Assembly (NCBI GenBank): GCA_017459445.1
Contig: JAFUDJ010000008.1
Location: 1-45,309 of the forward strand
DNA: 45,309 nucleotides
Direction of reading: 5' to 3'
DNA from: Prevotella sp.
Lineage (GTDB): Bacteria > Bacteroidota > Bacteroidia > Bacteroidales > Bacteroidaceae
Both the position numbers and the translations under genes were made by a program. How positions within the stretch are numbered: the first letter of the stretch is position 1; each line of letters begins with the position of its first letter. This document shows, in pieces, positions 1-45,309 of the stretch. The notes beneath the pieces were generated by a model. It searched no databases, was not told the DNA's origin, and saw nothing but the letters and a program-made list of their open reading frames with translations.

Positions 1-131
1 GCCTTGTTCCACTCTTTGATGTCCACTTTGATACCTGTGCAGACATACATCTGCATTCCATTACGTCTTATCTTGGTGTAGAGAGGCGCCTCGCCCTCCT
101 CACGTTTTGATCTTAGAAAAAACTGTGCCAT
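1..131 (-). CDS. Tyrosine-type site-specific integrase, N-terminal fragment
   Basis: The reverse strand starts with ATG at 131 and reads 43 codons to the left edge of the window, so the rest of the gene is missing. The peptide begins MAQFFLRSKREEGEAPLYTK and goes on to CTGIKVDIKEWNK. This matches the start of the arm-type DNA-binding domain (integrase SAM-like, N-terminal) of Bacteroidetes phage and conjugative-element integrases. The catalytic tyrosine domain lies outside the window and cannot be checked. A TAnnTTTG promoter element lies about 25 bp upstream, together with short repeats that resemble arm-site DNA. It probably marks the end of an integrated element lying mostly to the left. 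Confidence 0.75.
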   Translation of the reverse strand, partial: MAQFFLRSKREEGEAPLYTKIRRNGMQMYVCTGIKVDIKEWNK

Positions 132-155
132 AACAAATATTTATTAAACTGGGTG

Positions 156-163
156 CAAAGGTA
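156..163 (-). promoter_or_regulatory. -7 promoter element of the integrase gene
   Basis: On the minus strand this reads TACCTTTG, an exact match to the Bacteroidetes -7 consensus TAnnTTTG, 24 bp upstream of the integrase start codon. No clear TTTG -33 box is visible. The element overlaps an inverted copy (TTGCACCCA, positions 150-158) of the 11-bp repeat at 181-202, so the integrase or a partner could control its own promoter; that is inference. Confidence 0.55.
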
Positions 164-180
164 CAAAAAACTTCTGAAAG

Positions 181-202
181 TTGCACCCAATTTGCACCCA
201 AT
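181..202. repeat. Two tandem 11-bp repeats upstream of the integrase
   Basis: TTGCACCCAAT occurs twice head to tail (181-191, 192-202), followed by a partial copy TTTGCAAT, and a reversed copy lies at 150-158 over the promoter. Such short repeats next to a tyrosine integrase gene are typical of arm-type integrase binding sites. A further direct repeat, TGATTTCAAA, lies at 279-288 and 299-308. Confidence 0.5.
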
Positions 203-339
203 TTTGCAATTCAATGAATATTTAACACTTGAAAGTGTTTCTGGTTTAATTCGTAACTACTTAATATTAAGTTTCTTATGATTTCAAATAATTCCTCTTG
301 ATTTCAAACGTTCAAGTTCAAGCCCATCCTGAAGCGCAA

Positions 340-363
340 AAGCCCAGCCGAAAGGTTGGGCTT
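340..363 (-). terminator. Rho-independent terminator of the eight-gene envelope operon
   Basis: The arms AAGCCCAGCC (340-349) and GGTTGGGCTT (354-363) pair with a GAAA loop and one G/T wobble. On the minus strand the stem runs into a short T stretch (TTTTGCG). It lies about 100 bp beyond the stop codon of the last operon gene at 464. A plus-strand reading is also followed by T-rich sequence, so it may act in both directions. Confidence 0.65.
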
Positions 364-463
364 CTTGTTTGTGTAAAGTCTGACATATAGGGGCTGGTAA
401 ATATGAAAAGAGGTGGACACCTCTGATGGATGTTCACCTCTTATCCGATTTATTGGGGGCGGA

Positions 464-1096
464 TTATTCCTCCGGAACTACCCGCTCGTTGACGAAGTCT
501 GATACGCGCTGGGCATACTCCTGGGCGGCTTTCGACTCAGCCTGTGAGTTCTTGAAGGCTTTGATGCGTGCACGGCTGGCAGCGTCTTCGTTGACAATGA
601 AGAACGACTGCACGGAGATGGTGCCGTCGCCATTGTCTTTCTTCACGCTGAAGCTGGGGCGCAATTCGCCACGAATCTCCTGTTCTACCTTGGCTTCGTA
701 GGCAGCATAGAACTTATCGAATTCTGCCTCATGGTTGGCAACGTCGGAAGCCATATCGGACAGGGTGCGGCCCTTAACCTGCGCACTGGCCGATGAGGCA
801 TAGCGTGTAGCGGCACTGTTCTGGGCTGCTGTGGCGGCCAGATTGTGCGACTTGGCGGTAGAGAAACCTACAACCTCCAGCACTTTCTCGCCCTCGGTCT
901 CCAAGGTGGTGTAGTGCTTGGTCAGTGCAGTTTCCAGCGTACGCGACGAACCGAAGATTTCATAGCCGCCCTTCTTGAGTTCCTTGAGCTTCTGCTTCAC
1001 TTCTTTCTTGACGGCTTTCTCAATCTGTTTGTTCTGAGCATTTACTACCGGCAGCATTAATGCAGCTGCCATCAGCATTACAAATAGTCTTTTCAT
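464..1096 (-). CDS. Small exported protein, last gene of the envelope operon
   Basis: A 210-residue protein with a clear signal peptide (about residues 1-20, cut after VVNA). The mature part begins with a lysine/glutamate-rich helical stretch (residues 22-45), followed by an alanine-rich region (SSASAQVKGRTLSDMASDVA) and a short beta-rich segment. The pattern of an Ala-rich helix, a Q-V-G-R stretch and a closing strand recalls LPP20-like envelope proteins, but I do not recognise the family with certainty. It lies 40 bp downstream of the LPP20-like gene and shares its strand and terminator, so it is probably part of the same transcript and works at the cell envelope. Confidence 0.7.
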   Translation of the reverse strand: MKRLFVMLMAAALMLPVVNAQNKQIEKAVKKEVKQKLKELKKGGYEIFGSSRTLETALTKHYTTLETEGEKVLEVVGFSTAKSHNLAATAAQNSAATRYASSASAQVKGRTLSDMASDVANHEAEFDKFYAAYEAKVEQEIRGELRPSFSVKKDNGDGTISVQSFFIVNEDAASRARIKAFKNSQAESKAAQEYAQRVSDFVNERVVPEE

Positions 1097-1136
1097 AATT
1101 GTAAATTTTTAGTTTTACATTCTTTTCTTTCTTATT

Positions 1137-2981
1137 CTAATCGAAGTTTCCTCCGTATATTAATCCGTAATAGGGGTCGTCCTTGGCAAAGTTGCCGTTG
1201 ATATTTGGGTCGCGGTTTGGCTGCCAGGTACGTACCTTGATACAGGGTGCATCAATCTCGTTGAGGTCGACGATGAGGAAGAGATAGCCCGTATCGCCAT
1301 AGTTGGTGGAGTAGTAGTCCTGGTGGATTTGTATGCCGAAGGTGTCGCCGCCCTTACCCTGCTTGACGACCTCGTTGTCGGTAAAGCGGATGTTGATGAA
1401 CTCGTTGCTCTTGAAGCTCTTCTCCAAGCTGGCCAGATAGCTCTGCTTGTCGTGGCGTGTATATTTAACCAGCTGGTTGTCGACATACGACGTACCATCG
1501 CCCTGCTTCTTGGCGGGCTTGGTGACGTGGCCGACGATGATGATGGCATCATCGTCGAAAATGCTCTTGATGTAGTCCAGGCGCTTCAAGGCGAATGCCG
1601 TCTTATAGTTCTCCAGGAAGGTGGCGATGACCATGCGCACGCTGTCGTTCCAAGCTCCAGCATGGCGGTTGAAGATGTCGTCGCGGGCAGCTTGGTCCAG
1701 GCCGAAAGCTACCGACTCGATGAGATGGTCCTTATTGAACGTAAAGGTGACATCCTCGACAAAGGCGCGGTTGTTGTTCTTGAACGTGAAGCGCATGGGA
1801 ACCGAGCGGCAGATGGTGCGCTCGCCCAACTGATAGAACTGCAGCTTCGGATTGCCTAAGATGGTAGCGTTGCCGTAGTGTACCAGACGGTCGAACATGT
1901 CGAAGCCTTCTTCAGTGAACGACGGCTTTACGGCCTCATAGTTCTTCTGCTTGATGGCGCTGACTACAAGGTTGACGGTCTTGGTGAAGTCCTTGGGCTG
2001 GGCCACGGCAACAGCATTGGTAGCCACCCCCATGTTCATCACGGCAGTCTGCATCATGGCCATAGCCTGTTTCTGTTCCGACTTCTTGCCAGCCTGTACG
2101 GTAACGGTAGCTTCCTTGTAGGGTACTGACTTGAAGATATGCATCACCTTCTCCAGTTCCGGGTCGAGGTTCATCTGACTCGTGAACTCGTATTCATACT
2201 TCAGCTGTAGCTTGTCGGTACTGGTGCCGGGCATCATCTCAACATCCATCATGCCGTCCTTGGCAGAGTAGATGTTGCTCCAGTCACGCCCGTCCCAGTA
2301 GTGGAAATCAAGGCTGGTCACTGGCTTGTCCCTGTAGGTGAACAGCAGGCTAATCTCCTGTCCTTCCACTTTGGAAATCTCGCCTTTGATAAGGCTCATC
2401 ACGGTACGTATCTGTTCAGGAATCCACATGGTGAGCGGGAACTTCATACCGTCTTCATCTATCTTTACGCTGCTGGCATTGGGCATGCTTTTCAGCAGGC
2501 ACGAGGCCCAGTAATAGTTGCGCAGGGCAGCGTCGATGCGCCCGTTCTTCTCAGCCTTCATGGCAGTATAGACGTAGCTCATGATGAGGTCCTCGCGCTC
2601 CTGGAACATCTTGTCCAGCTCCGAGCGCTTCACATAGCGCAGCACCACAGCCTTGGGCTCGCCGCTGATGATGATGTTCTGCGTGTTCTTCAGTGTGCCC
2701 TGTGAGTAGGTACGCACCACATTCGACACCGTCGACTGGGCATCGTTGCCCTCCATGGTGTTCACCTCGCGCTCATCGATAGTAAAGTCGCTCTCTATCT
2801 GCACGGATATTTTGCTCATCAGGTCGGAGAGGGCGCCTTGGTCGGCTTCCTTCACCGTTTCCCCATAGCCCTGTCCCCACAGATAGTTAGGGTTGGCCTT
2901 GATGGCTTCTGCCTGCTCGCTGCTCTGTGCCATGACATAGAGCGGCAGACACAGCAGCATGCTCCATAATAGTTTTCTCAT
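1137..2981 (-). CDS. Exported LPP20-like protein with a C-terminal SnoaL/NTF2-like domain
   Basis: A 614-residue protein with a signal peptide (residues 1-18, MRKLL...VMA). Residues about 27-130 (NPNYLWGQGYGETVKEADQG onward) show the pattern of LPP20-type lipoprotein domains of the Bacteroidetes, although no lipobox cysteine is present here. The middle is a beta-rich region of unknown fold. Residues about 430-600 (helix FLENYKTAFALKRLDYIKSI followed by strands) look like a SnoaL/NTF2-like small-molecule-binding or protein-interaction domain. The gene starts 2 bp after the LRR gene stops, which points to translational coupling. No enzymatic motif is visible; a structural or ligand-binding role in the periplasm or outer membrane is inferred. 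Confidence 0.7.
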   Translation of the reverse strand: MRKLLWSMLLCLPLYVMAQSSEQAEAIKANPNYLWGQGYGETVKEADQGALSDLMSKISVQIESDFTIDEREVNTMEGNDAQSTVSNVVRTYSQGTLKNTQNIIISGEPKAVVLRYVKRSELDKMFQEREDLIMSYVYTAMKAEKNGRIDAALRNYYWASCLLKSMPNASSVKIDEDGMKFPLTMWIPEQIRTVMSLIKGEISKVEGQEISLLFTYRDKPVTSLDFHYWDGRDWSNIYSAKDGMMDVEMMPGTSTDKLQLKYEYEFTSQMNLDPELEKVMHIFKSVPYKEATVTVQAGKKSEQKQAMAMMQTAVMNMGVATNAVAVAQPKDFTKTVNLVVSAIKQKNYEAVKPSFTEEGFDMFDRLVHYGNATILGNPKLQFYQLGERTICRSVPMRFTFKNNNRAFVEDVTFTFNKDHLIESVAFGLDQAARDDIFNRHAGAWNDSVRMVIATFLENYKTAFALKRLDYIKSIFDDDAIIIVGHVTKPAKKQGDGTSYVDNQLVKYTRHDKQSYLASLEKSFKSNEFINIRFTDNEVVKQGKGGDTFGIQIHQDYYSTNYGDTGYLFLIVDLNEIDAPCIKVRTWQPNRDPNINGNFAKDDPYYGLIYGGNFD

Positions 2982-2983
2982 AG

Positions 2984-4981
2984 TTACTTGATGACAACCT
3001 TTTGTCCGTTGACAATGTACAGACCCTTCTTGGGTTGGCTGACACGCTGGCCGGCCAGGTTATAGTATTTCGCACTGCCTTCCGAGGGCATGACCTTGAT
3101 GTCGTCAATACCTGCTGCGTCGCCCTGTAAGTTGCCAACAGGCAGGAAGCGCGGCGCCGGTCCCATGCCGGTGTGGAGGGTGTAGGCCTCGAAGGGGCGT
3201 ACTTCACGGTAGTTCAACTCAAAGACACTGCCCTCTTTATAGCTGCCACGAGCCTCACCACGGTTGATGGCATAGACGCCTGTTGAGGGAATGCTGCTGA
3301 AAGCAGGAACCAAGGCGGTGTTCCCCATGCGATAGGCAGTGATGAATGTGGGGTATATTTCTGCATCTTCGGCATAGAACATGACCTTACCGGCCTGGTT
3401 GTATTCCGGCGTATACACCATGGGATTGTTGGGCATACATATAATATAGGGAATGCCTGCCTCGATGGTTCCGGCGTTCTCAAGGCCGTGGTCGGTCAGC
3501 AGGCGCAGCCAGAAGGGTTTGCCCGTCAGTATGTTACTGCCGAAGGGAGCCAGGTCGCCGTTTGTCTCATGGGTGATACGTTGTACGGTGAACGGCAGGC
3601 AGATGCTTTCCCAGCCACGGCTGACGCCAATCTCCGTCTCCATCGAGAACTCACGCGTGTAGCTGATGCTATGAGTCTTGAACCACCTCGGACAGAAGAA
3701 GTTGTTGTTGCCTGACGCGGCATCGGTCAGCACGATATGCTCGGCCCAGTCGCCTACCACCACATTGGTGATGCCGTCTGGTGCAAATCCGCTTTCGTTC
3801 ACATAAAGCAGCAGGTTGGGGTTGTTCACACCGTTGAGCGCTGAGGCCGGCAGGGCTGTATAGGCATTCCATTCCACGGCAGCCAGCTGTTGGCAGTTGG
3901 CAAACAGGTTCTCGCCGACGCTGTTAAGGTAGTAAGGACTGATGTACACGCGGAGGTTGGAGCCTGCAAAGGCACCTTGCGGCATCGATTCGCTCATGAT
4001 GTCGGTTTCGCGCATGTCCAGATACCACAGGTTGTTCATGCTGTGGAGCATGTTGATGTCGGAAGGCTCCATGATGCCTCTGATGATGAGGCTGTCGACA
4101 TCCTCCTGCGGATTGCACCAGTCGAAGCAGTGCTCAAACAAGCCCGGCTCCTCACACCACGCCGTATTCCCGTCGAAGCAATACCTTACTGCGTAGTTGG
4201 CTACCGCTGACGAATTACTGCCCGATATGGCTATCGCCCGTGCCGACAAGGGATAGTTGATGGTCACAGGTTCCGTGTAGGTGGGCGATGCCGACGTTGG
4301 CGTTGTGCCGTCAAGGGTGTAATGGATGGTGGCTGCGGCATCCGTGCAAGCCATTGTCAGGTAGCGGCCGTTGTACGTAAACGTAGGTTGGGGGACAGCC
4401 TCAGGGATGACACCGCCCTGCTCGACAATCGTATAGAAGAGACTCCAGAAGTCCATAGTCTCATATGTTGACCGTGTTCCTGCCGGTACATAGAGTGTCG
4501 CATTTTGATAGGTCTCGTGGAAGAACGCCTGCTCTTCCAATGGCTGAGGGCTAGTCATCATAGCATAGACAGACACCAACTCCATGCACTCCCAGAAAGC
4601 ATATGACTCAATGTATTCCAGCGTAGCAGGTAGCGTGATAGTCTTGATGGCGGCAAACTGGAAAGCTTCCGTCATAATCTTCTGGATGGAAGAGGGTAGG
4701 ACGATTTCATCTGCCTGACTATTGGCAAAAGCCCTTTCCCCAATGGCAACGACCTGCATGCCCTGAGCATACTCTGGGATGGTCACCGTACCTGTGATAG
4801 ACGATTCAACTGCCGGGTCACCATTATAACCTACCAGACATAGACGTTCGGAAGCACTAATAACCGTAAAATGCATTTGATAGCCTTCTGCTGTCAGGGC
4901 TGTAATGTGCTCTCCATCGGATTGACACCATGCCACCATAGGCAGCAAGGCTCCGAGTATGCTTACTAATATCTTTTTCAT
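2984..4981 (-). CDS. Secreted BspA-type leucine-rich repeat protein with chitobiase-like domain
   Basis: A 665-residue protein with a signal peptide (residues 1-19). Residues about 60-160 carry BspA/LRR_5-type repeats (IGERAFANS..EIVLPSSIQKI, EAFQFAAIKTITLPATLEYI). Residues about 200-265 form a chitobiase/beta-hexosaminidase C-terminal (CHB_HEX_C) beta-sandwich (IHYTLDGTTPTSASPTYTEP). The last about 30 residues (YYNLAGQRVSQPKKGLYIVN...VVIK) are the C-terminal module shared by several exported proteins in this window. Such proteins are usually surface adhesins or binding proteins. It lies 3 bp from the BACON lipoprotein gene upstream and 2 bp from the LPP20-like gene downstream, so it belongs to the operon. 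Confidence 0.8.
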   Translation of the reverse strand: MKKILVSILGALLPMVAWCQSDGEHITALTAEGYQMHFTVISASERLCLVGYNGDPAVESSITGTVTIPEYAQGMQVVAIGERAFANSQADEIVLPSSIQKIMTEAFQFAAIKTITLPATLEYIESYAFWECMELVSVYAMMTSPQPLEEQAFFHETYQNATLYVPAGTRSTYETMDFWSLFYTIVEQGGVIPEAVPQPTFTYNGRYLTMACTDAAATIHYTLDGTTPTSASPTYTEPVTINYPLSARAIAISGSNSSAVANYAVRYCFDGNTAWCEEPGLFEHCFDWCNPQEDVDSLIIRGIMEPSDINMLHSMNNLWYLDMRETDIMSESMPQGAFAGSNLRVYISPYYLNSVGENLFANCQQLAAVEWNAYTALPASALNGVNNPNLLLYVNESGFAPDGITNVVVGDWAEHIVLTDAASGNNNFFCPRWFKTHSISYTREFSMETEIGVSRGWESICLPFTVQRITHETNGDLAPFGSNILTGKPFWLRLLTDHGLENAGTIEAGIPYIICMPNNPMVYTPEYNQAGKVMFYAEDAEIYPTFITAYRMGNTALVPAFSSIPSTGVYAINRGEARGSYKEGSVFELNYREVRPFEAYTLHTGMGPAPRFLPVGNLQGDAAGIDDIKVMPSEGSAKYYNLAGQRVSQPKKGLYIVNGQKVVIK

Positions 4982-4984
4982 AGC

Positions 4985-6292
4985 TTATCGTCTTCTTGAA
5001 AGTTGCGGGTTAATATTGTCGCTCTCAATGGGTGCGCCGGATGTCGACTGCGTGGTGAAAGTCACGGTGTTCGTATAGAGTGTCACCTGTGGCGTGACGG
5101 TGCTGGTGACATAGCCGCGCACATAATAGGTGGTACGCTCGGTAAGCGGGGCGATACTTCCCTCGACGAGTGTGCCATATCCGCTGCCTAAGATGACGTG
5201 CTCGTCGGCAATCGTCGGTGCAGGATTAGTAGTGCTATAGCATAAGCCATACTCTTCGACATCGCTGCCCGACGTAAACTCATACGACAGCGTGGCGGTT
5301 TCCGATGAATTGCTCAGCAGTTGAAGCTCGTAGACGGACGGATAGCCTGCCGACACCTGCTGAACCAGTATATCCTCCTGCTGCGGGTTCCTGCTGCCTG
5401 CCGTGACAATGAGCAGCGACAGGCGCTCGCGGTCGGTTGACGGATTCTGTTCACAGAATACACGGAACTCGCCATTGCCTACGCCCTCCATTGGCTCTGC
5501 GCGGAGCCATGACTGGACGGAAGTGGGAATGAATACGCGCCACGCACCGTTGCTGGTGACGCGGACAACCTGTGCCACGCCGCCATTGGGGGCAAAGTAG
5601 TCAAGTTCGTTGGTGCTCACCGACAGCGTGATGTTTGTCTTGCCTGCCTGCGTGACCTGTACCTGCCGGTTCTTGCTGCCATACAGGATGGTGAAGGTGG
5701 CCGAGCGCTCCTCGTCGCTCTGCACCTCGTCGGCCGTGATGTTGATGGCATGGGCGCCGGCATCGCCCGACGTCTTGTCCACGTGCAGCCAGTCAATGCC
5801 CGCAGGCAGCTGGATGGTCCAGCTGATGTTGCTGGCCAGCGTCAGCTGCTGGGCTACGCCGCCGGGCACGGCACTGAAGCTGAACGACTCGGCGGAGAGC
5901 GCCATGTCGCTGTCGCTGCTCGACTGGCTGATGGTTATCTTCTGCTGCAGACCGCCGTCGGTGGTCAGCGTGACCACGGCCTGGCGGTTCACCAGCGTGG
6001 TGTTCTCGTCGGTGTGGATGACCAGCGTTCCGTTGCCGCGACCCTCGCTGGGCTGCACGGTCAGCTTGTCGCTGAAGTCGCCACGGTCGTAGCTCACGCG
6101 CCAGTGGCAGTCGGCAGTCACCTGCACCGACTTGTCCTGCTCGCTGGCAAGCAGCTCTATGGCGCCGCCCTCCACTATCAGCATCTCCTTGGCAGGCTTG
6201 GCCTCCGTCACGTCGTCGGAGGAGCACGCCGTCAGCGATGGCAGGAGGAGGGGCAGGGTGGCCAGTATGGCTATGATGTTTCTTGTCTTCAT
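4985..6292 (-). CDS. BACON-domain lipoprotein
   Basis: A 435-residue protein with a lipoprotein signal peptide: hydrophobic core, then lipobox LTAC with the cysteine at residue 23, followed by SSDD. Three BACON-type beta-sandwich repeats follow (about residues 40-125, 130-215 and 220-315), recognised by strands such as WRVSYDRGDF, WLHVDKTSGDAGAHAI and WLRAEPMEGVGNGEFRV. The last 110 residues resemble a fibronectin type III domain (YYVRGYVTSTVTPQVTLYTN). BACON domains are common in Bacteroidetes surface lipoproteins and are mostly linked to binding of carbohydrate, mucin or protein. It lies 20 bp downstream of the PEGA/beta-barrel gene, in the same operon. Confidence 0.82.
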   Translation of the reverse strand: MKTRNIIAILATLPLLLPSLTACSSDDVTEAKPAKEMLIVEGGAIELLASEQDKSVQVTADCHWRVSYDRGDFSDKLTVQPSEGRGNGTLVIHTDENTTLVNRQAVVTLTTDGGLQQKITISQSSSDSDMALSAESFSFSAVPGGVAQQLTLASNISWTIQLPAGIDWLHVDKTSGDAGAHAINITADEVQSDEERSATFTILYGSKNRQVQVTQAGKTNITLSVSTNELDYFAPNGGVAQVVRVTSNGAWRVFIPTSVQSWLRAEPMEGVGNGEFRVFCEQNPSTDRERLSLLIVTAGSRNPQQEDILVQQVSAGYPSVYELQLLSNSSETATLSYEFTSGSDVEEYGLCYSTTNPAPTIADEHVILGSGYGTLVEGSIAPLTERTTYYVRGYVTSTVTPQVTLYTNTVTFTTQSTSGAPIESDNINPQLSRRR

Positions 6293-6312
6293 GTCGTCTG
6301 TGTCTTTTGGGG

Positions 6313-7893
6313 TTAGAAATTGAAGATGGCGCCGAGGGTCATCTGGAAGCCTCCGGCCGAGATGTCGCTGTTGTCGGCTATCCGTGTAAAGCTGTCGTCC
6401 TTGCTCACGCCGGCGCTGAACGACGGGCTGGCAAACAGGTAGAAGCGCTCAACGGGGGCGTAGAGCAGCTTGGCGCCGACGCTGAGGCAGTGCGCCACGG
6501 CACCGTCGCCGTACGAGTTGGTGCCGTTGCTGACGGTGCCCGACAGGCGCTCCATGGCGTAGCCTACCTGCGGCACGATGCCCAGGCGCTCGGTCAGGTC
6601 AAAGACATAGCCCAGCTTGACGGCCAGCACCGACCGCTTGTAGGTCAGCGAGCTGAGGTAGGTGTCGGCCTCCTGCGTGATGTTGCCGTTGGCGTCACGC
6701 AGCTCCGTGGTGTACCAGGGCACCTCGTCGGACTTGGTCAGCCCGAACGTGTAGCTCACCTGCAGGTCGAAGCGCCTGTAGGTGGCTCCCGCCAGCGCCG
6801 TGATGCCGCCCAGGGAGCGGATGTCGTAGCCCGCGCCGAAGTAGAAGCTCCGGGGCTTGATGTAGCGCACCTTCTCCAGGGTGATGGTGTCCGTTGTCGT
6901 CTCGTTGTGGCGGACCGTGTATTCCAGGCCGCTCTTGCCGACGTAGCCCTTGCGGCTCAGGCTGAACTGGTAGGTGCCGACGGGCAGCGTGTGCACCTCC
7001 GACAGGTCGATGGGGGTCGTGCCGTTGTATGTCGCCGTAGCATTGCGGGGACGGGTGTACAGGTTCAGGCGGCCCGTATGGGGAGCGGGCTGCGCGGCCC
7101 TGACACGGTTCTGCTGCTTGGCGACGACCGTGAACGACGTCTTCTCGGGGTCGCAGTCGGCCTTGCGCGCCTCCACGACGTAGGTGCCCTCGCGAAGCTG
7201 CGTCTGCCACAGGCCGGTGCCTACGTTCTTGCCCTCGAACCAGAGCTCGGCGCGGTTGTCGACCGTCACCACGACGTCGCCGAAGTGGTCGCTCATGTCG
7301 CGCTGCTCAACGCTGATGCTACGCGCCGTCTTCACGTCCTCGTCGGTGGTCACCCACACCTCCGTCTCGCCCTCGTAGCGGTCCTTCTTGGCGGCTATGG
7401 TGTGCTTGCCGAAGTTCAGGTACTTGTTGTACACTGGAGACGGGCCGACGGGCTCGCCGTCGATGTAGATTTCAGAGCCTGCCACCTGCGACGTGATGTT
7501 GGCATAGCGGCCCGTGCCGATGTCGATGAGCATCTCGTAGGTGCGGGCGCCGGTGATGGGGACCGGATAGTAGAAGTCGCGCATCACGCCGAACGCCGGG
7601 TGCTGAACGATGAGCTTCTGGGCACGGCGAGGGACGTAGAGCCATATTTCGCCGGCATGCTCCTCCGTGGCCACGATGCCAAGAGAGCCGCCGTCGAACG
7701 TGAAGCCGCGCTCAGGAGTCTGAATCTTGATGAGGGCTGCCGTCTCGCCGTTCTGGTCGAGCTTGGACGTTCCGCGCGTGTTGGCGGTCAGGTCGGTCTC
7801 CAGCAGCTTGAACGTCACGACCTTCATGCCCTGTGCCATAGTTTGCACGGACACGGCGAGGGTGACAAAGGTTAGAATGAATAGTCTTTTCAT
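6313..7893 (-). CDS. PEGA-domain protein with a C-terminal outer-membrane beta-barrel
   Basis: A 526-residue protein when started at the ATG at 7893; an upstream in-frame ATG at 7953 would overlap the preceding gene and put a charged peptide before a good signal peptide (MKRLFILTFVTLAVSVQTMA), so the shorter form is preferred. Three PEGA-like segments follow at about residues 145-300 (SEIYIDGEPVGPSP, AELWFEGKNVGTG, ATATYNGTTPIDLSEVHTLP). The last about 190 residues alternate polar and hydrophobic positions, are rich in Tyr and Gly, and end with aromatic Phe, as expected for a small outer-membrane beta-barrel. PEGA domains are usually extracytoplasmic and bind surface polymers. The gap to the gene upstream is 13 bp. 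Confidence 0.78.
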   Translation of the reverse strand: MKRLFILTFVTLAVSVQTMAQGMKVVTFKLLETDLTANTRGTSKLDQNGETAALIKIQTPERGFTFDGGSLGIVATEEHAGEIWLYVPRRAQKLIVQHPAFGVMRDFYYPVPITGARTYEMLIDIGTGRYANITSQVAGSEIYIDGEPVGPSPVYNKYLNFGKHTIAAKKDRYEGETEVWVTTDEDVKTARSISVEQRDMSDHFGDVVVTVDNRAELWFEGKNVGTGLWQTQLREGTYVVEARKADCDPEKTSFTVVAKQQNRVRAAQPAPHTGRLNLYTRPRNATATYNGTTPIDLSEVHTLPVGTYQFSLSRKGYVGKSGLEYTVRHNETTTDTITLEKVRYIKPRSFYFGAGYDIRSLGGITALAGATYRRFDLQVSYTFGLTKSDEVPWYTTELRDANGNITQEADTYLSSLTYKRSVLAVKLGYVFDLTERLGIVPQVGYAMERLSGTVSNGTNSYGDGAVAHCLSVGAKLLYAPVERFYLFASPSFSAGVSKDDSFTRIADNSDISAGGFQMTLGAIFNF

Positions 7894-7906
7894 ATCGTTA
7901 ATCTTC

Positions 7907-8410
7907 TTATTTCTCCGTATCGGTTTGCGTGGTGGCATCCGTGTTGTTGGCATTCACGCGCGCCGAGTCCTTCTCCATGATGTACATAGAGTCGATGGCC
8001 ACCTCACGGGTCACGGTGGCGGGGTCGCTGCAGCGGCGCGACACTACCTGGCTCTTGCCCTTGACCTGGGCGATGATGTAGTCGAAATACTGGCTGGTCA
8101 GCTTTAGCACCGAGTTACGGCGGTCGGCCATCATACTCTCCAGCTTGGCTTTGCCGGGCTGGCGCAGCGTGTACTGGCGGCGGCTGTCGGTGTCGATGAG
8201 CTCCAGTGTGGCACCGTATGGCAGGTTGATGACGGTGCTGGGCGACAGCGTTTCGCGCAGCTTGATGTCGCGCTTGCCTTCGGGCAGTACCACCTGGGCC
8301 TTGCCCGTCACCGAATAGACCACGTATTTCTGTGCATGTATGCTGCCAGCAGTCAAGACCGCGAAGACAGCTATCAGTAGAATTCTTAAAGTTTTCATTG
8401 TCTTCTTCAT
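7907..8410 (-). CDS. Exported FecR-like small protein
   Basis: A 167-residue protein with a signal peptide (residues 1-26). Residues about 29-95 (VYSVTGKAQVV...LRETLSPSTVINLPYGATLELIDT) follow the layout of the FecR domain: a G-x-V strand, a polar stretch, a 'threshold' strand, and an A-x-L-x-L strand. The resemblance is moderate and there is no N-terminal FecR anti-sigma part, so it would be a stand-alone periplasmic FecR-like module. FecR-domain proteins next to CHASE2 proteins are a recurring arrangement in bacteria, which supports the call. It sits 6 bp after the transglutaminase-like gene and 13 bp before the PEGA/barrel gene. Confidence 0.65.
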   Translation of the reverse strand: MKKTMKTLRILLIAVFAVLTAGSIHAQKYVVYSVTGKAQVVLPEGKRDIKLRETLSPSTVINLPYGATLELIDTDSRRQYTLRQPGKAKLESMMADRRNSVLKLTSQYFDYIIAQVKGKSQVVSRRCSDPATVTREVAIDSMYIMEKDSARVNANNTDATTQTDTEK

Positions 8411-8416
8411 GTATGG

Positions 8417-10087
8417 TTATGATTTCTGTAACAGGATAACAGTCGTTTCGAGTCCTTTCATCTGCGGCATCGTCTCACCGACGTCGGCTCCGATATAGGT
8501 GGGGTCGCAGACAACGAACTTGCGGCCGTTGAGCATGACGCAGTCGCCTTCCACGTCGTCGGTGAAGCCGACAGCCATGGCCAAGTGGCCGGGATAGTAG
8601 ACCAGGACGACGTCGAGGTCTAACAGCTCACGGACGAGATGGGAGAGTAGGATGCTGCGGTCCTCGCAGTCGCAATAGGGATAGAACAGCGTCTCTTCGC
8701 CGAAGAAGGCGCGGTCGGTGCCCCACACGTTCTCGTCGTATTGGTATTCAAAGCCTGTCTGCACCCACCATAGCAGTTCCTGTACGGCAAACTGTTGCGA
8801 CATGTCCTTCAGCTTCTCCCGCATGGCAGGATAGAGCTGGTCGCGGATGCCTTTCTCCAACGGGGTATTGGCATACATGGCCCAGCGCGTCATGAAGTTC
8901 TGGTCGATGGACGACGAGGGGTAGGTCTCGTAGAAATCCATATAGTTTTTGTTCGACGATACAGTGAAACTGAACTCGCTGTCCTTGCCGGATGTGATGG
9001 TACGCTGCGGCAGCGGATTGGAAGAGAACTTCTGTACTGCCGTCATCTGCAACGACAGCGAGCTCTCCTTGGGGAAGGTGGCCTCGCAGATGGACATGCG
9101 GTCGCTGCCCTCGCTGTCCATGAGGTAGAACGACTCGCCGTCGAGCGAGAAGTAGCGCTTGCCGAAGATGAAGTGATGGCTCGACACCAGCATGTACAGG
9201 TGTGCATTGTCGTGTGCCAGGCGCATCTTATAACCGGAATTGGAATAGAGGAAAGCCTTGGCGAGGACGGCTTCGTTGGAGTTCTTGCCGTAGAATTTGT
9301 TGGTCAGTGCCAGCAGCATCTGGTAATATGCCCAGTCGGAGAAGTCGTGGCGCTTACGCTCCTGCAGGCAGTCGTAGAGCAGATTGTCAAACTGAGGCTT
9401 GTTGAATTCCAGGATGGCATCGGCCACGTCGTCGCTGCTCAGGCCACGCAGGCGGAAGCGGCAGTTCTCGCCGATACGCACCTTACACTCCGTGCCAAAC
9501 ACCATGAACGTGATGTAAGGGTTGGGCGTGCGCGTCACCTCCTTCACCTCCGATGCTGGCTGGGGCTGCTCATAGCGCGGGGCAGGCTGGATGACCTGCT
9601 GCACGGTGAATACCTCCGGTTTCCTGTCGGCAGGCTTAGTCTTAGGCTGTGGCTTGGTTTTAGGCTGCGGCTTGGCATCCTGCTTGGGCTTGGCCTCATG
9701 GCGTGCCTGTGCATCGCGGCCTTGCAGCTGCTCAGCCTTGACTTCAGTCTCGTTGCCGTCCTTCTTTTTCTTCTTGAAAATCTTGCTGAACCACGACGCC
9801 GTCTGCTCGCCGGCACCAGGAGCCAGCATCGGTGCTACCTCCTCTTCCTCGGGCAGGGGGACGGCAGGCTTGGCGTCGAAGCCCTTCCATGCCTTGCGCA
9901 CAAAATCGCTATACTCCTTCAGTGCTTGTTTGCGGAAGTCGTTGTATTCCTGATACATCTGCTTACGTGCCTCGGCAAAGCCTTTGGCAAAGTCGTCATC
10001 ACGGTCGTTGCCGTTCTGTGCCTGGGCAGGAATGGTGGCCAACATGGCCAGCAGGACTACGGTCAGTTGCTTATTTCTCATTTGCAT
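8417..10087 (-). CDS. Exported transglutaminase-like (papain-fold) protein
   Basis: A 556-residue exported protein; the signal peptide ends at about residue 24 (IPAQAQ). Residues 27-70 form an acidic/aromatic helix (FAEARKQMYQEYNDFRKQAL), followed by a low-complexity Lys/Pro/Gln linker (about 120-150). The C-terminal domain has the Cys-His-Asp layout of transglutaminase-like enzymes: CDCEDRS with Cys474, GHLAMAV with His501, and CDPTY with Asp528. It could cleave or cross-link envelope proteins; the substrate is unknown. Its start (10087, or the second ATG at 10081) overlaps the end of the CHASE2 gene, which is a sign of translational coupling. The start is therefore uncertain by two codons. 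Confidence 0.78.
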   Translation of the reverse strand: MQMRNKQLTVVLLAMLATIPAQAQNGNDRDDDFAKGFAEARKQMYQEYNDFRKQALKEYSDFVRKAWKGFDAKPAVPLPEEEEVAPMLAPGAGEQTASWFSKIFKKKKKDGNETEVKAEQLQGRDAQARHEAKPKQDAKPQPKTKPQPKTKPADRKPEVFTVQQVIQPAPRYEQPQPASEVKEVTRTPNPYITFMVFGTECKVRIGENCRFRLRGLSSDDVADAILEFNKPQFDNLLYDCLQERKRHDFSDWAYYQMLLALTNKFYGKNSNEAVLAKAFLYSNSGYKMRLAHDNAHLYMLVSSHHFIFGKRYFSLDGESFYLMDSEGSDRMSICEATFPKESSLSLQMTAVQKFSSNPLPQRTITSGKDSEFSFTVSSNKNYMDFYETYPSSSIDQNFMTRWAMYANTPLEKGIRDQLYPAMREKLKDMSQQFAVQELLWWVQTGFEYQYDENVWGTDRAFFGEETLFYPYCDCEDRSILLSHLVRELLDLDVVLVYYPGHLAMAVGFTDDVEGDCVMLNGRKFVVCDPTYIGADVGETMPQMKGLETTVILLQKS

Positions 10088-11290
10088 AACTCTCTGCTTT
10101 AGGTTGTTTCTTTTCGTTGAAGTATTTCGCTAATAAGTCATAGAGATTGGTGGCGCTTACCGTGAAGGCAATGGCCGCAAGGGCCCACGCCAGGTTGAGG
10201 CTGATGTCGAAGAGGCTGAAGAGCAGGTACGACAGCCACATGAACAAGGCCATCCACATGAACTTGACAATGTTCTTGACCAGGATGGCGCCAAAGAATA
10301 CCCGTGCGACCGGGCTGCGCCGTGCGACAAAACGGTCGTAGGCGTCGAACACTGCCACGGAAAACAGCAGCACCAGGAACGATAATAGCCACATCAGCCA
10401 CTGCGGCACCTCGCGCACTTCGTTGTGCTTGATGAGTGTCTCAATGGCGAAGGCCAGCAGCTTCACGCCGGCTATCTTGCCTAAGGGTGTATAGTGCATG
10501 TCGGCCTCCTCGGTCATGGCGCCGAACAGCACGATTCGGTCTTCTATCAGGTTGCGGTATTCCATGATGCTGTCGGGCGGCACCACAGCATATTCCTTTG
10601 GCTTGAAGTTGATGCGCACGTCTTTGTCGGCCAGCGGTACGGTCTCCTCTTCAGCATAGTCGTCGGCCACGCGTTTGATGAGCGACGGCACCAGCTCGCC
10701 CTCGACATAGCAGCCGACACTGAGCTGGCGCTTCATGCCGCCGTAGATGTTGCGCGGCATGTTGGTATATCCCTGCGTGATGAGCGAGTCGGCAAAGAAC
10801 GAGCGCACCGTCTGGTGATACTCGTGACCGTCGAAGGAGTCGGTAATCAGTTAATCAGTTTATAGGAGAATACCGTCTTGGGCTGTGCATGGGCCACTGA
10901 CCATATCATGCTGTCGCCCAGCTCGTCGTACTCCTTTAGTCCCTCGAATACTACGTCAACGCCTATCGTCTTAGGTTTGCACGCGGCGATTTCCTCCAGG
11001 GCCATGGCCAGGGCGCGGCGGTTGGGCAGCTCCGTCATGTCAACAATGGTCACGATGTTGCTCGTGTCTTTTTTGTTACCTTGGTTATATCCTGCCAGGT
11101 CGTAGTAGAAGTCCGTGATGGAGTAGTCGGCAAAGGCCTTGGAGATGGGGTTGAATATCTTTAGGTTCAGGGCGATGACGCCATAAAGCCCAAGTATGGA
11201 AAGAGCCAGCGCCGCGATGGCTGCGCGCCGTCAAAGCCACCAACCCAACCGGGTCAGCGTGCTTTTCTTCTTCACTATTTCCTGTTCCAT
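10071..11290 (-). pseudogene. CHASE2-domain membrane sensor gene, disrupted by a nonsense codon and a frameshift
   Basis: The first gene of the operon would encode a protein of about 400 residues: a short cytoplasmic start (MEQEIVKKKSTLTRLGWWL), one membrane helix (IAALALSILGLYGVIAL), a CHASE2 extracytoplasmic sensor domain (VTIVDMTELPNRRALAMALE, KTIGVDVVFEG, LIEDRIVLFGAM), then three C-terminal membrane helices. Two lesions break it. Codon 20 is TGA (11231-11233) where the context fits CGA (Arg). An 8-bp tandem duplication at 10844-10859 shifts the frame; removing one copy joins ...FSYKLI to TDSFDGHEYHQTV... without a gap. No output domain (cyclase, kinase, GGDEF) is present, so it would signal through partners. 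Confidence 0.85.
10844..10859. repeat. 8-bp tandem duplication inside the CHASE2 gene
   Basis: TAATCAGT is present twice head to tail (10844-10851, 10852-10859). With two copies the CHASE2 frame ends at TGA after ...FSYKLIN; with one copy the frame continues smoothly into the rest of the domain. It is either a recent slippage mutation, a reversible phase switch, or a sequencing/assembly error. Confidence 0.9.
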
Positions 11291-11330
11291 AGGCATCCGT
11301 TTTCGATGTCACTATTCATATTTATCGCCA

Positions 11331-11361
11331 CAAAGATACGTATTAATTTTGAAACGGCAAG
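11331..11361 (-). promoter_or_regulatory. Promoter of the envelope operon
   Basis: On the minus strand TATCTTTG (11338-11331) matches the -7 consensus TAnnTTTG, and CTTG (11361-11358) lies 19 nt upstream as a fair -33 box. The -7 box is 40 bp before the CHASE2 start codon. A 9-bp inverted repeat (AAACGGCAA 11352-11360, TTGCCGTTT 11409-11417) overlaps the -33 box and might be an operator. The rest of the 197-bp gap up to fucP shows nothing else I can name. Confidence 0.6.
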
Positions 11362-11487
11362 CAAAAATGCCCATGAAAGCACAAAAAAGTTCAAAAAACC
11401 TTTAATTTTTGCCGTTTTGCAACCTACAATGGCGCAAGGAACAGGTATTCTGCGCGGTGAATTATCGTCAGGCGGTAAGCATGGGGC

Positions 11488-12798
11488 TTAGCGGGTGCGC
11501 TGATAAGTGCGCCATCCGTAGGCGATGATGACCAAGAAGCACACGAGCGGCAGCACGAACGACACGTTGACGGCGGGCATGCCGAAGAGCATGTGCTGGT
11601 CGATGATGGCAGCCTGCAGCGGTGGCAGCACAGAGCCGCCGAGGATGGCCATGATAAGGCCGGCGGCACCGAACTTGGCGTCGTCGCCCAGCCCTTGCAA
11701 GGCAATGCCGTAGATGGTGGGGAACATGAGCGACATGCAGGCAGATATGGCTACGAGGCAGTACAGGCCAGCCCGTCCGTCGATGAAGATGACGCCCAGT
11801 GTGAGGGCGGCGCCGACGACGGCCAGAATGCCGAGCAGTGCTCCGGCGTTGATATACTTCAGGAAGTAGGTACAGATGAAGCGGCTGGTGACGAAGATGG
11901 CCATGGCGACGATGTTGTACGTCTGTGCTGTCACCTCGGCTTCCTGTTCTGCCATGCCTTCATTCATTAGTACGCGCGTTCCATATTGTATAATGAAAGT
12001 CCAGCACATAATCTGTACGCCGACATAGAAGAACTGGGCGATGACGCCCTCGCGATAGTAGTCGATGCCGAAGATGCGGCGCAGCGTCGGCAGGAAGTTG
12101 ATGTTATGGTTTTGGTCGCCGTTCTTGGGCATCTTGGTAAACCAGATGACCAGGAACATCAGGGCGATGACGGCGCCGATGGCCAGATAGGGGGCAATGA
12201 GCACCGAGAGGTCGCTGTCGCGCATGGCGGCAAAGTCGGCATCGCTCAGCGTGGCGCGCTCCGCCGTGCTGGCGGGGTTGAGGCGAGCCTGGATGAAATT
12301 CATGGCGACATACATGCCGCAGAGCGACCCCATGGGGTTGAAGCACTGGGCCATGTTCAGACGGCGCGTGGCCGTTTCCTCACTGCCCATGGTCAGAATG
12401 TAGGGGTTGCACGACGTCTCAAGGAACGACAGACCGCACGTCAGGATGAAATAGGCCACGAGGAAAGGGTAGTACATGCCCGTCCATGATGCCGGCAGGA
12501 ACAGCAGGGCACCTACGGCATACAGCCCGAGCCCCATCAGCACGCCGGCCTTGTAGCTGTAGCGGCGTATGAACATGGCGGCGGGGAAGGCCATGGCAAA
12601 GTAGCCGCCGTAGAAGGCTACCTGCACCAGGGCACCGTCGGTGACGCTCATGCGGAATATCTTGGAGAACGCCTTGACCATGGGGTTGGTAATGTCGTTG
12701 GCAAAGCCCCACAGGGCAAAGCACGAGGTGACGAGGATGAACGGCACGAGGTAGCTGACGCCGTCCTTGGTGATGATGCTGTCTTTCTGTCTGTCCAT
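11488..12798 (-). CDS. fucP: FucP-type sugar:proton symporter (major facilitator superfamily)
   Basis: A 436-residue protein with about 12 membrane helices. Family landmarks of L-fucose permease FucP are visible: the N-terminal segment FALWGFANDITNPMVKAF, the SFLETSCNPYILTMGSEETA motif in helix 4/5, and FPTIYGIALQGLGDDAKFGA followed by LGGSVLPPLQAAIID near the end. Members take up L-fucose or related hexoses such as galactose or glucose with protons through the inner membrane. No fucose catabolic genes are nearby, so the substrate is open. It is preceded by a strong hairpin (12818-12849) and lies 83 bp downstream of the large secreted protein gene on the same strand. Confidence 0.85.
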   Translation of the reverse strand: MDRQKDSIITKDGVSYLVPFILVTSCFALWGFANDITNPMVKAFSKIFRMSVTDGALVQVAFYGGYFAMAFPAAMFIRRYSYKAGVLMGLGLYAVGALLFLPASWTGMYYPFLVAYFILTCGLSFLETSCNPYILTMGSEETATRRLNMAQCFNPMGSLCGMYVAMNFIQARLNPASTAERATLSDADFAAMRDSDLSVLIAPYLAIGAVIALMFLVIWFTKMPKNGDQNHNINFLPTLRRIFGIDYYREGVIAQFFYVGVQIMCWTFIIQYGTRVLMNEGMAEQEAEVTAQTYNIVAMAIFVTSRFICTYFLKYINAGALLGILAVVGAALTLGVIFIDGRAGLYCLVAISACMSLMFPTIYGIALQGLGDDAKFGAAGLIMAILGGSVLPPLQAAIIDQHMLFGMPAVNVSFVLPLVCFLVIIAYGWRTYQRTR

Positions 12799-12817
12799 GA
12801 GATTGTTTTTTCTGTGA

Positions 12818-12849
12818 AAGGTGTGCCTCCGTCAGCGGAGGCACACCTT
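12818..12849. terminator. Perfect 14-bp hairpin between two minus-strand genes
   Basis: AAGGTGTGCCTCCG (12818-12831) pairs perfectly with CGGAGGCACACCTT (12836-12849) around the tetraloop TCAG. It lies 32 bp after the stop of the large secreted protein gene and 19 bp before the fucP start codon. There is no T run directly after the stem on either strand, so it could be a terminator, an RNA-end stabiliser or an attenuator for fucP. Confidence 0.6.
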
Positions 12850-12881
12850 GATAAGTACTATTTCTTGATAGTGTAGTGAGC

Positions 12882-15572
12882 TTACTTAACCATGACCTTG
12901 CGGACGCTGCCGTCGGCAGCAACGACGATGTTCAGACCACGCTGCATCTGCTGCAGGCGAACGCCGTTGATGCTGTAGATGCCGGCAACCTTCGAGCGCT
13001 GGTCGGCCTTCACCTCGCTGACGCCCATCGTCTCCTCACTGTACTGCTTGGACTTCTCACCATTGTTCATCACATAGATGTCGTAGATTTGAGCGGACGA
13101 CTTAGCAGCAGTGTGCAGCAGACGTACATAAACCTCGCTGTTCTCCTCGAAGCTCAGCACCGTCTTCTTCCAGTTACGCTTGATGAGCGAGAAGGCAACA
13201 TCGCCTAACTTCGTCCAGTTCTCACCGTCTGTAGAGGTCTCAATCTGCATGGTCGGAGTCTCACCGTCGTTACCGTTACCGGCATAGAGTACTACGTCGA
13301 ACGGACCGGCAATCTTTGCAGTTGTCTCTAAGCTGGCATTGAACGGGCCGTCACTCGGCTGCTTGCCGAAGGTAAGGGCGTTTTCGGTAATACCTTCCTC
13401 ATCGTTCACGCCGATGACATCTTCTGCCGTGTCGGGGTTACGCATGCTGGTGTCACCAATGTTCCAGCCAAGGTTCAGCTTCTCCCAAGTCATCACCTGA
13501 CCGATGGACTTCAACAACCAGCCGTCAGCCTCGTAGGTTTCGGGGGCTAAAGTCTTGGTGTAAACCATCACAGGATTATTATCTTCATCATAGACGAGGT
13601 CGCCGTCCTCATCAACCTTCTGCACTTTCTCAGAGGTCTCATCCCAGTATGTTCCGGCATTCTTACCCCATGTGAAGAAATAGTTGGCATTGATGATAGC
13701 TCCGCTTTCATCAGTCTGCTGACCCTTGCCAGACCAGTTATCGGCATTGGCGTTGAAGTGGGCAACGACATCCCAGCGGATATTGTCCTTGTTGATACCG
13801 TCAACACCAATGAACTGCTCTACCACGTCAGATGCCAAGATACCTTCAGCTGCATTGGCGAAAGCGGTAACAGTGCAAGGAGTAGTCACCTCGAACGGCT
13901 CGTTGTACTTCACGGAAGCTGTCGTCGTGCTCTGTCCGGCAAAGTTGTAATAGATGTCAACACCCTCGGTAGCGCTGGTCAGCGTCACCGTGGTCTTGCC
14001 AGCCTCGCGAGACAGTGTAAACACAGGAGCAGCAGCCTTGGTAGCGATGGTTACGGCCTTCTCGGCAACCTGGCTGTCGGTGTAGCCGTCACCAATGGCG
14101 AAAGCCTTGACGGTGCAAGCCTCGGTCACCGTGAACGGTTCAGTGTAGAGGGTGCTCTCGATGGTGGGCTCAGCTTCGTTGAGCGTGTAGTAGATAGCAG
14201 TGCTGTTGGCAGCCGTAATGGTCACTACCGACTGACCGTCCTCCTGCTTGATGGAAATGTTAGGCGTACCAACGGCAGTCACATCGCGCTTGGTCTTGGC
14301 AGCAGCCAGCACGGTATTGGGAATCAGCGTGATATAGACATCGTCCGAAGCATTTTCAGCCGGAACCAAGTAATAGGCATTGCGACCGGGGTTGTGGGTA
14401 TGGATGGCAGTCACGTCGCCGGCCTTGGCCAGCACAGCGTCGTTGGCAAAGTAACCGTCCAGCAGAACACCGTTGATGACATCATTGTACTCAATAGCCT
14501 CTTCAAAACCTTCAAAGATGGCATTCTCCGTGTCGGTAATAGTCATGATGCTGGTATCAGTCAGTTTGTTGATGCCGCCCTTGCCTAATGTGGCGTAGTT
14601 GCTGGCAGTCAGGTTGACCACGGGGATGAAGGCTATCAAATCCTTCAGCGAGGAAGCATCCTCTACGCTGGGTGCAATGACAACGGCCTCATAGTCGCTG
14701 AGTGTCTCCAGAGTGGGGTTTGTCTCCATGGCAATGTCGGTCAATGCGATATTTTCATTTGTTGAAAGGAAAATGTGAGCCATGTCGCTGTCAAGGTCGC
14801 CATTGTACAGGTAAGCGACTTTCTTGGCTTCCTCAACGGTGGGTTGGTCACCATCGCCGACAGTGATGTAATAGATATGGCAACCGTTGGTGTTGTAAAC
14901 CTGAATGTCGAAAGTGCCGTCTTCATTGGGCGTATCGGTCAGGTCCTCAGGAACCAGCCATTCCAAATCCTGATACTCCGTCGGAATAGCAACGGTGACG
15001 CCGTTAGGGTCTAACAACTTGGTGCCAGAAGTGCCTTTTCCTACATAAAGCTCAACACCACGGGCATCGGTCAGCTTGTGTGACTCAATACCCATCTTGA
15101 TGGTTGTGCCAGGGGCAACGTGTGGAATCATGAAATAGGTTTTCTTGCTGCTACCCAGCCACAGGTAAGAGGAACCATGATAGGGACCGAACCCGGCACC
15201 GTTAGCTGAAGTACAGTCACCATAGTTCACGGCAATAGCCAGCGAACGGGCACTGGTGTTGTTGAACGTCAGACCGTCTAACTCGCTGATGACCTCGTCG
15301 TTAGCGGTCAGGGTGATGCCGTCAGCACCACTGGCTGTCACCTGCCAGAAGCAATTGTCCTTGGCAATGTCGTTGGTTGCAGCCGAACCATCGGCTTTCT
15401 CCAAGTCCGACCATGCGCCGGCGGAAGCTCCTTTGGCTGCTTCTGCCTGCAGGTTGGCCACTGTTGTCGGGCTCCATTTGGTGAAGTCCCACGACTTGCG
15501 GTACGTTACATCTTGTGCGTTGACCGTAAGGGCCATGACAAGAAGCATTGTTAGCGTAAAGAATTTCTTCAT
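12882..15572 (-). CDS. Large secreted protein with chitobiase-like domains and the shared C-terminal module
   Basis: An 896-residue protein when started at the ATG at 15572, which gives a clean signal peptide (MKKFFTLTMLLVMALTVNA); the longer frame from 15623 runs across the promoter. The mature start (YRKSWDFTKWSPTTVANLQA) is typical of Bacteroidetes proteins near carbohydrate genes. Residues about 460-610 hold two CHB_HEX_C-type beta-sandwiches (TAIYYTLNEAEPTIESTLYT and VDIYYNFAGQSTTTASVKYN). After a region of unknown fold comes a discoidin/CBM-like segment (TSTDGENWTKLGDVAF), and the protein ends with AGIYSINGVRLQQMQRGLNI, a diverged form of the shared C-terminal module. No catalytic motif was recognised; a surface binding role is inferred. 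Confidence 0.78.
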   Translation of the reverse strand: MKKFFTLTMLLVMALTVNAQDVTYRKSWDFTKWSPTTVANLQAEAAKGASAGAWSDLEKADGSAATNDIAKDNCFWQVTASGADGITLTANDEVISELDGLTFNNTSARSLAIAVNYGDCTSANGAGFGPYHGSSYLWLGSSKKTYFMIPHVAPGTTIKMGIESHKLTDARGVELYVGKGTSGTKLLDPNGVTVAIPTEYQDLEWLVPEDLTDTPNEDGTFDIQVYNTNGCHIYYITVGDGDQPTVEEAKKVAYLYNGDLDSDMAHIFLSTNENIALTDIAMETNPTLETLSDYEAVVIAPSVEDASSLKDLIAFIPVVNLTASNYATLGKGGINKLTDTSIMTITDTENAIFEGFEEAIEYNDVINGVLLDGYFANDAVLAKAGDVTAIHTHNPGRNAYYLVPAENASDDVYITLIPNTVLAAAKTKRDVTAVGTPNISIKQEDGQSVVTITAANSTAIYYTLNEAEPTIESTLYTEPFTVTEACTVKAFAIGDGYTDSQVAEKAVTIATKAAAPVFTLSREAGKTTVTLTSATEGVDIYYNFAGQSTTTASVKYNEPFEVTTPCTVTAFANAAEGILASDVVEQFIGVDGINKDNIRWDVVAHFNANADNWSGKGQQTDESGAIINANYFFTWGKNAGTYWDETSEKVQKVDEDGDLVYDEDNNPVMVYTKTLAPETYEADGWLLKSIGQVMTWEKLNLGWNIGDTSMRNPDTAEDVIGVNDEEGITENALTFGKQPSDGPFNASLETTAKIAGPFDVVLYAGNGNDGETPTMQIETSTDGENWTKLGDVAFSLIKRNWKKTVLSFEENSEVYVRLLHTAAKSSAQIYDIYVMNNGEKSKQYSEETMGVSEVKADQRSKVAGIYSINGVRLQQMQRGLNIVVAADGSVRKVMVK

Positions 15573-15620
15573 ACTGTGTTGTTTGTTAGTTAATAAAAAT
15601 AATAGAGTACAGTTTGGGTG

Positions 15621-15628
15621 CAAAATTA
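15621..15628 (-). promoter_or_regulatory. -7 promoter element of the large secreted protein gene
   Basis: On the minus strand it reads TAATTTTG, matching TAnnTTTG, 48 bp upstream of the start codon at 15572. No convincing -33 box is seen. Its location argues against the longer start at 15623. Confidence 0.5.
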
Positions 15629-15641
15629 CACATAAAATCTG

Positions 15642-15686
15642 AAAACTCCCGCAGTATTAAGTATTATTAACTTAACGCTGTGGGAG
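15642..15686 (-). terminator. Rho-independent terminator of nrdDG
   Basis: CTCCCGCAG (15646-15654) pairs with CTGTGGGAG (15678-15686) with one wobble, and an inner stem TTAAGT/ACTTAA extends it. On the minus strand the stem is followed by TTTT (15645-15642). It begins 4 bp after the nrdG stop codon. Confidence 0.8.
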
Positions 15687-15690
15687 ATTG

Positions 15691-16176
15691 TTATGCCAAC
15701 TTGCCTACGGGCTGTCGCCAGAAGCGGTAGGTGATGTCGTCGAAAGTGCCGTCGAGGCGCAGGCGGTAGAGGCGCTGGTTGGTGGTGGGCGACTTCAAAG
15801 GACCTAAGTGCTTGATATAGGGCCCTATCTTGATATAGTCGAAGTCGGTCTTGTTAACCACCGGGGGTATGCGGATGCGCCCGCTATACCATGCCACATG
15901 AAACTGCGGGTGAAACTCGTGGATATACTGTGCAAGCCGGTTCACACCGCGAGGGTCTGCGTCGCCGCCCATGAAGGCTATGCAGGTGATGTCGGTGCCG
16001 TACTGTGAAACGAAGTCATCAATGGCATCGGTATCCAAGGGTATGCCGACATCCTCCCACAGATAGGGACTATGACACCCCGGACAGTGACACGGGCAAT
16101 TCGAGATGTTAATTGCCAGTGTCACCTCGTCGGGTATCTCTTGGAAAACAATTCCTGTATTGACGTACTTCAGCAT
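15691..16176 (-). CDS. nrdG: Anaerobic ribonucleoside-triphosphate reductase activating protein
   Basis: A 161-residue radical SAM enzyme that installs the glycyl radical on NrdD using S-adenosylmethionine and a 4Fe-4S cluster. The cluster motif C-x3-C-x2-C is visible in SNCPCHCPGCHSPYLWED (about residues 26-43), and FMGGDADP matches the SAM-binding GGD/GGE loop. The length is usual for NrdG. It starts 3 bp after nrdD ends and is followed at once by a terminator, so nrdD-nrdG form a two-gene operon. The pair makes deoxynucleotides without oxygen, as expected for a strict anaerobe. Confidence 0.95.
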   Translation of the reverse strand: MLKYVNTGIVFQEIPDEVTLAINISNCPCHCPGCHSPYLWEDVGIPLDTDAIDDFVSQYGTDITCIAFMGGDADPRGVNRLAQYIHEFHPQFHVAWYSGRIRIPPVVNKTDFDYIKIGPYIKHLGPLKSPTTNQRLYRLRLDGTFDDITYRFWRQPVGKLA

Positions 16177-16179
16177 GGA

Positions 16180-18279
16180 TTATGCTTCCATTTTAGCGTA
16201 GTAGCGCCGTGCAGCCTCTTCCTGACGCGCCTGCGAGAAGTTGGAGACGCGCTTCAGGTAGCCGATGATGCGGGTCATGTAGTCCACGTTCTTCGAGTGG
16301 CAGTGCGGGCACTCCTTCAGGTAGCGCTTGTCAATGTGGCCGCAGTCGTTGCAGACGGTGTTGGGGATGTTGAACGTGAAGTAGTTGCAACCCTCCTGTG
16401 CGGCAACCTTCAGCAGGTGCAGGTACTGCTGCTTCGACAGGTGCTCGTCCAGATTCATGTGCAGGGCAGAGCCCCCGGTCAGGTGCTCAATGTAGGGACG
16501 GCCGTGCAGCTTGAACTTGTCGATGACGCTGAGCGAGTCGTCCTCGACGACGTAGAAGTACGAGTTGTAGCAGTCGCGCGGCACAAAGTAGCCGTCCTCA
16601 CGGTCCCACTTGGCGTGCTTCACGCCGACGTTCTCGGCAGGAATCATCTCGCAGTTGAACATGACGTCCTTCGTGCGGTACTGCTTGTTGTACTTCTCGA
16701 TGAGACCGAGAATGCCCTGCACGAAGTGCATGTAGTCATTGTTGGGGGTAATCTTCAGGCCCATGAACTCGGCAGCCTCGACAAGACCGTTGATGCCGAT
16801 GGTCAGATACTGGCGACCAATATTGATATAGCCGGCATCGAACAGCGGCAGCATGCCGTGGCTCTGCAGTTCCTTCAGGTTTTCGTTGTATGCCAGCTGC
16901 ACCTTGTGGCAAAGGTCAATGATGCCGCTCAGATACTCCAGGTAGTCTATCTTGTGGTTGACAGCATACTGGACGCAACGGTTCAGGTTGATGGTCAGCA
17001 CCGACTTGGAACCTGTCGACACACCACCTGCACCTAAGGTGTAGCTAAAGCCGTTGTCGGTAATCTCGTTGCGCAGACGGCAGCACGAACTGAGCGAGTC
17101 GGCATTGTCGCTCATATAGGTGAAGAACGAGTGTCCCTCCGAGTACATTTCGGCGGTGAAGTCGCCCCACTCTTTGTCCTTGCATTCGCCGTTCTCGTCC
17201 ACCAGCAGGGCCATCGTCTCCACGGGGAAGGTCAGCAGGGTCTTGGTACGCTCCTGATTGAACCATTTCATGAAGCGCTTCTGTAACCAAGAGAGGCCGT
17301 CCCAGTCGGGCTGTGAGCCGTCGGGGAAATAGAACTCGCCAAAAATCGACTCGAAGTAGTAGCGGTCGTAGTAGGCCACGTTCCAGAACACAGCCTGATA
17401 GTTGCGGGCTCCCGTCGGCTGGTTCAGCGTGTAGACAATCTGCTCGAAGTAGTCGGTGATGACCTTGTCGATGGTGCGCTTCTTCAGCGAGAGGTCGGCC
17501 TGCTGTTCGGGGTGCTGCCAGTAGTCCTTGCCGTACTCCTTGCCGATGAAGTAGTTCATGTACATCAGGAACTCGGGCGTGGCACAGGCACCGCTCAGCA
17601 TCGAGCTGACCATGAACACCATGTTGACGAAACCGCCGGCAAACGACTTCAGGTTGGTCGGTGCCGTCGAGTTGCCGCCAATGGCTGTCGTGCCGCCGAT
17701 AAGCCATGGGTACATGGTGATGGAGGCACAGTAGTTGGCCAGCGACGTCTCGTCGTTTTTGTAGATGAAGTGGTGGGTCAGCTTGTCGATATATTCGTTA
17801 GCCAGCTCCTTGCCGTACATCTTCTTGATGCGGTCGGTCAGCATGCGGCGGTTCAGGCGGATGAAGCCCGACTTGGGAAGCTCGCCGATGAGTGTGGCAA
17901 TGTTCTTGTGCTCCACGTTGGCGTTGGCGTCATACTTAGACCCCGTGGCGGCATTCACCGATTCGACGTATTCCGACAAGAACTGCAACTTCTGCAGCGT
18001 CTCGCGGTCTTCGGTGTGCTGCTGGCGGTACAGCATGAACGACTTGGCCACCTTGTAGAAGCCCTCGCGCATCAAGGCTTCCTCGACTTGGTTCTGAATA
18101 TCCTCTACCGTGATGTCGTCCTTGATGTCTAAATGGCTGAGGATTTTGGATATCGTGCCAAGGTCGGCCGGCACGTTGACACTATCGAACGCCTTGACGA
18201 TGGCATTCATGATTTTGTCTAATGAGAACTGGTCTTTCGACCCGTCTCGCTTGGTAATGGTAAAGTTCTTAATTTCCAT
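16180..18279 (-). CDS. nrdD: Anaerobic (class III) ribonucleoside-triphosphate reductase
   Basis: A 699-residue protein. Residues about 5-95 form the ATP-cone allosteric domain (ITKRDGSKDQFSLDKIMNAI). The catalytic barrel follows, with LSSCCRLRNE in the active-site region. Near the end four cysteines (CNDCG and CPHC) make the zinc site. The glycyl radical motif RIIGYLKR places the radical at Gly673. It reduces ribonucleoside triphosphates to deoxyribonucleotides, with formate as the usual electron donor in this class. The ATG at 18279 gives the full ATP cone. A -7 box and an inverted repeat lie upstream. Confidence 0.96.
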   Translation of the reverse strand: MEIKNFTITKRDGSKDQFSLDKIMNAIVKAFDSVNVPADLGTISKILSHLDIKDDITVEDIQNQVEEALMREGFYKVAKSFMLYRQQHTEDRETLQKLQFLSEYVESVNAATGSKYDANANVEHKNIATLIGELPKSGFIRLNRRMLTDRIKKMYGKELANEYIDKLTHHFIYKNDETSLANYCASITMYPWLIGGTTAIGGNSTAPTNLKSFAGGFVNMVFMVSSMLSGACATPEFLMYMNYFIGKEYGKDYWQHPEQQADLSLKKRTIDKVITDYFEQIVYTLNQPTGARNYQAVFWNVAYYDRYYFESIFGEFYFPDGSQPDWDGLSWLQKRFMKWFNQERTKTLLTFPVETMALLVDENGECKDKEWGDFTAEMYSEGHSFFTYMSDNADSLSSCCRLRNEITDNGFSYTLGAGGVSTGSKSVLTINLNRCVQYAVNHKIDYLEYLSGIIDLCHKVQLAYNENLKELQSHGMLPLFDAGYINIGRQYLTIGINGLVEAAEFMGLKITPNNDYMHFVQGILGLIEKYNKQYRTKDVMFNCEMIPAENVGVKHAKWDREDGYFVPRDCYNSYFYVVEDDSLSVIDKFKLHGRPYIEHLTGGSALHMNLDEHLSKQQYLHLLKVAAQEGCNYFTFNIPNTVCNDCGHIDKRYLKECPHCHSKNVDYMTRIIGYLKRVSNFSQARQEEAARRYYAKMEA

Positions 18280-18402
18280 TTTACAATGTATGTCTCTATA
18301 GTTTTTTTTCTCTCAAATTCCGGTAAAGATTGCCCGTTTTGGGTAACTTTTGTGCTTTCGGTTCGCAAAAAGTTTCCCATTTCTGGAAACTCTAAGCGGC
18401 TG

Positions 18403-18410
18403 CAAAGATA
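18403..18410 (-). promoter_or_regulatory. -7 promoter element of nrdDG
   Basis: The minus strand reads TATCTTTG, an exact TAnnTTTG match, 123 bp upstream of the nrdD start codon. No clear -33 box is present. The untranslated leader would be over 100 nt, which leaves room for regulation. Confidence 0.55.
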
Positions 18411-18425
18411 CAAAAAACAGCCATA

Positions 18426-18447
18426 TCTTAGGCATAATATCCTAAGA
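18426..18447. promoter_or_regulatory. Inverted repeat upstream of the nrdD promoter, possible operator
   Basis: TCTTAGG (18426-18432) and CCTAAGA (18441-18447) form a perfect 7-bp inverted repeat with an 8-nt spacer. It covers the place where the -33 box of the nrdD promoter should lie, so a dimeric regulator binding here would control nrdDG. The regulator is unknown. Confidence 0.4.
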
Positions 18448-18483
18448 AATTTTTGCAAAAAATAGTTAATTAAAATGAGTGAT

Positions 18484-18506
18484 GACGTATCGCCAACTCA
18501 TACGTC
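18484..18506. promoter_or_regulatory. Inverted repeat upstream of the DapA-family gene
   Basis: GACGTAT (18484-18490) and ATACGTC (18500-18506) are perfect inverted copies with a 9-nt spacer, 37 bp before the start codon at 18544. No TAnnTTTG promoter box was found on the plus strand here, so this may be an operator of an atypical promoter or an RNA hairpin in the leader. Confidence 0.4.
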
Positions 18507-18543
18507 TTTCATATATAATAAGATATAAATATATAATAAAGGT

Positions 18544-19431
18544 ATGAACAAGAGTAAGTATCGCGGTGTGGTGGTGCCGATGGTGACCCCCGTGACTCAG
18601 GACGGACGGCTCGACGTGGAGGCCGTCGAGCGTATTATTGACTTTTTTGCCAAGGCTGGCGTGTCGCCCCTGCTGATGGGTACGACGGGCGAAGGCAACA
18701 GTGTCTCGCAGGCCGACGGTCGGCTGTTCGTTGAGACTGCCGTGAAGGCTGCCGACGGCCGCATACTGATTTATGCGGGCCTGACGGGCAACTGCTTCAG
18801 CGAGCAGGTCAGGCAGGCCGAGGTGTACACCGCCTTGGGGGCTGACGTCATCGTGGCTACGCTGCCGACGTACTATGCGCTGACCGAGGAGCAGATGTAC
18901 GAATACTACAAGACGCTGGCCGACTGCATCACAGGGCCGCTGATGCTCTACAACATCCTGGCCACGACGCACATGTCGATACCCGTTGACGTCATCCGCC
19001 GCCTGGCCGACCATCCGAATATTGTGGGCCTGAAGGACTCGGAGCGCGACTTAGAGCGCATGGCCGCTTGTATTGACATTGCCAAAGGGCGTGACGACTT
19101 TGCCTACTTCTGCGGTTGGGCAGCACAGTCGGCTCACTCGTTGGAACTGGGTGGCAACGGCATTGTGCCGTCGACGGGCAACTACGTCCCCGACATGTTC
19201 CAGCAGCTGTTTGATGCTGCCGTCCGTGGCGACATGCAGGAGGCCAACCGCCTGCAGGACGAGACAAACGAGATAGCCAAGATTTACCAGAAGGACCGCA
19301 CGCTGGGTCAGAGCCTCACCGCCCTCAAGGTGATGATGCAGACGAAGGGCCTCTGCGAACCGTGGATGCTGATGCCGCTTACCCGCCTCTCAGCCGACGA
19401 AGAACAGGCGATAGTAGCCAAAATAGCATAA
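18544..19431 (+). CDS. DapA-family aldolase/dehydratase (N-acetylneuraminate lyase / DHDPS superfamily)
   Basis: A 295-residue (beta/alpha)8-barrel enzyme. Superfamily marks are GTTGEG (46-51), which binds the substrate carboxylate, Tyr136 in LYNIL, and the Schiff-base Lys164 in VGLKDSERD. These enzymes cleave or dehydrate 2-keto acids: N-acetylneuraminate lyase, dihydrodipicolinate synthase, 2-keto-3-deoxy sugar acid aldolase and dehydratase. The usual YNxP is YNIL here and the KDSERD stretch is not that of DapA, so lysine synthesis is unlikely. It heads an operon with an SSS symporter and a GH51 arabinofuranosidase, which favours catabolism of a sugar acid. The exact substrate cannot be told from the sequence. 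Confidence 0.85.
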   Translation: MNKSKYRGVVVPMVTPVTQDGRLDVEAVERIIDFFAKAGVSPLLMGTTGEGNSVSQADGRLFVETAVKAADGRILIYAGLTGNCFSEQVRQAEVYTALGADVIVATLPTYYALTEEQMYEYYKTLADCITGPLMLYNILATTHMSIPVDVIRRLADHPNIVGLKDSERDLERMAACIDIAKGRDDFAYFCGWAAQSAHSLELGGNGIVPSTGNYVPDMFQQLFDAAVRGDMQEANRLQDETNEIAKIYQKDRTLGQSLTALKVMMQTKGLCEPWMLMPLTRLSADEEQAIVAKIA

Positions 19432-19439
19432 CGGAATTC

Positions 19440-19582
19440 TCGAAGCCTCGAATCCTCGAATCCTCGAAATATCGAAACATCGAAACCTCGAAATCCCGAA
19501 ACATCGAAACCTCGAAATCCCGAAACATCGAAACCTCGAAATCCCGAAACATCGAAAAATCGAAATCCCGAAAATCGAAATG
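19440..19582 (+). repeat. 8-bp tandem array, 18 units, ending on the symporter start codon
   Basis: After the stop codon of the DapA-family gene at 19431 the whole gap consists of units of the form YCGAAnnn: TCGAAGCC, TCGAATCC, TCGAAACC, TCGAAATC, CCGAAACA and so on, all 8 bp except one of 7. Units 6-14 form three copies of a 24-bp higher-order repeat. The last unit, TCGAAATG, contains the ATG of the next gene (19580). A second array of the same design lies before porX (40220-40323). The array is purine-rich, with little potential for internal hairpins in the sense strand. Confidence 0.92.
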
Positions 19583-21130
19583 CATTGGATTGATTATTTA
19601 ATCGTATTAGTGTCCATCGCGGCTGCGATAGGTATGGGCATGTACTTCGCCCATCGGCAGAAGGACACGTCGACATACTTTGCCGGCGGCGGAAAGATTC
19701 CTGCCTGGGCGGTAGGTATCTCCATTTTTGCGACACTGATTAGCAGCGTCACGTTCCTCGCATACCCTGGTGCGGCCTATGCCGACAACTGGATACTCTT
19801 AGTACAGGGGCTCATGGTGCCCATCGTCCTGGTGGCGCTCATCGGCATCATCGTGCCGCTGTTCCGCAAGGTCATCCGCCTGTCGACGTATGAATACTTC
19901 GAGCGGCGCTTCGGCCTCTTTGCCCGCCTCTACTCGTCGTTCGCTTTCACACTGGGTCACTTCTCGAAGGCTGGCACGGTGTTCTTCCTCGTCAGCATGG
20001 CACTGGCCACATTCCTGAACATCAACATCTACACCATTGTGCTCGTCCTGGGCGTCACCATCATCATCCTGACGCTGTTGGGCGGCATGGAGGCCATCGT
20101 GTGGATGGATGTGGTGCAGGGCGCCCTGCTCATTGGCGGCGGTGTCATCTGCATCCTCATCCTGATGTTCGGCATCGAGGGCGGCCCGTCAGAACTCTTT
20201 TCCATTGCTGCGCAGTATGACAAGATTTCGTTCGGCCCCTACGACTGGGACCTGACGCAGCTGACCTTCCTCGTCATGGTGCTCAACGGTATCTTCTATG
20301 CCCTGCAGAAGTATGGCACCGACCAGACCATCGTGCAGCGCTACCTCGCTGCCAAGAATGACAAGGAAGCCAAGAAGGCTGCCTACATCGGCGTGCTGAT
20401 GTCGGTACCCATCTGGGCACTATTCATGTTCATCGGTACGGCACTCTTCGCCTACTACCACGCACAGGGTGCGCCGCTGTTGCCTGAGGACATCAAGGCC
20501 GACGAGGTCTTTCCTTATTTCATTGCCCACGAACTGCCTGTCGGCATCCGTGGCCTTATTATTGCCGCCTTGGCAGCTGCCGCCATATCGTCGCTCGACG
20601 CCGACCTCAACTGTCTGTCGGCCATTGCCGTACAGGACTACTACGTCCGTTTCCGCAAGCACTCCACCGACCAGCAGCAGCTGCACTTCGGCAAGTGGAT
20701 GGTGGTCATTGCCGGCGCAGGAGCCATCGGCGTGGCCTGCCTCTACATCTCGTGGGGCGGCGAGGGCGTGCTGGGAGCACTCTTCTCGCTCTATGCCATC
20801 TTCTCGGCGGGCATCGTCGGCATCTTTATGCTGGGACTATTCAGCCGCCGTGCCAACAAACAGGGCCTCTACATTGGCATTGCCGCCGCCGTCGTGTTCA
20901 CGGCCTATGCCGTGCTGACCTCCACCAAGGTCGACATCCACGGCACGGGCGTCAAGGAGACACTGCTCGACTTAGGTGACTGGAACTTCTCGCACCATAA
21001 GTATATGCTGGGTGTCTACTCCCACCTCATCGTGCTCGTCGTCGGCTATCTGGCCAGCTTCCTGTTCAAGACCCCGCTGGCCGACAAGGAACTGACTATC
21101 TGGGGATACTTGGAGGAGCGCAGGAAATGA
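19580..21130 (+). CDS. Sodium:solute symporter (SSS family)
   Basis: A 516-residue inner-membrane carrier with about 13 membrane helices. The start HWIDYLIVLVSIAAAIGMGM and the following STYFAGGGKIPAWAVGISIF carry the SSS signature, and LGGMEAIVWMDVVQGALLIG and ISSLDADLNCLSAIAVQDYY (sodium-site region with S-S-x-D) are typical of sialic acid, pentose and sugar members. It imports a small solute together with sodium. The ATG is embedded in the last unit of the 8-bp array, and its stop overlaps the start of the GH51 gene (ATGA). The likely substrate is a sugar released by the next gene or the substrate of the DapA-family enzyme. Confidence 0.88.
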   Translation: MHWIDYLIVLVSIAAAIGMGMYFAHRQKDTSTYFAGGGKIPAWAVGISIFATLISSVTFLAYPGAAYADNWILLVQGLMVPIVLVALIGIIVPLFRKVIRLSTYEYFERRFGLFARLYSSFAFTLGHFSKAGTVFFLVSMALATFLNINIYTIVLVLGVTIIILTLLGGMEAIVWMDVVQGALLIGGGVICILILMFGIEGGPSELFSIAAQYDKISFGPYDWDLTQLTFLVMVLNGIFYALQKYGTDQTIVQRYLAAKNDKEAKKAAYIGVLMSVPIWALFMFIGTALFAYYHAQGAPLLPEDIKADEVFPYFIAHELPVGIRGLIIAALAAAAISSLDADLNCLSAIAVQDYYVRFRKHSTDQQQLHFGKWMVVIAGAGAIGVACLYISWGGEGVLGALFSLYAIFSAGIVGIFMLGLFSRRANKQGLYIGIAAAVVFTAYAVLTSTKVDIHGTGVKETLLDLGDWNFSHHKYMLGVYSHLIVLVVGYLASFLFKTPLADKELTIWGYLEERRK

Positions 21131-23142
21131 CACATCGACTACTGACCGTTGCGGCCTGGGTCGTCATGGCTATGATGGCTCAGGCGCAAAATGTGCTTGA
21201 CATCGACACCCGCAGGCCGGGTGCCACCATACAGCCTACCATGTATGGCATCTTCTTCGAGGACATCAACTACGCCGCCGACGGCGGCCTCTATGGCGAG
21301 CTGGTGAAGAACCGCTCGTTCGAGTTTCCCCAGCACCTCATGGGCTGGCAGGCTTTCGGACGCTTTGAACTGAAGGACGACGGCCCCTTTGAGCGCAACC
21401 CGTGGTATGTACTGCTCAGCGCCCCCGGCCACAGGGAACGGCGCTCAGGGCTGGTGAATGAAGGATTCTTCGGCATTGGCTTGAAGAAAGGCGAGAGCTA
21501 TCGCTTCTCCGTATGGGGCAAGGCTCCGCAGGGCAGTGCCGCCATCCGCGTCCAGCTGATTGACGAGCATGCCGCAGGCGGGAAGCAGCAGTTCGTGGAG
21601 CAGGAACTGACCGTCGCCTCTTCCGATTGGAAGAAATACACCGTCCTGCTGACCTCGCCCAAGGACGACAAGCATGCCAAGCTGCGCATCTTCCTCAAGG
21701 GGAATAACCCCGTGGCCTTGGAGCATGTGTCGCTCTTCCCCGTCAATACCTATAAGAACCGCGAGAACGGCATGCGCCGCGACCTGGCACAGGCACTTGA
21801 AGACCTCCGCCCGGGCATCTTCCGCTTCCCCGGCGGATGTATCGTCGAGGGCAGTTCGCTCGACGAGCGCTACCAGTGGAAGAATACCGTGGGACCGGTA
21901 GAGAACCGCCCCCTGAACCACAACCGCTGGGAATATACCTTCGACAACCGCTACTTCCCCGACTACTATCAGTCCTACGGACTTGGCTTCTTCGAGTTCT
22001 TCCAGCTGGCAGAGGACATCGGTGCTGAGCCGTTGCCCGTACTAAGTGTCGGCTTGGCATGCCAGTTCCAGAACAAGAACGACGAAAGCGCCCATGCCCG
22101 CATGGACCAGTTGCAGCCCTTTATCGACGACTGTCTCGACCTCATCGAGTTTGCCAATGGCCCTGTGGACTCTAAATGGGGTAGGGTCCGTGCCGGCATG
22201 GGTCATCCGGCTCCCTTCAACATGAAGTATATCGGCGTGGGCAACGAGCAGTGGGGCGACTTCTACTACGAGCGTCTGAAGCCTTTCGTGGCCGCCATCC
22301 GCGCCAAGTATCCCGACATCAAGATAATCGGAACCAGCGGTCCCGACTCCGAAGGCCCGAAGTTCGACCAAGGGTGGGCAGCCATGAGGCAGCAGAAGGC
22401 AGACCTGGTGGACGAACACTACTACCGGGCGGAGGACTGGTTCCTCGGCACTGCCGACCGCGAGCGCTATCCCAACTGCGGCCCGCTGCGCTACGACAGC
22501 TACGACCGCAAAGGCCCGAAGGTCTTTGCCGGCGAATATGCCTGTCACGGAAAGGGCAAGAAGTGGAACCACTATGAGGCTGCCATCTTGGAAGCCGCCT
22601 TCATGACGGGCTTTGAGCGCAATGCCGATGTGGTTTACATGACGACTCCGGCCCCGCTCTTTGCTCACGTCGACGGTTGGCAGTGGCGTCCTGACCAGAT
22701 ATGGTACGACCAGACGCAGATGTTCAAGACCGTCAGCTACTATGTCCAGCAGCTCTATGCCACCCATGCCGGCACCCGTGTGCTGTCGCTTACCATGGAC
22801 AGGAAGCCCGTGGCCAACCAGCCCGGGCAAAACGGCCTCTGTGCGTCGGCAGCCTATGACGACAGGACGCGCGAGGTGATTGTCAAGGTGGCCAACGTCT
22901 CTGACCAGCCGCAGCCCGTACGGCTGAATCTGAATGGTTTCAAGGATGACGCTACCGTCACTACGTTCACGCTGTCGCATGACGGTAAGGACGATGAGAA
23001 CAGCATCGTGCAGCCGGAGCTGATTACTCCGAAGCAAGGCACCCTGCCGCTGACAAACAGCAAGCAGCAGGCCGTTGTTACCGACCTGCTGCCGCCGATG
23101 TCGTTCCGCATCTATTGTGTTAAGGCTGCGTCAAAGCCTTAG
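21127..23142 (+). CDS. Alpha-L-arabinofuranosidase, glycoside hydrolase family 51
   Basis: A 671-residue enzyme with a signal peptide (about residues 1-20). The start DTRRPGATIQPTMYGIFFED and GLYGELVKNRSFE are typical of GH51. A CBM4-like beta-sandwich (about 95-205) is inserted before the catalytic barrel. The acid/base is Glu374 in GVGNEQWGD and the nucleophile Glu470 in VFAGEYACHG. A C-terminal beta-sandwich follows. It removes terminal alpha-L-arabinofuranose from arabinan, arabinoxylan or pectin side chains, here in the periplasm or at the surface. Its start overlaps the symporter stop by four bases, so the two are translationally coupled. It converges on the PL1 gene with only 5 bp between the stop codons. 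Confidence 0.93.
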   Translation: MTHRLLTVAAWVVMAMMAQAQNVLDIDTRRPGATIQPTMYGIFFEDINYAADGGLYGELVKNRSFEFPQHLMGWQAFGRFELKDDGPFERNPWYVLLSAPGHRERRSGLVNEGFFGIGLKKGESYRFSVWGKAPQGSAAIRVQLIDEHAAGGKQQFVEQELTVASSDWKKYTVLLTSPKDDKHAKLRIFLKGNNPVALEHVSLFPVNTYKNRENGMRRDLAQALEDLRPGIFRFPGGCIVEGSSLDERYQWKNTVGPVENRPLNHNRWEYTFDNRYFPDYYQSYGLGFFEFFQLAEDIGAEPLPVLSVGLACQFQNKNDESAHARMDQLQPFIDDCLDLIEFANGPVDSKWGRVRAGMGHPAPFNMKYIGVGNEQWGDFYYERLKPFVAAIRAKYPDIKIIGTSGPDSEGPKFDQGWAAMRQQKADLVDEHYYRAEDWFLGTADRERYPNCGPLRYDSYDRKGPKVFAGEYACHGKGKKWNHYEAAILEAAFMTGFERNADVVYMTTPAPLFAHVDGWQWRPDQIWYDQTQMFKTVSYYVQQLYATHAGTRVLSLTMDRKPVANQPGQNGLCASAAYDDRTREVIVKVANVSDQPQPVRLNLNGFKDDATVTTFTLSHDGKDDENSIVQPELITPKQGTLPLTNSKQQAVVTDLLPPMSFRIYCVKAASKP

Positions 23143-23147
23143 CTGGA

Positions 23148-26100
23148 TTAAAACAGAATCTTCTTCCCGTTTTGTATGTACACGCCACGGCCGGCTGGTG
23201 CCGTTACGCGACGTCCCTGCAGGTCGTACATGGGGGCTGATGTGTAGTTGTCAGCGTCTTGCTTCTGCAGACGGACGGCAGTGTCCACCGTTGCGTTGCT
23301 CGTGACGGCTACGCAGAGCCGGCGTTCATACGTTGCATTTTCTGCATCGGTCACTCGCAGCAGCACTTCAGCCAAGGCATTCTCTGCTGTTGCGCTAACG
23401 GTCAGATGGCTTTCACTCAGTGTCGTGCTGATGCCCGTACCCGTTACTTCTGCCGTGAACTCCGGACTCTTGGTGTAGCCGGCAAAGAGCTTGCCGACAT
23501 TGACGACAGCGCTGCCGCCAGGTGCCAGGAACAGGTGCGGCTGTGCCATGAAGTCGAGGTAGCGCTCCAGTTCGGTATAGCCGTCACCTTCCATGTCCTT
23601 ATTGGTGTCGGCATAGTTCAGGGTGCGCGAACGGGGATTGGTGCCGCGCAGCTCTTCCCACCAGTTAGGCAGGCCGTCGTTGTCGGTGTCCCATGCCGCA
23701 GGCAGTTCCGTCTCAGGATATTCCTCGAAGCCGCCGGCGTCCATCTCGTCGTCTATCTCGCCCTTGATGCCCGACTTGCTGCCGATGTAGTTGTAGGTGC
23801 CATGTTGGGCCTCGTCCAGAATGCGCTGGTCGGTCAGGTCGCTGTAGGGTTGGTTGGCGCCGACGTCGCTGAGCACGCTCTTATAGGCGTTGCGTGCCGT
23901 CTCGATGTTGGCATGGCTGTCCCAGAACGGTTCTGATACCCATGCCTTCTCCGGCTGCGGGCCTGTGGCACGGTAGGTGTCACCCAGTTTGTCTTGCGTC
24001 AGGCTGCCGTCTTTGTTCTCGCGGATGTTGCCGCTGACGTATGCAAACTGGTCGCGGTCGCCGCCGGTTTCATTGTCGGCCGAGAAGAGAATGGTCAGCT
24101 GGGTGGCAGGCCCCATCTTATAGTAGTTGTTCACGAACTGCATCTCCATGGCTCCGCCGTCGGTGGTGCGATGGCACCAGTTATAGCACACGTTGTTGAA
24201 CATATCCAGCCGGCCCTGTGAGTGGCCGTTGGCGTCGGCACCGCCGCCCATCGACCAGTTACGACCGTTGCAGTCGGCCAGCAGGTTATGGTGGAACGAG
24301 CCGATGTCGCCGCCGATGGTAGCCGCATAGCCGTGGTTGGTGCCGGCGGCGTAGTTGCGGTGTCCGGCAATGCCCAGTGCCTCGCTAATCATGGAGCGCT
24401 GGAAAGTCACGTTGCGCGAGCCACGGCTGGAGAAGGTCTCGTCCGTTCCCCAGGAGGCCGTGACGTGGTCGAAGATGGTATGGTCGCTGTAGACGGTGCC
24501 GATGGCATTGCCCGTATCGTCGGGAGTTCCTAATCCACGGCGGGCACGCAGATGGCGCACGATGCAGTCGCTGCCCACGCCAATGTCGCTGTGCTTGATG
24601 CAGATGCCCTTGCCGGGTGCCGTCTGGGCGGCAATGGTCACATAGTCGTCCGTCTTGCACTGCTTGAACTCCATGTCGATGATGCCGGATACCTTGAAGA
24701 GCACGGTGCGCGGCCCCTGTCCGTTGGTCAGTGCCCAGCGCAGTGAGCCGGGGCCTTCGCTGTTCAGGTTGGTGACATACACCACCTTGCCGCCGCGCCC
24801 GCCACGGGCAAAGCGTCCGTAGCCCTCGGCACCGGGGAAGGCCAGGTGGCGCGGCTGGAACGACCACACGTCACCGGCGGTGGCCATGCCGTTCTCATCG
24901 ACGCGGTCGACACGCCAGTAGTAGGTCGTCATCGCGTTCAGTTCCGTCGCAATGGTATAGCTCGTTTCCGTACCCAGTGCCGCCGTGGCACTGGTCGGCG
25001 TGGCATTGGCTATGGCATCGGCATCGGTTCCTATATAGATATACTGCGAGACCGTCCTGCCGTCGCGCGCTGCCGTCCAGCTCAGCACGGGATTGTCCAT
25101 GTCGGCATGGGTGTCGCCGTTGGCAGGCGACGGGTTCGTGGCCAGCATGTTCACGTCGCGCTGGTTCTCCACGTCGGGGGTCGACTCGGTGTAGTTGTGA
25201 ACGGGTAAACCGTTCGCCACAGGCTGCCAGCGGCAGGCGGCGGCTATCTGCTTCGAGTTCTCGTTCAGGAGCGTTGCAAAAGCCTCGCCCTTCATCTCCT
25301 CTTCGGTCATCTGCTGACAGCCGACCTCCGTCCCCTTGTTCTGCGCTTCCCATACGGCATTGTCGCCTGAGGCGGCTGTGAAGTAGCAGTTGCGCACGAT
25401 GCTGCCTTCTGAGTTGGTAGCCGTCACACCGCCCTTGTTGGTGCGGTTGTTCAGCGTGATGCTGCTGGTGGTATAGCAGTTTTCTACGATGACCTCGTCG
25501 GTTTCGCCCATGCCGATGCGCCCTACGATGGCACCGATGTCGTTCTTACCGGCAATGGTGCACTGGGTGTAGCAGTTCTGGATTTTGGTCGTTCCTATAG
25601 CCTGCGCACAGATGGGGCCGCTGTTGGAACCCCATCCTTTCAGCGTGCTGCCTGTCACATAGCAGTTGATGATGCGCGAATTGATGACGCGTGCCGCAAG
25701 GATGCTCAGATAGGCGCCCGTATAGACATAGCTGTCGACAATGCCCAAGTTGCGGATTTCGGCATCTTCAAGGACACGGAACAGGGCCAGATAGTTGCCA
25801 TTCACCTGCTCGAATGTCTGGTAGAGACCGCTAATCGTATGGCCATCACCGTCGAACGTACCTTGGAACGCCATGTAGGTCTGGTCGTCGGTGTATGAGC
25901 CGATAGCCGGTGTCTGCGGGAAGGCGCTACCCTGGTCAAGCGCTGCAGAGCCTTTCTGTATGACGCCTTCGTTCAGCACGATGTCCTGCGTCATGCGAAA
26001 GTAGCGCCCTAACGAAAAGTCTTTCTCCGTGTTCACGTCCTGTGCCAACTTGGCCAGTTCGGCACCGTTGCTAATCAGGAAAGGATTGTCCTTCGTGCCG

Positions 26101-26219
26101 TTGCCGCCGGCATAGCTGTCGGCAACCGTTCCATCCCATGTCTGCGCCTGTGCCATACCCAAAGATAGCAGGGCAAAAACAAAGAGACAGATTCTGTTTT
26201 TTAGAGTAGTTTGTTTCAT
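23148..26219 (-). CDS. Secreted pectate lyase, polysaccharide lyase family 1, multidomain
   Basis: A 1023-residue protein with a signal peptide (residues 1-26). Residues about 45-330 form a GLUG-like right-handed repeat region (TFDGDGHTISGLYQTFEQVN). Residues 361-457 are a fibronectin type III domain ending TTYYWRVDRVDENG. The PL1 beta-helix starts at about 459 with AFPGAEGYGRFARGGRGG and contains VYSDHTIFDHVTASWGTDET and DNAIWS-type helix turns. A calcium-binding-like DTDNDGLPNWWE segment follows, then a beta-sandwich and the shared C-terminal module (MYDLQGRRVTAPAGRGVYIQ). It cleaves polygalacturonate by beta-elimination. It belongs to the pectin locus with susCD, separated from it by the ATPase insert, and has its own promoter. 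Confidence 0.92.
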   Translation of the reverse strand: MKQTTLKNRICLFVFALLSLGMAQAQTWDGTVADSYAGGNGTKDNPFLISNGAELAKLAQDVNTEKDFSLGRYFRMTQDIVLNEGVIQKGSAALDQGSAFPQTPAIGSYTDDQTYMAFQGTFDGDGHTISGLYQTFEQVNGNYLALFRVLEDAEIRNLGIVDSYVYTGAYLSILAARVINSRIINCYVTGSTLKGWGSNSGPICAQAIGTTKIQNCYTQCTIAGKNDIGAIVGRIGMGETDEVIVENCYTTSSITLNNRTNKGGVTATNSEGSIVRNCYFTAASGDNAVWEAQNKGTEVGCQQMTEEEMKGEAFATLLNENSKQIAAACRWQPVANGLPVHNYTESTPDVENQRDVNMLATNPSPANGDTHADMDNPVLSWTAARDGRTVSQYIYIGTDADAIANATPTSATAALGTETSYTIATELNAMTTYYWRVDRVDENGMATAGDVWSFQPRHLAFPGAEGYGRFARGGRGGKVVYVTNLNSEGPGSLRWALTNGQGPRTVLFKVSGIIDMEFKQCKTDDYVTIAAQTAPGKGICIKHSDIGVGSDCIVRHLRARRGLGTPDDTGNAIGTVYSDHTIFDHVTASWGTDETFSSRGSRNVTFQRSMISEALGIAGHRNYAAGTNHGYAATIGGDIGSFHHNLLADCNGRNWSMGGGADANGHSQGRLDMFNNVCYNWCHRTTDGGAMEMQFVNNYYKMGPATQLTILFSADNETGGDRDQFAYVSGNIRENKDGSLTQDKLGDTYRATGPQPEKAWVSEPFWDSHANIETARNAYKSVLSDVGANQPYSDLTDQRILDEAQHGTYNYIGSKSGIKGEIDDEMDAGGFEEYPETELPAAWDTDNDGLPNWWEELRGTNPRSRTLNYADTNKDMEGDGYTELERYLDFMAQPHLFLAPGGSAVVNVGKLFAGYTKSPEFTAEVTGTGISTTLSESHLTVSATAENALAEVLLRVTDAENATYERRLCVAVTSNATVDTAVRLQKQDADNYTSAPMYDLQGRRVTAPAGRGVYIQNGKKILF

Positions 26220-26296
26220 TTTTGCTTGATTGTTTTTTATTCAAGATTTTGTTCTCATACAGCATCACTGCGCTTCTTGTAATCGCTTTGTGTTTG

Positions 26297-26304
26297 CAAA
26301 GATA
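26297..26304 (-). promoter_or_regulatory. -7 promoter element of the pectate lyase gene
   Basis: The minus strand reads TATCTTTG, an exact TAnnTTTG match, 77 bp upstream of the start codon at 26219. No -33 TTTG at the usual distance was found. Confidence 0.55.
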
Positions 26305-26439
26305 CATATTTTCCTGCAGATAATGGTGGATTTCTCTTCCAAATAGGGAAAAAAAATGCCAGACAGCCTGTTTTAAGAAAAAATAGGGTTCCGTGCATTG
26401 ATATTAATAAGGTTCGCGTACGCGCACGCGAGGCTTTTC

Positions 26440-26700
26440 AAAAAGTTGCCTTCACCTTTCACATGGCGGCGGGAAAGCCCGTAGATAGGGCATTTCCGGG
26501 CTGCCGACCCTTTCTGGACGTTTCACCTATCCTTCACACTGCCTCCACTTTGCCCAATCTTGCCACTTTTTCGCCACTTTTTGGGTGCCGTGAAGGGTAG
26601 GTGAAACGTTTTGAGCCTGTTTTAGGCACTCCAAGGCCTCCAAAACCCCTTTGTACAAAGGAAAAGCGGATTTTCGTGTGAAAGGTGAAAGCAACTTTTT
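26440..26700. repeat. Nested imperfect palindrome, about 261 bp, MITE-like
   Basis: The outer arms 26440-26463 and 26677-26700 are inverted copies matching at 23 of 24 positions (AAAAAGTTGCCTTCACCTTT... against its complement). Inner arms 26519-26537 and 26590-26608 are inverted copies matching at 18 of 19 (CGTTTCACCTATCCTTCAC). Both pairs share nearly the same centre (about 26564-26570), so the piece can fold as one long structure. There is no ORF inside and no clear target-site duplication. Confidence 0.75.
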
Positions 26701-26795
26701 AAATCGGCTACGGGTGTGCGCACGCGCGCGAGGGCTGCCTCGCCACCGCCAACTGATGCCCATTGCCCGCCAACGGAGCCTCGCTCGTGGAAAAA

Positions 26796-26888
26796 CGCTC
26801 ACCGTTTTCGGCAAAACGCTCACCGTTTCAGAAAAATCGCTCACCGTTTTCGGCAAAACGCTCACCGTTTCAGAAAAAAACGCTCACC
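26796..26888. repeat. 21-bp tandem repeats in alternating A-B-A-B order
   Basis: Units starting CGCTCACCGTTT begin at 26796, 26817, 26838 and 26859, with a partial fifth at 26881. Type A ends TTCGGCAAAA and type B ends CAGAAAAAT, alternating as A, B, A, B, so the true period is about 42 bp. The array ends about 20 bp from the stop codon of the ATPase gene. Confidence 0.9.
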
Positions 26889-26908
26889 TGTTTAGTTGGA
26901 AGTAGTAT

Positions 26909-28036
26909 CTACTCATACTCTTTCGAGAACCAAAGCCTGTAGATTGGGTCCAGGAATACAAGTCTCCCACCTTGCAGTTCCACAATATCCTTATTCTGCA
27001 ATATCTTTTTGTTCTTGCTGATGGTATTGGGATTGCCAAGATGGTACTTCGCCCTTGCCTCTTCAGATGACAATTGCTGCACACCGTCCCTAATGGCGCG
27101 AAGCATCTCAACCTGACTGGCTGCAAGTGTTTCCGTATCACTCTGGAACATAGGGGAATTAGTATTAATCATCTGCCTGAGTCCATAGTCAAAAGACTCC
27201 TCTGTAACCTCATCAGCAGAGGCATTCCATACGAAGTAGCAGCATTGCTGTAGATACCAAGAGTGACATTCTGTTGTATCGCATATCCTACTGGCAAAAT
27301 CATCTGAGATATGCTTCCCCGACTTCTTGAATGTATCGCTAATAAAAGGCATCCACTCCTCTTTTGGAATCTTGTTCAAGAACAACAATTGTCCAAAACG
27401 ATAGAATGGCGAATTAGAATTATTAAAGATGTCCAACATCATGTGTCGCTTACTACCATATAGGCAATACGACACGTGTTCCTGCTGCTGCCATGCTGAC
27501 CGCATCTTCCCTTCCATGTTCTTGTATTCCGGAAGATTGGCCAGCTGTTGGAACTCATCAATACAGACAATCATTTTTATCTTCTTGGTCTGAGCCAATG
27601 TTTCCGGTAGTCTCAGAATGTCCATCTTGTCCTGTTCCTGCGGTACAAACTTCACATCGAAAGCCATGAAATTGGTTACATCGTCCTTGATGACTACCTG
27701 CGGCACTACACCCGTCAGGAACTTCTTTGCATCCTGTATGCGCTTCTCCAACTTGCTTGATGCACATGCTATCACCTGACTGGCAAACGTTCTGTAGAAT
27801 TCTGCTTCAGAACCAATACTAAAAGCGTCAATGTAACACACTCTCACATCCTTGTCTTCGTCCTGCAATTCTTCCATAGCCACCTTGACAAGAGAAGACT
27901 TTCCCCATCTGCGCGGAGAAACCAACATGACGTTGATATGAGAAGACAAAAAGCTCTTCAGCTGTGCCCTGTCTTCCACTCTGTCAACGAAATTCTCCTT
28001 CGTTGCCAATGTCCCGTATTGAAATGGAGTATTCAT
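26909..28036 (-). CDS. Stand-alone AAA/STAND-type ATPase with a C-terminal winged helix
   Basis: A 375-residue protein of the archaeal-ATPase-like group (related to MNS/STAND P-loop NTPases) often found as single genes in Bacteroidetes. The Walker A region is SPRRWGKSS (40-48), Walker B is MIVCIDEFQQL, and the start FVDRVEDRAQLKSFL is typical. The last about 70 residues (ASQVEMLRAIRDGVQQLSSE ... ISKNKKILQNKDIVELQGGR) resemble a winged-helix DNA-binding domain. The biological role is unknown; related proteins are often linked to mobile DNA or stress. It interrupts a pectin utilisation locus, is flanked by repeats on both sides and has its own promoter. Confidence 0.85.
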   Translation of the reverse strand: MNTPFQYGTLATKENFVDRVEDRAQLKSFLSSHINVMLVSPRRWGKSSLVKVAMEELQDEDKDVRVCYIDAFSIGSEAEFYRTFASQVIACASSKLEKRIQDAKKFLTGVVPQVVIKDDVTNFMAFDVKFVPQEQDKMDILRLPETLAQTKKIKMIVCIDEFQQLANLPEYKNMEGKMRSAWQQQEHVSYCLYGSKRHMMLDIFNNSNSPFYRFGQLLFLNKIPKEEWMPFISDTFKKSGKHISDDFASRICDTTECHSWYLQQCCYFVWNASADEVTEESFDYGLRQMINTNSPMFQSDTETLAASQVEMLRAIRDGVQQLSSEEARAKYHLGNPNTISKNKKILQNKDIVELQGGRLVFLDPIYRLWFSKEYE

Positions 28037-28068
28037 ATTCTTCTGTGTTTCTGTTTCTAATTACAGTG

Positions 28069-28076
28069 CAAATATA
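28069..28076 (-). promoter_or_regulatory. -7 promoter element of the ATPase gene
   Basis: The minus strand reads TATATTTG (TAnnTTTG), 32 bp upstream of the ATPase start codon at 28036. The inverted repeat at 28079-28117 lies directly upstream, over the -33 position. Confidence 0.6.
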
Positions 28077-28078
28077 CA

Positions 28079-28117
28079 AAAAGTTACCCAAAGGTAACTT
28101 ACCAATGGGTAACTTTT
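28079..28117. promoter_or_regulatory. 12-bp inverted repeat with internal GTTACC/GGTAAC palindrome
   Basis: AAAAGTTACCCA (28079-28090) and TGGGTAACTTTT (28106-28117) are perfect inverted copies with a 15-nt spacer. The left arm also pairs with an inner GGTAAC (28093-28098). On the minus strand the stem ends in TTTT, so it may terminate transcription from the secreted-protein gene at 28234. It also sits exactly upstream of the ATPase -7 box and could be an operator. Confidence 0.65.
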
Positions 28118-28131
28118 ATTATACTTTAACG

Positions 28132-28249
28132 AGCATGAGCGAGCTCATGCTTTATGCTCACTTAATCACGACTTAAGCTAAAGCTTGAGCTCGTTCACGC
28201 TCGATAAAGCATGAGCGAGCTCTTGCTTTATGCTTACTTAATCACGACC
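28132..28249. repeat. Duplicated 3' end of the secreted-protein gene, two 42-bp copies with hairpins
   Basis: Positions 28132-28173 and 28208-28249 match at 39 of 42 bases. The second copy contains the last codons and stop of the gene at 28234 (encoding VVIK, stop) plus a downstream hairpin; the first copy repeats the same codons and stop 76 bp further downstream as non-coding DNA. In the first copy the hairpin arms AGCATGAGC and GCTCATGCT pair perfectly; the second has one mismatch. The gap between the copies holds a further diverged piece (TTGAGCTCGTTCACGCTCG). Confidence 0.8.
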
Positions 28250-31200
28250 TTCTTGCCATTGACGATGTAGAGGCCCTTTGTGGGCTGAGCTACGCGTACA
28301 CCCTGCAGGTTGTAGTATGTAGCGTTCTTCATGTTGTCAGCAGCAATAGCGTTGATGCCTACGGCAGGACCATTATAGGCTACATAGATGACTCCGTAGA
28401 ACCAGTCGTCATTACCGTCAGCGTTCGGACGGAAGTAGACGGTATAGTTTCCTCTACCCTGTGTCAGTTCGCCATTCTCGCCGTAGTTGTTGCCCATACC
28501 GTCGGGATACCAGGTCTGGCTCTCGCCGTCAACCTTCACGACCTTGAACTGAGCATCAGCTTCCAGGTCAAGAGTAATCATGTACTCCTCGATGCCTTCG
28601 GCTGCTTCAGTATTGGCCTGCAGGCTGTAGGTCTCGTCAACAGCCCATCCGGTAAAGTTGCCAACCAGATAGTAAGGACCTGCAACGACAGGCTCCTGAA
28701 TGAACTCGATGGTCCAGCGGGGGTCACCGGGAACAGTGCTGGGAGCCTCGGTACCTTCAACGAGTGTGAATGCTCCGTTGAAGACGCCACCCTCTGCATT
28801 CTCGAAGGCGATAACGCCTGCGACGCTGTTCTGTACGGGCTCGTCGGCATCGCCAGTGTCCTCAGCAGCGCTGGTGTCAGCACCGTCGAAGTTGAAGATG
28901 TTGTTCGTGACAGTCCACTTCGGGTTAGCGCCGCTTTGGCCACCGTTGATGCCCTTGACCACCTGTCCGCTCTTGCCAACATTCACGAAGATGCTGTTGC
29001 GCAGGTAGAAGGCCAGCCAAGTCTGGTTGCTCTGGCGGTGTGTGAAGAAGTTCTTGCCCTTGGCAATGTTGTAGAGCGTAGAGTTGTCGATGGCGATGTT
29101 CTGAGTGGTGATTCCTGCCTCAGTAGCCTTGTTGCCGCTCTGTGTGCTGAACAGCGACTGGTCGGTAGCAGTAGCGGCCCAGATGGTAGACTTCTTGATG
29201 TTGAAGGCACCGATGGCACCGCCGCCGTTGAAGTCGAACGGAACCTTTGTGCAGCCAGTAACGTCGATGTTGCTGTTCTCAACGAGCAGTTCGCTAATCT
29301 GGTTCTTCACCTTGTTGCCATAGACGAGCTGCTGAGCCAAGCCCTTAGCGCTCATGTTCTTGAAGCTGATGCTGCCCAGGTTGTAGAAACCGTTGTCCTG
29401 CAGCTTGTACTCGTTGCCAGCGAGGGTGATGACGGGAGCCTCGAGACCAGTAGCGTCGATGTTCACACCGTTGAACTCAATCTGACCACCGAGGGTCATG
29501 CCGTTCTTCACCACGATGGTAGCCTCGCCGGCATTGATGTCAGAGCCATTGAGGAAGCGGATGGGCGAATTGGTCTTAATCTCACCAGTGGTGGGATACT
29601 CACCAGCCTCCCAGAAGCTAATCTCGATGCTGCTCGGAGCCTCGCTGACGGCGAGAGCCTCGTTGAGGACAGCCACGAAGTCGGTGTTCTCGCTCAGGTC
29701 GACCTCAATCTTGATAGCGTCGGTAGCGTAAGGAACGAGCCAGCGGGGGTCGCCAGTCATGTACTTAGCCTGCTGCGAAGAGGCAGCCACGGTGAAGGCA
29801 CCGGCGGTAGCGTTAGCCAGCGTGAAGGGAACGCCAGCAATGGGGTTCGCAATCTCCTCGGTCTCGTCGCTGGTCGACTGCAGGTCGTTGATGTTAGTCA
29901 GAGCTGCAACAGCTTCGTCACCATCGCCCTCAGTACCAGTCTTCAGGAAGGTGTTGCCCTCAACGGTGTACTTGGGGTTAGCACTGGCCTGACCGCCGTT
30001 CAAGCTGGCCAGGAAGTTGTCCTTACCGCAGTTGGCGATGATGTTGTTCTTCACCTCGAAGGTCAGCCATGTCTGGCCGTTCTGGCGGTGTGTGAAGAAG
30101 TTCTTGCCAGCGCAGATGTTGCTGAGCGTAGAGTTAGTGAACGAGAAGATCTGCTCCTCCAGTCCGGCCTCGGTAGCCTTCTTGCCGCTCTGACCAGTGT
30201 AGAACGAGTTGCTGGTAGCCTCGGCAGCCCAGACGGTGCTGTTGTTGACAGCCAGCTTAGCCACCAGACCGCCGTTGCGGAAGTCGATGACGAAGGGGTT
30301 GCCAGCGAGTGCGATGACGCTGTTGTCGATGGTCAGCTCAGGAATCAGGTAGTTCTGCTTGTTGGAAGAGAACAGAGCCTGTGCCAGACCGGTCACCTTG
30401 ATGTTGGCGAACTTCACTGCGGTACCAGCTACGAAGCCATTCTCGTCTTTCTCAGCTTCCTCGGCAATCTCTGCATACTGCACGAACGGAGATGCCAGAG
30501 CCGAAGCGTCAATGGTAGCGGGAGCAGCTGCGTCGCCTGTGATGGTGAACTTACCAGTAGCGGTGATGCCCTCCTTGATGGTGTACTTACCGCTGCCTTC
30601 GAGGGTGAAGTCAGTCACCTCAGGATAAGCAGCGAGGTGGGCATTGATGTAGCTGCCAATCTCAGAGCCGCTAATGACGAGACCATCCTCACGCATCGGA
30701 GCCACGTCGCCGTAGAGCTTCACAACCTGCAGCACAATGTCACCACCCTCGTAACCGAAGGTTGTGTCATCCACCTTATTCATGGTGCGGGCCACAATCT
30801 TATAGGTCTTAGTCTTGTCCAGACCGTCGGCGATGAGCAGGGTCGACTTGTCCCATGTGCTCTTTGTCAGGGCGATGTCGCCAGTCTTGGTGGCGATAGC
30901 CTCTGTGCCGTCAGCCTCGTAGACCTCAATCTGAGGATAGCCAGCGGTGCCAGCCGAGCCGGAGAAATAGAACTTCACCTTGTCGGTACCCGTCACGTTG
31001 AAAGCAGGATAGCGGTTCTTACCCACGACCATCAGACCGCTGGTAGAGCCGGTCTTAGAGGTAACGGTGAGATAGCCTACCCAGTTGTGGTTCTCAGCAA
31101 TAATCATGTCGTCACAACCGTATGTGACGCCATCCTTTGTGAAATCAGCTTCTTGATAGAAGTCGAACCACATGTTCGGGCGATTGGTCTGCTGGATGGT

Positions 31201-31416
31201 ACCGTTCTCGGTAGTGCCATCATAGCTGTACTCAATCCACTTCTGAGCGTCGGCAGTCAGCGTCCAACTGCCATCGCTGTTCTGCTGAGTCAGGTCGTTG
31301 GTGATGATAATCTCGGCCTGTGCGCCCCAAGGCACCAGCGGCGAGCGAGGTGTCACCTCAGCACTTGCACTCATTCCGGCAACCAAGGCTGCCACTGCGA
31401 ATAAAGTTTTCTTCAT
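28234..31416 (-). CDS. Secreted pectin-locus protein with two 350-residue repeats and a SusE/F-like domain
   Basis: A 1060-residue protein with a signal peptide (residues 1-19). After an N-terminal beta-sandwich (about 30-240) it contains two copies of a beta-helix-like unit of the DUF4957/DUF5123 type (about 275-560 and 605-903). The copies keep GKNFFTHRQxxQTWL at residues 437 and 787, exactly 350 apart, GGQxxANPKxTV, and GDPRW at the end of each. Residues about 910-1015 (YYLVGNFTGWAVDETYSLQ) resemble SusE/SusF carbohydrate-binding domains. The C terminus is the shared module (YYNLQGVRVAQPTKGLYIVN). It lies 40 bp after the 456-residue protein gene. Binding of pectic oligosaccharides at the cell surface is inferred; a lyase activity is possible but no catalytic residues were identified. 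Confidence 0.82.
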   Translation of the reverse strand: MKKTLFAVAALVAGMSASAEVTPRSPLVPWGAQAEIIITNDLTQQNSDGSWTLTADAQKWIEYSYDGTTENGTIQQTNRPNMWFDFYQEADFTKDGVTYGCDDMIIAENHNWVGYLTVTSKTGSTSGLMVVGKNRYPAFNVTGTDKVKFYFSGSAGTAGYPQIEVYEADGTEAIATKTGDIALTKSTWDKSTLLIADGLDKTKTYKIVARTMNKVDDTTFGYEGGDIVLQVVKLYGDVAPMREDGLVISGSEIGSYINAHLAAYPEVTDFTLEGSGKYTIKEGITATGKFTITGDAAAPATIDASALASPFVQYAEIAEEAEKDENGFVAGTAVKFANIKVTGLAQALFSSNKQNYLIPELTIDNSVIALAGNPFVIDFRNGGLVAKLAVNNSTVWAAEATSNSFYTGQSGKKATEAGLEEQIFSFTNSTLSNICAGKNFFTHRQNGQTWLTFEVKNNIIANCGKDNFLASLNGGQASANPKYTVEGNTFLKTGTEGDGDEAVAALTNINDLQSTSDETEEIANPIAGVPFTLANATAGAFTVAASSQQAKYMTGDPRWLVPYATDAIKIEVDLSENTDFVAVLNEALAVSEAPSSIEISFWEAGEYPTTGEIKTNSPIRFLNGSDINAGEATIVVKNGMTLGGQIEFNGVNIDATGLEAPVITLAGNEYKLQDNGFYNLGSISFKNMSAKGLAQQLVYGNKVKNQISELLVENSNIDVTGCTKVPFDFNGGGAIGAFNIKKSTIWAATATDQSLFSTQSGNKATEAGITTQNIAIDNSTLYNIAKGKNFFTHRQSNQTWLAFYLRNSIFVNVGKSGQVVKGINGGQSGANPKWTVTNNIFNFDGADTSAAEDTGDADEPVQNSVAGVIAFENAEGGVFNGAFTLVEGTEAPSTVPGDPRWTIEFIQEPVVAGPYYLVGNFTGWAVDETYSLQANTEAAEGIEEYMITLDLEADAQFKVVKVDGESQTWYPDGMGNNYGENGELTQGRGNYTVYFRPNADGNDDWFYGVIYVAYNGPAVGINAIAADNMKNATYYNLQGVRVAQPTKGLYIVNGKKVVIK

Positions 31417-31456
31417 AATGCTTAGTTTTAGTTAATAATTAGAGAAAATATAAAAG

Positions 31457-32827
31457 TTATTTGTTTACGAACTTCTTGCCTTCACGGACAAGGAGGCCCT
31501 TGGTGTCGGCGCTGACGCGCTGGCCCTGCAGGTTGTAGACGGGAGCGTCGGCAGCAGTCTGTACGGTAATGGTGCGGACGGCAGCGTCAACCTTGTTGCC
31601 CCAGCGGCGGCCTTCCCAGGCATCCTCAGGCATGTTACCCTCCACGGGGTTGCCGAAAGCAGCTGTCTTCTCTGTGGTAAAGGCACATTCCTGAGTGAAG
31701 TCACCCGTATTGACAAACTCGGTTTCAGCACCATCTGTGGCACAAACCAATGCGATACCTATCAGGTAGAGGCGGTACTTAATGCCAATCTTAATGGGTG
31801 TATCGGAAGACCAAGCGACCTTCTTGCCCCACTTCCCTGCCGAGGGTGCGGCATTGTAGCCCGTAGCAGAAGTTGCTGTCCCAACTTCTTCTGGATTCGG
31901 GTCACGTTCATAGTAGGGCCAGCAGTCATTGATGTCAGCAAAGTAATAGTTCATCTCCAACTCCGTGAGTCCGTCGATAGGTTTCTTGGAAAACTCGGTC
32001 TTCTTGGACTCGCTTTCCACCTCCGTGTCATAAGCGGTGGAGCGTGACTTGTTTTCCAGATTGACAGCCATCTTGAACGGTTGGTCTATAGTAACCAAGG
32101 CGGCATTGTAGCCTGTGATGAAAGCATCGTCGCTCACGGCCTCATAGTTCAATGCGCAGTCGGTCAACGTGTAGTAATACTCGTCGTAGCTCAGTCCGTC
32201 AGGATGCTCAGTACTTGGCTCGCAGGGAGTACCACCATGCACCAGCGTAGTACCGACAGAGGGGTCACGATAGGCATTGTTTGACTTTGCCGTGCCGTCG
32301 GGGTTCATGTACTGGGCCTCAATACGTCCACCGTTGCTGGGCAGACGGTCGTGGTTGTAGTTATAGCCATGGCTGGCACACTTGGCATTGGGCAGCGGCA
32401 CGAAATAGAGGACAACCTTCTTCAGGTTCTTGTAACCGGAAGAATAATTATACTCCACACCATTTTCATCAAGGTATGTGCCATAAAGGCCAAGCTTATT
32501 GTCCATCAGCGTAATGCCGCGATAGTAGCCCTTGTTCAGGGTAAATCCTGTCTCAGGGTCCGTGTAGTCATTGCGGAAGGCAATCTGGTAGTTCCAGTCT
32601 GTGGACTCCCCACCAGTGAGAGCCATGCCTGCTGCATTGAACTGGTTTGCCAGAAAGTTGGAGCTCCACGATAGCGGTTCGTCGGGGTAGGCCGGGTCTA
32701 CGGTCATCGTGTCACACGTCAGATAGATGACGCGGTTCTTGGTCAGCGTGTACGCCTTATCGCCCTCTTGGGCAAAGGTAACGAGGCAGAACGCCAAAAG
32801 GACAGTTAGGGTAAAGATTTTCTTCAT
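31457..32827 (-). CDS. Secreted protein of unknown function in the pectin locus
   Basis: A 456-residue protein with a signal peptide (residues 1-19, MKKIFTLTVLLAFCLVTFA). The mature part is rich in Tyr, Asn and Asp, with likely beta-structure (TKNRVIYLTCDTMTVDPAYP, YSSGYKNLKKVVLYFVPLPN). No known domain or catalytic motif was recognised. It ends with a version of the shared C-terminal module (VYNLQGQRVSADTKGLLVRE). Its position between susD and the large repeat protein is where surface glycan-binding proteins are usually encoded, so a binding role is inferred. The gap from susD (117 bp) contains a strong inverted repeat that may lower its expression relative to susCD. Confidence 0.75.
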   Translation of the reverse strand: MKKIFTLTVLLAFCLVTFAQEGDKAYTLTKNRVIYLTCDTMTVDPAYPDEPLSWSSNFLANQFNAAGMALTGGESTDWNYQIAFRNDYTDPETGFTLNKGYYRGITLMDNKLGLYGTYLDENGVEYNYSSGYKNLKKVVLYFVPLPNAKCASHGYNYNHDRLPSNGGRIEAQYMNPDGTAKSNNAYRDPSVGTTLVHGGTPCEPSTEHPDGLSYDEYYYTLTDCALNYEAVSDDAFITGYNAALVTIDQPFKMAVNLENKSRSTAYDTEVESESKKTEFSKKPIDGLTELEMNYYFADINDCWPYYERDPNPEEVGTATSATGYNAAPSAGKWGKKVAWSSDTPIKIGIKYRLYLIGIALVCATDGAETEFVNTGDFTQECAFTTEKTAAFGNPVEGNMPEDAWEGRRWGNKVDAAVRTITVQTAADAPVYNLQGQRVSADTKGLLVREGKKFVNK

Positions 32828-32872
32828 AAGCGTAGTTAATTAATATGATTGGACGTTTTGTTTCTTTTTGGT

Positions 32873-32926
32873 ATCAGAGGCAAAGATATATATTTATTGT
32901 CAATTATACACATCTTTGCCTCTGAT
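32873..32926 (-). promoter_or_regulatory. Perfect 15-bp inverted repeat between susD and the next gene
   Basis: ATCAGAGGCAAAGAT (32873-32887) and ATCTTTGCCTCTGAT (32912-32926) are exact inverted copies with a 24-nt spacer, 18 bp after the susD stop. The left arm on the minus strand contains TATCTTTG (32888-32881), a match to the -7 consensus. It could act as an RNA hairpin that shields the susCD message or attenuates read-through, or as an operator around an internal promoter. No T run follows the stem. Confidence 0.8.
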
Positions 32927-32944
32927 TTTAATTTTAATTAAGTA

Positions 32945-34858
32945 TTAATAGCCGTTCGTGCCATACTCGTCGGCATTGGCCAACTGGTCAAGCAGCTCCT
33001 GTGGAATGGGGCGCACCAGATACTTCGAGGTGAATGTGGTGATGTATGGGTTCTTACCCGGCTCCGACAGGTACTGCTGATTGAGACGACCCGTACGCTT
33101 CAGGTCGTACCAGCGCCACTGCTCACCACAGAGTTCACGCGCGCGTTCCTTTAATATAAAGTCGATGGTCATCTCGCTGGCCGTGACCTCCATCTGTGCT
33201 GCATTGGTGGAGAGGGCAGCGTGGCGGCGCACGGCATTCAGATACTCCAGGCCTTCCGTCAGGTGGTTTTCAGCCACGATGGCAGCCTCGGCAGCAATGA
33301 GGTAGATGTCGGTCAGGCGAATGATGGCGATGTCCTGCTCGCACTCCTGATTAGAGTGCAGGTATTTTACGCAACTGAACTTCTTCAGCGAGGGCTGCAG
33401 TGAGCGGAAGTAGGTGTTGGCGGCATGTCCGCCCACCTTCTTGTCGGGGCCTTCGCCGGTTTTGTCCATATACATATTCGGTCCGGCTGCCAGGAACTTC
33501 TGTTGGCTACACCACGTCTCGTCCAAGTCCCAGTTAGGGGTGAAGCAGCCCATGGCGGCATCATTGTCCTCTAACTCAAAGACGGCATCAGTAGCTGTGC
33601 CATTGTCAGAATAGTAATTAAAGCCCGTACCCTTCAAGTCCAAAGCGGTCTTGATATTGCCGGTAATGGTATAGCTGGCCGGGCGGCGCGTATTGTATAG
33701 TGATTTGTCCTTGCCATACTTCTGCCAGTTGCTCAGACTGATAGGATATGACTTGGAACCGATATAGTACTTGTAGTAGAAGCTGTCGCTGAAGCGCGTA
33801 TCGGGGGTATCCTCACGCGGTTCAAAGCACTCTTGCAACAGGTAGAGCGTGGGGCGCCAGACACATGCGTTGGCACGTCCGTAGCGCCATCCTTCAGAAG
33901 CAACGCCGAAATCCTGGGCGGCAGAGCCAATTGCCATCTGATAGTACTGGCGGGTGCGTCCACGGTTCCACCATTCGGGGTTGTAGCCGCCTATGTGGTC
34001 GACAGCCTCGATGAAGAGGTCCTCCTGGTTGGCCTTGTTGTTTTCCGGCAGCCAATATTTCGTGCTTCCACTCTGGTTGGCATCGCTCTGGTAGAGCTGC
34101 TTGGCATCGATGACCTGCTTGGCAGCCTCGTATGCCAACTCGGCACACTGCTTACGCTCTGCACTGCCTTCGGCATAGAGGCGGGTACGCTGCAGGTAAG
34201 CTTTTGCCAGCATGGCCAGTGCCGAGTATTTCGTGACGCGGCCACGGTCAGCCTGCGTCTCGGGCAGGTTGTCAGCGGCAAAGCGCAGGTCGCTGATAAT
34301 CTGGTTATAGAAGTCTTCCTCCGAAGAGCGGGTGGCCTTGTCCTGGGCACCAGACACAGCGACACTGGTTGTATTTAAGGTTACGCCACCCCAGTTCTCT
34401 ACGATATGCCAATTGCTGAAACCACGCAGGAAATAGGCCTCGGCTTGTTTCTCAGGCGGCAGCAGTGTGGGATTCAACTGTCCGTAATAGATGGCGGTGT
34501 TGCAATAGTTGACGGTGGCGTAGAGGGCGTTCCAAACCGTCTTGACCACACCGGTCGATGTGTTCAGGTTCTCCGTGTAATTGGTCAGTTCGGCATGGCT
34601 GCCGTTGCGGCCGCCGTTCATCCACAGGTCGGTACCCATCTCCATCAGGTCGATGCCGTCCATCTTGCCGTACAGGTAATAGTTGTTCTCGTAGCATGCC
34701 GCCAACAGGCTGTTGAGTCCTGCTTCCGTATTATAGACAATGTCCTGGCCTAACTGCGAATGGTTGGTCTCATCGATAGAGCAGGAGGTGAAGGCTGCGG
34801 CGAAACTGCAGCATACAAAGCCTGCGGTCAGGTATTTCTTGATATTTCTTGTAATCAT
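32945..34858 (-). CDS. susD: SusD/RagB-family glycan-binding outer-membrane lipoprotein
   Basis: A 637-residue lipoprotein with lipobox FTSC (Cys26). Family features are visible: the N-terminal helix region LGQDIVYNTEAGLNSLLAAC, the AEAYFLRGFSNWHIVENWGG segment (the common ALRAxxYxxLxxxYGG motif), TPR-like helices (TKYSALAMLAKAYLQRTRLY), and the C-terminal IIRLTDIYLIAAEAAI ... FILKERARELCGEQWRWYDL motif. It caps the SusC pore and binds oligosaccharides for import. It lies 42 bp after susC. The symbol denotes the family; from the neighbouring genes the substrate is probably pectic rather than starch. Confidence 0.95.
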   Translation of the reverse strand: MITRNIKKYLTAGFVCCSFAAAFTSCSIDETNHSQLGQDIVYNTEAGLNSLLAACYENNYYLYGKMDGIDLMEMGTDLWMNGGRNGSHAELTNYTENLNTSTGVVKTVWNALYATVNYCNTAIYYGQLNPTLLPPEKQAEAYFLRGFSNWHIVENWGGVTLNTTSVAVSGAQDKATRSSEEDFYNQIISDLRFAADNLPETQADRGRVTKYSALAMLAKAYLQRTRLYAEGSAERKQCAELAYEAAKQVIDAKQLYQSDANQSGSTKYWLPENNKANQEDLFIEAVDHIGGYNPEWWNRGRTRQYYQMAIGSAAQDFGVASEGWRYGRANACVWRPTLYLLQECFEPREDTPDTRFSDSFYYKYYIGSKSYPISLSNWQKYGKDKSLYNTRRPASYTITGNIKTALDLKGTGFNYYSDNGTATDAVFELEDNDAAMGCFTPNWDLDETWCSQQKFLAAGPNMYMDKTGEGPDKKVGGHAANTYFRSLQPSLKKFSCVKYLHSNQECEQDIAIIRLTDIYLIAAEAAIVAENHLTEGLEYLNAVRRHAALSTNAAQMEVTASEMTIDFILKERARELCGEQWRWYDLKRTGRLNQQYLSEPGKNPYITTFTSKYLVRPIPQELLDQLANADEYGTNGY

Positions 34859-34900
34859 AGTCGTATCAGTTTTCTAAAGTCTGTAGTCTTCCATCTTAAA

Positions 34901-37900
34901 TCAGAACGAAACGTTGAGTCCGAATACCAAGGTCTTGTAGAGCGGGAACTTGTCGGAGGCGTTAGATTCGGGGTCCATGCCCTTCAGCAGGTTGTGCTCC
35001 TTGGCAATAATCAGCGGATTGGTGATGGTGCCGTAGACGCGCAGCTTGGTGAGGCTTAGCTTGCGGAGGATGGACTTCGGGAACGTGTAGCCCAAGGTGA
35101 TGTTCTTGATTTTGAAGAAGCTGCCGTTGACATAGTACATGGACTCCTTCTGTGCCGTGGTCATAGAGTAGCCCTGGATGGGGCGCGGATAGGCATTGGT
35201 AGGATTCGAGGGTGTCCAGTAGTCGTAGCAGGCGGGCTGGTTCTTGTTGCTGACGTAGGAGAGCAGCTCGCCGTTAATCACCTGCCCCCAGCGCATGTTC
35301 ATCATGATGGAGAGGTCGAAGTTGTAGAACGTGAACTGGTTCTGGAAACCGAGGCTCCAGTCGGGAGTCTTAGAACCAAGAATCTGGCGGTCGGTATTGG
35401 CATTGATGGTGTAGGTGTTGTTGCGGTTGTAGTACACCTGATTGCCGTCGTCATCCACCTCGCCGGGGATGTAGTAGGCACCGGTCTTGAACTCGCCTGA
35501 GGGATTGCCGTCGTCATCCAACAGCTCGTAGGTGTAGTTGGGGTCCCATACTAAGCGGGGGACGTCTACCTTGACGGTACCCACCTGGTTGCCGAAGGCG
35601 GCAGCCTGCTCCTCTTCGCCATACTGCCAGATGCCCAGTTTCTTATATCCATAGAAGGTATTGACTGGATTGTCGAGGAAGAGGTTCAGTGCCACAAGTT
35701 CATCCACGGCTATATTGTTGCCGAGGTTGATTTCCTTCAGCCGTTCCTTATTGGTGGCAAAGGTAAGTGTGCTGGACCATGTGAAGTTTTTCTTCACAAT
35801 GTTTCGGGTATTCAGCGTCAGCTCAAAGCCTCGGTTACTGATACGGGCAATATTCGAGTTGCGCACATAGGGTTCCTTGGCGTTGTATAATCCATTGGTG
35901 GTAGGCACGGGACGTTCGTAGAGCACGTTTTTGGTATCGGTGGTGTAGTACTCCAACGAACCGTCGATGCGTCCGCCGAGGAAGGCGAAGTCAAGTCCGA
36001 AGTTCCAGTTATAGGAGGTCTCCCATGTCAGGTCGGGGCTGGTGACATATTTTGTCAGTTTGTAAGGGATGATGTCTGTGTCGCCCAGTGTGACATGGGT
36101 GGCCGACGGCTCCACTAACTGTACGGAGGTGTAGGGACCGATATTGGAGTTACCCGTCACACCATAGCCGATACGCAGCTTCAGGTTGTCGAGCCAGTTC
36201 TTGGTCTTCTCCATGAACGGCTCGTCGCTGATGCGCCAGCCTACGCTGACAGCCGGGAAGGCATGCCAGCGGTGGTCCTTGTGCAGTACGGAAGCGCCGT
36301 CCCAACGCACGGAGGCTGACAACAGGTAGCGGCCTAAGAAGCTGTAACTGCCACGGAGGATGTACGACAGCTTGGAACTCTCAGAGTAGTCGGTGTCAGT
36401 CTTTGGGTTGTAGCCGGCACCGAGGTTATAGTATAGGAACTCGTCGAACTCTATCTGCTCCGATGAGTTGTTGCTGCTCTCGCTGCGACTCTTGCCGTAT
36501 TCTATGACCCCCGTCAGCGCTATGTCGTGTTGTTTGTTGATGTTGAGGTTATAGCTCAGAATATTCTGCCACATATAGCTCCATCCGTTACCTGTGTTGT
36601 AGTTGGCGGAACGCTGGTTGGGCGACTGCGAGCCAGTCAGCTCCATGTAGGTATTCAGACCGTCATAGACACCTGTGCGGGAGTTAGAGATACTGGCATT
36701 GAGCAACGATTTGAACGAGAGACCTTTCAGCGGACGTATCTCTATGAAAGGAGCTACGTTGATGTATGTCGTCTTCTGGTTGCGCTTATAGGCGTAGGGG
36801 GCATCGTCGGCCAGGATATTCACGTAGTCGGTCATGTCATCAATGGGCTTGAGCTTCAGTGAACCGTCCTCATTGCGTACCTGTCCGAGCGACAACTGAT
36901 TGAGCGACTTGCTCAAACGACTGTTACGGGCCTCCTTGTTCTGATAGGTCAGCGTGGACTGGAAGCCGACGGACACGATGTCGTTAATCTTGTAAGTAGT
37001 ACCTGCGCGGAAGGTCAGCTTGTCGAACTTGTCGTTCTCGTACAAGCCTTTCTCCTGCTGATAACCGGCACTCATGTACGACTGCATGTGCTCCGAGCCG
37101 CCACGGACCGAGATGTTGTAGTTCTGCTGGACACCGGTATGCAGGATTTCGTCGCGCCAGTTAATCCACTGGTTGTTTTTGTAGGCTTCCAAAGCACCGT
37201 CGGAGAGTCCTGCCGAGCTGAACAGCTCTTCGATGCTGTCAGGTTCCTTGTCATAACGGGCACGGTAGCCTTCGGTGATGAAGTTCAGCCAGTCCTGTCC
37301 CTGTAAAGTCTCAGGATAGGAAGGGAAGGCGTTGATACCGATGTAGGCGTTGAAGTCGACCTGTGTCTTGCCGACCTGTCCCTGGCGGGTGGTGACGATG
37401 ACGACACCGTTGGCACCCTCGGCACCGTAGACAGCCGTCGAGGCGGCATCTTTCAGGACTTCAATGTTCTCGATGTCGTTGGGGTTCAGATTGTCAATGT
37501 CGCCCGGTACGCCGTCAATGATAAACAACGGAGCACAGTTGGATGTCAGCGAACGGTTACCACGCAGCAGCAACTGCGGTGCGGAACCGGCCTGGCCTGA
37601 CTCGCGGACGATGTCGAGACCGGCAATCTTGCCCGACAGACCTTCCATGGCATTCATGACAGGCGCTTTCTTGATGTCCTCGGAACCGACTTGCGAGATG
37701 GCTCCCAGCATGTCGCGCTTGCGGACAGTGCCGTAGCCGATGACCAGCACGTCGTCCAGTCCTACGGCGTCAGGCTCCATCTTGACCTCCAGCTGCGGGC
37801 TGTCAGCACTGACGGTCTTCTTGCGGTAGCCAATGTATTCAAACGTGATTCTCTGCTTACCGGCGGGTACGGTCAGGACGAAATTTCCGTCGAGGTCAGT

Positions 37901-38143
37901 AATGGCACCTGCCAGTTGATTGCCGTCAGCCACCTTGACGGTGACACCAATCATAGGTTCTCCAAACTCGTCCACCACGTGACCTTTTACCGTCTTGGAC
38001 TGAGCTACAGCGGCAAGTTCGTTGGTCGTCGTGCTGCCTTCAGCCATGGCCGTAGCCGGTGTGAGCATCAGCGTTAGCAGTCCGACAACAGGAAAAGCTG
38101 TCAGCAAACAGCGGTTTGCAATGGTCTTGGTTAGTTTTTTCAT
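34901..38143 (-). CDS. susC: SusC/RagA-family TonB-dependent outer-membrane transporter
   Basis: A 1080-residue protein when started at 38143 (MKKLTKTIANRCLL...); the longer frame from 38215 is less likely because it gives no better signal peptide and crosses the inverted repeat. Residues about 40-125 are a carboxypeptidase-D-like regulatory domain (VKGHVVDEFGEPMIGVTVKV). LDDVLVIGYGTVRKRDMLGA is the TonB box/plug entry typical of SusC, followed by the plug (LLLRGNRSLTS, NIEVLKDAASTAVYGAEGAN) and a 22-strand barrel ending in aromatic Phe (LVFGLNVSF). It takes up glycan fragments with TonB energy and pairs with SusD just downstream. No hybrid two-component or ECF regulator is seen in the window. 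Confidence 0.95.
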   Translation of the reverse strand: MKKLTKTIANRCLLTAFPVVGLLTLMLTPATAMAEGSTTTNELAAVAQSKTVKGHVVDEFGEPMIGVTVKVADGNQLAGAITDLDGNFVLTVPAGKQRITFEYIGYRKKTVSADSPQLEVKMEPDAVGLDDVLVIGYGTVRKRDMLGAISQVGSEDIKKAPVMNAMEGLSGKIAGLDIVRESGQAGSAPQLLLRGNRSLTSNCAPLFIIDGVPGDIDNLNPNDIENIEVLKDAASTAVYGAEGANGVVIVTTRQGQVGKTQVDFNAYIGINAFPSYPETLQGQDWLNFITEGYRARYDKEPDSIEELFSSAGLSDGALEAYKNNQWINWRDEILHTGVQQNYNISVRGGSEHMQSYMSAGYQQEKGLYENDKFDKLTFRAGTTYKINDIVSVGFQSTLTYQNKEARNSRLSKSLNQLSLGQVRNEDGSLKLKPIDDMTDYVNILADDAPYAYKRNQKTTYINVAPFIEIRPLKGLSFKSLLNASISNSRTGVYDGLNTYMELTGSQSPNQRSANYNTGNGWSYMWQNILSYNLNINKQHDIALTGVIEYGKSRSESSNNSSEQIEFDEFLYYNLGAGYNPKTDTDYSESSKLSYILRGSYSFLGRYLLSASVRWDGASVLHKDHRWHAFPAVSVGWRISDEPFMEKTKNWLDNLKLRIGYGVTGNSNIGPYTSVQLVEPSATHVTLGDTDIIPYKLTKYVTSPDLTWETSYNWNFGLDFAFLGGRIDGSLEYYTTDTKNVLYERPVPTTNGLYNAKEPYVRNSNIARISNRGFELTLNTRNIVKKNFTWSSTLTFATNKERLKEINLGNNIAVDELVALNLFLDNPVNTFYGYKKLGIWQYGEEEQAAAFGNQVGTVKVDVPRLVWDPNYTYELLDDDGNPSGEFKTGAYYIPGEVDDDGNQVYYNRNNTYTINANTDRQILGSKTPDWSLGFQNQFTFYNFDLSIMMNMRWGQVINGELLSYVSNKNQPACYDYWTPSNPTNAYPRPIQGYSMTTAQKESMYYVNGSFFKIKNITLGYTFPKSILRKLSLTKLRVYGTITNPLIIAKEHNLLKGMDPESNASDKFPLYKTLVFGLNVSF

Positions 38144-38186
38144 GCGTCGTAAAATTAGTAATAGTTTATTTTTCAGACGCATGAAA
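38138..38186 (-). promoter_or_regulatory. 11-bp inverted repeat that covers the susC start codon
   Basis: TTTCATGCGTC (38138-38148) and GACGCATGAAA (38176-38186) are exact inverted copies with a 27-nt spacer. In the susC message the second arm contains the AUG and the next codon, so a hairpin would hide the start from the ribosome. The spacer is AT-rich. It lies in the 71-bp gap after tsaE. Confidence 0.75.
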
Positions 38187-38214
38187 GCCGAATTTGTCAT
38201 CATTAACCGGCACA

Positions 38215-38634
38215 TTACCTGCGCAAGCTGACGATGCGCGTGCCGTCGGGCTGTTGCTCAATGCTGATGCGCACGGCATCGTCGGGCAGAATGTCCTCAA
38301 TAAGTTCGGGCCACTCAATGAAACAGAGGGCTCCGCTGTAGAAGTAGTCTTCGTAACCCATGTCATAGACCTCTTCGATGCGGCGGATGCGATAGAAGTC
38401 GAAGTGGTAGATGGGATTCCCATCACCCGTCATCTGATATTCGTTAACGATGGCGAAGGTGGGGCTGGTGATGACATCTTCTACGCCCAACTCCTCGCAG
38501 ACGGCTTTGATGAAAGTGGTTTTCCCGGCTCCCATCTGGCCATAGAATGCAAAGACACGGGCTTTGCCCATGTCGGCAATGAAGGTGCGGGCGGCGTCGC
38601 GGATGGCGGCAGGAGTATTGATGATGATTTTCAT
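38215..38634 (-). CDS. tsaE: tRNA threonylcarbamoyladenosine biosynthesis ATPase TsaE
   Basis: A 139-residue P-loop ATPase that helps TsaB/TsaD form t6A37 in tRNAs decoding ANN codons. The Walker A motif is GQMGAGKTT (about 32-40). The [11 protein letters not shown] segment and HFDFYRI, followed by IEWPELI, are diagnostic of TsaE. The length is normal. It begins 4 bp after porX ends, so it is probably co-transcribed with porX and porW. Confidence 0.95.
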
Positions 38635-38638
38635 GTTC

Positions 38639-40216
38639 TTATCGGTTAGACTTTTTACTCTTCAGGCTGATGATGGGGATAATCATCTCCTCCATTGAGA
38701 TGCCTCCGTGCTGGAACGTGTTACGGTAGTAGGAGACGTAGTAGTTGTAGTTGTTAGGATAGGCAAAGAAGTCGTCGCCAGTGGCAAAGACGTAGCTCGT
38801 CGACAGGTTGGGAGCCGGCAGCTGTGCCTTGGCAGGGTCCTTGATGACGAAGAGTTCCTTGGAGTCATAGGCCAGGTTCTTACCCAGCTTATAGCGCAGG
38901 TTGGTATTGGTGTTGCGGTCGCCGATGATTTTGACGGGGTTGGTGGCGCGAATACTGCCGTGGTCGGTGGTGATGATGATACGGTAGTCGGTCTGTGCCA
39001 GCTGTCGGAAGAGGTCGGCGATGACGGAATGGCGGAACCACGACAGCGTGATGCTGCGGTAGGCTGATTCGTTGTTGGCCAGTTCGCGCACCATCTTCGA
39101 CTCCGTACGGGCATGGGAGAGCATGTCGATGAAGTTGAACACGACGACATTCAGGTCGTAGCGGCTGAGGCTGTTCAGTTGTCCTACCAGGCGCTCGGCT
39201 TCTTGGGAGGTGTTGATTTTATGGTAGCTGAACGTGTTCTTGCGGCGGTAGCGCTCCAGCTGTGTCTGGATGAGCGGCCCCTCGTTGAGGTTCTTCCCCT
39301 CTTCTTCGTCCTCGTCGACCCACAGGTCGGGGAACATCTTGGCTATCTGGACAGGCATGAGGCCGGAGAAAATGGCGTTGCGGGCATATTGCGTGGCGGT
39401 TGGCAAGATGCTGCAATACACGTCGTCGTCAATCTCGAACTGGTCGGAGAGCTCGCCTTCCAGCACTTTCCACTGGTCGTAGCGGAAATTGTCGAGTACC
39501 ACGAAAAACACCTTCTCGCCCTCGTTGAGCAGGGGGAACACCTTGGTCTTGAAGACGGCAGGGGAGAGCAGGGGGGCACTGGTCTTCCCCCCAGCGGGAG
39601 ATGAGAGGGGGACCACCCAGTCAAGGTAATTCTGCTTGATGAACTTTGCAAAGCCGTTGTTGGCTTCTTGTTTCTGCATCTGCAGCATGTCGGTCATCTG
39701 CGAGTCGGTGGCGCTCAGCTCCAGCTCCCAGCGTACCAGCTTCTTATAGATGTCGGTCCAGTCATGCCATGTGCGGCAGTCCATAATCTGCATGGATAAC
39801 TGCTGGAACTGCTGCTGATAGCTGCTCTGTACGGTCTCAGTGACGATTTCGCGACGGTGGATGTTCTTCTTCAACGTCAGCAGAATCTGGTTGGGATTGA
39901 CGGGCTTGATGAGATAGTCGGCAATCTGTTGGCCAATAGCCTGGTTCATGATGTCCTCCTCCTCGCTCTTGGTGACCATGACGACAGGTACCTGCGGCGT
40001 AATCTCCTTGATGCGCTGCAGCGTCTCCAGGCCACTGAGACCGGGCATCATCTCGTCAAGCAGCACCAGGTCGAAGGTGCGGTTGCGGCATGCCTCGATG
40101 GCATCGGTGCCATTGGTCACCGTCACCACCTCGTAGCCTTTCTTCTCTAAGAACAATAAGTGGGCGCGGAGCAGTTCCATTTCGTCGTCAGCCCATAGCA
40201 ATAGTCCGTTTGTCAT
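38639..40216 (-). CDS. porX: PorX, response regulator with a PglZ phosphatase domain (type IX secretion)
   Basis: A 525-residue protein starting at the ATG at 40216; the longer frame from 40336 merely translates the 8-bp array upstream and is rejected. Residues 4-120 are a CheY-like receiver (LLLWADDE, acceptor Asp54 in [29 protein letters not shown]). The rest is a PglZ/alkaline-phosphatase-superfamily domain ([37 protein letters not shown]). PorX regulates T9SS gene expression and function in Porphyromonas and related bacteria. Here it follows porW and precedes tsaE. An 8-bp tandem array fills the leader before its start codon. Confidence 0.93.
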
Positions 40217-40219
40217 GTT

Positions 40220-40323
40220 TTTTTCGATGTTTCGATATTCCGAGGTTCCGATATTTCGATGTTTCGATATTCCGATATTTCGAGGTTTCGAGGTTCCGAG
40301 GTTCCGAGGTTTCGAGGTTTCGA
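40220..40323 (-). repeat. 8-bp tandem array, 13 units, in front of porX
   Basis: Read on the minus strand, exact 8-bp units TCGAAACC, TCGGAACC, TCGAAATA, TCGGAATA, TCGAAACA and TCGAAAAA follow each other from 40323 to 40220. They begin 9 bp after the porW stop (40333) and end three bases before the porX ATG. The consensus TCGRAAYM, the sense orientation and the position match the array at 19440-19582. Confidence 0.92.
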
Positions 40324-40332
40324 GGTCCGGCA

Positions 40333-43300
40333 TCATTGGAAGAAGTCGTCGTCGAAGTCCATGTTGCCGCCTTGCTGCGGGGCCGGGCTGTCGAAGAACA
40401 GGTCGTCATCGTTGTTCGATGATGGCTGCTGCTGGGTGCCGTTGCCGTCGTCATCACCCTCGTCGCCCTCGTCTTCATCCTCCACGTCAGAGTCCTCAGA
40501 CTGCCGGATGATGGTCTCCGGCTCGTCAAGGAGCGGAATAGGCGATATAGGCAGGGGTGCCAGCTCTTTTTCGAAGAATACCTCATAGTCCTTATAGCTG
40601 AAGGCGGTACCCAGCAGCCGCAGGTTAGGCTCGCTGACAATCAGGCTTCGGCAACCGTGCAACAGGGCGGACATGTGGCTGTCGGCATAGAGCTGTCGGG
40701 CATACTGCCGGGCCTCGTCGTAGCTGAGGAAACCACTGACGAGCATGCGGGCCAGTCCGTGGGCGTCCTCGTCGATGTTAATCTCGAAGTTGCGGACAAG
40801 GTAGTTGGAGAAGTTGTACTTGGCCATCTCATAGAGCAGCTGGTTCTGGTCCAGCGAGTCAGGCTGGTAGGCCAGCAGGAATATGTAGCTGACGTCGCGG
40901 GCGTTGCTGAGCGTATCGACACGGGTGGAGTCTTGCCCCATCTCACTGCTGCGTAGCGACCAGATGTCGCCGATGTCGAACTTGCCGCCATGCAGGCGAC
41001 GACCCTGCTGGACGCCGCGCAGTATCATGCCGGCCAACTCGCTGACTTCACTTTGCGGGTATTTTTCTACGACCTGCTTCATACGCTCGGTACATGCACC
41101 GGGGTCGCCTTCGTTCAGCAGGCTTAAGCCTTCTATAAAAAGGAATTTCGGTCGGTGCTGTCCTAACGGGAAGCGGCTTTCGGAAATCTGCGTGTTGCCT
41201 TTCACCTCTTGGTGGCGGTCTGCCTTGAACGCCTCGTAGGTGGCAGCATACAGGGAGTCTTCGATGTGTACGCCAAAGCGCTGGTTCTCGGCAAAGTTCG
41301 GGTCGGAGAGCAGAATAGTCCAGTCGCTCTCTGGATAGTCCTGCTGGAGCGTGGCCAGACAGCGGTCGGCCTCCGCCGGTTCTCCACGCCGTGAGAAGAG
41401 CAGCCACAGGTGATACCACGCCTCGTCGTTATGCTCGTAGTCGGGGAACTGGGTGGTGAGGCGGGTGAGTGCCTTTTCTGAAAGGCGCAAATTGTCGAAC
41501 TTGTCCTTGAAGATGATGCCGGAATGGAACAGACCGTCCTTGATAAGGTTGTTGCTCTCGGCCACCTGCTCCTCGGTGAACGGTATCTGGGCCAGGTAGT
41601 ATTCCCGCTTGTGCGGGTCGAGGGCGGCACTATCAGGTGTCTCGGCGGCGATGCTGTCAGTGCCCTCCGAAGTTTCCGTACTTTCTAAAGCCTCCGGATT
41701 ATCTGGATTGTCGGGATTGTCCGGGTCTTCCGCGCCTTCCGGGTTGAGGTTGACCACGGTACGATTGACGCGGCGCCAGTCATCCTGATTCTCGCGCTTT
41801 CCCCACAGCCGCTGGAACGACTGCTTGCCCTGGCTGACAGCTTGTGGGTTATAGAAATACCAAAGGCCATTGGAAGATGCCGTGGGCATAGTCGGCGTGG
41901 TCGGTGCCGACATGTTGTTGGTGCCCTTGGCCGACTCCTGTTGTAGCACTTTCTCGGCTTCAGCTTCCTCCTGGGCGCGGCGCTCCTCCTTCTCTTTCTT
42001 GATAAGTTCCTCTATCAGCTTGTCAATAACCTTGTTGCGCTCTTCCTCCGGCATCTTGGCCAACCGTTGCAGTGAGTCCTGCAACTCTACGGCGTTGGTG
42101 TATGGCACCAGCTCGTCAAGCAGCTTGGAGCGCTCAGAAAGCTGGCGATAGTCTTTGCGGTCCTTGTCGAGCAGTCCGATAGCTTCGCCGTAGCAGCGCT
42201 GGGCATCACCAAACTTCTCCTTATCCCAGTATACATTGCCCAGCGTCAGCAGCAGGACACCTTTCTCTATGCCGCTGCGTGTAGCTTTCTTCACGCCTTC
42301 TTCATAAGCCTCGATAGCCTTGAGCGTGTCGCGTTGCGTCATGTAGATGTTGCCAATGGCATAATATATCTGGTCAAGGAAATCTTTGTTGTTATCGGAA
42401 CGGGCCATGCGGCGCAGACGGCTAATCTTACGCTTGTAGTCGCCGGCAGGCATCACCTCTGTCTGGGCGATGCGGGCATTGAACTCCAATTCGTAGGGCG
42501 GATTGAGGCTTATTACACGTTTAAACGCCTTGTAGGCTTCCGCTTTGTGGCCTGTCAACGACTGTATCTGCCCCATGAGGAACCACTCGCGAGCTTTTTG
42601 CTTGCGGCGCTTCTCGTGCTTGATAGCCTTGCGCAGGTAGGGTATGGCTTCTTCGTAGCGTTGGCTGCGTACATAGTAGTCGGCGTAGGTGTAGTCCCAT
42701 TCGTTGGCGGCGCGGAAGTGCATGCTGTCGCGGCGTTGCTTGACGATGAGGTCTTCGGCATCGTAGAGCCAGTCAAGCTCGACATAGCTCTTGGCTTGCC
42801 AGGCACGGGCACGGCCATAGATGGCGGGCTGATTCTGGTAGAGGCGTGAGACGTAGGAGAATGTGGCAGCAGCCTCCTCGAACTTGCCTTGCTGGAATTG
42901 CGACTTGCCCAACAGGAACCAGGCATGCCACAGGAATGGGTTGTACTCGCGGCGGCTTAGCCATTCTATGTCTTTCTGAGTCTTGCGGCGGCTCTTGTTC
43001 CATTCGGGGCGCACCTTGATGCTGTGTTGCTTGATGGTCTTCTCAGCCTTTTCTATGGCACGGTCGAAATTGGCTTTCCCCAGCTCGCGGCTCGTCTTGT
43101 TGCCGACCATGTACAGGGGAATCACCTCTGTGCAGTTGTCCTTGTTGCCTTTCTCCTTTTCCACCGTGCCGTCGATGAATGCCTGAGAGCCGTTGTAGTA
43201 GGTGTTGTAACGAGCCGTAAACGACTGCCAGAAACGGCTTTGCGGCGTGTTCTTCTTCGTGGAACAGGCGGTGGCTAAAAGTAAAAAGGTAAAAAGGTAA

Positions 43301-43518
43301 AGAAATAAAACAGGGAGATGCCCATGCCCGCATTTCTCTTCCTTCTTTCCTCTTCCTTCTTCCTTCAGCTCTGCCAGCTTGCACTCCAAGCGGCTGCCGC
43401 ATGAGGCACATTCGCCTTCGCCCTTAACGATAGGTTCGTCCTTGCCGCCAAGTGAGAAGATGGCGGCTATGATGCCGAGTGCGACAAGCGATATGATGAC
43501 TATCAGTAGGAAATTCAT
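40333..43518 (-). CDS. porW: PorW/SprE-type T9SS lipoprotein fused in frame to a small Cys-rich membrane segment
   Basis: The frame is 1061 codons. From about residue 68 it reads as PorW/SprE: hydrophobic LPVLFLYLFTFLLL, lipobox ATAC, STKKNTPQSRFWQSFTARYN, then many TPR-like helices (WFLLGKSQFQQGKFEEAAAT, YYVRSQRYEEAIPYLRKAIK), a charged coiled-coil stretch (about 490-540) and an acidic tail (DVEDEDEGDEGDDDG). PorW/SprE is needed for T9SS function and gliding. The first about 62 residues instead form a membrane helix (LLIVIISLVALGIIAAIF) with a CASCGSRLEC cluster, which looks like a separate small protein. No in-frame ATG lies between. An 8-bp repeat at 43281-43302 may explain the fusion. As written, the lipobox is internal, near residue 84. 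Confidence 0.85.
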   Translation of the reverse strand: MNFLLIVIISLVALGIIAAIFSLGGKDEPIVKGEGECASCGSRLECKLAELKEEGRGKKEEKCGHGHLPVLFLYLFTFLLLATACSTKKNTPQSRFWQSFTARYNTYYNGSQAFIDGTVEKEKGNKDNCTEVIPLYMVGNKTSRELGKANFDRAIEKAEKTIKQHSIKVRPEWNKSRRKTQKDIEWLSRREYNPFLWHAWFLLGKSQFQQGKFEEAAATFSYVSRLYQNQPAIYGRARAWQAKSYVELDWLYDAEDLIVKQRRDSMHFRAANEWDYTYADYYVRSQRYEEAIPYLRKAIKHEKRRKQKAREWFLMGQIQSLTGHKAEAYKAFKRVISLNPPYELEFNARIAQTEVMPAGDYKRKISRLRRMARSDNNKDFLDQIYYAIGNIYMTQRDTLKAIEAYEEGVKKATRSGIEKGVLLLTLGNVYWDKEKFGDAQRCYGEAIGLLDKDRKDYRQLSERSKLLDELVPYTNAVELQDSLQRLAKMPEEERNKVIDKLIEELIKKEKEERRAQEEAEAEKVLQQESAKGTNNMSAPTTPTMPTASSNGLWYFYNPQAVSQGKQSFQRLWGKRENQDDWRRVNRTVVNLNPEGAEDPDNPDNPDNPEALESTETSEGTDSIAAETPDSAALDPHKREYYLAQIPFTEEQVAESNNLIKDGLFHSGIIFKDKFDNLRLSEKALTRLTTQFPDYEHNDEAWYHLWLLFSRRGEPAEADRCLATLQQDYPESDWTILLSDPNFAENQRFGVHIEDSLYAATYEAFKADRHQEVKGNTQISESRFPLGQHRPKFLFIEGLSLLNEGDPGACTERMKQVVEKYPQSEVSELAGMILRGVQQGRRLHGGKFDIGDIWSLRSSEMGQDSTRVDTLSNARDVSYIFLLAYQPDSLDQNQLLYEMAKYNFSNYLVRNFEINIDEDAHGLARMLVSGFLSYDEARQYARQLYADSHMSALLHGCRSLIVSEPNLRLLGTAFSYKDYEVFFEKELAPLPISPIPLLDEPETIIRQSEDSDVEDEDEGDEGDDDGNGTQQQPSSNNDDDLFFDSPAPQQGGNMDFDDDFFQ
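43281..43302. repeat. 8-bp tandem repeat in the porW signal-peptide region
   Basis: GTAAAAAG (43281-43288), GTAAAAAG (43289-43296) and GTAAAG (43297-43302) lie head to tail. Removing one 8-bp unit would place the ATG of MGISLFYFFTFLLLATAC in frame with the rest of porW, giving an ordinary 18-residue lipoprotein signal peptide. In the present sequence that ATG frame stops after MGISLFYFFTFLPFYF. Confidence 0.85.
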
Positions 43519-43561
43519 CGTTACTTATTTTATTGAACGGTAGCAGATTTTTAACTTTCCC

Positions 43562-44857
43562 CTATTCACTTTCCTCTGCTATGTGGAATCCGCATTGTCT
43601 GAGGTCGTCCCAGAAGTGTGGGTATGACTTGCTGACGACCTGCGGGTTGTTGATGCGCAGGCCGGGAAAGCGTAGCGCAGCAGGGGCGAAGGACAGTGCC
43701 ATCCGGTGGTCTTCGTAGGTGTCGATGCCTGCCTCAAGACATGGCTCGCAGCGCTCGCCGTCCCATGTCAGTTCGCTTCCGTTGGCATCGTGGATGACAT
43801 AGCCCAGCTTGCGCATCTCCGTTTTCAGGGCCTCTATGCGGTCGGTCTCTTTGATGCGGAGGGTGGAGAGTCCATTGAAGTGGAAGGGAATGTCTAACAG
43901 CGCACAGCATACGACGAATGTCTGTGTGAGGTCCGGGGCGTTGGTGAAATCGTATTCCAACCGTGGAACGCAACGGTCGGAGTGGTGCAACGCGACGGTT
44001 GTCGGACCCCCCGCAACCTTATCGGCAAACGTAGTCTTCACGCCCAGCAGGCTGAAGATGTAGCGCAGGGAAGAATCGCCTTGTTTCGACCCGTCCATCA
44101 GACCTTCCAACCGGATTTCGTCCAAGTTGCCGCCTGCCGATAGTGCCATCATTTCGTACCAATAGCTGGCTGCGCTCCAGTCGTTCTCAATGAGATAGGG
44201 GCGTGAACGGTAGGGGGTGTGGTTGACGCGGATGGTGTCGTAGTCACTCCATTCGGCGTCAGCACCAAATTCGCGCATGGTCCACAGCGTCAGGTCAATG
44301 TAGGGGCGGGAGATAATATTACCCGTCAGTCGCAGCGTCAGACCGTCGCGGAGTACGGGGCCGATGAGCAACAGGGCGGAGATGAACTGCGAACTGATGT
44401 TGCCGGGGACGTCCAACTCGCCACCGACCATCGTGGTGCCGTTGATGAGTAGTGGCGGAAAGCCCTCTTCGCCGGCGTAGGTGATGGATGCTCCGAGTCG
44501 GCGTAGCGCATCAACCAGCACATGGATGGGGCGGTGCCTCATGCGTTCCGTTCCCGTCAGCAGGTGCTCCTCACCGTCACATGTAGCCAGATAGGCCGTC
44601 ATAAAGCGCATGGCGGTGCCGGCAGCCTTGATGTCGATGTCGTGGGGACGGTGTCGCAGGGCATGGACGATGACCTCCGTGTCGTCGCAGTCGGACAGGT
44701 TGCGAGGCAGTGCCGCCTCTCTGCTTCCAGTGGAAAGCGGCTGGATGCCTGCTTCGGCGAGGGCATGGATTATCAATGCTCGATTGGAAATACTCTTCGA
44801 AGCGGGCAGCTTGATAGCTTGGGAAAGGCAGCTTGGTGCCGTTATATCGTAATACAT
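43562..44857 (-). CDS. aroA: 3-phosphoshikimate 1-carboxyvinyltransferase (EPSP synthase)
   Basis: A 431-residue enzyme of the shikimate pathway that joins phosphoenolpyruvate to shikimate 3-phosphate. The N-terminal KLPASKSISNRALIIHALA is the substrate-binding signature; AGTAMRFMTAYLA corresponds to the N-A-G-T-A-x-R motif region, and LRIKETDRIEALKTEMRKLG is the C-terminal signature (R-x-K-E-S/T-D-R). The length is usual. It is 43 bp from porW on the same strand. A promoter lies so close upstream that the message may have almost no leader. Confidence 0.95.
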   Translation of the reverse strand: MYYDITAPSCLSQAIKLPASKSISNRALIIHALAEAGIQPLSTGSREAALPRNLSDCDDTEVIVHALRHRPHDIDIKAAGTAMRFMTAYLATCDGEEHLLTGTERMRHRPIHVLVDALRRLGASITYAGEEGFPPLLINGTTMVGGELDVPGNISSQFISALLLIGPVLRDGLTLRLTGNIISRPYIDLTLWTMREFGADAEWSDYDTIRVNHTPYRSRPYLIENDWSAASYWYEMMALSAGGNLDEIRLEGLMDGSKQGDSSLRYIFSLLGVKTTFADKVAGGPTTVALHHSDRCVPRLEYDFTNAPDLTQTFVVCCALLDIPFHFNGLSTLRIKETDRIEALKTEMRKLGYVIHDANGSELTWDGERCEPCLEAGIDTYEDHRMALSFAPAALRFPGLRINNPQVVSKSYPHFWDDLRQCGFHIAEESE

Positions 44858-44865
44858 CCGATGTG

Positions 44866-44896
44866 CAAATATTATAGAATTATGTATATATACAAC
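44866..44896 (-). promoter_or_regulatory. Probable aroA promoter
   Basis: On the minus strand GTTG (44896-44893), 19 nt, then AATATTTG (44873-44866) fit the -33/-7 pattern with one mismatch in the -7 box. The box ends 9 bp before the aroA start codon, which implies a very short leader. Confidence 0.45.
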
Positions 44897-44978
44897 TCAC
44901 AAAAGTACGAAATATTTGATGAATGACCAAGGAAATAACATTAATTATAAAACTTTTTTGCAAAAAACAAGGGGAAAA

Positions 44979-45010
44979 TTTGCACGTTTCGAAAAAACAT
45001 TGTACCTTTG
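44979..45010 (+). promoter_or_regulatory. Promoter of tRNA-Pro
   Basis: TTTG (44979-44982), exactly 20 nt, then TACCTTTG (45003-45010): a full match to the Bacteroidetes housekeeping promoter (TTTG, 19-21 nt, TAnnTTTG). It lies 34 bp upstream of the first base of the tRNA. Confidence 0.8.
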
Positions 45011-45044
45011 CAGCGCTTTTCAAGAGGGAAAGCGTTGTAATGTT

Positions 45045-45117
45045 CGGGATTTAGCGCAGTTGGTAGCGCACACGTCTGGGGGGCGCGAGGTCGCTGGTTC
45101 GAGTCCAGTAATCCCGA
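45045..45117 (+). tRNA. tRNA-Pro (anticodon GGG)
   Basis: A 73-nt cloverleaf: acceptor CGGGATT/AATCCCG with discriminator A, D stem GCGC/GCGC, anticodon loop CTGGGGG with GGG at 45078-45080, and T arm GCTGG-TTCGAGT-CCAGT. CCA is not encoded. The anticodon stem CACGT/GCGCG contains an A-C mismatch at positions 28-42 (45072 and 45086), which weakens that stem. Its 3' half is a typical integrase target. Confidence 0.93.
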
Positions 45118-45125
45118 CTAAAAGA

Positions 45126-45165
45126 AAATCCAAACCGCTGATTATCAGCAGTTTGGATTTCTTTT
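45126..45165 (+). terminator. Terminator hairpin after tRNA-Pro
   Basis: AAATCCAAACCGCTGA (45126-45141) and TCAGCAGTTTGGATTT (45145-45160) pair at 15 of 16 positions around a 3-nt loop, followed by CTTTT. It starts 9 bp after the tRNA. Confidence 0.8.
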
Positions 45166-45175
45166 ATACTCTAAA

Positions 45176-45214
45176 TTGGCGTGTTTTTGGCGTGCTAGTT
45201 ATTGTTTTGGCGTT
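45176..45214. repeat. Three copies of TTGGCGTG, integrase-arm-like repeats
   Basis: TTGGCGTG at 45176-45183 and 45187-45194 and TTGGCGTT at 45207-45214, all in the same orientation, just beyond the tRNA terminator. Such short direct repeats next to a tRNA are often arm sites of an integrase whose gene would lie to the right of the window. The rest of the right edge shows an 11-bp perfect inverted repeat, CAATCTCAGAG (45240-45250) and CTCTGAGATTG (45290-45300), and no gene. Confidence 0.45.
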
Positions 45215-45309
45215 CCTTGACTCCTGATTTTGCAGTTTGCAATCTCAGAGTTTGCAGATAGAGGCTTTAGTATTTGGGGATTCTATATTCTCTGAGATTG
45301 AGCCAGACC

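Follow-up and report, generated by a model that had tools for sequence, protein, structure and literature searches.

The stop-to-start junction between a DapA-family gene and a sodium:solute symporter gene in Prevotella sp. (contig JAFUDJ010000008.1) is filled throughout by an array of TCGAAANN octamers (19431..19582, forward strand), and arrays of the same family stand, with very few exceptions in the same orientation, before many other genes of this genome. The array is probably an intercistronic spacer that acts as a putative 5' leader of the next gene in the operon, a reading drawn from sequence comparison. It is not settled by what means ribosomes in Bacteroidetes that lack Shine-Dalgarno (SD) sequences select the starts of internal cistrons within operons, and the question becomes directly testable with a natural series in which the repeat leader at one junction, ahead of familiar genes such as ftsW, measures anywhere between zero and about 200 bp. 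Furthermore, the differing repeat families at orthologous junctions indicate that operon spacers change by a route that we did not find described for the Prevotella group in the open-licence PMC literature.

The octamer array between the DapA-family and symporter genes

The stretch of 45,309 nucleotides analysed here (the window) codes, on its forward strand, for a DHDPS/DapA family protein (18544..19431; Pfam PF00701, E 1.9e-56) as the cistron upstream of the array and for the sodium:solute symporter (19580..21130; Pfam PF00474, E 1.2e-40), whose start at 19580 is conserved in orthologs, as the downstream one. The symporter end overlaps in an ATGA with a third cistron, an alpha-L-arabinofuranosidase (21127..23142, forward strand; Pfam PF22848 and PF06964). 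The 18 YCGAANNN units that the original prediction had read at 19440-19582 were borne out by the unit listing and by TRF, and a degenerate unit overlapping the DapA stop has to be added to them; the stop reads TAACGGAATTC, and the repeat extends leftward into the stop codon (TAACGGAATT). TRF reported a period of 8 at 19439-19573 and a period of 24 (5.5 copies, 92% matches) at 19449-19580. The 24-bp higher-order repeat thus stood, whereas the perfect 8-bp periodicity claimed along with it did not, the length of 143 bp being 17 x 8 + 7 with a penultimate unit, CCGAAAA, of only 7 bases. Matches to the two-unit pattern YCGAAANNYCGAAA with at most one mismatch numbered 24 in the window, against a mean of 0.59 and a maximum of 3 in 100 dinucleotide shuffles. 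The last unit had been proposed to supply the start codon; array-free orthologs, however, have the ATG at the same place, and TCGAAATG therefore reflects an ancestral ATG. A sigma-70 scan of 18300-19700 placed promoter-like sites only upstream of or inside dapA and left the gap empty, and symporter homologs on plasmids taught nothing about the leader.

A second array of the same octamer family lies on the reverse strand of the window, in the 116-bp gap 40217..40332 (units at 40220-40323), and spans from the stop of a TPR protein gene (40333..43518, reverse strand; Pfam TPR models) to the ATG of a gene for a response-regulator receiver and PglZ protein (38639..40216, reverse strand; Pfam PF00072 and PF08665). 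The start of the latter was placed at 40216 by orthologous starts, as against 40336 in the longest open reading frame, which begins within the array region. A 21/42-bp tandem array (GGAAAAACGCTCACCGTTTTC) was also observed outside called genes at window positions 26789-26893.

Distribution and orientation of the arrays in the genome

Searching the genome (1.97 Mb, about 55% complete) with a three-unit pattern gave 115 overlapping matches, compared with none for the reversed control. The array counts rest on a sample of about 390 kb, composed of 19 stretches (345 kb) around listed arrays of the earlier contigs together with the window; the stretches were picked for holding arrays, not for where the arrays sit. 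In this sample, 34 of the 38 arrays with at least three units lay in sense direction between tandem genes, one lay antisense between tandem genes and three calls fell in a single divergent region. None occurred in convergent gaps or in coding sequences, the genes, starts and coding sequences being those of our own simple caller (285 genes), the codon score of which works against repeats at the margins of genes. The sample comprises 209 tandem, 28 divergent and 28 convergent pairs with gap totals of 34.0, 14.4 and 3.5 kb, respectively, so that by length about 2.6 of the 38 arrays would be expected in convergent gaps and their absence there is weak evidence, which cannot be said of the tandem direction.

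The predicted position directly before start codons was recovered in this sample, since 34 of 35 arrays between tandem genes were sense and 26 of these 34 ended within 15 nt of the ATG (median distance 10.5 nt). The sense arrays have a median of 10 units (range 3-20) and usually begin a few bases past the preceding stop codon, in six of the 34 cases at or before its end. The -7 element TAnnTTTG, the Bacteroidetes -7 consensus, was present in 0 of 34 tandem gaps with arrays and in 36 of the 96 array-free tandem gaps no shorter than 40 bp (Fisher p 2.9e-6). When different gap limits were applied, arrays were found in 34 of 103 promoter-free and 0 of 27 promoter-bearing tandem gaps, while the single divergent gap with arrays carries a -7 element. 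By their place, their direction and the missing -7 element, the array gaps look like spacers inside operons.

The repeat unit

A motif-free search for period 8 found 44 of 130 tandem gaps to be periodic, and 35 of the 44 were assigned to TCGAAANN by their consensus. Among 439 units, C2, G3 and A5 are 89-92% constant and positions 1, 4 and 6 are 75-83% constant; G never occurs at position 7, where C, T and A are found, and makes up 3% of position 8. Neighbouring units are only slightly more alike than units genome-wide, and the units within an array have diverged. The shared core together with this low excess of similarity within arrays indicates a genome-wide family rather than local slippage of unrelated sequences. 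The purine richness that had been noted for the array is not strong, as the periodic windows of 39 such array gaps average 57% purine; A exceeds T in 36 and C exceeds G in 33 of the 39.

A constant core of this kind could also be a recognition site: NCGNAA, recurring every 8 nt, would be read by a protein that binds RNA or by one of the ribosome, for instance S1, and ribosomes at internal cistrons would thereby be recruited or regulated. The return of one family by a motif-free search, the constancy of positions 2, 3 and 5, the near exclusion of G from the variable positions 7 and 8, and the strong sense orientation beside start codons are all consistent with such a site. Nevertheless, related species carry unrelated repeats or none at the same junction, no regulon is visible among the 20 downstream proteins scanned, and compensatory changes that would support a hairpin were not seen, which together make a recognition site distinctly unlikely. 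Within units, positions 1 and 4 form Watson-Crick combinations in 250 of 377 cases (256 expected), and between neighbouring units in 259 and 244 of 404 (264 and 252 expected). Hairpin beads, i.e., UCGA pairing of neighbouring units, were ruled out by this absence of covariation at positions 1 and 4 both within and between units. Growth of the arrays from one end was rejected as well, there being no polarity (3' half better in 19 of 33 arrays and worse in 12 of 33).

The regular YC every 8 nt, the excess of C over G and the freedom of the tandem array gaps from promoter elements would also suit an element acting on the transcript, for example a site of Rho loading or RNA processing through which the relative amounts of the cistrons of an operon would be set. 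This appears extremely improbable, considering that C amounts to about 23% in the unit profile, which is low for a rut site, and that a search of 18300-21300 against Rfam gave no match at the gathering score.

Properties of the putative leaders and downstream genes

The intercistronic leader reading was examined by folding 35 of the 38 arrays, three being skipped because they had no in-frame ATG within 60 nt in the sense direction. The unpaired fraction of the start region (-20..+20) was 0.66 in array genes (n=35) compared with 0.52 in other genes (n=231); it was 0.61 with shuffled leaders, the native array being higher in 27 of 35 cases, and 0.42 with leaders turned antisense (native higher in 31 of 35). 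The stability of the 80-nt leaders was -11.7 kcal/mol for array genes, -12.4 for other genes and -8.0 for shuffled array leaders, so the array leaders are more stable than their own shuffles (mean z -1.7, n=35), and the fact that they are not less structured speaks against the leader reading. The weak folding that had been predicted for the array is not borne out: the leader at the DapA-symporter junction folds about as its shuffles do (z -0.07), but over the 35 leaders the 80 nt ahead of the ATG form more stable structures than their shuffles, although the start region is more open.

The arrays read in sense contain 10 ATG in 3,254 bp (3.1 per kb), as opposed to 89 (27.4 per kb) in the antisense reading and 116 in 6,288 bp (18.4 per kb) in the remaining tandem gaps of this genome that lack a promoter element. 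Other repeat families hold 17.6 ATG per kb in sense and 24.1 in antisense, and non-periodic gaps hold 17.6 and 17.9, respectively. AUG avoidance as a rule for every repeat family was rejected on the sense value of these other families, and their failure to avoid ATG in such gaps also counts against the leader reading. Adenine occupies position -3 in 23 of 34 array genes and in 119 of 272 called genes.

As described in the accessible parts of two studies, Bacteroidetes without SD sequences choose their starts through leaders that are open, an A at -3 and a scarcity of additional AUGs near starts (PMC3155529, PMC6847099). The best account of the direction of the arrays is that the sense octamer meets these demands of SD-less leaders better than its antisense does. 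The absence of SD, low structure, A at -3 and scarcity of extra AUGs are shared with the leaders treated there, whereas the text available from these papers deals with composition, structure and single positions and not with tandem repeats (PMC3155529, PMC6847099).

Pfam was used to scan 20 of the 36 different downstream genes, selected by our own choice. The proteins are mostly core ones, including EF-Ts, FtsZ, FtsW, D-Ala-D-Ala ligase (Ddl), oxaloacetate decarboxylase beta and MeaB, and further a family 4 glycosyltransferase, an AcrB-type transporter and phosphoglucomutase; the genes in stretches L167 and L171 match polysaccharide-synthesis families, and one of the 20 had no Pfam match. Neither a regulon nor a typical set of switching genes is visible among these 20 proteins.

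Arrays in other genomes and relation to known repeats

The strict three-unit pattern occurs in 19 of 150 genomes of the genus, this one included, 16 of them with few matches and three with many, while the rest have none. A named scan, for which we assigned the taxon groups from record titles, gave at least 115 loci (63 in gut-type Bacteroidales, 9 in other Bacteroidota including sediment Bacteroidales and 43 in the remaining taxa), and these counts are not independent, as several loci share one genome (9 of the 63 come from CAJOLE01 alone). Among the matches listed, gut-type Bacteroidales hold 69 arrays, of which 52 are tandem sense and two tandem antisense, five lie in called coding sequences, three are convergent, three divergent, three at an edge and one is one-sided. 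The 13 arrays of other Bacteroidota among the matches listed include three tandem sense and six tandem antisense ones, and the 48 arrays of the remaining taxa, likewise among the matches listed, include 11 sense, 4 antisense, 7 convergent, 8 divergent and 13 in coding sequences. Orientation bias is thus absent or weak outside gut-type Bacteroidales, which makes the link to leaders a feature of that group and not a property of the octamer as such. Arrays at random positions and orientations were not what we found, in agreement with the proposed leader: besides the tandem sense preponderance in the genome sample, with 0 of 38 arrays in called coding sequences or convergent gaps, 52 of 54 tandem arrays are sense in gut-type Bacteroidales among the matches listed. 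TCGAAANN arrays were also observed in other phyla, namely in Spirochaetales RUG12558 (L093, L101, L112, L122) and in Planctomycetota (L083, L086, L104, L108), with units such as TCGAAACG and without being linked to start codons in any consistent way.

Cyanobacterial short tandemly repeated repetitive heptamers are, like the octamers described here, short tandem repeats found in intergenic DNA genome-wide; to our knowledge, no orientation directed towards start codons belongs to them. Of the published cases found, the closest is the TAACTGA repeat of Beggiatoaceae, heptamer direct repeats also present in some Cyanobacteria and five Bacteroidetes (MacGregor 2015, PMC4679880). According to the accessible sections of that paper, the repeats in the BOGUAY genome and in F. 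litoralis are mostly forward and shortly before start codons, are tied to no functional gene class and were proposed to have a translational role (PMC4679880). Thus far the two cases are alike, with many loci that are mostly intergenic, forward and near start codons. They differ in the unit, which is 7 bp in TAACTGA, with related heptamers rarely repeated, and 8 bp with degenerate positions in the octamer. Copy number is given in those sections as two to six per set in BOGUAY and up to 43 in some Bacteroidetes and Cyanobacteria (PMC4679880), a wide range; the octamer arrays have a median of 10 units and a range of 3-20. New in comparison with the TAACTGA case, as far as it is covered by the same sections, are the filling of the gap from stop to start, the absence from promoter-bearing tandem gaps and the occurrence, in relatives, of different repeat families at some of these junctions. 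For Prevotella, no report of octamer leaders or of repeat-filled operon spacers was found in the open-licence PMC literature.

Turnover at orthologous junctions

Orthologous junctions were compared with one genome per species, G040 and G153 having identical places and, as apparently one genome, being counted once. The DapA-symporter gap measures 148 bp in this genome and -14, 4, 4, 5, 23, 26, 44, 55 and 61 bp in nine relatives, the symporters of which are 90-92% identical; octamer units are present in four of the nine, one merely a degenerate 23-bp stretch. In two relatives at a greater distance (68-69%) the gaps are octamer-free and measure 47 and 51 bp; one relative has no DapA neighbour. 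The gene upstream of the TPR-PglZ junction is kept at 12 of 15 loci (two of the 12 from one genome), and these 12 comprise five octamer arrays, three other short repeats (TGTAAAAT, AATTGTMA and AAATGAT) and four junctions with neither. The gap before ftsW, whose upstream gene is by position a putative murD, is filled by 197 bp of octamers in this genome and 63 bp in G040, while other close relatives have repeats of CCCATAAG or of CTAG, short unclear gaps or gaps of -4, 0 and 6 bp, and two distant members of the genus have 855 and 249 bp. In the FtsW protein tree this genome (G000) pairs with G040 (support 93/93, which falls short of the tool's star), and G083 pairs with G007 (100/99). CTAG repeats before ftsW are common to G083 and G007, but their TPR-PglZ junctions differ. 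A CTAG-centred family of short repeats was observed before ftsW in G083, G007 and G151 (L345, L347, L349). When 34 junctions were compared with the relatives' loci already in the sample, some relatives had the octamer, some another repeat and some none.

The predicted variability in length was thus recovered between species, with a DapA-symporter gap that ranges from an overlap to 148 bp and another junction that has four units in G152 and five in its sister species G156. The flanks of this junction are homologous and not identical, with substitutions upstream and a short difference in length around the ATG. A contingency locus, in which the number of units would differ between cells and switch or tune expression, had also been suggested from the repeat; the one-unit difference between sister species and the 24-bp higher-order repeat, suggestive of recent duplication, point in that direction. 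As opposed to this, the units within arrays have diverged and the scanned downstream genes are mostly core, with two (L167, L171) from polysaccharide-synthesis families, and switching of this kind is judged very improbable.

The exchange of repeats at orthologous junctions leads to a wider reading, which is conceivable but fairly unlikely. The operon spacer in one SD-less Bacteroidales clade might be a modular, replaceable part, with repeat families of short period taking up places in the gaps from stop to start, lengthening so as to fix how far apart the cistrons stand, and giving way to one another in related species, one sense-only octamer serving as a general ribosome-entry leader for internal cistrons.

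A clade-wide habit of tandem repeats

Stretches of relatives were taken by contig number and inspected for significant periods of 6-10 bp in promoter-free tandem gaps of 30-600 bp. Periodic repeats were present in 18 of 51, 14 of 45, 17 of 43, 20 of 50 and 10 of 41 such gaps in five relatives, compared with 2 of 40 in G016 and 0 of 27 in G010 (same genus, distant) and 1 of 29 in G175 (other family); in our own genome, where the sample was picked for arrays, 46 of 103 were periodic. Six clade samples taken together also had periodic repeats in 19 of 118 promoter-bearing tandem, 17 of 83 divergent and 13 of 56 convergent gaps, and the repeat habit is therefore not confined to leaders. Period 7 is dominant in the gaps of the five relatives, in which the octamer family was found five times, on each occasion sense and between tandem genes without a promoter element. 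Both orientations are seen for some heptamers, while the two commonest heptamer families, AATAGTG and AAGAGTG, were sense in all 8 tandem gaps where they gave the best period (G159, G007, G152, G083 and our own stretches) and may be a second directional family.

Tandem repeats in called coding sequences amount to 111-183 per coding Mb and intergenic ones to 969-1773 per Mb in six clade genomes (the stretches of our own genome being array-picked), compared with 47-67 and 358-490, respectively, in three comparison genomes. The raised densities in both coding and intergenic DNA point to a duplication-prone clade. The MutS of this genome (L341, G000:C27:66100-69000) carries an in-frame, low-complexity, repeat-rich insert of about 45 residues, and MutS matches are split at the same place in G158 and G159 and unsplit in G007, G040, G074, G156 and G157. 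Loss of mismatch repair was rejected as a general cause: mutS1 scored above the cut-off in 13 of 17 genomes, among them 8 of 11 clade members (clade membership being our own count), so its loss is not general in the clade, although three members may lack it. The genomes below the cut-off were G083 (84% complete), G009 (99% complete, outside the clade), G151 and G152.

The arrays might accordingly be a pure mutational product, in which frequent tandem duplications survive where they are harmless, in promoter-free gaps, with no role of their own and with an orientation bias left by the removal of harmful versions. The higher density of repeats in the clade, in coding and intergenic DNA alike, the repeat-rich insert in the MutS of this genome and the several unrelated repeat families that occupy gaps, convergent ones included, would be expected on these terms. 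The octamer, however, surpasses the other families by far in directionality and keeps more strictly to tandem gaps that lack a promoter element, and a core common to the loci would not be expected had every array sprung from the sequence at its own locus. The lack of octamer arrays in the 28 convergent pairs of our own sample is small evidence, and 3 of the 69 gut-type arrays among the named matches listed are convergent. On balance a mutational origin of this kind seems fairly unlikely.

The spacer and leader reading can be joined to the repeat habit in one course of events, in which a duplication-prone clade would grow operon spacers. The arrays would arise and change through duplication or loss of whole units, and selection would keep those that behave as good leaders for ribosomes working without Shine-Dalgarno sequences, a good leader being A-rich, poor in start codons and such that the start region is left open. 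TCGAAANN passes this leader filter in one orientation only, which would explain the strand bias. Along with the points on ATG and on structure given above, and with the spread of the other repeat families into promoter-bearing, divergent and convergent gaps, the core common to the loci speaks against the leader reading, being more constraint than a plain spacer needs, and so do the repeats in coding sequences. Periods divisible by three make up 34 of 40 coding repeats in our own genome, 14 of 30 in G159 and 6 of 19 in G083, to which gene calls may contribute; the prevailing non-multiples of three in G159 (16 of 30) and G083 (13 of 19) are not predicted by a simple reading-frame filter.

Two further kinds of repeat were observed in these genomes. 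Long gaps of our own genome (L161 from 5817 onward, L164 at 18089, L167 at 7301 and L171 at 234) hold 22-bp repeats around ACTTTTATGTCAAAC with inverted copies. Stretches L274-L293 of G040 and G083 contain heptamer arrays (AATGAGA, GTTGGCT and others), sometimes with inverted copies, that enter the apparent start of the next gene.
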